Assembly (NCBI RefSeq): GCF_900240945.1
Contig: NZ_OESG01000012.1
Location: 620,001 to 684,000, forward strand
DNA length: 64,000 nucleotides
Direction of reading: 5' to 3'
Source of the DNA: Mycobacterium sp. 3519A
GTDB taxonomy: Bacteria; Actinomycetota; Actinomycetes; Mycobacteriales; Mycobacteriaceae
Position 1 is the first letter of the stretch. Every line of letters starts with the position of its first letter. Below, in pieces: positions 1 through 64,000 of this stretch. A program made the translations under genes and the position numbers. The notes under the pieces are model-generated. The model was given only the letters and a program-made list of their open reading frames with translations. It searched no databases and was not told the DNA's origin.

Positions 1-671
1 CCCGCACCACACCCGACGTGCCCATCGGGGTCAACATCGGCAAGACGAAAGCCACGCCCGCCCAGGACGCAGTTGCCGATTACGCCCAAAGTGCCCGTCT
101 GGTGGGCCCGTTGGCCGACTTCCTGGTGGTCAACGTCAGCTCTCCGAACACGCCAGGGCTGCGTGATCTGCAGGCGGTCGAATCGCTGCGGCCGATTCTC
201 GCCGCCGTGAAAGCGGAGACGTCGACGCCGGTTCTGGTCAAGATCGCCCCGGATCTGTCCGATGAGGATGTCGACGAGATCGCGGATCTGGCAGTCGAAT
301 TGGGGTTGGCAGGGATCGTCGCGACGAACACCACGGTGTCGCGCGACGGGCTGGCGACGCCCGGTGTCGAGGCGTTGGGCGCAGGCGGGGTGTCCGGTGC
401 GCCGGTCGCGCAACGGTCCGCCGAGGTGTTGCGCCGGTTGTACCGGCGGGTCGGTGACCGGTTGGTGTTGATCAGCGTCGGCGGCATCCAGACCGCCGAC
501 GACGCGTGGGATCGCATCACGTCGGGCGCGTCACTGCTGCAGGGCTACACCGGCTTCATCTACGACGGCGGCTTGTGGGCCAAGCACATTCACGACGGCA
601 TCGCCCTGAGGCTGCGCGAGGGCGGGTTCGCCTCGCTGGCCGATGCGGTGGGCTCAGGAGTCCCGCGCTAG
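1..671 (+). CDS. pyrD: Dihydroorotate dehydrogenase (quinone), C-terminal part
   Basis: Oxidises dihydroorotate to orotate with FMN, passing electrons to quinone, in pyrimidine synthesis. The frame is open from base 3, so the 5' part lies outside the window. Visible landmarks are the NIGK segment near the start, the FMN/substrate segment [12 protein letters not shown], the VKIAPDL strand, the ATNTT motif, and the C-terminal phosphate-binding segments SVGGI and [10 protein letters not shown]. These fit class 2 (membrane-associated) enzymes. The 3' end overlaps the convergent reductase gene by 18 bp. The order pyrD – reductase – PEBP – peptidase supports a mycobacterial origin. Family assignment is secure. 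Confidence 0.96.
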
Positions 672-1118
672 GTCGAGTCGCACCATCGGCAGCTTCAGAT
701 CCGGGGTGTCGAGCGCGGCCGACATCGCCGCCTGCAGCGTGCGCCATGCCCGCGGATGGTGCCGGGCGTAGCGGTCCAGGGTCTCGTCGACGGCCTGCGG
801 GGTCATCGGCGTCGCGGTCGCGGTCGCATCGCGGCGCAGTCCCACACTCACCCGGACGTGTGGGTCGGCAACGACGTTGCGATACCACTGCGACTTCTCA
901 CCGAACCCCGACACAATGACGTACTGGTCGGGGCCGGGGCGGTCGACCACCTCGAGTACCGCATATCGACGCGCCCCGCTCTTGCGGCCGATGTGCTCGA
1001 GCATCAGCATGCGATGACCGAACAGGACGCCGAGATGCGCCCGGTAGAGCCAGATCGGTGCCCGAACCAGCGTCCGGGTCTGCAGTATCCGCGCGAGAAG
1101 CGCGCTACTTCTGCTCAT
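654..1118 (-). CDS. Deazaflavin (F420)-dependent nitroreductase family protein
   Basis: 154 aa with the compact split-barrel fold of the Ddn/FGD-like F420-dependent reductases. The family core is visible in the order L-E-H-IGRKSG (residues ~41-49), R-Y-AVLEVV, and a [13 protein letters not shown] segment (~69-80), followed by the D-P-x-V strand. Members use reduced F420 to reduce nitro compounds, quinones and other electrophiles; the substrate here cannot be read. The start overlaps the end of the downstream-lying PEBP gene by 14 bp, so the two minus-strand genes are probably co-transcribed. The ATG start gives the usual short N-terminal helix. Confidence 0.85.
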
Positions 1119-1635
1119 ACGTGCCGTGGATGACGGCCCGCGCGATTGCGTTCATGAACAGGTTGAAGCCCAGGTAGGCCGGGCTGGCGTCACCGTCGAC
1201 CTCGAGTTTGTCGACCTTGACGGCATGCACCGCGATGAAGTACCGGTGCACACCGTGGCCCTGTGGCGGCGCGGCGCCGATGAAGCGGCTGAGTCCCGCG
1301 TCGTTGCGCAAAGTGATTGCGCCACCTGGCAATTCGCTGCCGTCGCCGGCGTTGGCAGCCAGTTCGGTGACGGTGGCGGGCAGGTTGGCGACGGCCCAGT
1401 GCCAGAAGCCCGATGCCGTCGGCGCGTCGGGGTCGTACACCGTCACGGCGAAGCTGCGGGTCTCCTCGGGGAAGCCGGACCACGACAGCTGCGGTGAGAC
1501 ATCGTTGCCTCCCGCGCCCATGATGCCGCTGACCTGGTCGTTGCTCAGGGGCTGGCCGTCGGTGACCGACTCCGAGGTCAGCGTGAACGACGGCAGCTTC
1601 GGCAGGAAGTCGTAGGGGTTGTAGTCAAACGCCAT
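1105..1635 (-). CDS. YbhB/YbcL family PEBP (Raf kinase inhibitor-like) protein
   Basis: 176 aa phosphatidylethanolamine-binding-protein fold, like M. tuberculosis Rv2140c (TB18.6). Visible hallmarks are [13 protein letters not shown] (ligand-pocket loop), the [14 protein letters not shown] motif, the [10 protein letters not shown] segment, and a C-terminal helix ending near HGTYEQK. The family binds small anionic ligands; its physiological role in bacteria is unclear. The start is the ATG preceded by an AGGA-type site on the minus strand. It lies 22 bp downstream of the M20 peptidase stop and overlaps the reductase gene, suggesting a three-gene transcript. Confidence 0.9.
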
Positions 1636-1657
1636 GGTGGGTCGTCCTTTCTGGTGG

Positions 1658-3010
1658 TCAGCAGTGCAGAAGGAAGTGCTCGAGAACCTGGGTGCCGAAC
1701 TTCAATGCGTCAACGGGTACCCGCTCGTCGACGCCGTGGAACAGCGCGGTGAAGTCCAGATCCGGCGGCAGTTGCAGCGGCGCGAACCCGAAGCAGCGAA
1801 TTCCCAACTGCATGAACGCCTTTGCGTCGGTGCCGCCGGAAAGCATGTAGGGCACAATGCGCGCGTCCGGGTCAACGGACAGGATCGCGCCGTTCATGGC
1901 GTCCACCAGGTCGCCGTCGAACGTGGTCTCGTACGACGGCAGTTCGGTGATCCACTCGCGCGTCACGTCGGGGCCGATGATCTCGTCGACCTCGCGCTCG
2001 AAGGCTTCCCGCCGACCGGGCAGGATGCGGCAGTCGACCACCGACTCGGCGGTGGCCGGGATGACGTTGGCCTTGTAACCGGCCTTCAGCATGGTGGGGT
2101 TGGCGGTGTCGCGCAGCGTGGCGCCGACGACGCGGGCGATCGGCCCGAGCTTGGCGATGGTGCCCGCCAGGTCGGGCGAGTCGACGTCGAACTGGTAGCC
2201 GGTCTCCTCGGTGATGGCCTGCAGGAACTGGCTGACGGCGTCGGTCATCACCAGCGGGAACTCGTGGCGGCCGAGTTTGGCGGTGGCCTCGGCAACCGCG
2301 GTGACGGCGTTGTGGTCGTGGATCATCGAGCCGTGACCGGCGAAGCTGCGCGCGGTCAGCTTCATCCACATCATCGACTTCTCGGCGGTCTCGACCAGGT
2401 ACAGCCGCCGCTCACCGCCGTCCTTGCGGGGCACGGTCAGCGAGAACCCGCCGACCTCGCCGACGGCCTCGGTGACGCCTTCGAACAGCTCCGGCCGGTT
2501 GTTGACCAGCCAATGGGCGCCGTATTTCCCGCCTGCCTCCTCATCGGAGACGAACGCGAACACCAGATCGCGGGGCGGCACGATGCCTGCCCGTTTGAAG
2601 TGCCTGGCGATCGCGATGAGCATGCCGCACATGTCCTTCATGTCGACCGCGCCGCGACCCCACACGTAGCCGTCCTCGATGGCCCCGGAGAACGGGTGCA
2701 CGCTCCAATCCGAGGCCTCCGCGGGCACCACGTCGAGGTGACCGTGCAGCAGCAGCGCGCCGCGCTCGGGGTTGGCGCCCTCGAGCCTGGCGAACACGTT
2801 TCCCCGGCCCGGTGCGCCTGCCTCCACGTACTGGGTGGTGTAACCGACCTCCTCAAGCTGTTCGGCCACCCAGCGGGCGCATTCGGCCTCGCCTTTGGTG
2901 GTTTCGGGTTCGCCGGTGTTCGACGTGTCGAAGCGGATGAGCGCGCTGACGAGGTCGACCACCTCGTCTTCGGAGTTGGGGGGAGGCGTCACAGTCACCA
3001 TTCGTACCAT
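1658..3010 (-). CDS. M20/M25/M40 family metallopeptidase (Rv2141c-like)
   Basis: 450 aa zinc aminoacylase/carboxypeptidase-like hydrolase (ArgE/DapE/CPG2 superfamily). Metal-site motifs are visible in order: [11 protein letters not shown] (His/Asp), [10 protein letters not shown] (bridging Asp), SDEEAGG (catalytic Glu plus metal Glu), and a C-terminal GGTDAK and F-HG-DE segment (last metal His). The lid domain lies between, around the AGHGS motif. The substrate is not predictable; the M. tuberculosis counterpart is annotated only as a peptidase. Several in-frame starts exist (ATG 3010, ATG 3001, GTG 2995); the longest is given. tRNA-Leu lies just upstream on the other strand. Confidence 0.92.
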
Positions 3011-3071
3011 TGAGAGGACCGTTCGGTTTGGGCGCGGGCTGTCTCATCCGATAGCCTTAGCTGCCCAACTG

Positions 3072-3157
3072 GTCCGAGTGGCGGAATGGCAGACGCGCTA
3101 GCTTGAGGTGCTAGTGCCCTATTAACGGGCGTGGGGGTTCAAGTCCCCCCTCGGACA
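3072..3157 (+). tRNA. tRNA-Leu (anticodon GAG)
   Basis: A full class II (long variable arm) cloverleaf can be folded. The 7-bp acceptor stem is gtccgag (3072-3078) with ctcggac (3150-3156), discriminator A at 3157. The anticodon stem ctagc/gctag encloses loop ttgaggt with anticodon GAG at positions 34-36. A variable arm of the form gccc...gggc follows, then a T-arm with the GTTCAAG loop. The next bases are CCC, so CCA is not encoded. It reads CUC/CUU leucine codons. It sits at the junction between the conserved pyrD block and the accessory region. Confidence 0.97.
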
Positions 3158-3491
3158 CCCGACTGAGGCGAGTGAAGTGAATGCTCGCATTCACTTCCGA
3201 GCCGATGGAGTGTGTTGAGCGGCGAAGCCGCAATCACACACGACCAAGCCGTGCGAAAGCGATAGCGCTCGCTTTTCGAGGCGCTCCGCGGCGCGGCACC
3301 GCAAAGTGGCAGTCAAGTCCTCAACGGCCTCATCCTCGAACGGACTACGTGCTGCCGCCGGAGCGGACAGCAAAGTGCAGTAGTGCGCTACTGAGTTCGG
3401 CCCGGCCCCACGGCAGCACGATTCCTCGTATTGCACGACACCACAGTGGGCCGGGTTTACCAGCGTCGGCCGACACGGATTGGGGACGACG
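3158..3491. other. Intergenic region after tRNA-Leu with a 24-bp perfect palindrome
   Basis: About 330 bp without a supported gene. The only clear structure is a perfect palindrome at 3174-3197: an 11-nt arm reading gaagtgaatgc, a 2-nt centre, and its exact complement. It begins 17 bp after the tRNA end. It could be a processing/termination hairpin for the tRNA transcript or a protein-binding site. No U-tract follows on the plus strand, so a classical intrinsic terminator is not supported. The rest should hold the promoter of the PE-PPE-domain gene, but I see no convincing -35/-10 pair. Confidence 0.6.
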
Positions 3492-5102
3492 ATGGGTACC
3501 GCAAAATATGTCGGCCGTGTGGGGGCATTGGCTGTCGCACTGGGAGTGGCAGCCGCGAGCGTACCGGCAGCGACGCCGACGGTGTCACCGAACGTAGGGC
3601 TAACGGCGGATTCGACGGCGTTAGTCGTGTGCGGCCTCGGTTGCCCGACACCAGACGCCTACTTTGTTGACAGCATGATGGACCGATTCGTCACGCCGAC
3701 GCATCCGGGCCAGACCCTCACACCGGTCGGGGTGACCGGGCCCACGGACTCCTTTCCCCTACTGGGGATCTTGCGACTTATCGCGAGTCTGACAGGGGAT
3801 CCGAAGGTCGTTCCGAATTTGTGGCCGGACGAACCGTGGTGGAAACTCACGGGGCTGTTCGACCGCACCAACGATCAGGCGGTGGCCGCCGGGGTGAGCG
3901 ATCTCGAGGCGGCGATGGCCGCGCACGGCAATGACCATCTGGTGATTGCCGGCGAGTCGGGGGGCGCCGCTGTCGTAGTAGCGGAGAAGCGCAAGCTCGC
4001 CGCTCAGTACCCGAAAGGCACTACCGCGCCGGACATCAGCTTTGTGCTGGTCGGTGACCCGAGTGTGCCCAACGGCGGCCTCAATTCGCGGTTCCCGGGC
4101 TTCCCCAGTTTCTTCCTTGGTACGTTCACCAGCGCCGAGCCCACCGATACGCAGTTCCACACCGACGTCGTCATCCGCCAGTACGACATGGCTTCCGACT
4201 TCCCGCTGTATCCACTCAACTTCGTCGCAGACCTGAACGCCGTGCTGGGGTTCTTCTATGTGCACACGTATCCGTTCGACGTCGGCCTGCCTGCCGACCC
4301 CACGAAGTCGCCTGCGTATCAAGGTACGTACGGCGACTCCAGTTACTACTTCTTCCCGACCGACGAACTGCCGTTATTCGCACCTCTGCGCCAGGTGGGA
4401 GTGCCCGAAGGGTTGATTGATGTGGTCGAGCCGTTTTTCCGGGTACTGGTGGAAATGGGTTACGACCGCAGCATCCCGGTGTGGGAACCCACCCGGGCGC
4501 GGCTGATTCCGGCGCTAGACCCGGCGAAGGTGGTCACCGACCTCGCCGCCGCTGTCGGCGAAGGCGCGAACAACGCCGTCGCCCTGGTAAGTAACCCGTC
4601 GAAACTGATCCCGACGATCCCCCCGCCGATCGTGGCCAATGTGGCGACCCTGGTGTCGATGCTGCAGACGGTCGCGGCACGACAGACGCCGACCACGACC
4701 GTCAGCCCGATCAAGCCCGCCGCCGGTGGACTGCCGTCCGCCGCTTCTGCGCCGGTCACTCTCGCGGCACCGGCCGGCAATAGCGGAAAGGCGGATGTCT
4801 CTCCATCGGTGGAGTCGACCGGCACTCAGTCCCGCTCCGAGCGGGTGACGTCGACGAAAAAGAAGGCAGCGGTGCGCGCGCCAGAGCCGTCGGACGGTGA
4901 CGCCAAAGCAGAGACGCCGAAGCCCATTGTGCGGCCAATGAAACGTCGGCCGGCGGTGCGCGATTCGCTCGAGGTGGGCAAGCAGATACGCGATCCGGTG
5001 CGCCACATGGGTCGGGGTCGCCATAACAACGAGGCCGACGGTGACACCGTGAGCGGCGAATCGCCCTCGGCGTCGTCGGGCGGTGACAGCGGCGGGTCTT
5101 AG
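3492..5102 (+). CDS. PE-PPE domain-containing secreted hydrolase-like protein
   Basis: 536 aa from the ATG at 3492, which has GGGGAC just upstream; a TTG at 3480 is in frame but less likely. Residues ~5-30 form an Ala-rich, signal-peptide-like hydrophobic segment. The core (~45-290) matches the PE-PPE (alpha/beta hydrolase, serine-esterase type) domain, with the nucleophile-elbow pattern G-E-S-G-G and an Asp-containing LVGDPSVPNGG loop. No PE or PPE N-terminal domain is present. From ~390 on, the protein is Ala/Pro/Thr-rich and then basic, probably disordered. Relatives have esterase or acyltransferase activity on cell-envelope lipids; the substrate here is unknown. Confidence 0.85.
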   Translation: MGTAKYVGRVGALAVALGVAAASVPAATPTVSPNVGLTADSTALVVCGLGCPTPDAYFVDSMMDRFVTPTHPGQTLTPVGVTGPTDSFPLLGILRLIASLTGDPKVVPNLWPDEPWWKLTGLFDRTNDQAVAAGVSDLEAAMAAHGNDHLVIAGESGGAAVVVAEKRKLAAQYPKGTTAPDISFVLVGDPSVPNGGLNSRFPGFPSFFLGTFTSAEPTDTQFHTDVVIRQYDMASDFPLYPLNFVADLNAVLGFFYVHTYPFDVGLPADPTKSPAYQGTYGDSSYYFFPTDELPLFAPLRQVGVPEGLIDVVEPFFRVLVEMGYDRSIPVWEPTRARLIPALDPAKVVTDLAAAVGEGANNAVALVSNPSKLIPTIPPPIVANVATLVSMLQTVAARQTPTTTVSPIKPAAGGLPSAASAPVTLAAPAGNSGKADVSPSVESTGTQSRSERVTSTKKKAAVRAPEPSDGDAKAETPKPIVRPMKRRPAVRDSLEVGKQIRDPVRHMGRGRHNNEADGDTVSGESPSASSGGDSGGS

Positions 5103-5130
5103 GAAGCCAAACGATTCCGCCATCACACCT

Positions 5131-5949
5131 TCATGCCTCGTTCGGCATGTTCGTCCAGCCCTTGCCGTCGGCACGGGCATACCACCCCGCAGCGGCCAGC
5201 GTGCCGCCGTCCACAGGGATCGTGTGCCCGGTGACGAAGCGGGCGTCGTCGGACGCGAGGAACTCCACGACGGCCGCGTAGTCGTCGGGCCTGCCGAACC
5301 GGCCGACCGGGATCCACGTCCTGATCAAGTCGGGGTCGCGGCCGCGCAGCATCAGCGCGGCGGGCGTCTGCGCGGTGTCGGCGAGGTCCGGGGCGATCGC
5401 GTTGACCCGTATCCCGTGCTGCGCGACGTCGACTGCCAGGCTGCGGGTGAACGCCACCACGCCCGCGTTGAATGCCGCATACGGCGCGGCGTACGGGATG
5501 CCGCGAAACGCCTCCACGGTCGCGTTGTTGACGATCACGCCTCCTTCCCGCTCGACCATCGCGGGCAATACGGCGTGGCACATGCGGAGCACATGCAGCA
5601 GGTTCAGTTCGTAGAGGGTCTGCCACTGCTCCTCAGTGCTGTGCAGGAAGTCGCGGGCCGCGGGCCGAAAGTCGCCGACGTTGTTGACCAGGATGTCGAT
5701 ACGTGAATCAGCAACGGCCAGAGCCGTTTTGGTCACTGCAGTCACGACGTCGCGGTCGCGGATGTCCCCGACGACGGTGGTGCATGATCCGCCCCGTGCG
5801 GTGATTTCGTCGCGGGTGGCCGACGCCGCCTCGCCGTCGATGTCGTTGAGTACGACATGCGCACCCGCCACGGCCAGTCGCCTGCTGATGCCGCCACCGA
5901 TGCCGAGTGCCCCACCCGTGACGATCGCGACCTGTCCCGAGAACCGCAT
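5131..5949 (-). CDS. SDR family oxidoreductase with atypical active site
   Basis: 272 aa Rossmann-fold short-chain dehydrogenase. The NAD(P)-binding TGGALGIGGG (11-20), D37, the GDI segment (61-63) and NNVGD (89-93) are present. The catalytic region departs from the family: Y157 is followed by AAFN, so the usual Lys at +4 is Asn161, and the usual Ser 13 residues before Tyr is Thr144. The C-terminus keeps the VTGHTIPVDGG motif. It may therefore be a poor dehydrogenase or use an altered proton relay. The gene is convergent with the PE-PPE-domain gene and divergent from the FAD-linked oxidase, with 56 bp between their starts. Confidence 0.85.
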   Translation of the reverse strand: MRFSGQVAIVTGGALGIGGGISRRLAVAGAHVVLNDIDGEAASATRDEITARGGSCTTVVGDIRDRDVVTAVTKTALAVADSRIDILVNNVGDFRPAARDFLHSTEEQWQTLYELNLLHVLRMCHAVLPAMVEREGGVIVNNATVEAFRGIPYAAPYAAFNAGVVAFTRSLAVDVAQHGIRVNAIAPDLADTAQTPAALMLRGRDPDLIRTWIPVGRFGRPDDYAAVVEFLASDDARFVTGHTIPVDGGTLAAAGWYARADGKGWTNMPNEA

Positions 5950-6005
5950 CGGGACAGTCTCACAAACCGAGCCGCATCCCAGTTGGAGGACGAGACAATT
6001 AGGTC

Positions 6006-7799
6006 ATGTCAGGGGGCGCGCTCGAATCGGATCTTCGTAGGCTCATCGGCCCCGACGCGGTCTCGGTAGACGCGTCTACCCGCCTCGCGGCCGGAACAGA
6101 CTTCGTCACCCAACGCGGTGTACCTCTCGCGGTCGTGCGACCTACTTCGAGCGATCACGTCGCGGCACTGCTGGACTATGCCGGCGGGCGGGGCATCAAA
6201 GTCGTCCCACGCGGCGCGGCGACGAATCTGTCGGCGGCGGTCGCACCGGGCGACGACGCCCTCGTGATGGATCTGGCACGAATGAATCGGATCCTCGACA
6301 TCGACGCGGAAGCACGTCGCGCGGTCATCGAGCCGGGGGTAGTCAACGCCGATCTCAAGGCCGCCGCCCTCGCGCAAGGTTTGGTGTACGCGCCAGATCC
6401 AGCGTCCGCCCCGATTTCGACGATCGGCGGCAACATAGCCGAAAACGCGGGCGGCCCCGCGTGTATCAAGTACGGGGTCACGTTCCACCACGTGATCGCG
6501 TTGGACGTCGCGCTGGGCGACGGCCGCGTGGTCACCTTGAGCGACGATGACGACGTCGACCTACTCGGTGTGGTGATCGGGTCCGAGGGCATCCTTGGCG
6601 TCGTCACTCGTGCGGTCCTCAACCTGATACCGATCGCGGCAGCGCGTTGGACAGCACTGGTGTCCTTCGACCGCGTCGAGGAAGCCACACATACGGTGTC
6701 GGAGATCATTGCCGCGGGGGTACTTCCAGCCGCGTTGGAGCTGTGCGACAAGCGGGCCATGGAGGTCATGGAGGGCTATCTGCCGTCCGGCTATCCGTTG
6801 AACAAGGCCGCGATGCTCATTGTCGAACTCGACGGCACACACGATGAGGTCGGCCGAGACACCCCTGTGATCGAAAACATCCTGCGGCGAAGGGATCACG
6901 AGCTTCGTACCGCGGTCGACGAGGCCGAACGCGCGGCGCTATGGGCGGGTCGGCTCGCGACGGGATTCGCGGTGCGCGAGGTGGGTAAGGCGTACTACAT
7001 CTGTGATTCAACGGTGCCCCGCCAATGGGTGCCCGAGTTGATGACTCGCAGCGCAGAGATCGCGGCAGGCGCTGGATTGGACGCCATGATCCTGGGGCAT
7101 GCCGGCGATGGAAACCTGCACCCGGTTCTTTTCTATGACCCAGACGAACTCGGCACTGTGGAGGCGGCCGCTGAGGCGATCGCCGATGCGGCGCTCGAAC
7201 TCGGTGGCACGCTCACCGGTGAGCACGGAATCGGTACTGCGAAGCGGGACCTGATGCGTCGAGTGTTCACCCCGCCAGAGCTCGCAGCGTTCCTGGCGAT
7301 CAAGCACGCATTCGATCCCGACGACCTACTCAACCCCGGCGTCATGTTGCCCACGCCAGTGCACCCCGAGCCTGACCTCAAGAAGTTTGGTGACGCGGTG
7401 ACAGCAGCACTCTCGGGGCGTCGAAATACCTTGCCGGCTCCGCGCATTGGATGCGATACCGACATTGCGATCGACACTGAGAACATGAGCGTCAGCGCGG
7501 GCGGCGACGCGGCCTGTCGCGACGTGGCTGCTGCGGCCAGGGCCGCTGGACTGTCGTGTGTGGCCATGGAGTGCGACGGGAACGTGGCCGACGCGATCGA
7601 GCGCACGGGGCACCGGCAGCCGGCGCGAAGGGCGCTCCTCGGTGTCGAGGCGGTGCTGAACGACGGACACCACGTGAAGTTCGGCAGCGCAGCCATGAAG
7701 GACGTTGCGGGACTGGATGCCAAGCGACTCGTCGCGGGCGGCGCCGGCGAATTCGGCCGACTCACCCGCGCGGTTCTTAGGGCGATCCCACAACGGTGA
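6006..7799 (+). CDS. FAD-linked oxidase: GlcD-like with GlcE-like C-terminal segment
   Basis: 597 aa. Residues 1-~460 match GlcD-type FAD-linked 2-hydroxyacid oxidases/dehydrogenases. There is a PCMH FAD-binding domain with VPRGAATN, ISTIGGNIAENAGG and GSEGILGVVT, then the C-terminal substrate domain with ILGHAGDGNLHP and LTGEHGIGTAK. After a short linker, ~130 residues end in LNDGHHVKFGSAAMKDVAGLDAKR-type sequence. That resembles the second half of the GlcE FAD-binding domain (RFGGxVMKNVAGYD...). So it looks like GlcD fused to part of GlcE. Likely reaction: glycolate/lactate-type oxidation, but the acceptor and substrate are not evident. It is followed by ctaD on the same strand, 68 bp away. 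Confidence 0.88.
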   Translation: MSGGALESDLRRLIGPDAVSVDASTRLAAGTDFVTQRGVPLAVVRPTSSDHVAALLDYAGGRGIKVVPRGAATNLSAAVAPGDDALVMDLARMNRILDIDAEARRAVIEPGVVNADLKAAALAQGLVYAPDPASAPISTIGGNIAENAGGPACIKYGVTFHHVIALDVALGDGRVVTLSDDDDVDLLGVVIGSEGILGVVTRAVLNLIPIAAARWTALVSFDRVEEATHTVSEIIAAGVLPAALELCDKRAMEVMEGYLPSGYPLNKAAMLIVELDGTHDEVGRDTPVIENILRRRDHELRTAVDEAERAALWAGRLATGFAVREVGKAYYICDSTVPRQWVPELMTRSAEIAAGAGLDAMILGHAGDGNLHPVLFYDPDELGTVEAAAEAIADAALELGGTLTGEHGIGTAKRDLMRRVFTPPELAAFLAIKHAFDPDDLLNPGVMLPTPVHPEPDLKKFGDAVTAALSGRRNTLPAPRIGCDTDIAIDTENMSVSAGGDAACRDVAAAARAAGLSCVAMECDGNVADAIERTGHRQPARRALLGVEAVLNDGHHVKFGSAAMKDVAGLDAKRLVAGGAGEFGRLTRAVLRAIPQR

Positions 7800-7837
7800 C
7801 CTAAGTCCCTTGCGGGGCGTGTCGGCGCCGGTGGTGA

Positions 7838-13452
<5,615 letters not shown>

Positions 13453-13529
13453 GAGGCCATGGTGGGTGAGCTATGTTTCGCGTTGCTTTGCGGCGACGTT
13501 ATCGCGGTGAAAACTGATCCTCACCCGGT

Positions 13530-13556
13530 CACAAGCGCCGCGGTGAGCGGCGTGTG
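13530..13556 (-). terminator. GC hairpin after cax (possible terminator)
   Basis: CACA-(ag)-CGCCGC, a 5-nt loop, then GCGGCG-TGTG can pair, giving a 10-bp stem with a 2-nt bulge. It lies directly after the cax stop codon in the direction of transcription and before the nitrate reductase start. There is no U-tract, so it would be a mycobacterial-type, U-less hairpin at best. Confidence 0.35.
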
Positions 13557-13562
13557 CCCAGG

Positions 13563-14672
13563 TCAGACGAAATAGAACGTGAGCCCGACCACAGCGTAGA
13601 TGGCGAGCAGCTGCAACCCCTCGTACCAGGTCGACTCGCCACGCTGGGTGACCTCGTTGGCGATGATGACCGCCAGGAAGATGGCGCCGATCTCAAAGCC
13701 GTTGAACACCAAAGCCATTGGGAACGGGCCGATGAAAAACGACGCCAGCACCAGCACCGGAGCGACGAACAGCGCGATCTGCGCCGCCGATCCCACCGCG
13801 ATGTTGATCGAGATGTCCATCTTGTCGCGGGCCGCGAAGTACACCGCGACCCAGTGTTCGGCGGCGTTGCCGACGATCGCCACCACGATGACGCCGACGA
13901 AGAACGGTGACAGCCCGATCGCGTCCGACGCCTCGGTGATGGAGTGCACCAGGATTTCCGACATCCAGCCGACCGCGGCACCCGCGATGGCCAGCATCAA
14001 TACGCTTCTGCGCACCGACCACGGTTCGCCGTCGTGGTCGTCGTCGCCGTGCGGGTTGAACAGGTGCGAGTGGGTCTTCAACGAGAACACCAGCCCGGCG
14101 GCGTACGACAGCAGCAGCACGATCGCGACGCCGACCGACAGCGCCTGCAGGTCGCTGGGAAACGCCACCGCCTTCGCCGTCGGGCTGGGCAGCCCACCGC
14201 CCGCGACCAGCTCGAAGATCGCGGGCATCACCAGCGCGACCGTGGCAAGCAGCAGCATCAGTGACTGCGCGGTGGCGGCGCGCAGTTCGAAGTGCTGTCG
14301 CTCCCGTTTCAGCCCGCCTGCCAGCATCGACATGCCCAGGACCAGCAGGATGTTGCCCAGGATCGAGCCGACGAGTGAGGCCTTGACCACCTCCTGCAGC
14401 CCGGCGCTGAGGGCGAACAGCGCGATGATCAGCTCGGGCGCGTTGCCGAACGTGACGTTGAGCAGGCCGCCGATCCCCGGACCCGACCGCGCGGCCAGTT
14501 CCTCGGTGGCACGGCCCATCAGCGCGGCGGTCGGAATCACGCCCAGCGCCGAGGCGAAGAACACCAGCACGGCGTCGGCGTGCGTGAACTCCAGGACGAT
14601 CGCGACCGGGATCAGCGGTACGAGCAGATAGGGCCAGCCTTCGCCCGTCAGCACATACGGCTTGCCCGCCAT
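13563..14672 (-). CDS. Calcium/proton antiporter (CaCA/CAX family)
   Basis: 369 aa with about 10-11 membrane segments. The duplicated alpha repeats that form the ion path are visible: GLLNVTFGNAPELIIALFAL in the first half and VAIVGNAAEHWVAV in the second, with the acidic N-A-P/A-E core. A His/Asp-rich cytosolic loop (HSHLFNPHGDDDHDG) separates the halves, a possible Ca2+-sensing stretch. It should export Ca2+ in exchange for H+. It starts 9 bp after the usp stop and is probably the last gene of the tctC-tctB-tctA-usp-cax transcript. Assignment to CAX rather than K+-dependent exchangers rests on the GNAPE pattern. Confidence 0.9.
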   Translation of the reverse strand: MAGKPYVLTGEGWPYLLVPLIPVAIVLEFTHADAVLVFFASALGVIPTAALMGRATEELAARSGPGIGGLLNVTFGNAPELIIALFALSAGLQEVVKASLVGSILGNILLVLGMSMLAGGLKRERQHFELRAATAQSLMLLLATVALVMPAIFELVAGGGLPSPTAKAVAFPSDLQALSVGVAIVLLLSYAAGLVFSLKTHSHLFNPHGDDDHDGEPWSVRRSVLMLAIAGAAVGWMSEILVHSITEASDAIGLSPFFVGVIVVAIVGNAAEHWVAVYFAARDKMDISINIAVGSAAQIALFVAPVLVLASFFIGPFPMALVFNGFEIGAIFLAVIIANEVTQRGESTWYEGLQLLAIYAVVGLTFYFV

Positions 14673-14681
14673 GAACGCTGC

Positions 14682-15074
14682 TTACAGCTCGTCGGGTTTG
14701 ACCGCCAGCACCGGTTTCGGGCACTCCAGGAGCAGCTGCTGCGAGATGCTGCCCAGCAGCAGCTTGCCGACCGGGCTGCGGTGGCGGATGCCGATCACCA
14801 GCAGTTCGGCCTCGGGGCGGTCCATCGCCTTGAGCAGCTCTTCGGCCGGATCGACCCCGACCGGCTGGTGCAGCTGGTACTCGACGCCGCAGTCGGCCAA
14901 CCGCTCTTCGATGTTGTGGATCTCGCCGGACTGCGCGAAGTGGGCGTCGACGTAGGCGTTGCCTGCCGTGGAGTTGATCACGTGCAGCGTCGTCCCGCGC
15001 ACCTTGGCCTCGGCGATCCCGTGCTCCAGCGCTGCGCGGCCGAACGCGTCGGCGCTGTATCCGATGACGATCAT
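14682..15074 (-). CDS. Universal stress protein (UspA family)
   Basis: 130 aa single Usp domain, starting at the ATG whose ATGA overlaps the tctA stop. The N-terminal strand [19 protein letters not shown] and the C-terminal ATP-loop-like [20 protein letters not shown] match nucleotide-binding Usp proteins (G-x2-G-x9-G-S pattern). Longer reading frames that start upstream of 15074 lie inside tctA and are rejected. Position between a carboxylate transporter and an ion antiporter suggests that it is produced with them; a regulatory role on either is inference only. Confidence 0.9.
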
Positions 15075-16612
15075 GCCTGCGCCGCCTTCTCCTTCTGGTC
15101 CGCGTCGTCCTCCACAACGAGCAGTGTTTCCTCGCTGCGGTGCATCAAACGCAGCACCAACGGGGTCAGCAGCAGGATCGCCATCAGCACGTACACGACG
15201 ATCGCGACCGGCTCGGTGAACAGGCTGCTCCAATCGCCGCCGCCCAGTTGCAGGGCCTGCCGCAACTGACGTTCGATCCGCGGACCGAGGATGACGCCGA
15301 TGATCAGCGGCAGCACCGGTAGGCCGAAGCGTCGCATCATCAGCCCGAGCAGGCCGAACACCAACAGCAGCGCCAGGTCGAGCGGCTGGACGTTCACCGC
15401 GAGCGCGCCGAGCGTCGCGAAGAACAGAATGCCTGCGTACAGGTATGGCCGCGGGGTGCGCAGCAGCCTGGCCCACAGCGGCGCCAGCGGCAGGTTCAGC
15501 ACCAGCAGCAGGAAGTTGCCGATGAACAGGCTGGCGATCAGTGTCCAGATCAGCAGCGGCTCCTTCTGGAAAAGCGTTGGGCCGGGCTGAATTCCGTACG
15601 ACACGAACGCGGTGAGCATGACGGCCGCGGTGGCGTTGGTGGGCAGGCCGAGTGACAGCATGGGCACCAATGTGCCTGCGGCGGAGGCGTTGTTGGCCGC
15701 TTCCGGCCCTGCGACGCCTTCGATCGCGCCCTTGCCGAACTCGTCTTTATGCTTCGACAGTCGCTTCTCGGTGATGTACGACAAGAACGTCGGCAGCTCG
15801 GCTCCACCGGCGGGCAGCGCGCCGAACGGGAATCCGAACGCGGTGCCGCGCAGCCACGGCTTCCACGACCGCTTGAAGTCGTCGCGGCCCATCCACGGCC
15901 TGCCGACCGGGATGACCTCGGCGGGTCGGCGACGCAGATGCGCGGCGACCCACAGCGCCTCGCCGACAGCGAAGATGGCGACGGCGATCACGACGATGTC
16001 GATGCCGTCGGACAACTGCGGAAGTCCGAACGTCGCCCGCGGTTGACCGGTGAGGAAATCGATGCCGACGACGCCGATGCCGAGGCCGAGGAACAGCGAG
16101 ATCGCGCCGCGCAACTTCGACGCACCCAGCACGGCCGTCACGGCGACGAGCGCGAACAGCATGATGGCCAAATACGAAGGCGCGCCGAGGGTCACCGCGA
16201 ACCTGGAGATCGGCGGCGCGAACGCAGCGAGCAGCGCGGTGCCGATGGCACCCGCGACGAAAGACCCGATGGCGGCGGTCGCGAGGGCCTGTGCGGCCCG
16301 GCCCGCTTTGGCCATCTTGTTGCCCTCGATCGCGGTGATCACCGACGACGATTCACCGGGCGTGTTCAACAGGATCGACGTGGTCGACCCGCCGTACATG
16401 CCGCCGTAGAAGATGCCTGCGAACATGATGAACGCCGCACTCGGGCTGACGTTGTACGTGACCGGCAGCAGCAGCGCGACCGTCATGGCCGGGCCGATGC
16501 CGGGTAGCACGCCGACGGCGGTGCCGAGCAGCACCCCGATGACGGCGTAGAGCAGATTGGTGGGCGTCGCGGCCTGCTCGAAGCCCTGCAGGAGCCAGTT
16601 CAGATTGTCCAT
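15071..16612 (-). CDS. tctA: Tripartite tricarboxylate transporter, large membrane subunit
   Basis: 513 aa, about 12 membrane segments, of the TctA family. Signature segments are [17 protein letters not shown] near the N-terminus, the [19 protein letters not shown] loop, and [19 protein letters not shown] in the second half. It works with TctB (small membrane subunit) and TctC (periplasmic binding protein) to import citrate or related carboxylates by ion coupling. The start codon follows the tctB stop directly, and the stop overlaps the usp start by 4 bp. The specific carboxylate cannot be deduced from sequence. Confidence 0.95.
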
Positions 16613-17116
16613 CTACAGAATCCCGTCCAGAATGCCTGCGGGCAGCGGGATTCCGAGCCCGGAGTAGAACGCGTAGAAGCTGGCGACGGAGAGCACCGCG
16701 CCGATGACGATGTTCCGCACATAGTGGTGATTGCCCAGGATGGTGGCCGCGCCCGCGAACAGCAGGGTGCCGGTGATCGCCCAGCCCAGCGGGTTGACCA
16801 GCACGATGACTGCCACGAACAGCCCGACGAGCAGTCCGACAGTGCGCCAGTCGCCGGGGGTGGTGGGGTCGACGTCCTCGCCCGCGTCCGCCTCGCCCAC
16901 CGAGCCGCGCGGAATGGCAACGGCCAGAACGATTGCCAGCAGAATCAGGATGCCGCCGATGCCGATCGGGAACAGCCTTGGTCCGACTGGGTCGACCTTG
17001 GCGAAGCCGGCCTCGAGGCTGAGTGCGTCGTAGATCAGGAACGCACCGACAGCGACCATCACCACACAGACGATGTATTGGGCCTTGTCAACTGTTTTCG
17101 CGGGCAGGTCGGTCAT
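16613..17116 (-). CDS. tctB: Tripartite tricarboxylate transporter, small membrane subunit
   Basis: 167 aa from the ATG at 17116, whose ATGA overlaps the tctC stop; longer starts lie within tctC. Four hydrophobic segments are visible: two near the N-terminus flanking a [12 protein letters not shown] loop, which is characteristic of TctB, and two in the C-terminal half ([19 protein letters not shown], then [15 protein letters not shown]). An acidic linker ([11 protein letters not shown]) lies between. TctB proteins vary in sequence, so the call leans on topology plus position between tctC and tctA. Confidence 0.92.
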
Positions 17117-18099
17117 ATCAGCCCCAATTCGGTGAGCGTCGACGAGACGCGGTTGTCCTGGTCCTTCAGGAACTGTTCGAACTGTGCACCGGTCACGAAC
17201 GCATCGGTCCAACCGTTCTTCACCAGCGCCTCCTTCCACTGGGGTGTGCTGTGCAGGTCTTCGAGAACCTTGACCATCGCTTGTTTGGCGCCGTCGGAGA
17301 TGCCCGGCGGCGCAAGAACTCCGCGCCAGTTGGCGAAGGTGAGGTTTATGCCCGACTCCTTGAGGGTGGGCGCGTCGACGCCTTCGACCCTCTTGTCACT
17401 CGACACCGCGAGCACCCGCAGTTGGCCTGCCTCGATCTGATCGATGAGTTCGCCGGGGCTGGACGTGCCGACCGTGACCTTCTTGCCGAGCAGGGCGGTC
17501 AACAGGTCGCCGCCGCCGTCGTATGTGATGAAGTTGACCGACTTGGGTTCCACCCCAACGGCTTTGGCCAGTTCCATGGGGAACAGGTGGTCTGGTCCGC
17601 CGGGTGAGGAGCCGCCGCCGATGGTCACCTTCGACGGGTCCGCCTGCCACGCCGCGACGAAGTCCTGCACCGTCTTGAACGGCGAATCGGCAGGCACGAA
17701 GATCGCGCCCGGGTCTTCGATCAGTTTGGCCAGCGCGGTGGCATCGGATGCCCGGGCCTTGGATCCGTTGGTGTAGGTGGCGCCGACGACGCCGAGCCCC
17801 ATGGTCATCATGAGGTCGTCGTTGCCCTTTTCGTTCATCAGCCGCGCCATCGCGACGGTGCCGCCTGCGCCGATGACGTTGAAGACCTCGACGCGGCCGG
17901 TGATGTCGTCGTCCTCCATGATCTTCACCGCGGTGCGCGCGGTGAGGTCGTAACCGCCGCCGGGGCTGTTCGGCACCATCATCCGAAGCCGGTGCAGGCC
18001 CGGTGCCTCGCTGCCTCTGGTGACGCCGCAGGCCGACAGCACGAGTGCGGCGATCAACGCGACGATCAGGCCGGTCATCATTTGATGCCGTCGCAACAT
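17113..18099 (-). CDS. tctC: Tripartite tricarboxylate transporter substrate-binding lipoprotein
   Basis: 328 aa. A signal peptide with lipobox LSAC (Cys near residue 24) predicts an anchored solute-binding protein of the Bug/TctC family. The mature protein shows the typical pocket segments PNSPGGGYDLTAR (beta1-alpha2 loop) and a second G-G-rich loop near TIGGGSSPGGPD, ending with the LVK-x-GW-x-DA helix. It captures a carboxylate for TctAB. It is the first gene of the operon and is divergent from the sensor kinase across a 104-bp gap with two inverted repeats. Confidence 0.95.
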   Translation of the reverse strand: MLRRHQMMTGLIVALIAALVLSACGVTRGSEAPGLHRLRMMVPNSPGGGYDLTARTAVKIMEDDDITGRVEVFNVIGAGGTVAMARLMNEKGNDDLMMTMGLGVVGATYTNGSKARASDATALAKLIEDPGAIFVPADSPFKTVQDFVAAWQADPSKVTIGGGSSPGGPDHLFPMELAKAVGVEPKSVNFITYDGGGDLLTALLGKKVTVGTSSPGELIDQIEAGQLRVLAVSSDKRVEGVDAPTLKESGINLTFANWRGVLAPPGISDGAKQAMVKVLEDLHSTPQWKEALVKNGWTDAFVTGAQFEQFLKDQDNRVSSTLTELGLI

Positions 18100-18203
18100 T
18101 GGTTGTCCCCAATCACTTCAGTTGTGATGCTCAGCAATACTGGACCCCACAGTGACCCACGTCACCGATGAGTACGCAAAGGAAGTATTGGTCGTTGTGA
18201 ACA
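18100..18203. promoter_or_regulatory. Divergent tctC / sensor-kinase regulatory region with inverted repeats
   Basis: The 104-bp gap between divergent starts contains ATCAC-7 nt-GTGAT (18112-18128), nearest tctC. It also contains CAATACT (18135-18141), repeated inverted as AGTATTG (18184-18190), nearer the kinase gene. These are reasonable candidates for the cognate response-regulator operators, because CitB-type regulators commonly control the adjacent transporter. No unambiguous -35/-10 hexamers were identified. Assignment as operators is inference from position and symmetry. Confidence 0.45.
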
Positions 18204-19823
18204 ATGAGATCCCCGGTCCGTAGCATCCGTAGCCTGGCGGGCCAGTTCCTGGTGTTCCAGTTGCTGGTCGTCGCCATCGTGCTGGTCGCGGTCGCCGCGG
18301 TGTCGGTGGCGCAATCGACGCGCGAGTTCCGTGACGTGCGCGGTCAGCGGATGATCGCCGTCGCCGAGAACATGGCGTCGACGCCCGTCGTGCGTGACCG
18401 CTACGCCGACCCGTTCGCCGGCAAGGTGCTTGCGCCCGAGGTGGACCGCGCGGTCGCGCTTTCCGGTGCGGACCTGGCGGAGATCCTCAACCCGGATGGC
18501 ACCGTGCGCGCATCGTCTGATCCCTCGCGCATCGGCCAGCGGATGGACCTGGGACCGAGTCGCGCCGACGAAGGCCGGGCGTGGTTCGGCGACGACACCA
18601 TCGACAGGGTGCACAGCCTGGTCGGCCAGGTGCCGATCCTGTCCACCAACGGCGACGTGTTGGCGGTCGCGTCGGTGAGCGAGCCGTATCCGTCCATCTG
18701 GCAACTGCTCAGCGGCGCGGGCGAGCGCTTGCTGATCTATCTGGGGCTCGGCGCGGCGTTGGGCATGCTGGCGTCGTGGCTGCTGTCGCGGCGGATCAAA
18801 CGGCACACACGTGGACTCGAGATCGCGGAGATCGCCGGCCTCGCCGAACATCGAGAGGCGTTGCTGCACAGCATCCGTGAGGGTGTGGTCGCGGTAAACA
18901 ACGAGGGTGACATCACGCTGCTCAACGACAGCGCCCAGGAGTTGCTGGGGGTGTCGCCGTCGGCCGTGGGGCGGCGCGCCGACAGCGTGGGCCTCGAGCC
19001 CGCGATCGTGGAGTTCCTGTTGTCGGGCGAGGACGGCCGCGATGTCGTGATCGCCACCCGAACAAGGGTTTTGGCGTTGAACAGGCGAGCCGCGACCAGC
19101 CAGGGGCAGCAGATCGGCACTGTCACGACCATGCGCGACAGCACCGAACTGGCTGCGCTGCAAGGTCAGTTGTCGTCGCACAAGAGCGTGACAGACACGC
19201 TGCGGGCACAGACGCACGAATTCGCCAACCAACTGCACACCATCTCGGGGTTGGTGCAGTTGGGTGAGTACGACTCGGTGCGCGATCTGGTCGGCACGTT
19301 GACGCGGCGGCGCGCAGAGATCAGTGATGCGGTCACCCAGCGGATCGCCGACCCCGCCGTCGCCGCGTTGATGATCGCGAAGACGTCGCTGGCCGCCGAG
19401 AGCGGCGTGTCGCTGGAGATCGCGCCCGATTCCCATCTCGCGGCGCTGGATCCGGCGCTCGCCACGGACGTGATCACGTTGTTGGGCAACCTGATCGACA
19501 ACGCGGTCGACGTTTCGGTCGGAGCGAATCCGGCCAAAGTCACCGTCGCCATCCAAGACCACGACGGGCTGACCATCACGGCGGCGGACTCCGGAACCGG
19601 TGTGCCGGAACATCTCCGCGAGGAGATCTTCGCCAGAGGGGTGACCTCCAAACCCGACGTCCCCGGCGGCCGGGGCATCGGGTTGGCGTTGGTCCGTTTG
19701 GTCAGCGCGCAGCACGGCGGGACGGTGGAGGTCAGCGACGGGCCTGCCGGTGGCGCGTTGTTCGTGGTGCGGCTACCGGTCTCTATAGCCGCGGTGGCGA
19801 CGGAGGGGGCCGCGCATGCGTGA
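18204..19823 (+). CDS. Sensor histidine kinase, CitA/DcuS (DpiB) type
   Basis: 539 aa. It has an N-terminal membrane helix (~17-40), an extracytoplasmic sensor domain of ~135 residues in CitA/PASC position, and a second helix (~178-200). A cytoplasmic PAS domain follows (LLHSIREGVVAVNNEG..., ~225-310). The phosphoacceptor is in RAQTHEFANQLHTISGL, typical of the CitA/DcuS class. The ATPase has NLIDNAVDV (N box), DSGTGVP (G1) and GRGIGLALVRL (G2). It probably senses an external carboxylate and controls the divergent tctCBA-usp-cax operon. Its stop overlaps the regulator start by 8 bp. Annotated Tct systems elsewhere often pair with TctDE (OmpR type), so the regulator class differs. Confidence 0.92.
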   Translation: MRSPVRSIRSLAGQFLVFQLLVVAIVLVAVAAVSVAQSTREFRDVRGQRMIAVAENMASTPVVRDRYADPFAGKVLAPEVDRAVALSGADLAEILNPDGTVRASSDPSRIGQRMDLGPSRADEGRAWFGDDTIDRVHSLVGQVPILSTNGDVLAVASVSEPYPSIWQLLSGAGERLLIYLGLGAALGMLASWLLSRRIKRHTRGLEIAEIAGLAEHREALLHSIREGVVAVNNEGDITLLNDSAQELLGVSPSAVGRRADSVGLEPAIVEFLLSGEDGRDVVIATRTRVLALNRRAATSQGQQIGTVTTMRDSTELAALQGQLSSHKSVTDTLRAQTHEFANQLHTISGLVQLGEYDSVRDLVGTLTRRRAEISDAVTQRIADPAVAALMIAKTSLAAESGVSLEIAPDSHLAALDPALATDVITLLGNLIDNAVDVSVGANPAKVTVAIQDHDGLTITAADSGTGVPEHLREEIFARGVTSKPDVPGGRGIGLALVRLVSAQHGGTVEVSDGPAGGALFVVRLPVSIAAVATEGAAHA

Positions 19824-20484
19824 CGTACTGGTGGTCGACGACGATTTCATGGTCGCCGAAATCCATCGCCGGTTCGTCGAACAGGTCGGCGGCTTCCGCG
19901 CGGTGGGTGTGGCCCGCACCGGCGCAGAGGCGCTCTCCGCGGCACGCGAGTTGAACCCGCAGTTGATCCTGCTCGACGTGTACCTGCCCGATATGACCGG
20001 CCTGGAAGTGTTGCAGCGGTTGCGATCCGAGGGCGACCGGGTGGGCGTCATCATGATCACCGCGGCCCGCGAACTGGACACCGTCAAGGGTGCGCTGGAC
20101 GGCGGGGCAGCGGACTTCTTGATCAAACCGTTCGAATTTCCGCAATTGAAGGCCAAACTGGAGGCATTCGCGGCCCGCGCGGATGCGCTGGAGTCGGCGG
20201 GCGGTGTCGACCAGTCGTTGATCGACACGCTGTTCGGCGGACCGCCCGCCGCTACACCGCAGGAGGTGCTGCCCAAGGGGCTCGGCGCCGAGACGGGTCG
20301 GCTGGTACTGGATGCGGTCCGCGACGCCGGCGAGGTGTCTGCCGCCGAATGCGCTGAGCTGGTGGGGATTTCGCGGGTCAGCGCGCGCCGGTACCTCGAG
20401 CATTATCTCAGTACCGGCGCGCTGGAATTGCGGCTGCAATACGGCGTCGGCCGACCCGAACGGCGTTATCGTTCGACGCGTTAG
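19816..20484 (+). CDS. Response regulator, CitB/DpiA type
   Basis: 222 aa. The receiver domain (1-~118) has acidic residues D8-D10, phosphoacceptor D54 in LLDVYLPDM, and the IKPF lysine near 105. A linker follows, then a C-terminal helix-turn-helix (~160-215: SAAECAELVGISRVSARRYLEHY) as in CitB/DcuR regulators. Overlap with the kinase gene by 8 bp indicates translational coupling. The predicted targets are the divergent tct operon and possibly its own promoter. The 3' end overlaps the tail of the minus-strand HNH exon 2 by 3-4 bp. Confidence 0.93.
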   Translation: MRDVLVVDDDFMVAEIHRRFVEQVGGFRAVGVARTGAEALSAARELNPQLILLDVYLPDMTGLEVLQRLRSEGDRVGVIMITAARELDTVKGALDGGAADFLIKPFEFPQLKAKLEAFAARADALESAGGVDQSLIDTLFGGPPAATPQEVLPKGLGAETGRLVLDAVRDAGEVSAAECAELVGISRVSARRYLEHYLSTGALELRLQYGVGRPERRYRSTR

Positions 20485-20960
20485 AAGGGTGGGTCGTCGT
20501 TGTTGGTGGTGGGTGTGGGTGGTGGTGGTTTCCAGTCGGGTGGGAGTTCTTCGGGTTCGAAGGGTTCGTTGAGCCAGGTGCACCAGGGGCTGGTGCTGTG
20601 TTGTTCGCCTTTGAACAGGATCAGGTAGCGTCGGGATTGGTTGCGCCACTTGCGGAGTTCGATCTCGCGGCGGATGGCGTAGTTGACCCGGCGGTTCTCG
20701 GCGTTGACCGGTCGTTGGGCGCGCAGGTGGGCGCGGGCGCGGTTGATCCGCGCGGCGAGGTCTTTGGCTCTGCTGCGTTTACCTCCGGTGGGTGCTCGGC
20801 AGGCTTGGCGTAGTTGGGGAAACAGGTCATAGCCCAGTGGGCTGGTGGTGTAGGTGCGTCCGGTCGGTGAGGTCCACTCGATGCGGCCGTCGGGTAACTG
20901 TTTATCGCGCCACCCGCCCGGCCCGCCGTGGAAGGTGTAGGCGTCGACCCCGGGCGTAGT
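20481..20960 (-). CDS. 13E12/DUF222 HNH protein, 3' exon (C-terminal 159 aa)
   Basis: On the minus strand, 160 codons are open without interruption from 20960 to a TAA at 20481. They begin TTPGVDAYTFHGGPGGWRD and contain WTSPTGRTYTT, which are the segments that normally follow the HNH motif in the mycobacterial 13E12 repeat family. The C-terminus is Pro/Asp-rich and ends DDPPF. There is no start codon of its own in a sensible place. The frame fits exactly onto the 5' part at 23096-24235 when the group II intron is removed (AAG joined to ACT). It is therefore a 3' exon, not an independent gene. Confidence 0.85.
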   Translation of the reverse strand, partial: TTPGVDAYTFHGGPGGWRDKQLPDGRIEWTSPTGRTYTTSPLGYDLFPQLRQACRAPTGGKRSRAKDLAARINRARAHLRAQRPVNAENRRVNYAIRREIELRKWRNQSRRYLILFKGEQHSTSPWCTWLNEPFEPEELPPDWKPPPPTPTTNNDDPPF

Positions 20961-21002
20961 GTCCCGGATTTCTCAGGGGCTATTTCCCGGGGCCGCGCCC
21001 CC

Positions 21003-21036
<34 letters not shown>

Positions 21037-21044
21037 TCCATAGA

Positions 21045-22499
21045 TCACGCAGGGACGGCTGATGGATTCCAGGGAGTGGGGATCTTGTTGCCGCGGTAGC
21101 GATAACGCTGGATGCGCATCGAGGCCGGGTTGTAGAGCTGCACTCCGGCGTATTCCGGTTTTCGATCCACGTGGTATCGACGGAAGAGCTCGCGCCTGCG
21201 GGTGCGCGGATGTTTGTCGCGCATCCATCCCCAGACCCGCCACCACAGGTAGTGCCCGATGTCGTGGTAGGCGGCGCTAGAACTGCCGTGCCGGAAATAC
21301 TGGGCCCATCCCCGCACCGTCCGGTTGAGCCGGTGAAACAAGACTGCCGGGGAGTGGTAGGTGCTACTGCGTGTGGTCATGGCCTTGATCCGGCGACGAA
21401 TCGATGCCATCGATTTGGTCGACGGATAGCTGTAGACATATGACCGGTGGCTGCCTTTCTGGGGGTGTCGCTGGATGTGAAACCCCAGAAAGTCGAACCC
21501 CTCGTCGATGGACACGACATGCGTTTTCTCCGGGGCTAACCGCAGCCCCAGTGATGCCAGCACGTCGGCCACCTCGCCCTGGATGTGCACCGCATGTTCG
21601 CGGGTGCCGAACACCATGACCACGAAGTCGTCGGCGTACCGGACCAGCCGGTAGGTCGCTCCTCCGCGGTGGCGATGCCGCCTGCGGGCGGTGTCGTTGG
21701 TGCGGGCCTTCCATGTGACCTCGAAGTGGTCATCGAGAACCGACAAGGCGATATTGGCCAGTAACGGCGAAAGGATGCCGCCCTGGGGAGTACCGGCGAC
21801 GCTGTCGCGAACGAAGGACGCTTCTTCGAGCACACCGGCTTTCAGAAACGCCTTGACCAACCCCAGCACGCGTTTGTCGGTGATACGGCCACGAACCCGG
21901 CCCGTCAGGGCGGTGTGATCGATCTCGTCGAAACACGAGGCGATATCGGCCTCCAGCACCCACGTGTAGCCGTGGTGGGCGTTGAAGCGGATCGCCTCGA
22001 TTGCGTCCTGGGCGCGTCGCCCGGGCCGAAACCCATAACTGGCCGCCGAAAAATCGGCCTCAAAGATCGGTTCCAGCACCAATTTCAGCGAGGCCTGCAC
22101 GACACGATCCGCGATAGTCGCGATGCCCAGCTTGCGGACCTTGCCGCCAGTCTTGGGAATCTCGACCCGCCGCACCGGAACTGGAGTGAAAGTACGGGCC
22201 TTCAACTGCCCCCGCAGATCCTCCAGAAACCCTTGCGCACCGTCGGCGGAGGCTTCGATCGAGCGCACCGTCGCCCGATCAATTCCCGCCGTTTTGGCCC
22301 CGCGATTCTCCCGGACCCGTTCCCACGCCGTAACGAGGAAACACGGGTCGGCCACGAGGTTGAACACATCATCAAACCGACGACCACCCTCGGCGGCCGC
22401 CCAACGATGCAACTTGGTCTGCATCCTCAGTACCTGCTGGGCCGCCGCGAACGGACGCTCCAACGCGGCACCGATATTCACCGGCGCATCTTCTGACAT
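21045..22499 (-). CDS. ltrA: Group II intron reverse transcriptase/maturase
   Basis: 484 aa. RT domain blocks are visible: ENRGAKTAGID (RT0/1), R-R-V-IPKTGGKVRKLGI (RT2a), SYGFRPGRRAQDAI (RT3), VLEADIASCFDEIDH (RT3/4, first Asp), TPQGGILSPLLANI (RT4), RYADDFVVM (catalytic YADD), and DFLGF (RT7). A maturase/domain X region follows (HRLNRTVRGWAQYFRHG, ~380-395). The tail is basic, with no HNH endonuclease domain after domain X, so mobility would rely on reverse splicing at replication forks or on other nicks. No frameshift or stop is seen. Start: ATG at 22499. Confidence 0.95.
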   Translation of the reverse strand: MSEDAPVNIGAALERPFAAAQQVLRMQTKLHRWAAAEGGRRFDDVFNLVADPCFLVTAWERVRENRGAKTAGIDRATVRSIEASADGAQGFLEDLRGQLKARTFTPVPVRRVEIPKTGGKVRKLGIATIADRVVQASLKLVLEPIFEADFSAASYGFRPGRRAQDAIEAIRFNAHHGYTWVLEADIASCFDEIDHTALTGRVRGRITDKRVLGLVKAFLKAGVLEEASFVRDSVAGTPQGGILSPLLANIALSVLDDHFEVTWKARTNDTARRRHRHRGGATYRLVRYADDFVVMVFGTREHAVHIQGEVADVLASLGLRLAPEKTHVVSIDEGFDFLGFHIQRHPQKGSHRSYVYSYPSTKSMASIRRRIKAMTTRSSTYHSPAVLFHRLNRTVRGWAQYFRHGSSSAAYHDIGHYLWWRVWGWMRDKHPRTRRRELFRRYHVDRKPEYAGVQLYNPASMRIQRYRYRGNKIPTPWNPSAVPA

Positions 22500-23095
22500 T
22501 GCACTCCCAACATTGCTGATCTACTGCCGCCCTTCCCCATGTGACCGGCTTTCCCGGCCTCGGAGTACTACGACGGCTCCGCCCCGCTACACGCCATCAG
22601 TGGGCAATGACACCTACCCGCCGCACTCCTGGCTGAAATGCGGGAAGGGCAGCCGCGCAGCGGTTCCCGTGTTCACATGCATTCCGATCGACGAGGGAGG
22701 CACCCAGCTATACCCCGGTGACCCCGACGACTACTTCGCAGCTGATTTCATCGTCGGCCAGCGTCCACCCCTGGCCGGGATGGCCGCCGGACGTTCGGAC
22801 ACCAAAAGTCACCGAACGTGCATCACGCACCGACCCACATCCGCCAGATTCGGGGTCGGTTCCACCTAACGAGGCCTCCAACACTGGTTCCTCGCGTATG
22901 CCTTCTCGTCTTGCTCGCCGCGCGCACAGTCCATCTGGCAGTACTGGACCGCCGCGGCTTTGTCAGGGCCGCTTGCCACCAAACCCGCCCATTCCCAGCA
23001 GATCCGGCTGCCCTCAGCTTCACTCAGATCACTGCGACAACCCGAGGATCGGGGTCTCTCACCCCCATTCGGAACACACGCGCCTCACGGCGCAC
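22500..23095 (-). ncRNA. Group II intron 5' ribozyme region (domains I–III, non-coding)
   Basis: 596 nt with no supported gene. Plus-strand and minus-strand frames here are chance openings in GC-rich structured RNA. The first 69 nt are open in frame with exon 1, so unspliced message adds 23 residues (starting VRREARVF) before TGA at 23024-23026. The region contains the candidate exon-binding sites EBS2 (22809-22815) and EBS1 (22631-22638), in the expected 5'-to-3' order. A full secondary-structure fold was not possible by hand. Confidence 0.7.
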
Positions 23096-24235
23096 CTTCA
23101 GCCGGTGATGCTCGCGGCATTCACAACTGAGATCCTCGGCCACGGTCAACCCGCCCGCGGCGGGGTTGGCGTGGTTGAACGGCTGGGTGTGGTCGAGGTC
23201 GCAGATCCAGGCTTTACGGTCACAGCCGGGAAACCGACACGTCAAATCCCGACACCGGATCCAGTTCTCCAACCCCGCCGAGGGCTGATAGCGGTGCGCC
23301 TGCTCCTCAGAGACGTCCGGGCACTCCACCGGGCGGATGATGGCGTGCTCGGCCAACTCACGCACCAACTCGGCGTCGATGACCCCGTAGCCCTCCAGAT
23401 AGCCGGGCTGCTGGCCCTCGCCGGCCACGGTGGCCTCGGTGGCGATCACGTTGATCACCACGCTCGCCGGACTCGCCGGCCGGTCGGGGTCGGGATTCGG
23501 TGTGGCGGGGCAGTCGGGTCGCCCGCAGGCACAGCTCAGCTCGCGGCGCTCGGCCAGCGCCCACAACGCATCGGTGCGCCGCTGATCCATGGTGCGTGGA
23601 TCCTTGCCGCACACCGATGTGGCCATCGCCGCCAACTGTTTGTCGACGATCGCGGCCACCGGCGCGGGCAGCGTGGCGCGCAACTGGGCCATCCCATCCG
23701 GGCCGGGCCTGAGGTGGATGTGGCGTTCATTGTGGGCGCGCACCCGACGCTCCTTGGCCGCTGCCGGGTCGATCTGGCGCACCGCGGCGTCCACGGCGTT
23801 GATGATGCGCTGGCGCGACCAGCACAACCACGACCCGATCCGCTCAGCCAGCAAGGTGTCCAGCGCGGCCATCGACACGGCGTCCTCGACCAGTTCGGTG
23901 CGTTTGATGACCTGCTCCACGGCGCGCCAATCCGTGCCCCCGGCCGCCAGCAGTGCGGCCACCTGCGGCAGCCGGGTGTCCAGTGCCTCGGCCTGGGCCA
24001 CCAGATGCTGCGCACCGCGCGCGGTCATGTTCATCGCCGCCGACACCTCGGCGGTGGTACGGGCGAACCCGGTGATCATCGACCACCCCGGATCCGGATC
24101 CGCAGCCTCGGCCTCGCCGGTGCGCAGCGCCAACAGTGCTGCGATCGCCGCACACCGGCGGGCCATCAACACCGACTCGTCCCGCACAGTGTCCTCGATC
24201 GCGGCGACCAAACCCCCCGCCGACCTATCGAACAT
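23096..24235 (-). CDS. 13E12/DUF222 HNH endonuclease-like protein, 5' exon
   Basis: 380 codons from ATG 24235 ([10 protein letters not shown]...), the start used by this family; upstream in-frame codons are non-conserved and run into insertion-sequence DNA. The DUF222 helical domain occupies ~20-270. Near the end the HNH core is visible: a zinc-type [21 protein letters not shown], then N-H-A-N-P and [10 protein letters not shown]. The group II intron starts immediately after the LK codons. Unspliced, translation ends 23 codons into the intron, giving 403 aa; spliced, 539 aa with the C-terminal domain at 20481-20960. 13E12 genes are often multicopy in mycobacteria; the substrate is unknown. 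Confidence 0.85.
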
Positions 24236-24281
24236 AGGTTCGACACTGCCAGGCCACCCCGACCCGCGTTGACTCTCCAGA

Positions 24282-24312
24282 TATGCGCGCGAAAAGGTGA
24301 TTCGTTGCCTCA
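24282..24312 (+). repeat. Insertion sequence left inverted repeat
   Basis: Inner 31-bp repeat: TATGCGCGCG + 7 nt + GATTCGTTGCCTCA, inverted at 25542-25572. A second ATGCGCGCG copy follows at ~24319, overlapping the transposase start. This suggests at least two transposase-binding sites at this end. Confidence 0.7.
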
Positions 24313-24318
24313 TCGAAA

Positions 24319-25581
24319 ATGCGCGCGTACGCCCAGTGGATGGGGTTGACATTGGCGCAGCGCAGAGCAATCACCGAGACGATCGCGACCCGCTACCAGC
24401 TGGCGAGTAAGCGCGGCAAGAGTCGCATTCTCGACGAGTTATGCGCCAACACCGGGTGGCACCGAAACCACGCCCGCAAGGCGCTCGCAGCGGCGCTGCA
24501 ACCCAAGGTGTTGACCCCACGCAGTCCCCGGCCAGTGAAGTACGGTCCCGATGTCATCGCCGCGCTGACGATCTGCTGGACAGTGCTCAGAATGCCCGCC
24601 GGCAAACGGCTCGCCCCGATGTTGGGTGAGCTGGTGGCAGTGCTGCGTTATTTCGGACAACTGAACATCGACGACGACACCGCAGTGCTGCTGGCGTCGA
24701 TGTCGGCGGCCACCATCGATCGCCGCCTGGCCAGTGAGCGAGCCAAACATCGGCTCAAAGGACGCGCAGGGACAAAACCGGGATCACTGATCAAAAGCCA
24801 AATCCCGGTGCGCACTTGGGCGGACTGGGACGACTCCCAGCCAGGCTTCGTCGAGATCGACCTGGTCTGGCACGACGGTGGGGGCAGCCGAGCTGCCAAC
24901 CATGCATATACGTTGACGGTCACCGACATCGCCACCGGCTGGATCGAGAATCGCTCCGTACCCGACAGGACCGCCAAATGCGTTCTGGTCGCACTCAATG
25001 ACATCGCCCGCAGAATGCCGTTCCCACTGCTGGGCGTGGACTCCGACAACGGGTCGGAGTTCATCAACGAACACCTACTCCAATGGTGCCAAGGCCGCCA
25101 AATCACCTTCACCCGGGCACGGCCGGGCAATAAGAACGACGGCTGTCACGTCGAGCAGAAGAACTGGGCGGTCGTACGCACAGTTGTCGGCTACCACCGC
25201 TACGACACCGCTGCAGAACTGTTGTTACTCAACGAGATCTGGCAGTTGCACTCCAAGCTAGCCAACTACTTCTACCCTCAGCAGAAGCTGATCTACAAGA
25301 TCCGCCACGGCGCCAAGGTGTCCAAGAAACACGACACCGCCACCACCCCATTTCATCGCGCAATCGATCACCCAACCATGACCGTTGACCGCATCGTGGC
25401 GATGACCCGGACCTACTCCCTCATCAACCCAGCCGCGACCCAACGCCAGATTCAAGCCCTGACCGCCCAACTCACCGCCCTCGCCACCAGCAAAGCCCAA
25501 CCCACAGCCCACCGACCAACCAACAAGCGCGCACAATTACGTGAGGCAACGAATCCCCCCTACGCGCGCATATTGACATGA
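24319..25581 (+). CDS. Transposase, DDE integrase-core (rve) type
   Basis: 420 aa. An N-terminal helix-turn-helix region (~15-60: [27 protein letters not shown]) is followed by a linker. The integrase-core domain has the three acidic residues: D in [12 protein letters not shown] (~175), D in [14 protein letters not shown] (~237), and E in [11 protein letters not shown] (~275). The C-terminal tail is Ala/Thr/Gln-rich. The start ATG lies inside the left-end repeat zone; an alternative is the ATG at 24340. The stop lies past the inner right inverted repeat, which suggests that the true end is further out. No disruption is seen, so the gene may be active. Confidence 0.88.
25542..25572 (-). repeat. 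Insertion sequence right inverted repeat
   Basis: The inverted counterpart of 24282-24312: read on the minus strand it is TATGCGCGCG + TAGGGGG + GATTCGTTGCCTCA. 24 fixed positions match exactly. A further TGAGGCAAC copy lies just outside at ~25579-25587. Confidence 0.7.
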
Positions 25582-25616
25582 GGCAACAGGCGACCCGCGC
25601 ACAAAGTTATCCACAA

Positions 25617-25672
25617 CCCGGTTGCCTCATCAGAAATGCGCGCACACGCCCAATGGAACGGTTTGACCTCCG
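25617..25672 (+). pseudogene. Remnant of a second insertion sequence left end
   Basis: About 46 bp starting GTTGCCTCATC align with the left end of the intact element (from 24302) at roughly 85% identity. They include the transposase start region: the remnant reads M-R-A-H-A-Q-W-N-G-L-T against [11 protein letters not shown] in the intact copy. The similarity stops ~25 bp before the phospholipase gene end. It marks an older copy in the same orientation immediately downstream, mostly deleted. Confidence 0.65.
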
Positions 25673-25696
25673 ACGCGTCGGGCCAGCGCCCCAGAA

Positions 25697-27226
25697 TCAC
25701 AGCCGGCGTCTGAGCCGGTCCCGGTACGACCGGCCGTCCGGGTCGTAGAACATCCGATAGGCGGGATCGGCCCACAGCCTTGTCAGCAGTCCGAGTCGCT
25801 CGGCCTTGTGTGGTCGCAGCCGCCCCGGCGGACGCCGTCCCGCGCACCCGGACGCATACCAGCCCTCCAACGCCTCGGCGGCGGCCACCATCTCCCGCAC
25901 GGCCGCTTCGGGATCGGCCAGTCCGTCGTCGTCGTCGCGATCGAGGTGTTCCCGCATCAACCGCAGTCGAAGGTCGCGTGCGAACTCGCCGTTCTCGTCG
26001 AGCACCGCGCAGGACAATTCGCTGTCATGCGTCCACGACCGACGGTTGAAGTTGTCGCTCCCGACACTTGCCCAGGTGTCGTCGATGACGCAGACCTTCG
26101 CATGCACGTAAACCGGTGTGCCCTGATGGTTTTCGACGTCGAAGATGTGCACCCGCTCTGGGCTGGCCTCCTTGCACGCATCGATCGCCTGACGACGGCC
26201 AACCATGTTGGGCGGCAACGCAAGTGCCCCATCCACGTCGGGATACCGCGGCACCACCGCGACCAGATGCAACTCCGGATTCTCCTCCAACGCGCGTGCG
26301 AACAACCGCGCCACCCGCTTCGACCACAGGTACTGATCCTCGAGGTAGATCAACCTCCTGGCCCGACGCACCGCCTTGCTGTAGCCGCGCGCCACGCTGC
26401 GCTCGCCGTGGGGCGCGAAGTCGTATTCGAAGTGTGCGTCGGGATATGTGCGCAGCACCTGCACGGCGTGCGACCCGCACACCGGCGGATCCGGCGGTTG
26501 CTCCGGCAACTCCCCCGGCTTGAGGTCCGCACCGCGGAGCTTGTCCTCGATCCACGCGATCGGTGACAAAGTATCCAGCGGCGCCGGGTCGTTCCACCGC
26601 TCCCGGAACGTGTGATCGAGCGCGCCGACGACGGGCCCCCGAAGTTCCAACTGGACGTCGTGCCACGGTGGACGGTCGCCGTAGCGCTTCGACATCTGCA
26701 CCGCCTGCGGGTCACCCCGATGCGACGCGTCGTCGCGGCGCGAGTGGCACAGATCGATGCCGCCCGCGAAGGCCACGTCCCGCGCAGGCTCTGCCGGATG
26801 GCGCAGCACCACCAGCTTCTGATGATGCGAGCCACCGAACCGCACCCGCTGATCGAGCAGCACCTCACCGCCTGCCTCTTCGATCGCCTCGCCGAGGTGC
26901 TCGTTCTCCTCTTCGCTGTCCTGGCACTTGTCCAGATGCGACCGCCACACCAAACCCTTCACGACGACGCCTCTTTCGGCCGCACGCCAGAACAGGTCGC
27001 GGATGGTCGGCCCCTCGTCGCGCAGCTTCTCGTCGGGGTCACCGCGCCAGTCCGTGAAGAACAGATGGTCTCCCGCGCCGAGCGCATCCACCTCGTCCAC
27101 GAGGCGGTCGAAGTACGTCGCACCGTGGATCAGCGGTTCGGCCCGATTGCCTGCACACCAGGCCGGCATCGTCGAAGCGGGATTGCCGCGTTCGGATTCG
27201 GTGAGGAACCAGTCGGCGAGGTTCAC
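25697..27226 (-). CDS. Phospholipase D-family protein (paralogue A)
   Basis: 509 aa from GTG 27226, whose GTGA overlaps the stop of the upstream paralogue; a longer upstream frame lies in that gene. Two PLD half-domains are visible. The first has HHQKLVVLRH followed by AGGIDLCHSRRD; the usual Asp of HxKx4D is Arg. The second has a full HAKVCVIDD followed by GSDNFNRRSW. The architecture resembles eukaryote-type PLDs with the GGIDLC motif. It predicts phospholipid or phosphodiester hydrolysis/transphosphatidylation through a covalent phospho-His. No signal peptide is seen. The downstream neighbour is insertion-sequence debris. Confidence 0.85.
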   Translation of the reverse strand: MNLADWFLTESERGNPASTMPAWCAGNRAEPLIHGATYFDRLVDEVDALGAGDHLFFTDWRGDPDEKLRDEGPTIRDLFWRAAERGVVVKGLVWRSHLDKCQDSEEENEHLGEAIEEAGGEVLLDQRVRFGGSHHQKLVVLRHPAEPARDVAFAGGIDLCHSRRDDASHRGDPQAVQMSKRYGDRPPWHDVQLELRGPVVGALDHTFRERWNDPAPLDTLSPIAWIEDKLRGADLKPGELPEQPPDPPVCGSHAVQVLRTYPDAHFEYDFAPHGERSVARGYSKAVRRARRLIYLEDQYLWSKRVARLFARALEENPELHLVAVVPRYPDVDGALALPPNMVGRRQAIDACKEASPERVHIFDVENHQGTPVYVHAKVCVIDDTWASVGSDNFNRRSWTHDSELSCAVLDENGEFARDLRLRLMREHLDRDDDDGLADPEAAVREMVAAAEALEGWYASGCAGRRPPGRLRPHKAERLGLLTRLWADPAYRMFYDPDGRSYRDRLRRRL

Positions 27227-28770
27227 GGCCGCCACCCCAGCAGCCGATCGCGATACGACCGCCCGTCGGGGTCGTAGATCAGCCGATACGCGGGTTCCGC
27301 CCACAGCCGGGTCAGCGCGTCGACGCGGTCGATCGGGTGGGGACGCAGCCGACCGGGCGGCCGCCGGCCCCGGCGGCCCGATGCATGCCATGCTTCCAAC
27401 CTCTCTGCCGCGGAACGGATCTCGTCGACGGCCGTGCCGGGGTCGGCCAGTCCGCCGTCCTCACTACCGTCGTCGGCCCTGTCGAGGTGCTCGCGCAACA
27501 ACTGCAACCGCAGATCGCGTGCGAACACGTCGTCGGCGTCCAGCACCGCGCAGGACAGTTCGCTGTCATGCGTCCACGACCGTCGGTTGAAGTTGTCACT
27601 GCCCACACACGCCCAAGTGTCGTCGATGACGCAGACCTTCGAGTGCACGTAAACCGGTGTGCCCTCGTGGTTTTCCACGTCGAACACGTGTACCCGATCC
27701 GGCGCCGCGCGTCGGCAGGCGTCCACCGCCAACTGGCGCCCCACCACCGTCGGGGGATGACCGAACCCGCCCTCGAGATCGAAATACCGTGGCACGACGG
27801 CCACCAACTGCAACTCCGGATTCGCCGTCAACGCACCGGCGAGCAGCTTCGCCACCTCCTCCGACCACAGGTACTGGTCTTCGAGGTAGATCAGCCGCCG
27901 GGCGCGCCGCACCGCCTTGGTATAGCCGCGGGCGATGCTGCGTTCCCCGTTCTTGGCGAACTCGTACTTGATCAGCGCATCGCCGTACGTCCGCAACACC
28001 TGCACGGCATGCCGACCGCACGGCGGCGGGTCGGGCGGCGGCTCCGGCAACGCGCGCCTGCCGGCGTCGGCGTCGAGAAACCGGCCCCGCAGCCACTCCA
28101 GCGGATTGAAGACGTTCAGCGGTGCTCTGGCCGTCCACCGCTCGCGGAAGGTGGCATCCAGCGCGGCCACCGCCGGACCGTGCACCTGCAACTGGACGTC
28201 GTGCCACGGAGGCCGCGGGCCGTAATGGTGCGACATCTGCACCGGCTGCGGATCACCGCGGTGCGCCGCGTCGTCGCGCCGCGAATGGCACAGGTCGATC
28301 CCGCCAATGAACGCGGTGTCGCGGTGCGGTTCGTCGAGATGGCGAAGCACCACGAGGCGCTGATGGTGTGAACCGCCGAGCAACACCCGCTGGTCCAGCA
28401 GCACCTCGCCGCCCGCGCGTTCGATCGATTCGGCGAGATGGCGGTTCTGCTCCTCGTTGAACTGCAGCTTGTTGGGGTAGGACCGCCACATCAGGCCTCT
28501 GACGAGGACCCCGCGCTCGGCGGCCGCACGGAACAGTTGCGCGACGGTCGGGCCGGCCTCCCGCAGCCGCTGATCGGCGTCTCCGCGCCAGTCGCTGAAA
28601 AACAGGTGATCACCGGGTCCGAGCGCCTCCACCTCGTCCACGAGGCGGTCGAAGTACGTCGCCCCGTGGACGAGCGCCTCGGCCTCGTTGCCGTCGCTCC
28701 ACGCCGGCAGGCGCCAACTCGGATTCCCGCGCTCCGCGGACGTGAGGAACCATTCCGCAAGGACAGACAC
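27223..28770 (-). CDS. Phospholipase D-family protein (paralogue B)
   Basis: 515 aa from GTG 28770, chosen because the homology to paralogue A begins at L-A-E-W-F-L-T-S-A-E-R-GN; residues further upstream overlap the divergent lipoprotein gene. It aligns with paralogue A along its whole length. The first motif is HHQRLVVLRH, so both Lys and Asp of HxKx4D are replaced by Arg. The second, HSKVCVIDD, is intact. Catalysis may therefore depend on the C-terminal half or on pairing with paralogue A, with which it is translationally coupled. Substrate unknown. Confidence 0.84.
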   Translation of the reverse strand: MSVLAEWFLTSAERGNPSWRLPAWSDGNEAEALVHGATYFDRLVDEVEALGPGDHLFFSDWRGDADQRLREAGPTVAQLFRAAAERGVLVRGLMWRSYPNKLQFNEEQNRHLAESIERAGGEVLLDQRVLLGGSHHQRLVVLRHLDEPHRDTAFIGGIDLCHSRRDDAAHRGDPQPVQMSHHYGPRPPWHDVQLQVHGPAVAALDATFRERWTARAPLNVFNPLEWLRGRFLDADAGRRALPEPPPDPPPCGRHAVQVLRTYGDALIKYEFAKNGERSIARGYTKAVRRARRLIYLEDQYLWSEEVAKLLAGALTANPELQLVAVVPRYFDLEGGFGHPPTVVGRQLAVDACRRAAPDRVHVFDVENHEGTPVYVHSKVCVIDDTWACVGSDNFNRRSWTHDSELSCAVLDADDVFARDLRLQLLREHLDRADDGSEDGGLADPGTAVDEIRSAAERLEAWHASGRRGRRPPGRLRPHPIDRVDALTRLWAEPAYRLIYDPDGRSYRDRLLGWRP

Positions 28771-28807
28771 GCCCTGGGATGCCCGCTGGTGCGTTAACTT
28801 ACGCACT

Positions 28808-30040
28808 ATGGCCGCGGTACGGCGCCTGCTCGCCAGCACGTGCGCTCTCGTCATGCTCGGCGGCTGTGCTCCCGGCGCGCTGCCCAGCCAGACCCCCACC
28901 TCGACCACCGACACCGCCAAGGCCGACGCCGTGATGCGGATCGTCCGCGACACCATGGCGCAGGCGCATCTGCGGGCCGCCATCGTCCGGGTGACCATCG
29001 ACGGCAAGGAACTGGTCACCCAGGCCGTCGGCGAATCGATGACCGGTGTGCCCGCGACCCCTGCAATGCATTTCCGCAACGGCGCCGTGGCGATCTCGTA
29101 TGTGGCCACCCTGCTGCTGAAACTCGTCGACGAGAAGAAGGTCAGCCTCGACGACAAGCTGTCGAAGTGGCTGCCGCACATACCGCATGCCGACCGGGTC
29201 ACGCTCGGCCAACTCGCCCAGATGACGTCCGGCTACGTCGACTACGTCATCGGCAACACCGCGATGAACGACGCGCTGTACGCAAACCCGTTCCGGCGCT
29301 GGACCGTTCCCGACATGCTCAGCTACGCCGTCAACAAGCCGCTGCTCTATCCGCCAGGCACGAACTGGAACTATTCGCACACCAACTACGTGCTGCTTGG
29401 CATGGCGCTCGAGAAGGCCACCGGCGAAGAGATGTCGAAGCTGTTGTCCGACAAGGTGCTTCGCCCCCTCGGCCTGACGAATACCGCGGCCTCCCTCACC
29501 CCCGAGATCCCCCCACCGGTACTGCACGCGTTCACCTCGGAACGCCGGGCCTTCCTCGAGATCCCGTCGGGCACCGACTTCTACGAGGAGTCGACGTTCT
29601 GGGACCCGTCGTGGACGATCACCCACGGTGCGGTGCAGACGACAAATATCTACGACCTGGAGGCCACCGCGGCGGGCATCGGTTCGGGTCGCCTGCTCAC
29701 CGCCGACTCCTACCAGAAGATGGTGTCCACCGACCTTCGCGGCAGGACGCACAAACAACCCGGCTGCACCACCTGCGACGCGATGACCGACGGCTACACC
29801 TACGGCCTCGGAATCGTGATCTCGGGCAACTGGCTGGTGCAGAACCCGATGTTCGGTGGCTACGCCGCGGTCGAGGCCTACTTACCTGCACAGAAGATCG
29901 CAATCGCCGCCGCCGTCACCTTCAGCCCCGAGGCGTTCGACGACCAGGGCAATTACCGCAACGAGGCCGATCCGCTGTTCCGCAAGATCGCCGCCGAACT
30001 CGCCCCCGACGATGCGCCACCCATGCCACCGCCGAAATAA
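28808..30040 (+). CDS. Beta-lactamase-fold lipoprotein lacking catalytic Ser/Lys
   Basis: 410 aa from ATG 28808. An N-terminal signal with lipobox LGGC20 predicts lipid anchoring. The body aligns with class C beta-lactamase/serine-hydrolase proteins: HFRNGAVAISYVATLLLKLV aligns with the usual FRxGSxTKxxTA helix, and VSLDDKLSKWLP, the TLGQLAQMTSGY loop and NYSHTNYVLLG also align. However, the SxxK motif reads A93-V-A-I96, and the YxN motif reads Y189-S-H. The nucleophile and general base are therefore missing, pointing to a binding or structural role, or to a different mechanism. It is divergent from the PLD pair (37 bp between starts) and followed by an amidotransferase 7 bp away. Confidence 0.86.
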   Translation: MAAVRRLLASTCALVMLGGCAPGALPSQTPTSTTDTAKADAVMRIVRDTMAQAHLRAAIVRVTIDGKELVTQAVGESMTGVPATPAMHFRNGAVAISYVATLLLKLVDEKKVSLDDKLSKWLPHIPHADRVTLGQLAQMTSGYVDYVIGNTAMNDALYANPFRRWTVPDMLSYAVNKPLLYPPGTNWNYSHTNYVLLGMALEKATGEEMSKLLSDKVLRPLGLTNTAASLTPEIPPPVLHAFTSERRAFLEIPSGTDFYEESTFWDPSWTITHGAVQTTNIYDLEATAAGIGSGRLLTADSYQKMVSTDLRGRTHKQPGCTTCDAMTDGYTYGLGIVISGNWLVQNPMFGGYAAVEAYLPAQKIAIAAAVTFSPEAFDDQGNYRNEADPLFRKIAAELAPDDAPPMPPPK

Positions 30041-30047
30041 TGTCGGA

Positions 30048-30767
30048 GTGACGTCCAAGGTTCTGTTTCTGCGCAACGAGCACCTCGCGACCGAGGGCCT
30101 GCTCGGCGAAGCCTTCGCCGACAGCGGCTTCGACGTCGACAGCTTCGAGGTGGTGCCCGCCGAGCGCGTCGACAGCCCCGCCTGCGACGTCACCTTCCCT
30201 GACCCAAGCGGCTACGACGTGATCGTCCCCCTCGGCGCCCGCTGGCCCGTCTACGACGACGCGCTGCGCCGCACCTGGGTGGGCGCCGAAACACGACTCA
30301 TCCGTGAGGCCGTCGACGCCGGAGTCGCCGTGCTCGGTGTCTGCTTCGGCGGTCAACTCCTGGCCCAGGCATTCGGCGGGTCGGTGAGCCGGGCACCCGC
30401 AGCCGAGATCGGCTGGTACGACATCGAAACCGACGACACCGACCTGATACCGAGGGGGCCGTGGTTCCAGTGGCACTTCGACCGCTGGACGCTGCCGCCC
30501 GGCGCCACCGAGATCGCCAGGACTGCCGACTCGTCACAGGCGTTCGTGCTCGGCCGCTGCCTCGCGCTGCAATTCCACCCCGAGATCGACCGCGAACTGC
30601 TCGACACGTGGCTGGCCGACGACCGGGACGGCGAAGTCGTCGGTGCCGGTCTGCGTCACGACGAATTGCTCGCCCGCACAAGTGAATTCGCTGACGGTAA
30701 GCGGGTGCGCGCCCTCGTCGACGGGTTTCTGGCGCACGTCGCGCGTCAGCCGCGCCCGAGTTCGTGA
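30048..30767 (+). CDS. Type 1 (class I) glutamine amidotransferase-like protein
   Basis: 239 aa from GTG 30048 with CGGAG just upstream; the frame upstream of it lies in the lipoprotein gene. The triad is visible: nucleophilic Cys in GVCFGGQLLA (~103), and His-x-Glu in LQFHPEID (~180). It resembles GuaA-like GATase1 domains of the YfeJ/Rv-type, which stand alone without a synthetase partner. Amide-nitrogen transfer from glutamine is the family reaction; the acceptor is unknown. The 3' end overlaps the convergent epimerase gene by 22 bp. Confidence 0.88.
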   Translation: MTSKVLFLRNEHLATEGLLGEAFADSGFDVDSFEVVPAERVDSPACDVTFPDPSGYDVIVPLGARWPVYDDALRRTWVGAETRLIREAVDAGVAVLGVCFGGQLLAQAFGGSVSRAPAAEIGWYDIETDDTDLIPRGPWFQWHFDRWTLPPGATEIARTADSSQAFVLGRCLALQFHPEIDRELLDTWLADDRDGEVVGAGLRHDELLARTSEFADGKRVRALVDGFLAHVARQPRPSS

Positions 30768-32119
30768 CCGAGCGCGTCGGTGAGTTTGGACCGCCGGAAG
30801 CGGTGCCCCAGCGACTGCAACTTCGCGGGTAGCACCCGCTGGTTGGCCGCCGCGAGTTCGCGCACGCCCTGCTCCCCCAACAGCAGCTTGGGCCCCAGTG
30901 GCGGCACCGGCAGCACCGCGGGCCGGTGCAGCACCGCCGCCAGCGCCTTGGTGTAGTCGGCATTGCGCACCGGATCCGGTGCCACCGCGTTGACCGGTCC
31001 GCTCAGCCGCGCGTCGTACAGCGCCCGGTGATACACGTCGAGCAGGTCGTCCAACCCGATCCACGACAACCACTGCTCGCCACTACCGAGGCGCCCGCCC
31101 AACCCCGCCGCGAACAGCGGTCGCATCAACTTCAGCGTGCCGCCGCGGGCGGACTGCACGATCCCCGTGCGCACGGTCACCACCCGCAGGCCCGCCTCTG
31201 CGGCAGGCGCCGTCGCCTCTTCCCAGTCGGCCACCACGTCGGCCAGGAAGCCGTCGCCGCGCGCGCTGTCCTCCCCCAGCAGCGCATCGCCTCGATCGAA
31301 TCCGTAGTAGCCGATCGCCGAGGCGCTGACGAACGTGGTGGGTCCGTCGTCTGACAGAGCCGCGGCGTCGGCAAGCCTGCGGGTCGGCTCGATGCGGCTG
31401 TCCCGGATCGCAGCCTTGTGCCGATCGGTGAAACGGCCCGCTATCGAGGCACCGGCCAGATGCACGACCGCGTCAACGCCCGACAGCAGATTCGGCGCCG
31501 GACAGCTCGGATCCCATTGGCGCTCAAGGCTATTGGCGGCCCTCCGACGCACCAGGCGGATGACGCGATGCCCACCTGTGGACAGGAACGCCGCCAACGC
31601 CTCGCCGACCAAACCGGAAGCCCCCGAGATCGCCACCACCATCGGCGGCGCCGCCGCGGCGCGGTGTGCGGCCAGATCCTCGGCCAACTGCCGATGCCGG
31701 TAGACGAATGTCGAGCGCAACGCGGCCCCGGGCACGGTGGTGTCGACGCGGTCGCGGACCTTCGTGCCCCCCGCGTGCGCGCTGAACTCATGCGTGTGCC
31801 GCCACCGGCCGACGATGCGCGCGGGCCACGACGCAAGGCCCTGCGACGACAACTCGTCGACGAAACAATGCGGCGGATCGAATCCCGCCGGATCGTGCTG
31901 GGCCACCCACCGCAGCCCACCCGGCAGGCCAAGCACGGCCCGCCCGTCGGCCAGCGACGGCGTCTCCGCCACGACGGTCATCGGTTGCCACGGCGGCACC
32001 AGCCGCCTCATCGCGCCGGGCCGGGTGTGCCAGGCGAACACCTCGTCGAGCGGATGGTCGACGACGCTTTCGTATTCGATGCCCACATCTATGGGTACCC
32101 CTGGACGTACGCTGAACAT
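30746..32119 (-). CDS. TIGR01777 family NAD-dependent epimerase with SRPBCC domain
   Basis: 457 aa. The N-terminal ~150 residues look like an SRPBCC (polyketide cyclase-like) lipid-binding domain: [16 protein letters not shown], then [15 protein letters not shown]. The C-terminal ~300 residues are an epimerase-type Rossmann domain with [38 protein letters not shown] and a C-terminal DUF1731-like segment ([17 protein letters not shown]). This two-domain layout matches mycobacterial Rv2216-type proteins. The function is not established. The start is uncertain (ATG 32119 or GTG 32086). Divergent from the phosphoribosyltransferase gene with 24 bp between. Confidence 0.85.
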
Positions 32120-32143
32120 GTCCCCGATATCGAAAAGATCGCG

Positions 32144-32821
32144 ATGAGCGGATGGAGCGGGCTCGCCCGCCGCAATGCGAGGCGCACCTTCCGGGACCGC
32201 CGCGAAGCCGGCCACGTCCTGGCTGAGGAGTTGGCGTCCTACCGCGGAACAGAAAACGTGTTGGTGCTCGGATTGGCGCGCGGCGGCGTGCCCGTCGCCT
32301 GGGAAGTGGCGTCGTACCTGCATGCGCCGCTGGACGTGTTCCTGGTGCGCAAGCTGGGCGTACCGCAGTGGGAGGAACTGGCGATGGGCGCCCTGGCTAC
32401 CGGCGGCGGCGTGGTCATCAACGACAACCTGGTGCGCAACCTCGGCATCAGCGACGAACAACTGCAGGCCGCGATCGCCCGCGAGACCGAAGAACTGCAC
32501 CGCCGCGAGACCGCCTACCGTGGCGGGCGGCCGCCGGTCGACATCGCGGGCAACACGGTGATCCTCGTCGACGACGGCATCGCGACGGGTGCCAGCATGC
32601 TCGCGGCCGTGCGCGCGGTGCGGGCGGTCGGACCGGCTCAGGTGGTGGTGGCGGTGCCGGTGGGGCCCGCGTCGGCGTGCAGGCAGTTAGCCGAAGAGGC
32701 CGACGACGTGGTGTGTGCGACGACACCGCCCGGCTTCGAGGCCGTCGGCCAGGTGTTCGAAGACTTCCACCAGGTCACCGACGACGAAGTGCGTGAATTG
32801 CTCGCTACCCCAACGGTTTAG
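32144..32821 (+). CDS. Phosphoribosyltransferase family protein (Rv2143-like)
   Basis: 225 aa from ATG 32144. The PRPP-binding signature [14 protein letters not shown] (~140-153) and the hood/loop region [16 protein letters not shown] with a [13 protein letters not shown] segment are present, as in the type I PRTase proteins that stand alone in mycobacteria. The base acceptor is unknown; some relatives have lost transferase activity. Position next to the wag31 block matches Rv2143 in M. tuberculosis and marks re-entry into conserved order. The stop overlaps the convergent small membrane-protein gene by 4 bp. Confidence 0.9.
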
Positions 32822-33147
32822 CGGGTGTTGGTGTCCTCGTCGTGGGACTCCACCACGGTGGTCTGTTCCTCGGACTCGTCGTCCTGCGCGAGGGGAGGCT
32901 CCTCCTCGGGATAATCCTCGGCGAACTCGGGCTCTTCGGATTCGGGTTCGGGTTCGGGTTCGGGTTCTGCGGGCGCCTGCGCCGCATCACCCTTGGACCG
33001 CTCGCGCAGCGCATCGACGATCAACAGCACGACACCGATGACGCTGGCGGCGATGCACACCCACGCGATCAGTTCGTTGCTGGTGACGACGGCGGTCACC
33101 AGGGCCGCCAGGCCGATGACGGCGAGGACTAGCGCGACTATGAGCAT
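32818..33147 (-). CDS. Small two-helix membrane protein with acidic tail (Rv2144c-like)
   Basis: 109 aa. Two hydrophobic segments (~2-22 and ~28-45) are followed by a short basic turn (RERSKG) and then a C-terminal half made mostly of Glu, Asp and Pro, including a PEPEPEPE run. It is probably inserted in the inner membrane with the acidic tail in the cytoplasm. It follows wag31 by 11 bp in the same direction, as does Rv2144c in M. tuberculosis. The function is unknown; a link to polar growth is inferred from position only. Confidence 0.85.
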
Positions 33148-33158
33148 GTGTCAGCGGG

Positions 33159-33968
33159 TTAGTTGTTACCCCGATTGAACTGGTTGAAGCCACCGCCGTC
33201 GTTGTTGGCGCTGGAATCCACCGGTGCTGCGGAGCCACGCTGACCCAGCTCTTCGAGCTGCGATTCCAGATAGGTCTTGAGCCGGGTGCGGTATTCGCGC
33301 TCGAACGTGCGCAGCTGCTCGAGCCTGCCTTCCAGCACGGTGCGCTGCTGATTGATGGTGCCCATGATCTCGGAGTGCTTGCGCTCGGCGTCGGCCTGCA
33401 GGGCGTCGGCCTTCTCCTGGGCCTGGCGCAGCTGCGCCTCCGACCGGGTCTGGGCGTCGGCGAGCATGGCGTCGGCGCGCTGGCGCGCCTCGGCCACCGT
33501 GGCCTCGGCGGTCTGCCGGGCCTCGCTGACCATCGCGTCGGCCTGGGCGCGGGCGTCGGCCAGCATCTTCTCCGACTCGGCCTTCGCGGTGCCGGTCAGC
33601 CGGTCGGCGGTGTCCTGGGCCAGGCTGAGCACCTTCGCGGCCTTGATGTGGCTTTCCTCGCTGGCCGGAGCGGCGGGCTGGGCCGGGGCGTCGTAGACCG
33701 GCTGCGGCGCGGGAGTCGGCTCGGGCTCGGGCTCGTAGACCGGGATGCTTGTGGTGGGCTGCGCCCCGCCACCGGCCCTGGCGCTGGCCAGTTCCTGGTC
33801 GAGCTCCGAGACGCGTTGACGAAGGTCTGCGTTCTCCTCGATGAGGCGGGTCAGCTCGTTCTCTACCAGATCGAGGAAGGCGTCGACCTCGTCCTCGTTG
33901 TAGCCTCGCTTGCCGATCGGTGGCTTGCTGAACGCGACGTTGTGAACGTCGGCTGGTGTGAGCGGCAT
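33159..33968 (-). CDS. wag31: DivIVA-family polar growth protein Wag31
   Basis: 269 aa. The N-terminal DivIVA membrane-binding domain is clear: [35 protein letters not shown], with a first coiled coil. A Pro/Glu/Thr-rich linker (~80-120) carries [13 protein letters not shown]. In M. tuberculosis the linker region contains the PknA/B phosphorylation site. A long second coiled coil rich in A-E-A-R-Q follows. The C-terminus is Asn/Gly-rich ([15 protein letters not shown]). It oligomerises at cell poles and directs peptidoglycan and mycolic-acid synthesis. It is separated from yggT by ~217 bp, which should hold its promoter. Confidence 0.97.
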
Positions 33969-34185
33969 TGTCTGCCCCCTTGGAGTTCTGGACCGTCAAC
34001 CGATCTCAAAGTGTAGAGCCTAACTGGAACGTAACTGGCGTCCATCCTGTCACACCAGACCCGGCGGTTGCAGAAGAGGCTGAATTTTAAGAGCGAATTT
34101 CAATCTTCTTACCCGCGATATTGCCCTCGGCAAACCGTTCGCAGCTAGCGTCCCGGTCGCCAAATACCGGCTCGCGGGCCGGATC

Positions 34186-34476
34186 TCACGCCGCGGCGCC
34201 GAACGCCAGCTGCATCCCGATGAACGCCACCAGCAGCAGCACCATGATCGACAGATCGAACCGGACCGCGCCTATGGTGAGCTGCGGAATGAGCCGGCGC
34301 AGCAATTTCACCGGCGGGTCGGTGACCGTCATGATCACCTCGAGCACGACCACGGTCAGCCCCTTGGGCTGCCAGTCGCGGGAGAACGACCGGATGAACT
34401 CGACGACGACGCGCGCAATCAACAACAGCCAGAAGACGAACAGCGCGAAACCGAGGATCTCGAAGAAGAGCGACAA
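34186..34476 (-). CDS. YggT family membrane protein
   Basis: 96 aa with two hydrophobic helices (~5-27 and ~72-93) and the YggT motif between them: V-T-DPPVKLLRRLIP. It is conserved between sepF and wag31 in actinobacteria and cyanobacteria. Its molecular role is unresolved; relatives are linked to membrane and divisome organisation and osmotic tolerance. 101 bp separate it from sepF. Confidence 0.92.
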   Translation of the reverse strand: MSLFFEILGFALFVFWLLLIARVVVEFIRSFSRDWQPKGLTVVVLEVIMTVTDPPVKLLRRLIPQLTIGAVRFDLSIMVLLLVAFIGMQLAFGAAA

Positions 34477-34577
34477 CGACAGCCGTCCTCACTACGGGCA
34501 GAGGTGTGACATTGGATACAGCTCCGCAACTCATCGCATGCGAAGCGCGACGCCAGCCTACCTGCCGCGCCGAATAC

Positions 34578-35213
34578 CTACTGGTACGCGTAGAAGCCGG
34601 CCTCCGCAATCCGCCTGCGCTCCTCGGCGCTGACGTCGATATCGGCCGGTGAGAGCAGGAAGACCTTGGTGGCCACCTTGTCGAACGAACCGCGCAACGC
34701 GAACGCCAGCCCGGCAGCGAAGTCGACGAGTCGTTTGGCGTCGGCGTTGTCCATGCTCACCAGGTCCATGATCACCGGGGTGCCGTCACGGAAGCGTTCG
34801 CCGATCGTGCGGGCCTCGCTGTAGTCCTTCGGGCGCAGCGTGGTGATCTTCGACAGCGGGCTGCCTGCGTCGAAGAGTTCGGCCATGCGGCGCGGGTCCA
34901 TCGCAAGCGCGCCGCGCGTCGAGCCACGTAGGGAGCTGAATCGGGGTGCGGGCCGGTCGAATTCGCGCGGGCCACGCAGCCTGGCGTCGAACCTGTCCTC
35001 GTCGCGGTAGCCGCCGCGGAAGCTCGGCTCGTCGTAGTCGCGGCCGGGCAGCCTGTCGTCGTAACCGCGGCCGTATCCGTCGTCCTCGAAGTCGCGGGAC
35101 CGACGTGAGTAGCTGCGGGCGGGGGCGCGGTCGTCGTCGTCGTAGTACTCGTCGTCGTAGTCCTCCATCGGCGCCATACCGAAGTAGGCCTTGACCTTGT
35201 GCAGTGTGCTCAT
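34578..35213 (-). CDS. sepF: Cell division protein SepF
   Basis: 211 aa from ATG 35213 ([14 protein letters not shown]), an N-terminal amphipathic membrane-binding helix. A long low-complexity linker rich in Asp, Tyr and Arg follows. The C-terminal SepF domain (~115-205) has [28 protein letters not shown] and [24 protein letters not shown]. It bundles FtsZ filaments and tethers the Z-ring to the membrane, and is essential in mycobacteria, which lack FtsA. A longer frame upstream is not conserved. Confidence 0.96.
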
Positions 35214-35278
35214 CGGTGGACCCTTCCGAGGTGTTCTGACTCTGTTGTCTGTGATGAAGATGTGACTAGAGTGACTAC

Positions 35279-36028
35279 TCAGGGTGACGTTAGCGGTCGT
35301 TGCCCCATCAGCGCGGTACCGACACGCACACACGTCGAACCGTGTTTGACCGCGCTTTCGAGGTCGCTGGACATACCGGCCGACAGCCCGAGGCGCTGGT
35401 CATAGGACTTCTGCACCCGATCCCTTTCCTCTTGCAGCCGCGCGAAAGCCTCGTCGGGATCGGCGTCCAGTGGCGGAATGCCCATCAGCCCGACGAAGTC
35501 CAACCCGTCGGCGGCGTCGACGGCGGCGCACAGTTCGTCCACCGATTCCGGCCTGCCGATGGCCACTCCTCCCCTGGACTCGTCGCCGTCGAGGCTCAGT
35601 TGGAGGTAGACGCGCAGCGGTTCGGCCCGGCGGCCGTCGGCCAGCGCGTCGCAGGCGGCCCGGTCCAGCGCGGCGATCAGCTTGGCGCTGTCGACCGAGT
35701 GCGCGGCGTACGCCCATCCCGCGATCGACCGCGCTTTGTTGCGCTGAATCCGCCCGACCATATGCCAGCGAATCGGCTCAGTTCCCAACACCGCACCGAC
35801 TTCCGCGCATTTATTCGACGCTTCCTGTTCGCGCGATTCGCCGAATTGTCGACACCCCAAACGATGCAAAATAAGTACGTCACTAGCCGGAAAGAATTTC
35901 GTTATGGGCAGTAATTCAATTTCATTTGCATTGCGATTTGCGGCCTCGGCGGCGCGGTCCAGTCGGGCCCGCAGCGCCGTCAGCGCATCGGCCAGTTCCC
36001 GTTCACGTGTGCTCGCCATCGCGGTCAT
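35279..36028 (-). CDS. YggS/PLPBP family pyridoxal-phosphate homeostasis protein
   Basis: 249 aa from ATG 36028, which forms an ATGA overlap with the pgeF stop; ATG 36037 and 36019 are also possible. The PLP-binding Lys is in [12 protein letters not shown] (~40). The alanine-racemase-like barrel has [21 protein letters not shown], and a C-terminal [27 protein letters not shown] phosphate-binding site. It keeps free PLP and amino/keto-acid pools balanced and has no known catalytic activity. The position between pgeF and sepF is standard for actinobacteria. Confidence 0.94.
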
Positions 36029-36732
36029 TCCATCCACACCAACGACGCCAGCCGTCCCGTCGGTGCATCGCGACGATGACTGAACAGATTGCGGTCGGCC
36101 ACTGTGCAGCGCGGGTCGACATCGATGGCCGTGATCCCCAAAGTCGTTAATTGCCTAGCGATTCCGGCTCGTAGATCAAGACCGGGGGTGCCCCGCGAGG
36201 TGGTCGTGCGACTGCCGGGCAGCGCGGCATCGACGTCGGCGGCCATCTGCGCGGGCACTTCGTAGTTGGCTCCGCTGACCGCGGGACCCAACAACGCCGA
36301 GATGTCGTCGACCCGAGCGCCCGCCTCGAGCATGGCCTCCACCGTCCTGACCACGACACCCTTCTGCGCACCGACCCGCCCCGCGTGAACGGCCGCCACC
36401 ACGCCCGCGCGGGCATCGCCCATTAAAACCGGAACACAATCGGCGGTTACCACCGCCAAAGCCAATCGCGGCGTGGTAGTGACCAATGCATCGGTATTGT
36501 CGACGGCCACCTCGACCGGGCCGTCGACACGCACCACATGATCGCCGTGCACTTGGTTCATCCACACCACGCGGTCGTCGCCCAATTTCAGCGCGGCGGC
36601 GAGTCGTTTCCGATTGGCGGCCACGGCCGCCGGATCGTCACCGACATGGTCGCCGAGATTGAAGGTATCGAACGGCGGCGCGGAGACGCCGCCAGCGCGG
36701 GTGGTGGTCACGCGGCGGATACGAACGGTCAC
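36025..36732 (-). CDS. pgeF: Peptidoglycan editing factor PgeF (YfiH/DUF152)
   Basis: 235 aa from GTG 36732, 22 bp after the ftsZ stop; the longer frame overlaps ftsZ. The copper/zinc site residues of the family appear in WMNQVHGDHV (His), VVTADCVPVLM (Cys) and VAAVHAGRVGAQKGVV (His). The family core FNLGDHVGDDPAAV and C-terminal CTVADRNLFSHRRD are also present. In E. coli the protein removes mis-inserted L-Ser from UDP-MurNAc precursors; multicopper-oxidase-like activity was also reported for relatives. It sits in the ftsZ-pgeF-yggS-sepF run. Confidence 0.93.
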   Translation of the reverse strand: MTVRIRRVTTTRAGGVSAPPFDTFNLGDHVGDDPAAVAANRKRLAAALKLGDDRVVWMNQVHGDHVVRVDGPVEVAVDNTDALVTTTPRLALAVVTADCVPVLMGDARAGVVAAVHAGRVGAQKGVVVRTVEAMLEAGARVDDISALLGPAVSGANYEVPAQMAADVDAALPGSRTTTSRGTPGLDLRAGIARQLTTLGITAIDVDPRCTVADRNLFSHRRDAPTGRLASLVWME

Positions 36733-36754
36733 TCGCCCAGTATCCGCACGTGCA

Positions 36755-37906
36755 TCAGTGGCGCATGAACGGCGGCACGTCGACGTCATCGTCAGAGATG
36801 CCACCGTCGTCGCCACCGATCTTCACCGTCGCGCCGTTGGTGTGCACCGGCACGCTGGCCGCATCCGCAGGGTCGAACAACGAGGTGCTGACCGTCCCGG
36901 CCTTTCCTGGCGTGATCGACTGCGCGCCGGTGGCGCCGACCACCGGTTTGCGGCCGGGCCCCTGGGCATCGAAGCCCGCGGCGATCACCGTCACCCGAAC
37001 TTCGTCGCCGAGCGAGTCGTCGATGACCGTGCCGAAGATAATGTTGGCTTCCGGATGGGCGGCGTCCTGCACCAGCGACGCGGCCTCGTTGATCTCGAAC
37101 AACCCGAGGTCACTGCCGCCCGCCACGGACAACAGCACCCCCTGCGCGCCCTCCATCGAAGCCTCGAGCAGTGGCGAGTTGATCGCGATCTCGGCGGCCT
37201 TGAGCGCACGGCCGTCACCCCGCGCCGACCCGATGCCCATCAACGCGGTGCCCGCGCCGCTCATCACACCCTTTACGTCGGCGAAGTCGACGTTGATCAG
37301 ACCGGGCGTGGTGATCAGATCCGTGATGCCCTGCACGCCGTTGAGCAGCACCTCGTCGGCGGCGCGGAACGCGTCCATCAACGACACGGCGGCATCGCCC
37401 ATCTGCAGCAGCCGGTCGTTGGGGATGACGATCAGGGTGTCGCAACTCTCCCGAAGCGAGGTGATGCCGTTTTCGGCCTGGTTGCTGCGCCGCTTGCCCT
37501 CGAAGGAGAACGGCCGCGTCACCACGCCGACGGTCAGCGCACCTAGCTTGCGCGCGATGGTCGCGACGACCGGCGCCCCGCCGGTGCCGGTGCCACCACC
37601 CTCACCGGCGGTGACGAACACCATGTCGGCGCCGCGCAGCAGTTCTTCGATGTCGTCCTTGGCGTCCTCGGCGGCCTTGCGACCGACCTCGGGGTCGGCT
37701 CCAGCGCCGAGACCGCGGGTGGAGTCGCGGCCCACGTCGAGCTTGACGTCGGCGTCGCTCATCAACAACGCCTGCGCGTCGGTGTTGATCGCGATGAACT
37801 CGACGCCCTTGAGGCCCTGCTCGATCATCCGGTTGACGGCATTGACGCCGCCACCGCCGATGCCGACCACCTTGATGACGGCGAGGTAGTTGTGCGGGGG
37901 GGTCAT
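36755..37906 (-). CDS. ftsZ: Cell division GTPase FtsZ
   Basis: 383 aa from ATG 37906, which has AGGAAGG upstream; a 14-residue upstream extension is not conserved. The tubulin-fold GTPase domain has NAVNRMI, the [13 protein letters not shown] signature (glycine-rich phosphate loop) and [12 protein letters not shown], the T7 loop. The variable linker is short, and the C-terminal peptide ends [12 protein letters not shown], the SepF-binding tail. It forms the Z-ring. The 5' region to the divergent lipoprotein gene is 265 bp and should contain the ftsZ promoters. Confidence 0.98.
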
Positions 37907-38171
37907 CTGTCGCCTTCCTCCCTTGTTGCGATTCCACGTGCGCAACACCTCGGCAAACTCTCAACCTCAACCAGAGGGTTATAGTTATGTCAAGTTGTTC
38001 CGCGCATCCAGAACGGTAGGGGGCGGTCGCGGCGTAGCCGTGCAGGCGCGCCGAAGCACGTGTCGAGATTTTCCGCGCAACGTGTGTTCGCCGAAGTCCG
38101 CGCTAACCGCCCGGCGTTGCTGCCACAATCAACCAAACACTTTGCTGTGCTTACGCCTAGGGGGGGCTTTG

Positions 38172-38816
38172 ATGGGTCGGAACATCCGTATCGCCGGGAT
38201 CGCCGTGTTCGCAGCAGCGCTGGCCCTCTCGGGCTGTGGGGACAAGAGTGAGAAGAGCGAACCCACCCCCACGCCGACGTCCGAGGTAGCCAAGGAGTCG
38301 TCGCCTGCACCAACCCCGAAAGCCTCGGACGAGGACCAGGTCCGGGACGTCCTCACCCAGGAAAGCGCCGCTTTCGGCGCATGGGACTTCGCCAAGGTCG
38401 GGCAGTTGACCTGCCCGAAGTACCGCGAGCACGCCTCGTCGGTGGACAGCGCCATCCCGCCGATGGACATGTACCCGGCCGATGCCGCGGCCTCGATGGG
38501 TGCGCAGGCGTTCGCCGCTCAACTCGGCGCGCAGTTCCCCGGTGCCTCCGAGCAGTCGCTACAGGCAGCGGCGGATGCGGTGATCCGCAAGGACGCAAAC
38601 GCCTACAGGACCACGATGTTGGACGTCGTCAAGCAATCGATGTCGGTGCAACTCGACAAAGTCGAGAACATCGTGATCGTCGGTGACACCGCGACGGCCG
38701 ACGTGACGGTGACGCAGCGGGTGGGCGACACGGAGCCGCAGTCACGAACCAATTCGGCGATGCTCGTCCGGGAGAACGGCGTGTGGCTGGACTGCACCCC
38801 ACCCGAACAGCAATGA
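38172..38816 (+). CDS. Putative lipoprotein, opposite strand within the dcw cluster
   Basis: 214 aa from ATG 38172. Signal peptide and lipobox ALSGC (Cys ~22) predict a lipid-anchored extracytoplasmic protein. A Pro/Thr/Ser/Glu-rich linker (~25-52) precedes a ~150-residue domain of the NTF2/DUF4878-like type (DEDQVRDVLTQESAAF-WDFAKVGQLTCPK... QLDKVENIVIVGDTATADVTVTQ), common in mycobacterial exported proteins. Three residues from the C-terminus the chain is still ordered, ending CTPPEQQ. It faces ftsQ tail to tail (1 bp apart) and is divergent from ftsZ. I do not recall such a gene here in M. tuberculosis. Confidence 0.82.
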   Translation: MGRNIRIAGIAVFAAALALSGCGDKSEKSEPTPTPTSEVAKESSPAPTPKASDEDQVRDVLTQESAAFGAWDFAKVGQLTCPKYREHASSVDSAIPPMDMYPADAAASMGAQAFAAQLGAQFPGASEQSLQAAADAVIRKDANAYRTTMLDVVKQSMSVQLDKVENIVIVGDTATADVTVTQRVGDTEPQSRTNSAMLVRENGVWLDCTPPEQQ

Positions 38817-38817
38817 G

Positions 38818-39720
38818 CTATTTGACGGTGGGCAGGTCCGGACTGGACACGTCGTAGGTCTGACCCGGCTGGGTCAGCAGCGCGCCCAACTTGAGCGCTT
38901 TCTCCTCGGTGCGGTCGGTGGTGCCCCACACCACGGTTCTGCCGTCGATCAACGTCAGCGTTATCGCGGCGACCGACGGCGCGGCGATGCGGCCGACCTG
39001 TCCGGCCACCTCGGGGCGCAGCGCGGTCATCACCTGCAGCGCCGCCTTGGTCGGGGCATCGCTGGGGCCTGGGTTGTCGGTGTCCAGATACGGCACGCCC
39101 GCTGGCGGCGGTGCCGTCGCGAAGTCCACGCCGTCCTTGTCGAACAGGTGGGGCCCGTCCGGATAGTCCTTGACCACGACGGGGATTCGCTCGACGACGG
39201 TGACACGCAACGTCGACGGGTACTGCCGCTGGACGCGCGCACTGGCCACCCGCCGGATCGCCGCGACGCGCTCGGCCACCGCGTCGGTGTCGACCTGCAG
39301 CAGCGGTGTGCCGGGTTGCACCGCGGCGGCGGCGATCACCTCGTCCTGTGTCACCGCGCCCAATCCGACCACGACGATGTTGCGCGCCGACATGATCGGC
39401 GTGAAGTACAGCAGCAGGCCGAGGCCGACCACCACGACGCTGATCAGCGCCGACCACATCAGCACCTTCAGGCCCCGAACCGCCCGGCGGCCAAGCTTTT
39501 TCGAGTCGTCGGCCGGCCCGCCCATGACGCGGCGTTTCGCCTCCCGGCGGGCATTCTCGATCGCCATCGCCCTGGCCTGCGCGGCGCGGCGCTCCTCGCG
39601 CTCCCGCCGGGCCCGTCGTCGCGGCCCCTCGTAGTCGGCAGCCGCGGCAGGCGGCAACGTCTCCTGCGGGGCGCCTGCCTCGCCTGTGTCCTGATCGGTC
39701 GACTCGGTCGGCTCGGTCAT
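38818..39720 (-). CDS. ftsQ: Cell division protein FtsQ
   Basis: 300 aa. A long Arg/Glu-rich cytoplasmic N-terminus (~1-85) precedes one membrane helix ([21 protein letters not shown], ~86-106). A POTRA domain follows ([23 protein letters not shown]...), then the FtsQ beta domain with [17 protein letters not shown]. It links early and late divisome assembly through FtsL/FtsB. Its ATGA overlaps the murC stop by 4 bp. Confidence 0.95.
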
Positions 39721-41189
39721 CGCAGCGCTTTCCCCGACCCGCCCGGTGCGCTGCGGTTGGCCCTGATACGAAGCGCGGCAAGGATTTCCTTGCCCAGCAT
39801 CGTGACATCGCCTGCGCCCATGGTGATGACGACATCGCCGGGGTCGGCGGCCGCGGCCACCTGCTCCGCCACCGCGGAGAGGTTCGGCACGTAGGTCACC
39901 GGGGCGGTGACGTGGTCGACGATCATCGCGCCGCTGACGCCCGCCATCGGTTGTTCCCGCGCGGCGTAGACGTCAAGGACGAACACCTCGTCGGCCTGGC
40001 TGAGGGCCTGCCCGAATTCGCGGGCGAAAGTCGCTGTCCGCGAATACAAGTGCGGCTGGAACACGACGATGGAGCGGCCTGCGAATCCGGGGTCGCCCTG
40101 CGCAGCGACCGCGCGCAGAGCGGTGATGGTGGCGGCCACCTCGGTCGGGTGATGCGCGTAATCGTCGAAGACCCGCACGCCGTTGGTGGTGCCGACCAGT
40201 TCGAAACGCCGCCGCACGCCCTCGAAGTTGGCCAGCCCGTCGAGCACCGCGTCGACAGGCGCGCCGATGTGGGTGGCCGCCAGCAGCGCACCGAGCGCGT
40301 TGAGCGCCATGTGTCTGCCAGGCACCGACAGCCGCATCACCCTGGGGTGCGTTTCCCCGTCGAGTTGGATGTGGGCGACCGCGCCGGTGCCCTGCTGCTC
40401 CCAACTCAACAGTGTGCCCGCCAGCTGTTGCGCCGGGTCGCTTCCGTACCGCAGCACCCGAATGCCAAGCGCGGCAGTGCGTTCGGCAAGCCCGGCGGCA
40501 CCGGCATCGTCGGTGCAGACCACCAGCACGCCACCGGGTTTCAGACGCTCGACGAAGCCGTCGAACACCGCGCTGTAGGCCTCGGCGCTGCCGAAGAAGT
40601 CAAGGTGGTCGGCCTCGATGTTGGTGACCACGGCGACGTCGGGGGTGTACTCCAGCAGCGATCCGTCGCTCTCGTCGGCCTCGGCGACGAAACAGTCGCC
40701 GCTGCCGTGGTGGGCGTTGGTGCCCGCCTCGCCGAGATCGCCTCCGACCGCAAATGAGGGATCAAAGCCGCTGTGCTGCAACGCCACGATCAACATCGAC
40801 GTCGTGGTGGTCTTCCCGTGGGTGCCGGTGACCATCAGCGTGGTGTGCCCGGCCATCAGCTTGGCCAGCACCACGGGCCGCATGATCACCGGAATGCCGC
40901 GGCGACGCGCCTCCACCAGTTCGGGGTTGGTCTTGGGAATGGCGGCATGCGTGGTGACCACCGCGGTCGGTCCGCCCGGCAGCAGGTCCAGCGACGACTC
41001 GTCGTGCCCGATCCGGATCGAGGCGCCGCGGGCGCGCAGCGCGATCACCCCGCGCGATTCCTTGGCGTCCGAACCGGACACCATGCCGCCCCGGTCGAGC
41101 AGGATGCGCGCGATACCGGACATACCGGCTCCGCCGATGCCGACCATGTGCACCCGCTGCAGCTCGTCCGGCAGCGAATTGCCGTTCAT
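39717..41189 (-). CDS. murC: UDP-N-acetylmuramate–L-alanine ligase
   Basis: 490 aa cytoplasmic ATP-dependent ligase adding L-Ala to UDP-MurNAc (MurNGlyc also in mycobacteria). N-terminal UDP-binding [17 protein letters not shown] loop [13 protein letters not shown] (~115-127); central EADESDGS and NIEADHLD; C-terminal domain with [12 protein letters not shown] and [10 protein letters not shown]. Overlaps both neighbours by 4 bp (ftsQ downstream, murG upstream). Confidence 0.97.
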
Positions 41190-42295
41190 CGCAACCGCTT
41201 TCTCGCGACTTCGAGCGCCACTTCTGCGACTCGCTGCGCCGCGTCCCTGTGCCCGGCGAGCGCGGCGGCGGCGGTCATCGCCCGCAGCCTGGCGTCGTCG
41301 TTGAGCAGGCCTGTCACCGTGTCCGCCACGAAGGCCGGGGTGAGGTCGGCGTCGTCGACCAGCAGACCGCCGCCCGCGGTGACTACGGGCAGCGCGTTGA
41401 GTCGCTGTTCGCCGTTGCCGATCGGAAGCGGCACGTACACCGCGGGCAGGCCGACGTCGGTCACCTCGGCGACCGTCATGGCCCCCGACCGGCAGACCGC
41501 CAGATCGGCCGCCGCATAGGCCAGGTCCATCCGATCCAGATACGGCACGGCGACGTACGGCGGATCCCCGTCGGCGGGTTCGCGAAGGTCGAGGGTGTTC
41601 TTCGGGCCGTGCGCGTGCAGTACCGAAATGCCAGCGGCGGCAAGGTCTTTCGCAGCGCCGGCGACGGCTTGGTTGATTCGCTGTGCGCCCTGGGAGCCGC
41701 CGGTCACCAGCAACACCCTGGCGTCATCGGCGAAGCCGAAGTGCGCCCGCGCCTCGCTGCGCAGTGCCTTGCGGTCCAGCGCCGTGATCGATGCGCGCAC
41801 CGGCACCCCGACGACCTCGACGCGCTTCAACCCGGGATCGGACACCGCGGACAACACCCGCTGCGCGGAGCGCGCCCCCACCCGGTTGGCCCAGCCGGCG
41901 CGCGCGTTGGCCTCGTGCACCACGACGGGAACGCGGCGCCGCAACGGCCCGCCGCGGGCGGCCAGGTACGCGGGCAGTGCGACGTAGCCGCCGAAGCCGA
42001 TCACCACGTCGGCGTCGACGTCGTCGAGCACAGCGCGGGTTTGCCGGACGGCGCGTCGCACCCGCAGCGGCAACCGCAGCAGGTCACCCGACGGCTTGCG
42101 CGGCAGCGGCACGGGAGTGATCAACTCGAGTCGATATCCGCGCTCGGGCACCAGTCGCGTTTCCAGGCCACGCTGGGTGCCCAGCGCAGTGATGCGAATC
42201 TCCGGGTCGAGCGCGGTGAGCGCGTCGGCCACGGCCATGGCGGGTTCGACATGCCCCGCTGTGCCGCCGCCCGCAAGGACGATCGATGCGCTCAC
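41186..42295 (-). CDS. murG: UDP-GlcNAc: lipid I N-acetylglucosaminyltransferase
   Basis: 369 aa from GTG 42295, whose GTGA overlaps the ftsW stop. The N-terminal domain has the [18 protein letters not shown] glycine-rich loop and [14 protein letters not shown]. The C-terminal domain has [12 protein letters not shown] and the donor-site [24 protein letters not shown]. The GT28 enzyme converts lipid I to lipid II on the inner membrane face. The longer upstream frame lies within ftsW and is rejected. Confidence 0.96.
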
Positions 42296-43803
42296 CCGTA
42301 ACGCTGGCCTTCCAATGTTCTCGCCCGGCGCTGTCGCTGGGCGCCTCCATGATGCCCTGCGCGCCGACCCTGCCGGTCGGCCGGTTGGGGTTTGCGCTTC
42401 TTGGCGGGCGCGGGCTTGCGATCCGGTTTGCGCTCGGGTTTGCGCGCCGACTTGGCGGGCGCGGCGCCGGGCTTGGTGCGCAACCGGTCGCGCAGCGCCT
42501 CGGTCTTGGTCGGCACGTACGGCTCCGGCAGCGGCAGCCGCAACAACCGGTTGACCCGGTCGTCGCGCCCCGCGCGCAGCGCGGCCACCGCCTCCGGTTC
42601 GTGCCTGGCCGCGTTTGCCATGATGCCGATGATCAAAAGTGTTGTCGCGGTTGATGTTCCACCCGCCGAGATGAGCGGCAGCTGCAGCCCCGTGACCGGC
42701 AGCAGGCCGACCACGTAGCCGACGTTGATGAACACCTGGCCCATCACCCACAGCGTCGCGGTGGCGGTCAGCAGCCGCAGGAACGGGTCGGCGGACCGCC
42801 GCGCGATCCGCATGCCGGTGTAGGCGAACAGCCCGAACAGGCACAGCAACCCGATGGCGCCGACGAACCCGAGTTCCTCGCCGATGATCGCGAAGATGAA
42901 GTCGTTGTGGGCGTTGGGCAGATAGTTCCACTTCGCGGTGCCCTGCCCGAGCCCGTCGCCGAACACCCCGCCGTTGGCCAGCGCGAACCGGGCCTGCCGT
43001 GCCTGGTAGCCGGAGCCCTGCGAGTCGGCGCCCGGGTTGAGCCAGGACTGCACCCGGTCGGATCGGTATCCCTCGGAGACCGCCAGCACGGCCGCCGACG
43101 CCATCACCGCGAGCAGTGAGGACAAGAACACCCGCAGCGGCAGGCCCGCGTACCAGAGCAGACCGAGCAGGATGATGCCGAGCGACACCGTCTGCCCCAG
43201 GTCTGGCTGCGCGACGATCAGCGCCAGCGCGATCACCGCGGCCGGCACCAGCGGGATCAGCATCTCGCGAAGCGAGGCATGCTCCATGCGCCGCGCCGCG
43301 AGCAGATGCGCACCCCAGATCGCGAACGCGATCTTGGCCAGTTCCGACGGCTGCATGGAGAACCCGGCGATCACGAACCAACCGCGGGAACCGTTGGCTT
43401 CGGTGCCGACGCCCGGGATCAGCACCAGCACCAGCATCACGATGGTGAGCGCGAAGCCGGTGAACGCCAGCCTGCGCATCAACTGCACGGGCATGCGCAG
43501 CGCGACGTAGAACGCGAACAACCCAACGATGGTCCACAGCACCTGCCTGGCGAAGATCGCCCACGGTGAGCCGTCCTCGTCGTAGCTGTGCACCCCCGAG
43601 GCGGACAACACCATGGTGAGGCCCAGCGTGATGAGCAGCGCGGTGACCGCGATGATGAGGTGGAACGACGTCATCGGCCGGCCCAGCCACGCACCGAATC
43701 TGGTCCGCGGCGCAGGTGCCTCGGCCGTGACGACGCCGTCGCCGCCCGGTTCGGTGTTCGGCTTCGTACGCCGGTGCCGCAACCGGGTCAGGATGTTGCT
43801 CAC
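42292..43803 (-). CDS. ftsW: Septal peptidoglycan glycosyltransferase FtsW (SEDS)
   Basis: 503 aa with about 10 membrane helices between a ~45-residue cytoplasmic N-terminus and a long basic C-terminal tail (~100 residues rich in Lys, Arg, Pro, Ala). SEDS signatures: [21 protein letters not shown], the large extracytoplasmic loop with [25 protein letters not shown], and [16 protein letters not shown]. It polymerises lipid II at the septum with PbpB. Mycobacterial FtsW tails can bind FtsZ. Confidence 0.96.
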
Positions 43804-43809
43804 CGGCGC

Positions 43810-45201
43810 CTACCGGGTCAGTGCGGAGACGGCGGCGGCGAACGCATCGCCGCGCTGGCCGTAGCCGCTGAACTGGTCGAAGGACGCACCGGCCGGGGCC
43901 AGTAACACGGTGTCGCCGGGAGTCGCCAAGCCGCGGGCGGCGTCGACGACCTCAGTCATCAGTCGAGTCACATTTACCCCACGCACCCCAGAATCCTCCC
44001 CCGTCACAACCTCCACGACGGGGACATCCGGGGCGTGTCGCGATAACGCATCCCGGATCAGGTTCCGGTCGCGACCGATCAACACCACTCCGACCAGGCG
44101 ATTCGCCACTGCAGCAACCAGTTCGTCGACCGAGGCGCCCTTCAGCAGGCCGCCGGCGATCCAGACCACCCGCGGATACGCGGTGATCGACGCCTGCGCT
44201 GCGTGCGGGTTGGTGGCCTTGGAGTCGTCGACGTAGCTGACGCCGTCGACGTCACCGACCACCTGCGCGCGGTGCTTACCGACCTCGAAGCCGCGCAGCG
44301 CGGCGGCGATGGCCTCCGGTGGCACGTCGACGGCGCGGGCCAGCGCCGCGGCGGCCAACGCGTCGAGCACCCCTACCGGGCCTGCCACCGGGATCGCATC
44401 GGCGTCGACGAGCGGCACGTCGTCGCCGAACGCGTTGTCGACGAGCACGCCGTCGCGCACACCCAACTCCCCCGGCCCCGGTTCACCGAGCCGAAAGCCG
44501 ACCCGCACGCCGGCGGCCGCGCCTCCCAGCAGGCCCGCCGCGACCGGGTCGTCGAGTCCGACCACGGCGACGCGGCCGTCCAGCACCCTGGCCTTGTCGC
44601 GGGCGTAGGCCTCCATCGACCCGTGCCAGTCCAGGTGATCCTCGGCGACGTTGAGCACCGCGCCCGCCTCCGGACGCAGCGACGGCGCCCAGTGCAGTTG
44701 GAAGCTGGACAGCTCGACGGCCATCAACTCGGCCGTCTGCTCGAGCACATCGAGCACCGGGTCGCCGATGTTGCCGCACAGCAGCGCGCTGCGGCCCGCG
44801 GCGACCAGCATCGCGTGCAGCATCGACGTGGTCGTGGTCTTGCCGTTGGTGCCGGTCACGACGAGCCAGCGTCGCGGCGGCCCGTACCGGCCGGAAACGT
44901 CCAGCCGCCAAGCCAATTCGACGTCTCCCCAGATCGGCACGCCCGCTGCCGCTGCCGCGGCAGGCACCGCCGCGGTCGGCGGCAGGCCTGGGCTGGTGAC
45001 GACCAGGTCGAAGTCGGTGATCCGCTCGGCGGCGCTGGCCGCGTCGATCACCGCGACGCCGTTCTGTGCGAACTCGGTCAGCATCGACGGACTGTCGTCG
45101 GTCAGCGTGGCGCGTGCGCCGAGCGGCGTCAGCGCGGCCAGGATCGCGCGGCCGGTGACGCGGGCACCGGCGACGAGGACCTTGGCCCCTGACAGCTCCA
45201 C
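43810..45201 (-). CDS. murD: UDP-N-acetylmuramoyl-L-alanine–D-glutamate ligase
   Basis: 463 aa. Adds D-Glu to UDP-MurNAc-L-Ala. UDP-binding N-terminal [20 protein letters not shown] loop [42 protein letters not shown]-terminal [23 protein letters not shown] and IAGGLLKG. It lies between ftsW and mraY, 6 bp and 1 bp from its neighbours, in one transcript. Confidence 0.96.
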
Positions 45202-45202
45202 G

Positions 45203-46282
45203 TCAGGCCCCGACTGTGGTCAGCCACTCGCTGTAGAAGAGCGCGACACCGAGCCCACACGCGATCGCCGTGAGCAGCCAGAACCGGATGATGACGGTGG
45301 TCTCCGCCCAGCCGACGAGTTCGAAGTGGTGATGGAACGGCGCCATCCGGAAGACCCGGCGCCCTGTGGTCCGAAACGCCATGATCTGCACGACGACCGA
45401 CGTCACCTCGGCCACGAACAGCGCGCCGAGCACGACGGCCAGCATCTCGGTGCGGCTGGTCACCGACAGTCCGGCGATGATGCCGCCCAGCGCCAGCGAC
45501 CCGGTGTCGCCCATGAAGATCTTGGCGGGCGCGGCGTTCCACCACAGGAAGCCGATGCAGGCGCCCGCGGTCGCCGCGGCGATGATCGCCAAATCCAGCG
45601 GGTCGCGCACGTTGTAGCAGCCGAGGCCGGGGCTGGTGGCGCAGGCGTTGCGGAACTGCCAGAACGTGATGAGCACGTACGCCGCGCACACCATGGCCAT
45701 CGCGCCCGCGGCGAGGCCGTCGAGGCCGTCGGTGAAGTTCACCGCGTTCGACCAGGCGCTGACGATCACGATGCAGAACAGCACGAAGATCGCCGGGGCC
45801 AGAGTGACGGTGGCGATCTCGCGCACGTACGACAGTTCCGGGCTGCCCGGCGTCAGCCCGTCGGCGTTGCGGAACTGCAGGGCCAGCACGCCGAACAGCA
45901 CGGCGGCGGCCAGGATGCCGATGGTCTTGGCAGTCTTGTTCAGGCCCAGATTGCGGGCCCGGCGGATCTTGATCAGGTCGTCGACGAACCCGACGGCGCC
46001 CAGCGCGGTGGCGAGGAAGAGCACCAGCCAACCCGACGCCGACGGCCCCTTGCCGTCCATCACGATGCCGATCAACTGGGTGCCCAGGTAGCCCGCCCAG
46101 ATGCCCGCCACGATCGCGACGCCGCCCATCGACGGGGTGCCGCGCTTCTTGTGGTGGCTTGGCGGCCCGTCCTCGCGGATCTCGTGGCCGAACCCCTGGC
46201 GGGTGAACAGCTTGATCAGCAGCGGTGTCAGCAGGATCGACACCGTCAGCGCGATGCCGACGGCGATGAGGATCTGCCTCAT
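45203..46282 (-). CDS. mraY: Phospho-N-acetylmuramoyl-pentapeptide transferase (MraY/MurX)
   Basis: 359 aa with ten membrane helices. It moves phospho-MurNAc-pentapeptide onto decaprenyl phosphate to form lipid I. Catalytic landmarks: [14 protein letters not shown] near the N-terminal cytosolic loop, the Mg-binding [29 protein letters not shown], and the C-terminal [13 protein letters not shown]. Its ATGA overlaps the murF stop by 4 bp. Confidence 0.97.
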
Positions 46283-47763
46283 CGGCGAGCCTCAGCGGTC
46301 AGCGCGTCGCCAAGCGCACCCAGCCCTGCCGCATTCGAGGCTTTCACCAGCACCACGTCGCCGGCCTGCAGTTCGGCCTGAAGCAATGCCAGCGCGGCGT
46401 CGGCGTCGGCGACCATGGTGGCCTCGGAGCCCCACGATCCCTCCATCACCGCCCCGTGGTGCATGGCGCTCATAGCCCTCCCGGTTCCCACGACGACGAG
46501 TCGAGACACATCTAATCGCACCGCCAACCGGCCGATGCGGTCATGCTCGGTTATCGCGTCGTCGCCGAGTTCGGCCATCTCACCGAGCACCGCCCAACTG
46601 CGCCGCTTCCCGCCGCCCTCGCGGGCGATGGCGGCCAGCGCCTTCAGCCCCGCCTGCATGGAGTCCGGGTTGGCGTTGTAGGCGTCGTTGATGACGGTCA
46701 CCCCGTCGGTGCGGGTGGCCACCTGCATGCGGTGTTTGGACACCGGGGTGGCCGCGGCCAGCGCGGCGGCGACCTGGTCGAGGGTCGCACCGCACTCGAG
46801 CGCGACGGCCGCCGCGCACAGCGCGTTCGAGACTTGATGATCGCCGTGTACGGCCAGCGCGACGTCGATCTGCCCGGCTTCGGTGTGCAGGGTGAACCGC
46901 GGGCGGGCCAGCGCGTCGAGTGTGACGGCCTGCGCCCGCACATCGGCGGTGGCCGACCGACCCACCCGCACCACCCGCGCGGAGGTCTGCTCGGCCATCG
47001 CGGCCACCGCGGTGTCGTCGACGTTGAGGATCACCACGCCCGACGCTGGAACTGCTTGCGGCAGTTCGGCTTTGGTCGCCGCGATGGCCTCCCTTGAGCC
47101 GAATTCGCCGAGGTGCGCGGTGCCGACGTTGAGTACGACGGCGATCGACGGCGGCGCGATCTCGGCGAGCGCCGCGATGTTGCCTGGATGGCGCGCCGAC
47201 ATCTCGAGCACCAGGTAGTCGGTGGACTCGGTGGCGCGCAACACCGTCCACGGGTGGCCGAGTTCGTTGTTGAAGGATCCCGGCGGTGCGACCACTTCGC
47301 CCAGCGGCGCGAGCACCGCGGCCAGCAGATCCTTCGTCGAGGTCTTACCGGAGGAACCGGTGATCCCGATGATCGTCAGCCCGCCCGCGACCAGTTCCGC
47401 CGCGACCGCTTGCGCCAGTCGCGCTAGCGCCGCGAGCACCGCGGCGCCCGATCCGTCGGTGTCGTGTTCCAGCACGCTGGCACCGGCATCGCGGGCGGGT
47501 GCGGGGTCGACCACGATCGCGGGCACCCCCACCGGACGTGCGGCCAGCACAGCGACGGCGCCCGCGTCGACGGCGGCGGCTGCGAAGTCGTGGCCGTCCG
47601 AGCGCGCGCCGGGCAGCGCGAGGAACAACGAGCCGGGAGTGACTGCGCGCGAATCAAATTCGACGGTGCCGGTGATGCGGGTGGTTTCCGCCTCGTGCGG
47701 CGTGATGTCGGCGAGCCTGCCGCCGACGATGTCGGCGACCTGGGCCACGGTCAGCTCGATCAC
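46279..47763 (-). CDS. murF: UDP-MurNAc-tripeptide–D-alanyl-D-alanine ligase
   Basis: 494 aa. ATP loop [57 protein letters not shown], and C-terminal [17 protein letters not shown]. It adds D-Ala-D-Ala to complete the pentapeptide. It overlaps mraY and murE by 4 bp each. The N-terminal Rossmann domain is typical in length. Confidence 0.96.
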
Positions 47764-49283
47764 GGCCGGGGCCTTCGCGATTCGAGGGCCGCCGCGAGTT
47801 CGATGCGGTCGTCGAACGGTTTGGTCTGCCCGTGGCTGGTCTGGCCCGCCTCGTGGCCCTTGCCTGCGATCAGCACCACGTCACCGTGTTGCGCCCACGC
47901 CACCGCGTGGCCGATCGCCTCACGGCGGTCGCCGATCTCGACCACCTGGGCCGCGCCCTGTTTGGCGCCTGCCACGATCGCCGCCCTGATCGCGGCGGGG
48001 TCCTCGTCGCGGGGGTTGTCGTCGGTGACCACCACCAGGTCGGCCAGTTCGGCCGCGACCAGCCCCATCGGCTCCCGCTTGCCGGGGTCGCGGTTGCCGC
48101 CAGCGCCGAACACGACGGCGAGCCTGCCGTCGCTCTGCGCGCGCAGCGTCTCGAGGACCGCCCGCAGCGCGCCGGGTTTGTGCGCGTAGTCGACCAGCGC
48201 GAGGAAGCCCTGCCCGCGGTCGATCGGTTCGAGTCGACCGGGCACGGTGGCGGTGCGCAGTCCCGGCGCGGCCTGTTCCGGCGACACCCCGACTGCGTCC
48301 AGCAGCGCGATCGCCAGCAGGCAATTGCCGACGTTGTAGCGGCCGGGCAGCCCGATCCGCAGCCCGTGGTGCACGCCCGCGGGGTCGACGGCGAAGAACT
48401 CCTGCGCGCCGAGTTCGACGGTGCTGATGTTCTCCACCCGCCAGTCGGCGTCGCGTCCGGTGGCGCTGACCGACACCGGCTGGTGTGCGACCCTGGCCAT
48501 CTGGCGTCCTGCGTCGTCGTCGATGCAAATTACGGAAAGCGTTGCGTGCGTGGGTGATTGCGGGTCGAACAGCCGCGCCTTGGCGTCGAAGTAATCCTGC
48601 ATCGTCGGATGGAAGTCGAGGTGGTCGCGCGACAGGTTGGTGAAGCCACCGACCGCGAAATGAACGCCGTCGACGCGGCCCAAGGTCAGCGCGTGGCTGG
48701 ACACCTCCATCACGACGGTGTCGACACCCTGTTCGACCATCACCGCGAGCAGCGCCTGCAGGTCGGGCGCCTCGGGCGTGGTGAGCGCGCTGGGCTGCTC
48801 GCGGCCGTCGATGCGGACGCCGACAGTGCCGATCAGGCCTGCCACCCGGTCCGCGGCGCGCAGGCCCGCCTCCACCAGATACGTCGTGGTGGTCTTGCCG
48901 GACGTGCCCGTCACGCCGATCACCCGCAGCCGATCCGACGGGTGTCCGTAGACGGTGGCCGCCAATTCGCCGAGCACCGAACGCGGCTCGGGGTGCAGCA
49001 GCACAGGCACGTCGACGTCGGCACCCATCGCGTCGACACCCTGCGGGTCCGTCAGGACGGCGACGGCGCCGCGCGCCACCGCGTCAGCGGCATAGCGCCC
49101 GCCGTGCGCCGACGCCCCCGGCAGCGCCGCGAACAGGTCGCCCGGCTGGGCGTTCTGGCCGCGCAGCGTGACGCCGGTGACCCGAACGTCCGGCACGGCT
49201 CCCCCACCTGCGGGCACCGCCCGCACCTGCTGTGCCAGCCGCCCCAGCAGTTCGCCGACGGGTTGAGTGGGACGCAGGTTCAT
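47760..49283 (-). CDS. murE: UDP-MurNAc-L-Ala-D-Glu–meso-DAP ligase
   Basis: 507 aa. ATP loop [55 protein letters not shown]; and [14 protein letters not shown], whose DNPR core marks specificity for meso-diaminopimelate rather than lysine, as expected for mycobacterial peptidoglycan. The stop overlaps murF by 4 bp. A 42-bp gap separates it from pbpB. Confidence 0.97.
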
Positions 49284-49325
49284 GGCGTAGACACCCTACC
49301 GACCTGGCCGCGCGGGCCACGTCGG

Positions 49326-51251
49326 TCAGGTGGCCTGCAGCGTCAGCGGCGGGCCGGGGTCGGGTGACAGCGGCACGTTCTCCCGCTGCAACAGCCAGGC
49401 GGCGATGTTGTGGAACAGCGGTGCCATCGTGGTGCCGTGCTGGCCGTCGGCGGTGCGTTGCGGGTTGTCGGCCATCACGCCGATCACGTAGCGGGGGTTG
49501 TCGGTGGGAACCATGCCCGCGAACGTGATCCAGTAGACGTCGTCGTAGTAGCACCCGCAGGCGGGGTTGATCTGCTGTGCGGTGCCCGTCTTGCCCGAGA
49601 TCTGGTAGCCGTCGACCGCGCCCTGTGAGCCGGTGCCCTGCTGGACGCCCGTCGGATCGCGCTGCAGCGTCGCGCGCAGCATCTGGCGCACCGTCTGAGC
49701 GGTCTGTGGCGACACCACCCGCACACCCTCCGGCCTCGGCTCGTCCTTGCGCGTGCCGTCGGGCGCGATGGTGGTCTTGACGATGCGCGGGGGGATGCGC
49801 ACCCCGTCATTGGCGATCGCCTGGTACATCGCGGTCATCTGCAGCAGGGTCATCGAAAGACCTTGCCCGATGGGCAGATTGGCGAACGAGCTGCCCGACC
49901 ACTGGTCGATGGGCGGTACCAGACCTGCGCTCTCGCCGGGCAGTCCGACGCCGGTACGCTGGCCGAGCCCGAATTTGGTGAGCATGTCGGCGTAGCGCTC
50001 CGGTCCGATCCGCTGGGCCAGCATCAGTGTGCCGACGTTCGACGACTTTCCGAAGATGCCGGTGGTGGTGTACGGCGTGACCCCGTGTTCCCACGCGTCG
50101 TGCACGGTGACGCCGCCCATCTCGATCTCACCGGGTACCTGCAACACCTCGTCGGGACTGGACAGCCCGAATTCGATCACCGAGGCCGCGGTCACGATCT
50201 TGTTCACCGAACCCGGTTCGAACGGCGACGACACCGACGGGTTGCCGAGATCCCGGTCGGACTGGCGGCCGACGTCCTGCGACGGATCGAACGTGTTGTC
50301 GTTCGCCATCGCAAGCACCTCACCGGTTTTCGTGTCCAGCACGACGGCCGAAACGTGCTTGGCGCCGGACATGTCCTTGGCCTGCTGCACCTGCTGCTGC
50401 ACATAGAACTGGATGTCGTCGTCGAGGGTCAGCATCACCGTCGACCCGTCGACCGCGTCATGGCGGTTGCGGTAGCTGCCCGGGATCACCACACCGTCGG
50501 AGCCGCGGTCATAAGTGACCGAACCGTCGGTGCCTGCGAGCGAGGCATCGAGCGAATCCTCCAGTCCGAGAAGGCCGTGGCCGTCCCAGTCGATGCCGCC
50601 GACGATGTTGGCCGCCAGCGATCCGCCGGGATACTGGCGCAGGTCCTGGCGCTCCGACCCGACCTCGGGGAACTTCGTGGTGATGGCGTCGGCGATGGCG
50701 GGATCGACCGCGCGCGCCAGATACACGAACGAGTCGTTGCTGTTGAGCTTCTTGAGCACGGTCGCTTTATCGGGTTTGTTGTTGAGCCGCAACGCCACTT
50801 CGGCGGCGATATCGCGCAGTCGCCGCTGCGGGTCGGGCGCCTCTGGCGTTTTCGCCTTGGCCTCTTCGAGTTGCTTGCGGATCTTGATCGGCTGGAAGGT
50901 CAGCGCACGCGCCTCGATGGTGAAGGCGAGCTTGTCGTTGTTGCGGTCGACGATCGCACCGCGCACTGCCTTTTCCACATCGGTGACCTTGAGCTGTCCG
51001 GCGGCCTCGGCGCGCAGACCCGCGGCGCGCGGCACCTGCAACATGAACAGCTGCGCGGCGGCAACCACCAGTACCAGGAAGATGACCGCGTTGCCCGTTC
51101 GATGCCGGAACACGAAAGATGCACTGCGCAAACCCTTTTCGGCGGCAGCCTGCCGGGTCCGGCGGGCTTTCGCGGGACGTTCCTGGCCGGCTTGGGCCTT
51201 TTTGCCTTTCGGCGCGCCGGCGACACGGCCCCGAGGAGTTGGCCGGCTCAT
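49326..51251 (-). CDS. pbpB: Penicillin-binding protein B (FtsI-type septal transpeptidase)
   Basis: 641 aa class B PBP. A basic cytoplasmic N-terminus precedes one membrane helix (~53-73, NAVIFLVLVVAAAQLFML), then the pedestal domain (VRGAIVDRNNDKLAFT). The transpeptidase has SxxK in EPGSVNKIV (~337), SxN in GKSSNVGT (~397) and KTG in SGKTGTAQQ (~557). It crosslinks septal peptidoglycan with FtsW. The ATG start overlaps the stop of the displaced 3' fragment of the ftsL-like gene, so the original translational coupling is probably broken here. Confidence 0.96.
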   Translation of the reverse strand: MSRPTPRGRVAGAPKGKKAQAGQERPAKARRTRQAAAEKGLRSASFVFRHRTGNAVIFLVLVVAAAQLFMLQVPRAAGLRAEAAGQLKVTDVEKAVRGAIVDRNNDKLAFTIEARALTFQPIKIRKQLEEAKAKTPEAPDPQRRLRDIAAEVALRLNNKPDKATVLKKLNSNDSFVYLARAVDPAIADAITTKFPEVGSERQDLRQYPGGSLAANIVGGIDWDGHGLLGLEDSLDASLAGTDGSVTYDRGSDGVVIPGSYRNRHDAVDGSTVMLTLDDDIQFYVQQQVQQAKDMSGAKHVSAVVLDTKTGEVLAMANDNTFDPSQDVGRQSDRDLGNPSVSSPFEPGSVNKIVTAASVIEFGLSSPDEVLQVPGEIEMGGVTVHDAWEHGVTPYTTTGIFGKSSNVGTLMLAQRIGPERYADMLTKFGLGQRTGVGLPGESAGLVPPIDQWSGSSFANLPIGQGLSMTLLQMTAMYQAIANDGVRIPPRIVKTTIAPDGTRKDEPRPEGVRVVSPQTAQTVRQMLRATLQRDPTGVQQGTGSQGAVDGYQISGKTGTAQQINPACGCYYDDVYWITFAGMVPTDNPRYVIGVMADNPQRTADGQHGTTMAPLFHNIAAWLLQRENVPLSPDPGPPLTLQAT

Positions 51252-51499
51252 GCGGGCGCACCGGCTACTGGCGCGGCCACGGCGGGGACCGCGGGGGCGT
51301 CAACGGCAGGTGCGGCAGGCGGTGCGGGCACGGGTGCGGGGACCGCGGGCCCGAGCGCAGGCACCTGCCCGCTGACCGCGTGCGGCACCTCCGCGCCTGG
51401 CGGCGTCGCCAGCGGGGCCGCCCCGGGCACCGCTCCTGGCACCGGCACCGAACGCTCGACACCCGGCAGCGCAGCCGCCCCGCGCGTGGTGGATCCGCG
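51248..51499 (-). pseudogene. Displaced 3' end of the ftsL-like gene
   Basis: A Pro/Ala-rich reading frame (LPGVERSVPVPGAVPGA... ending VAGAPA) runs to a TGA that overlaps the pbpB ATG by 4 bp, as expected for the original end of the ftsL-like gene. It is now in a different frame from that gene (+1 relative), and a TAG at 51500-51502 closes it upstream. It has no convincing start of its own. The shift is caused by the inverted-copy rearrangement at 51417-51641. Confidence 0.6.
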
Positions 51500-51641
51500 C
51501 TAGCTCACCGTCCGGATGCCGCCGCGGACCGCGCCGCCCGCTGCGCTGCCGGGTGTCGAGCGTTCGGTGCCGGTGCCAGGAGCGGTGCCCGGGGCGGCAT
51601 CCGGACGGTGAGCTCGCGCGGATCCACCACGCGCGGGGCGG
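51417..51641. repeat. Nested inverted copies (arms A and B) in the ftsL-like 3' end
   Basis: Two inverted-repeat pairs interleave. Arm A: 51417-51475 is the exact reverse complement of 51540-51598 (59 bp). Arm B: 51475-51523 is the reverse complement of 51593-51641 (49 bp, one mismatch, at 51501). The order on the plus strand is A, B', 16 bp, A', B. This is the pattern left when a short segment is copied in inverted orientation between flanking direct copies. Arms overlap by 6 bp (GGCGGC) on the right and 1 bp on the left, suggesting microhomology. It could also be an assembly or fold-back artefact. Confidence 0.85.
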
Positions 51642-52326
51642 GCGGGGCGGGCGGAGGCGGCGGGGCCTCATCGGGCAGCGGGGTGTTCAGTGGTGGCGGC
51701 GCGACGCCCTGCGCGGGCTTGGGCGTTCCGACCACCACCCAGTTGCCAGACGCATCCTGGACCAGATGCGCGGTGTCGCGTGACGGGATCATGCCCAGGT
51801 TGCGGGCCGCCTCGGCGAGCGCGGGGGCGGCCTGCGCCTCGAGCACCTGACGTTCCAACGCTTCCTTCTGTTGCAGCAGAGCCTGATTCGTCTCGCGGGC
51901 ATGGCCGAGCTCATACGAGCGTTCCGCGGCGTCCGTCGACAGCCACAGCGTGACGCCGAGCCCGAGACCGAGCGAGGAGATGACCAGCACGACGAACGGC
52001 ACCCGTGCGACGAGCGTTCGCGGGTTCAGGTCGATCGACGCCAGCCTGACGATGATCCGCTCGCGCAGCGGCGGGCGGGCGACCTTGGGCGCCTTCGCCT
52101 TTCGCGCCTTGGCCCGCGCCTTGGCCTGGCTGGTGTTCTTCGGCCGCGCCGGCGCGTCCGTCGGCCTCGGAATGGGGTTGGTCGCGGGCGCCGAGCGCTG
52201 CGGCCGCTGCTCACGCGTCGGCTTGCGCCTGCGCGGCTGGGCGTCGGCCTGCCTGCGGGTGGCGCTGCGTCCGGCGCGACGGGATTCGTCGCCACCGCGG
52301 ACCGACGCCGGCTTGCGTGCCTTCAT
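51505..52326 (-). CDS. FtsL-like divisome protein, altered C-terminus (Rv2164c-like)
   Basis: 273 aa from ATG 52326 (purine-rich GGGGGG upstream; TTG 52332 overlapping the rsmH stop is possible). A very basic cytoplasmic N-terminus (~1-95) precedes one membrane helix (VPFVVLVISSLGLGLGVTLWL, ~109-129). An extracytoplasmic coiled coil (~135-180) continues with the DivIC/FtsL-type RNLGMIPSRDTAHLVQ segment, then a Pro-rich tail. Size, topology and position between rsmH and pbpB indicate the mycobacterial FtsL equivalent. The last ~28 residues (after RELTVRM) come from the inverted copy and end at a TGA at 51505; the ancestral Pro/Ala-rich tail is displaced downstream. Confidence 0.85.
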   Translation of the reverse strand: MKARKPASVRGGDESRRAGRSATRRQADAQPRRRKPTREQRPQRSAPATNPIPRPTDAPARPKNTSQAKARAKARKAKAPKVARPPLRERIIVRLASIDLNPRTLVARVPFVVLVISSLGLGLGVTLWLSTDAAERSYELGHARETNQALLQQKEALERQVLEAQAAPALAEAARNLGMIPSRDTAHLVQDASGNWVVVGTPKPAQGVAPPPLNTPLPDEAPPPPPAPPAPRVVDPRELTVRMPPRAPLLAPAPNARHPAAQRAARSAAASGR

Positions 52327-52328
52327 GG

Positions 52329-53438
52329 TCAACCCCCCACCTTTTCCAGTGCCCGTAGCCGTACCGACGCGCTACGCGGATTGAGTTCGATCTCTTCGGC
52401 GCCCGCACGTTCGGCTCCGCGGGTCAATGCGATGAATTCCGGTCCGTGGCCCGGTAATTCGACCGGCAGTCCCGGTGGGGTGCGAGATGAGGTGGCGGCG
52501 GCGAACTGATTCTTCACGATGCGGTCCTCCAGCGACTGGTAGGCCATCACCACGATCCGGCCGCCGGGTGTCAATGCGTTGAGGGCCGCGGGCAGGGCGT
52601 CCCGCAGCGAGTCCAATTCGCCGTTGACGACGATGCGCAGCGCTTGGAACGTGCGCTTGGCCGGATGCCCGCCGGTGCGGCGGGCGGGGGCGGGAATCGC
52701 CTGATACAGCAACTCGACGAGTTCGCCGGTGGTGACGAACGGCCGCTGCGCGCGGCGGCGAACGATCTGCGCGGCGATGCGGCCCGCGAACCGCTCTTCG
52801 CCGAACTCCCGCAGCACCCGGCTCAGTGTCTTCTCGTCGTAGGTGTTGATGACCTCGGCTGCGGTCAGCTCCGCGTCGGGATCCATCCGCATGTCCAGCG
52901 GTGCGTCGGCAGCGTAGGAGAAGCCGCGCGCGGTGCGGTCGAGTTGCATCGACGAGACGCCGAGGTCGAACAGGATGCCGTGCACTTGGCTTGCCCAGTA
53001 ACCGGTTTCGGCCAACACCCTTTCGATGCCGTCGTAGCGGGTGCGCACCAGCATGACCCGGTCACCGAACCGCGCCAACCGCTCGCCCGCGATCCACAGT
53101 GCGTCCGGGTCGCGGTCGAGGCCGATGAGTCGCAGCCCGGGCAGTTCGGTGAGGAAGCGCTCGGCGTGTCCGCCCGCGCCCAGCGTCGCGTCGATCAGCA
53201 CTGCGCCCTCGCCGTCGGTGTGTTCGCGGGTGAGTGCCGGTTTGAGCAACTCGACACACCTGTCGAGCAGGACGGGAATATGTGGGTGCTCGTTCGAATT
53301 CGCGGCCATCGCAACCTCTTTGATGAAGGCCCCTGCACCGAGGTCCCTGTCCGAGGTCGCGGACCTGACGTCGGGGAAGTACGTCAGGGCCGGTTCGGGC
53401 AGAGGCCACGATGCACGGGCAAGGTGCGGGTCGGCCAC
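52329..53438 (-). CDS. rsmH: 16S rRNA (cytosine-1402-N4)-methyltransferase
   Basis: 369 aa from GTG 53438, one base after the mraZ stop. This start keeps the N-terminal stretch [27 protein letters not shown], which is conserved in M. tuberculosis Rv2165c; internal ATG 53310 ([15 protein letters not shown]) would give the length usual in other bacteria. The SAM-binding core has [14 protein letters not shown] and GLDRDPDAL. Further family motifs are [36 protein letters not shown] and [14 protein letters not shown]. It modifies the ribosomal P site. It is second in the dcw operon. Confidence 0.95.
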
Positions 53439-53439
53439 C

Positions 53440-53871
53440 TCAAATGATGTCGGAAAGAGCTTCATCGGTGGCCGCGGAGAAGTTCTCTTCGTGCGTCTGT
53501 TGGTACTCCTGCCATGCGGCGGAGTCCCAGATCTCCAGGTAGTCAACCGATCCGATCACCACGCAGTCCTTCGACAGGTTCGCGTAGCGGCGGTGGTCGG
53601 CTGACAACGTGATCCGGCCCTGGCCGTCGGGGTGCTGCTCGTCGGTGGCCGCGGCCAGGTTACGAAGGAACGCGCGCGCCTCCGGATTGCTGCGCGATGC
53701 CTGCGATGCCCGTCGAGCCAGCTTTTCGAACTCGGCGCGCGGGTAGACCGCCAGGCTGTGATCTTGGCTCTTGGTGACCATCAACCCTCCTGCCAGCGCG
53801 TCGCGGAACTTGGCGGGCAGCGTGAGCCGCCCCTTGTCGTCGAGCTTCGGCGTGTAGGTGCCCAGAAACAT
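53440..53871 (-). CDS. mraZ: Transcriptional regulator MraZ
   Basis: 143 aa from ATG 53871 ([15 protein letters not shown]), preceded by GGAGG; a further upstream GTG-type start is unlikely. Two SpoVT/AbrB-like domains each carry the DxxxR signature: [15 protein letters not shown] (~10-24) and [15 protein letters not shown] (~86-100). It forms ring oligomers and represses its own dcw operon by binding GTGGG-type repeats; three such repeats lie ~55-85 bp upstream. Confidence 0.96.
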
Positions 53872-53925
53872 CTGGCCTACCTCCAACCACCCTGCCTATC
53901 AACAGAGCCCCGGTCGCTCCGTTGT

Positions 53926-53955
53926 CCGCCACTTTACCCCACAATCCCCCACATT
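53926..53955 (-). promoter_or_regulatory. MraZ-binding repeats (three GTGG boxes, 10-bp spacing)
   Basis: On the minus strand the sequence reads TGTGGGGGAT, TGTGGGGTAA, AGTGGCGGAC: three direct copies of the GTGG core exactly 10 bp apart, so on one face of the helix. This matches the known MraZ-binding-repeat arrangement upstream of mraZ in other bacteria, where it mediates autorepression. The third box is degenerate (GTGGC). Confidence 0.75.
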
Positions 53956-54136
53956 GCTCCATTTGATAGCAAAACTTGGCCGAATGTCCCCACCACGCCC
54001 CCGCATCGAGGTGTTTTACCCGCGGTCAGCGCCATGCCCAGGGGCGCGCAGAAGATAAAACTGCAGGTGACCGCCCTCAGGGCGGGTGGTGGGGCGATGT
54101 GGGGGATCCGAAGCCGGGCCGCGACACGCGAGCGCA

Positions 54137-54170
54137 CGAAAAAGGGGTAGCCCGCTGCGGGCTACCCCTT
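54137..54170 (-). terminator. Intrinsic terminator for the DUF3040 gene
   Basis: A perfect inverted repeat: AAGGGGTAGCCCGC (54142-54155) with its complement at 54157-54170, so a 12-14 bp stem with a minimal loop. Read on the minus strand it is followed by five U residues (plus-strand AAAAA at 54139-54143). It lies 14 bp after the DUF3040 stop and insulates that gene from mraZ. Symmetry means it may also act weakly on plus-strand transcripts. Confidence 0.85.
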
Positions 54171-54183
54171 GCCTCGGTGGGCG

Positions 54184-54588
54184 TTACTCGTCGAAGCGGC
54201 GGCGGAAGCGGTCTTCCATCCGGCTGGTGAACGAGCCACCCGAGCCCTTGGCCTTCTTCTGCCGCGGCCCACCGGGTTCAGCGCCTGAGCGGTCGCGACC
54301 GCCCGCGACACGCGGACCGGTGATGGCGTAGATCACGCCGCCGAACATCACCAGAAAGCCGATCACCGAAAGGATCGGGAAGCTGCCAATCATGGTGGCC
54401 TTGAAAGCGACACCGCAAACCAGCATGGCCAGACCGATCACAAAGAGCGCGGCGCCCTGAAGGCGGCGCCGGGCCGAGGGTGCGCGCAGAGTCCCACCGC
54501 GGACGCTCGAAGCGAACTTGGGGTCCTCGGCATAGAGCGCGCTCTCGATCTGGTCGAGCATGCGCTGCTCATGATCGGAGAGTGGCAT
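54184..54588 (-). CDS. DUF3040 membrane protein (Rv2169c-like)
   Basis: 134 aa. The conserved actinobacterial N-terminus MPLSDHEQRMLDQIESALYAEDPKFA defines DUF3040. Two membrane helices follow (~45-62 and ~68-90), then a basic Arg/Lys/Gly-rich cytoplasmic tail ending RMEDRFRRRFDE. The function is unknown. It is transcribed as a single gene with its own terminator and is divergent from the GNAT gene. Confidence 0.92.
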   Translation of the reverse strand: MPLSDHEQRMLDQIESALYAEDPKFASSVRGGTLRAPSARRRLQGAALFVIGLAMLVCGVAFKATMIGSFPILSVIGFLVMFGGVIYAITGPRVAGGRDRSGAEPGGPRQKKAKGSGGSFTSRMEDRFRRRFDE

Positions 54589-54775
54589 TCGTCCCTCCTT
54601 GCCGGCCCTGCCGTCTCAAACGTTCAAACTTCAGTGTGCTCGCATTTACGGGCACCTAACAGTCATGATACGAGGTCAATCTGAGCCGTACCACCTACTT
54701 GGATCCTCGATTCTATGACGAAGGCCGCGACCGTGAGGCGGTGCCACCTGGAGGCCTCGGTCACCCAATAATGGT

Positions 54776-55417
54776 GTGGACGGTCCGCTCGACACCCGAG
54801 AGAGGCAACGAGAGTTGGCGACGTTTCTCATCGATCTCTCGCCGAGCGATATGCAACGGCGTCTCGGTGACGCGCTCGCGGTGTACGTCGACGCAATGCG
54901 CTACCCCCGCGGCACCGAGGAGCAGCGGGCGTCGATGTGGCTGGAGCACACCCGGAGACACGGCTGGAAGGCCGTCGCAGCGGTCGAGGTGGCCGAGCCG
55001 GCCGACGACGCCGGGCGCTCACCGGCGGCGCTGGCCTCGGCGCCGCTGCTCGGCATCGCATACGGCTACTGCGGTGCGCCCGACCAGTGGTGGCAGCAGC
55101 AGGTCGTGCAGGGTCTGCACCGGGTCGGCGCGGACCGGACCCGGATCGCGGAGCTGATGACGAGCTACTTCGAGCTGACCGAGTTGCACATCGCGCCGCG
55201 CGCACAGGGGCGCGGACTCGGTGAAGCGCTGACCCGTCGGCTGCTGGCCGACCGCGGCGAGGCGCACGTGTTGTTGTCGACCCCGGAGATCAACGGCGAG
55301 GCCAACCGGGCGTGGCGGCTGTACCGGCGGCTCGGATTCGTCGACATCATCCGCGGCTATCACTTCGCCGGCGATCCGCGCGCCTTCGCGATCCTGGGCC
55401 GGGCTTTACCTCTCTGA
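54776..55417 (+). CDS. GNAT family N-acetyltransferase (Rv2170-like)
   Basis: 213 aa from GTG 54776. The acetyl-CoA-binding motif appears as ELHIAPRAQGRGLGEALTRRLLA (R-x2-G-x-G/A), and the C-terminal part has NRAWRLYRRLGFVDIIR. The long N-terminal half with W-W-Q-Q-Q-V acts as a substrate region. Acyl-CoA-dependent N-acetylation is predicted. The M. tuberculosis neighbour-equivalent Rv2170 has been linked to isoniazid acetylation, as I recall; whether this protein does the same cannot be inferred. Followed by lppM 37 bp downstream. Confidence 0.9.
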   Translation: MDGPLDTRERQRELATFLIDLSPSDMQRRLGDALAVYVDAMRYPRGTEEQRASMWLEHTRRHGWKAVAAVEVAEPADDAGRSPAALASAPLLGIAYGYCGAPDQWWQQQVVQGLHRVGADRTRIAELMTSYFELTELHIAPRAQGRGLGEALTRRLLADRGEAHVLLSTPEINGEANRAWRLYRRLGFVDIIRGYHFAGDPRAFAILGRALPL

Positions 55418-55454
55418 GCCTCTGTGAGAGCGTCCGATCTGGCACGATGACCAC

Positions 55455-56120
55455 GTGCCCGCTCGCTCCCGCCGGATCCGCAAGCTCGCGGTGGTGTTGC
55501 TACTGGTGCTCGTCCTGCCGCTGGCCGTTGGCTGCGTGCGGGTACGCGCGTCGATCACGGTGTCTCCCGACGACCGGGTCTCGGGACAGATCGTCGCCGC
55601 GGCCAAACCGCGCAACGCCGACGACAAGGGCCCGCAGCTGCTGAACAATCTGCCGTTCGCGCAGAAGGTGGCCGTCTCGGACTACGACCGCGATGACTAC
55701 GTGGGGTCTCAGGCCGTGTTCTCGGACCTGACCTTCGCCGAGCTGCCGCAGCTGGCCAACATGAACCGGGACGCCGCTGGTGTCGACATCTCGCTGCGCC
55801 GCGCGGGTGACCTGGTCATTCTCGAGGGCCGCGCCGATCTCACCTCGCTCAACGACCCCGAAGCCGACGTATCGCTGTCCGTGGCGTTCCCCGGCGAGGT
55901 CACGTCCACCAACGGCGACCAGGTGTCGGCCGAGGTGGTCGAATGGAAGCTGCGACCCGGCGTGGTCAGCACCATGAACGCGCAGGCCCGCTACACCGAT
56001 CCCAGCGCCCGCTCGTTCACCGGCGCGGCGATCTGGCTGGGCCTCGCGTCGTTCCTGGTGGCCGGGATCATCGGGGGTATTGCGTATACGAGTCGGGACC
56101 GCTCGCCCCGGCCGACGTGA
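55455..56120 (+). CDS. lppM: Lipoprotein LppM
   Basis: 221 aa from GTG 55455. A signal peptide ends with lipobox AVGC (Cys ~27). The mature domain (~30-185) is the LppM beta-barrel-like domain (DUF3153-like) with V-R-ASITVSPDDRVSGQIVAA. A second hydrophobic helix (~192-212, GAAIWLGLASFLVAGIIGGIAY) and a short basic end follow. In M. tuberculosis LppM (Rv2171) affects phagosome maturation. It is adjacent to idsA2 on the same strand. Both the gene order and the domain support the call. Confidence 0.92.
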   Translation: MPARSRRIRKLAVVLLLVLVLPLAVGCVRVRASITVSPDDRVSGQIVAAAKPRNADDKGPQLLNNLPFAQKVAVSDYDRDDYVGSQAVFSDLTFAELPQLANMNRDAAGVDISLRRAGDLVILEGRADLTSLNDPEADVSLSVAFPGEVTSTNGDQVSAEVVEWKLRPGVVSTMNAQARYTDPSARSFTGAAIWLGLASFLVAGIIGGIAYTSRDRSPRPT

Positions 56121-56165
56121 AAGCTCTAGTCTGAGAGCACTCGGGGGCGAGTACACACAGACTGA

Positions 56166-57281
<1,116 letters not shown>

Positions 57282-57285
57282 CAGC

Positions 57286-58935
57286 ATGACGACCCCTACG
57301 CCGACGCTGGCCGCGAAAACCGGTCTGGCGCATCATCTTTGGAGACTGAAGTCGTTTGCGGCGTCGCCGCAGGCGCGGCCAGCGCTGCTCGGCGCGGTGG
57401 GCGCGGTGCTGATCACCGCGGGCGGCCTCGGTGCGGGCAGCACCAGGTTGCACGATCCGCTGCTGGAGTCGCTGCACGTGTCTTGGCTGCGGTTCGGCCA
57501 CGGCCTCGTGCTGTCGTCGGTGCTGCTGTGGATCGGCGTCGCACTGATGCTGTTCGCGTGGCTCTGGTTGGGCCGACAGTTGTTCGACCGCACCGCAACC
57601 GAATACACGATGGTGGCTACTACGGGCTTCTGGCTGGCACCGCTACTGCTGAGCGTTCCGGTGTTCAGTCGGGACACCTACTCGTATCTGGCACAGGGCG
57701 CACTGCTGCGCGACGGATTCGATCCGTACGTCGTCGGCCCGATCGACAATCCGAACTCGTTGCTGGACAACGTGAGTCCGATCTGGACGACGACGACGGC
57801 GCCCTACGGGCCCGCGTTCATTCTGGTGGCCAAGTTCGTCACGATGCTGGTCGGCAACGACGTGGTGGCGGGAACCATGCTGCTACGGCTGTGCATGCTG
57901 CCGGGCCTGGCCCTGTTGATCTGGGCGGCGCCGAGGGTGGCCCGGCACGTCGGCGCCGACGGCGCTGCCGCACTGTGGATCTGCGTGCTGAACCCGTTGG
58001 TGATCATCCACCTGATGGGTGGGGTGCACAACGAAATGCTGATGGTCGGCCTGATGATGGCGGGCATCGCGCTGACGTTCAGCGGGCGCCACATCTGGGG
58101 GGTGGCACTGATCGCGGTCGCAGTGGCCGTCAAAGCCACAGCGGGACTGGCTCTCCCGTTCATGGTGTGGGTGTGGATGCGACACCTCCGCGATAAGCGG
58201 GGCTACCGCCCGGCGAAGGCGTTCGCCGCGGCGACCGCGGCCTCGGGCCTGATCTTCGTCGCGGTGTTCGCGGTGTTGTCGTGGCTGGCCGGGGTGGGCC
58301 TCGGGTGGCTGACCGCGCTGGCGGGCTCGGTGAAGATCATCAACTGGTTGACCATACCGACCGCCGCGTCCAACCTGATTAATGCGATCGGCGGCCTGCT
58401 GTTCCCGGTGAACTTCTACGCGGTGCTCGACGTCACCCGCATCATCGGCATCGCGATCATCGCGATATCACTTCCCTTGCTGTGGTGGCGGTTTCGGCAC
58501 AGCGACCGCGAGGCGCTGGTCGGCATCGCGTTGGTGATGATCGTGGTGGTGCTGTTCGTCCCCGCCGCGCTGCCGTGGTACTACACCTGGCCGCTGGCGG
58601 TGGTGGCGGCGCTGGCCCAGTCGCGTCAGGCGATCGCGGTGATCGCCGGGCTGTCGACGTTTATCACGGTGATATGGAAGCCCGACGGCGCCCACGGCAT
58701 GTACTCGTGGATCCATGTGTTGCTGGCCACGGCTTGCGCTGTGGCGGCGTGGTATTCGCTGGCCCGGTTCGACTGGCGGGCGGTCAATAAGCCACGACCG
58801 CGGGCGGTCAATAAGCCACGACCGCGGGCGGTCAATAAGCCACGACCGCGGGCGGTCAATAAGCCATCGCTTGGGCCCGACGCACCACTTCCCGGGCCTG
58901 ATGCGAATGCAACGCGTCCACAGGACGCGCATTAG
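57286..58935 (+). CDS. mptA: Alpha-(1->6)-mannopyranosyltransferase A
   Basis: 549 aa, about 12-13 membrane helices, a polyprenyl-phosphomannose-dependent GT-C enzyme that extends the alpha-1,6 mannan core of lipomannan/LAM. The first extracytoplasmic loop has the catalytic-type acidic motif: FSRDTYSYLAQGALLRDGFDPY. The C-terminal tail after the last helix is unusual: an 8-residue unit RAVNKPRP is repeated three and a half times because of a 24-bp DNA repeat. The tail then runs antisense through the end of the Rv2175c-like gene (80-bp convergent overlap). Starts 4 bp after idsA2. Confidence 0.93.
   Translation: MTTPTPTLAAKTGLAHHLWRLKSFAASPQARPALLGAVGAVLITAGGLGAGSTRLHDPLLESLHVSWLRFGHGLVLSSVLLWIGVALMLFAWLWLGRQLFDRTATEYTMVATTGFWLAPLLLSVPVFSRDTYSYLAQGALLRDGFDPYVVGPIDNPNSLLDNVSPIWTTTTAPYGPAFILVAKFVTMLVGNDVVAGTMLLRLCMLPGLALLIWAAPRVARHVGADGAAALWICVLNPLVIIHLMGGVHNEMLMVGLMMAGIALTFSGRHIWGVALIAVAVAVKATAGLALPFMVWVWMRHLRDKRGYRPAKAFAAATAASGLIFVAVFAVLSWLAGVGLGWLTALAGSVKIINWLTIPTAASNLINAIGGLLFPVNFYAVLDVTRIIGIAIIAISLPLLWWRFRHSDREALVGIALVMIVVVLFVPAALPWYYTWPLAVVAALAQSRQAIAVIAGLSTFITVIWKPDGAHGMYSWIHVLLATACAVAAWYSLARFDWRAVNKPRPRAVNKPRPRAVNKPRPRAVNKPSLGPDAPLPGPDANATRPQDAH
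58777..58866 (+). repeat. 24-bp tandem repeat (3.75 copies) at the mptA / Rv2175c-like junction
   Basis: Perfect units of 24 bp at 58777-58800, 58801-58824 and 58825-58848, plus 18 bp of a fourth. Each starts CGGGCGGTCAATAAGCCA. The last unit includes the stop and final codons of the minus-strand gene (TCA ATA AGC CA). In the plus strand each unit adds eight residues to MptA. Confidence 0.95.
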
Positions 58936-59260
58936 CCTGCCGCTCTTTGCTTCCGTCGTGGCTGATGGTCAGCGACGGATCCGGGGTGAACAGCCACCGC
59001 ACGATCTCGGTGTCGTGGTAGCCGCCGTCGTGCAGCACGACGAGCAGCCCTGGCAGGCTCTTCACCACGTGGCCGGTGTCGTCGAAGAACACCTTGGGCA
59101 CCACCACCGTGCCGTCGCGGCGCACCGCGACCAGGTGGCCGTCCCGCAATTGCTGATGCACTTTCGTCACGGCAACCCCGAGCAAATTCGCAACGGTGGG
59201 TAGGTCGTATACGTCCTCGCCGGGGTCCAGAACATCGTCGGCGGCCGGAATGCTGCTCAC
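58856..59260 (-). CDS. DNA-binding protein, Rv2175c family (PknL substrate homologue)
   Basis: 134 aa from GTG 59260. A winged-helix/HTH-like N-terminal half (VYDLPTVANLLGVAVTKVHQQLRDGHLVAVRR) is followed by V-VPKVFFDDTGHVVKSLPGLL and a C-terminal half ending NARPVDALHSHQAREVVRRAQAMAY, nearly identical in pattern to M. tuberculosis Rv2175c. That protein binds DNA and is phosphorylated by PknL on an N-terminal Thr. The short N-terminus here (SSIPAADDVLD) lacks the longer leader. It is divergent from pknL with 36 bp between starts. Confidence 0.93.
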   Translation of the reverse strand: MSSIPAADDVLDPGEDVYDLPTVANLLGVAVTKVHQQLRDGHLVAVRRDGTVVVPKVFFDDTGHVVKSLPGLLVVLHDGGYHDTEIVRWLFTPDPSLTISHDGSKERQANARPVDALHSHQAREVVRRAQAMAY

Positions 59261-59296
59261 CGCACAGAGTCTAGGTCCAAAGGGGCGCCTCGTAAC

Positions 59297-60514
59297 ATGT
59301 GTTCGGTGGAGGCCTACCAGCAATCCGACCCACTCATCGGGGCGGTGCTGGACGGGCGCTATCGCGTCGAGGTGATGATCGCGACGGGTGGCATGTCCGC
59401 GGTGTACCGCGGACTCGATCTGCGGCTCGATCGGCCGGTGGCGCTGAAGGTCATGGACTCCCGGTACGCCGGAGACCACCAGTTCCTCACCCGATTTCAG
59501 CGCGAGGCCCGTGCGGTGGCCCGGCTCAAGGACCCCGGCCTCGTCGCGGTGTACGACCAGGGCATCGACGGCCAGCATCCCTTTCTGGTGATGGAACTCA
59601 TCGAGGGGGGCACGCTGCGCGAACTGTTGCGCGAACGCGGCCCGATGCCGCCGCACGCGGTCGCCGCGGTGTTGCGACCGGTGCTAAGCGGCCTGGCGGT
59701 GGCGCACCGCGCCGGCCTGGTGCACCGCGACATCAAACCGGAGAACGTGTTGATCTCCGACGACGGCGAGGTCAAGATCGCTGACTTCGGTCTGGTGCGA
59801 GCCGTCGCCGAGGCCAAGATCACCTCCACCAGCGTCATTTTGGGCACGGCAGCCTACCTGTCGCCGGAACAAGTCAGCACCGGCGACGCGGGACCACGCA
59901 GCGACGTGTACTCCGTCGGCATCCTGGCCTACGAACTGCTGACCGGGGTCACGCCGTTCACCGGGGACTCGGCGCTGGCGGTCGCATACCAGCGGATGGA
60001 CAACGACGTCGCACCCCCCAGCCGCAGGATCGCCGGTGTGCCAGCACAATTCGACGAGTTGGTGGCCCACGCGACCGCACGCGAACCCGCCGACCGCTAC
60101 GCCGACGCGCACGACATGGGCGCCGATCTGGAGGCGATCGTCGCGGAACTCGCACTCCCCCCGTTCCGCGTGCCCGCACCCCGCAACTCCGCGCAGCACG
60201 CGTCGGCGGCGTTGCACCACAGCCAGATGGGTGACCAGCAGGCGACCGCCGTGACCACCGCGAGGCCGCCCGCCCCCGCCGTGCTGACCCCCCGTCAGCA
60301 CACCCGGGAACTCACCCGCGACAGCTGGCCGCAGCAGCCCGAATATGCGCCCGGCTCAGGGCAATTCGCCGGAATCGATCTCGAGGACTTCTACTGGGCC
60401 CGGCAGCGCGCCAGACGTGTGCTGGTGTTCTGGGTACTCAGCGTGTTGACACTGACCGCCCTGATCGCCGCCGCGGCGTGGACGCTCGGCAGCAATATCG
60501 GCAATCTGGTCTAG
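59297..60514 (+). CDS. pknL: Serine/threonine-protein kinase PknL
   Basis: 405 aa. The kinase domain (~20-280) has ATGGMSAVYRGLD (glycine loop), ALKVMD (Lys), HRDIKPEN (catalytic loop), DFGLVRA and GTAAYLSPEQ (activation segment). A Pro/Gln-rich linker leads to one C-terminal membrane helix (~378-400) with only ~5 residues beyond, so there is no external sensor domain, as for PknL. It phosphorylates the divergent Rv2175c-type regulator in M. tuberculosis. ATG 59297 is used; GTG 59306 is an alternative start. Confidence 0.95.
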   Translation: MCSVEAYQQSDPLIGAVLDGRYRVEVMIATGGMSAVYRGLDLRLDRPVALKVMDSRYAGDHQFLTRFQREARAVARLKDPGLVAVYDQGIDGQHPFLVMELIEGGTLRELLRERGPMPPHAVAAVLRPVLSGLAVAHRAGLVHRDIKPENVLISDDGEVKIADFGLVRAVAEAKITSTSVILGTAAYLSPEQVSTGDAGPRSDVYSVGILAYELLTGVTPFTGDSALAVAYQRMDNDVAPPSRRIAGVPAQFDELVAHATAREPADRYADAHDMGADLEAIVAELALPPFRVPAPRNSAQHASAALHHSQMGDQQATAVTTARPPAPAVLTPRQHTRELTRDSWPQQPEYAPGSGQFAGIDLEDFYWARQRARRVLVFWVLSVLTLTALIAAAAWTLGSNIGNLV

Positions 60515-60515
60515 C

Positions 60516-60716
60516 TCAACAGACGAACGGCACACCTGGCTGGCAGCGTCCGCTGGCGGCGTGCATCCAACCGTCGTGGCGTGCCATGAACAGCGCTAAG
60601 CGTCGTCGACCGGACCACCCGCAGGTGCACCCCGCCGTGCGGCCGGTGACGGTGACCACGCCGGAGAACGCCGGCGCGGTACTCAACTGTTTCAGGTCGA
60701 CAACTGCGGTGCTCAA
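60516..60716 (-). CDS. Small Cys-containing hypothetical protein
   Basis: 66 aa from TTG 60716, with GGGGGA 8-9 bp upstream on the minus strand. GC-rich third positions fit real coding. It contains four Cys in C-x-C-GW...C-QPG-x6-C spacing and a W-x2-H segment, suggesting metal binding or a disulphide fold. I do not recognise a named family. It is convergent with pknL (1 bp between stops). A plus-strand alternative frame (60478-60759) overlaps pknL and is less likely. Confidence 0.45.
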   Translation of the reverse strand: MSTAVVDLKQLSTAPAFSGVVTVTGRTAGCTCGWSGRRRLALFMARHDGWMHAASGRCQPGVPFVC

Positions 60717-60872
60717 GAAAGTTCCCCCACATCCTCAAACGGCCACCTGCCCCAAGTAGCCACCACAAAACAATATTGACAGGGGCGCAAGTAATAAATC
60801 GGGTGTTTCCCTATCTCGGTTTCCGGGTGTTGCGCCGCCAGGCACCAATCACTACAGTCGTAGTGAAATAAT

Positions 60873-60886
60873 TCATCACTTGATGA
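60873..60886. promoter_or_regulatory. Palindromic operator candidate upstream of the monooxygenase
   Basis: TCATCA-CT-TGATGA, a perfect 6-2-6 inverted repeat, lies 21 bp upstream of the ATG at 60908, in a locally AT-rich stretch (60850-60900). Its position fits a repressor site between promoter and start. No regulator gene is adjacent, so the binding protein is unknown. Confidence 0.4.
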
Positions 60887-60907
60887 GATCACAACGAGGT
60901 GGTTGAA

Positions 60908-63998
<3,091 letters not shown>

Positions 63999-64000
63999 CC

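Follow-up and report, generated by a model that had tools for sequence, protein, structure and literature searches.

An endonuclease-less mobile group II intron residing in a mobile-type or DNA-cutting gene is an arrangement that is already known. The closest described system is RmInt1 of Sinorhizobium meliloti, a IIB3 intron of class D located in ISRm2011-2 (PMC5894124, PMC8914252, PMC4238363). According to the accessible portions of these papers, RmInt1 has spread to an ectopic location whose IBS words are similar (PMC4238363, PMC5894124), and class D is reported to include further introns that lie within transposase and integrase genes (PMC4238363). Among potential host genes, the 13E12 HNH genes are, in the accessible text, counted among the LexA targets of M. 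tuberculosis (PMC4181829). In the literature searched, which covered few subscription journals, we recognized no report of group II introns in 13E12 genes and none of target words coinciding with catalytic codons across unrelated enzymes. Here, we compare with these systems an intron in the genome of Mycobacterium sp. 3519A. All coordinates refer to the window, i.e., the whole analyzed stretch of 64,000 nt (contig NZ_OESG01000012.1, positions 620,001 to 684,000).

Anatomy of the interrupted gene

By its sequence, the element is a complete group II intron, inserted in frame into a DUF222/13E12 HNH gene. The locus comprises the following features, with the basis of each assignment in brackets:

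24228..24243, minus strand: LexA/SOS-type palindrome TCGAAC-N4-GTTCGA with the host start codon inside (sequence)
23096..24235, minus strand: exon 1 of the DUF222/13E12 HNH gene, 380 codons, C-terminal HHRLK (Pfam DUF222 and orthologous locus L137)
20937..23095, minus strand: group II intron of 2159 nt, GTGCG...CTAC (sequence, Rfam, fold, paralog, homologs and ortholog L137)
23024..23026, minus strand: stop codon reached in unspliced RNA, 403-residue product (sequence reading)
21045..22499, minus strand: intron-encoded protein of 484 residues with reverse transcriptase (RT; YADD) and maturase, no endonuclease domain recognized (Pfam, TIGR04416)
21003..21038, minus strand: domain V, 36 nt that relatives L022 and L026 share without a difference (Rfam, comparison, fold)
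20944, minus strand: bulged A of domain VI, probable branch point (fold)
20481..20936, minus strand: exon 2, 151 codons plus stop, N-terminal TFHGGPGGWRD (homologs contiguous with exon 1)

A match of exon 1 to PF02720 (DUF222; E 1e-63) bears out the DUF222 part of an earlier sequence-only reading that had assigned the interrupted gene to the 13E12/DUF222 HNH type. The exon runs from the ATG at 24235 to the codons CAT CAC CGG CTG AAG (HHRLK), and the intron starts with GTGCG at 23095 directly 3' of them, as that reading had it. Group II introns begin with GUGYG and end in AY, a consensus that both ends found here, 5' GTGCG and 3' CTAC, fit. Rfam model RF00029 (group II domain V/VI) matches 21038-20937 with 55.5 bits (gathering threshold 40; E 3.5e-8), and the predicted fold (-59 kcal/mol, z -4.81) shows both domain V and domain VI, the latter with a single bulged A located eight nt ahead of 20937. 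The 3' end had first been placed at 20961, a position ruled out by the Rfam span, the domain VI fold with its bulged A, a paralog in the same genome (L007) and 28 of 29 genus homologs; the true end lies 24 nt further, at 20937. Eight codons earlier given to exon 2 are therefore intron, and the supposed 160 codons of exon 2 become 151 plus a stop (20936-20481). Splicing would restore the reading frame with either 3' end, the expected join being AAG/ACC (23096/20936), and the unspliced reading indeed yields 403 residues, i.e., exon 1 plus 23 intron-encoded codons before the stop.

Uninterrupted homologs, an alignment to which had been proposed, were available both as paralogs in the same genome and as an orthologous empty site. 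In L007, residue 380 of exon 1 adjoins residue 1 of exon 2 if exon 2 starts at 20936. Of 29 genus homolog loci examined (L137-L165), 28 match exon 1 as well as exon 2, and in each of these K is followed by T or S at the junction; the remaining one, L164, gave no exon-2 match. The exon-2 alignment is gap-free to residue 1 in 10 of the 28 and starts at residue 7 or 8 in the other 18 because three or four codons are missing there. Four paralogs from the same genome (L007, L009, L013 and L014) read K then TF; in the remaining DUF222 loci of this genome, at least one of the exons could not be usefully aligned. By the refuting condition set in the sequence-only reading itself, the junction LK-TTPG fell, as the aligned homologs never read TTPG.

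The empty site, L137, is found in another genome of the genus and matches window positions 23097-24266 (84.9%) and 20485-20936 (90.9%) back to back, with no intron between them. Its next gene matches window positions 25697-26901 at 94.6%, and since L137 shares this neighbor as well as both exons, it represents the same locus without the intron. By reading of the sequence, positions 25697-26901 hold a phospholipase-D-type ORF. A second copy in the genome of L137, L179, is intronless too.

The host ATG at 24235 falls within the palindrome TCGAACCTATGTTCGA (24243-24228, minus strand), which is of the type of the mycobacterial LexA box; a palindrome of this type occurs near the start in 14 of 29 DUF222/13E12 homologs. 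An IS-type element is located just upstream of the host gene. Across the homologs, DH and the last H of the putative HNH motif are invariant and the position just before that last H is H or R; the middle HNH position is D in the window gene and D, G or N in 28 homologs. Pfam HNH models matched neither exon 1 alone nor exon 2 alone. In the alignment of 28 intronless homologs, the 10-column segment centered on the junction ranks 4 of 518 in conservation.

The intron and its relatives

The intron protein has an intact YADD box and matches RVT_1, GIIM and TIGR04416 (375.5 bits, cut-off 300; E 2.5e-112). RVT_1 and GIIM are the only domains that the domain search recognized, in agreement with the earlier view that the protein lacks an endonuclease domain. 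One copy was found in this genome, and a search for further ones, as had been proposed, detected none, neither of the intron nor of its protein. In the family, matches to the protein occur in at least 58 of 401 sampled genomes, from 88% identity down, a lower bound because scoring was limited to three candidates per genome. Viral contigs contain seven relatives, all distant, and the best placed match in phage records is 38.6% identical. The intron appears to belong to an endonuclease-less, mainly actinobacterial lineage.

In a tree of 59 proteins, the window intron groups with L020 (100/99) and L021 with L022 (99/95), with L032 outside. These five introns occupy five different host sites: the nearest relatives reside in an IS1380 gene (L020), another DUF222/HNH gene (L021) and an ISL3 gene (L022), and L032 in IS256. 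Among 397 sampled genomes of the order, which do not include that of L021, the occupied His-His pattern was found with 0 mismatches in the genome of the window only. A search allowing up to two mismatches was discarded: it gave matches in 45 of the 397 genomes, most of them unlike this intron, and a reversed control also matched many genomes.

For comparison of insertion sites, a contig scan listed the best 80 loci related to the intron protein. We used a set of 70 introns in which the 5' end was clear (14 or more of 16 letters) and the exon extended over 25 nt or more; manual curation removed L008, L026, L035, L057, L065 and L103, which were duplicates or had no 5' exon, and an IS3-type case, L073, falls below the letter limit and outside the 70.

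Pairing between intron and exon

One column of the intron 5' parts pairs with the last six exon bases at a mean of 4.90 of 6 (61 of the 70 introns), compared with 2.51 when exons were dealt at random (sd 0.15, maximum 3.03 of 300). This column was chosen because it scored highest of all; the runner-up reached 3.07 against 2.93 at random. A second column, chosen over columns and offsets, pairs with exon positions -9 to -13 at 0.77 against 0.42 at random (sd 0.03; 70 introns). We take these two columns, which covary with each intron's own exon, as EBS1 and EBS2. At least five of six bases are paired in 47 of 61 introns for EBS1 and in 41 of 70 for EBS2. Single-base covariation for EBS3-IBS3 remained unconvincing, with a best z of 3.0 over many columns. 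At the locus studied here, the proposed pairing elements are:

23096..23102, minus strand: IBS1 GCTGAAG, 7 of 7 pairs with the candidate EBS1, four of them G-U
22801..22807, minus strand: candidate EBS1 TTTTGGT in a hairpin loop, tentative (assigned by eye)
23104..23108, minus strand: IBS2 TCACC over the second His codon of HHRLK, 5 of 5 pairs with EBS2, one G-U
22862..22866, minus strand: EBS2 GGTGG (column statistic and pairing)

The window intron and its sister L020 show a gap in the EBS1 column and thus stand outside the EBS1 statistic. By eye, the hairpin loop that holds the candidate EBS1 of both introns adjoins the site of this column; a 7-mer with better pairing lies elsewhere, at intron position 458.

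Host genes and catalytic codons

Exon 1 was analyzed with Pfam for 49 relatives chosen for an open frame, which together with the window gene make up 49 of the 70 sites in sense, L073 being outside. A gene in sense was assigned at 34 of the 70 sites: 29 through a Pfam match of either exon with an E-value no higher than 0.01 (L032, L044, L053 and L066 lying below Pfam's own cut-off) and five by motif alone (L033, L038, L064, L080 and L105); 33 of the 70 are without an assigned host. An IS110-type host for L096 was not counted, since the junction lies behind the domain. Three introns are antisense to a gene, L061 and L106 by Pfam and L071 by motif.

The sense hosts represent 19 site classes. Several sites fall in DUF222/HNH (two), ISL3 (three) and IS1380 (two) genes, while single sites are found in IS3-type, IS30, IS1634-type, Tn3, IS256, IS630-type, IS1595, IS110 and IstB genes as well as in a tyrosine integrase, a type IV coupling-type ATPase and the RT of another group II intron. 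The last case, L102, has its junction between YADDF and V and a GIIM match on exon 2 (E 1e-18). L034 lies downstream of an IS1380 transposase. Of nine relatives scanned with Pfam on the in-phase exon 2, seven matched a mobile-enzyme or maturase family and two, L030 and L068, gave no match. Two other approaches were abandoned. BLAST of the two window exons against L020-L048 returned no DUF222 gene, L021 being recognized by Pfam alone, and an open downstream frame proved uninformative on frame restoration, as the in-phase frame is the longest in 13 of 27 relatives.

The junction lies at most seven codons from a catalytic residue in 12 of the 19 classes (26 of 34 loci), where the catalytic residues (W-x-x-D, HH, FH, YADD sites, etc.) are those we take to be catalytic in the host enzymes. 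Many of these sites fall at W-x-x-D codons of IS3 and IS30 genes, at HH or FH codons of HNH, ISL3 and integrase genes, and at the YADD codons of another intron; the seven classes with no such residue within seven codons are IS1380 (twice), one ISL3, Tn3, IS256, IS630-type and IS110. In a test that does not depend on which residues are taken as catalytic, 10 of 19 classes have an Asp among the four residues preceding the junction; positions drawn at random from the same exons gave 3.73 (sd 1.71), and 7 of 5000 draws were as high. The same holds for Asp within the last seven residues (11 of 19 classes against 6.03; 64 of 5000 draws) and for D, E or H within the last four (16 of 19 against 8.84; 6 of 5000), and Trp within the last seven was not enriched by class (3.33 against 2.60; 1306 of 5000). 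Some bias in these counts is likely, as host classes entered because they were recognizable.

At the DNA level, TGG-N6-GAY, which encodes W-x-x-D in IS3-type and IS30 hosts, lies exactly at -15 in 11 of the 70 introns (nine IS3-type, two IS30) against a background of 30 in 38833 positions of the same flanks; three of the 11 (L033, L064 and L080) were named IS3-type from that very motif. CAY at -12 to -10 is shared by 12 of the 70, among them the window intron and its closest relatives L020, L021 and L022; the hosts of these four are the window HNH gene (His-His), IS1380 (in another frame), the second HNH gene and ISL3. When 15-nt targets are compared, the window intron and L020 agree at 10 of 15 positions; 2% of 621 different-host pairs agree at least as well. 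Of the five remaining pairings within this group of four, the four that were calculated are unremarkable (4 to 6 of 15); the two HNH targets agree at 6 positions, which is matched in a third of different-host pairs.

Antisense insertions seem to touch this pattern as well. L061 lies antisense in the DE codon of an IS630-type gene, an assignment made from the 5' flank alone, to which the pattern-assigned 3' end does not fit; L106 is not beside a catalytic residue, and L071 was placed by motif. Antisense hits on catalytic codons would weakly favor target recognition over selection on splicing. Short conserved DNA words are probably the homing targets of these introns, and the best reading is that these words happen to encode active sites.

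Discussion

We consider it probable that a mobile, endonuclease-less group II intron entered this LexA-boxed DUF222/HNH gene by reverse splicing into catalytic-codon words, the target being recognized through exon-binding sequences (EBSs). Mobility may be primed by nascent DNA at replication forks, by analogy with RmInt1, and splicing would restore a 531-residue protein. The location in HNH codons would reflect a coincidence between the target words of the lineage and conserved catalytic-motif codons, here CAYCAY (His-His), because these are the stretches in which multicopy mobile and nuclease genes are most alike in DNA. Any control over the host gene would be a by-product of insertion.

A more specific version, to which we give slightly less than even weight, is that EBSs in this lineage match the DNA of catalytic motifs (Trp-x-x-Asp-Ile/Leu; His-His/Phe-His), so that introns hop between gene families and the window intron represents one such jump. 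Hopping would be enabled by short codon words common to unrelated enzymes, bridging IS3 with IS30 on the one hand and IS1380, HNH and ISL3 on the other; the position at active sites would follow from conserved DNA, the reason also given for inteins and group I introns.

The sequence-only reading had suggested that splicing switches between two protein forms. A regulatory switch, in which inefficient or conditional splicing sets the ratio of full-length to 403-residue product or throttles a harmful damage-induced nuclease, seems unlikely to us. It would fit the LexA-type box at the start, which 14 of the 29 homologs also carry, the weak splicing that a wobble-rich candidate EBS1 might entail and, by analogy, the proposal that RmInt1 throttles its insertion sequence, made in the accessible text of PMC4238363. 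Its two-form version has its sole basis in the premature stop 23 codons into the intron; however, the 23-residue tail amounts to the 5' end of the intron read in frame. L020 has almost the same 5' end and a host read in a different phase, and hence the tail bears no mark of a selected protein. Moreover, some relatives are antisense to their host (L061 and L106 by Pfam, L071 by motif), an orientation in which splicing cannot restore the host gene.

Somewhat less likely still is a dead insertion, i.e., a pseudogene with an intron that no longer splices. The weak EBS1 candidate and the IS-type element just upstream might be expected of such a remnant, as might the nonsynonymous share, which is somewhat higher on the window branch: in a three-way comparison, nonsynonymous/synonymous changes are 46/42 (window), 27/34 (L137) and 28/40 (L179) in exon 1, and 7/9, 5/18 and 10/10 in exon 2. 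These branch values also cover time before the insertion and are at most a hint of relaxed selection on the window branch. Against decay, both exons are open and yield dN/dS values of 0.275 (exon 1) and 0.114 (exon 2) in comparison with L137, likewise including pre-insertion time; the intron protein yields 0.169 in comparison with L020, its closest relative. Exons, reverse transcriptase and domain V look intact in their sequences, as does domain VI.

Nuclease-assisted mobility, in which the host HNH protein would nick DNA and help the intron prime reverse transcription, is very improbable. In its favor, the LtrB relaxase stimulates Ll.LtrB (PMC4256276, accessible text), no endonuclease domain is recognized in the intron protein, and relative L021 resides in a second DUF222/HNH gene. 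Against it, the DUF222/HNH protein is a putative nuclease, one intron copy was found in its own genome, sister L020 sits in an IS1380 gene, and the occupied His-His pattern was, with 0 mismatches, confined to this genome among the 397 sampled (that of L021 absent).

EBS-guided insertion is the explanation that we prefer. If the lineage reads catalytic-motif codon words, this would provide a testable reason for its sites in transposase, integrase and nuclease genes, and few EBS changes could suffice for a change of host family. The window case adds a nuclease-type host with a LexA-type box, through which intron expression would become linked to DNA damage. In terms of annotation, the intron accounts for a split DUF222/HNH gene.

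Among known systems, RmInt1 resembles the window intron in that its protein lacks an endonuclease domain and in that it interrupts a gene carried by a mobile element, here encoding a transposase that depends on splicing (PMC5894124, PMC8914252, PMC4238363). The window intron differs in its host, a DUF222/HNH gene with a LexA-type box, and in being found as one copy; the closest intron protein found shares 88% identity with its own. For RmInt1, the accessible parts of these papers make no mention of a catalytic-motif bias. Ll.LtrB, as described in the available text, likewise interrupts the gene of a DNA-cutting enzyme on a mobile element, the relaxase gene of pRS01, and the enzyme needs splicing (PMC4256276, PMC6003770), but its own protein has endonuclease activity (PMC5894124), and the effect of the relaxase on intron mobility was shown by experiment (PMC4256276). 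Group g1 intron ORFs (Toro and Martinez-Abarca 2013), which include Rh.js.I1, resemble the ORF of the window intron in lacking an endonuclease domain, and the words transposase and insertion site are absent from the main text of that study (PMC3552965). The host gene, finally, has DUF222, a putative HNH-like motif and a LexA-type box in common with the 13E12/DUF222 HNH family of mycobacteria, whose 13E12 HNH genes are counted among LexA targets (PMC4181829); the window member differs by its interruption with a group II intron.

Insertion sites of related introns

Among the related, mainly actinobacterial group II introns without an endonuclease domain, the one at locus L102 (3365 / 5511) is nested within a different group II intron: it interrupts the RT gene of that host intron, with its insertion point immediately 3' of the YADDF codons.

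A start of TTGCG or TTGTG was observed at the 5' end of the related introns at L031, L039, L040, L045, L048, L075-L077 and L091. No gene was recognised at the insertion sites of these introns, the 5' flanks of some of them resemble each other, and a conserved CTACTCAG lies near the 3' end of those for which the 3' part was seen. Flanks are also alike among four other related introns (L028, L058, L060 and L074), and those antisense frames that were searched at L028 and L058 gave no Pfam match. The intron at L088 (3411) seems, by eye, to have a 5' flank that runs antisense to part of a tRNA gene, namely its 3' half.

Surroundings of the DUF222/HNH gene

Elsewhere in the window, an mraW RNA motif (Rfam RF01746, 77.7 bits) occupies 53321-53424 on the minus strand. 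Directly upstream of the DUF222/HNH gene lies an IS-type element with an integrase-core (rve) ORF (24319-25581), which is skipped in the matches of the window to both intronless loci, the orthologous L137 from another genome of the genus and L179, a second copy in that same genome. An adjacent pair of mutually similar ORFs, read as phospholipase-D-type, spans 25697-29202; a single stretch of L137 aligns with both (94.6% and 73.7%).
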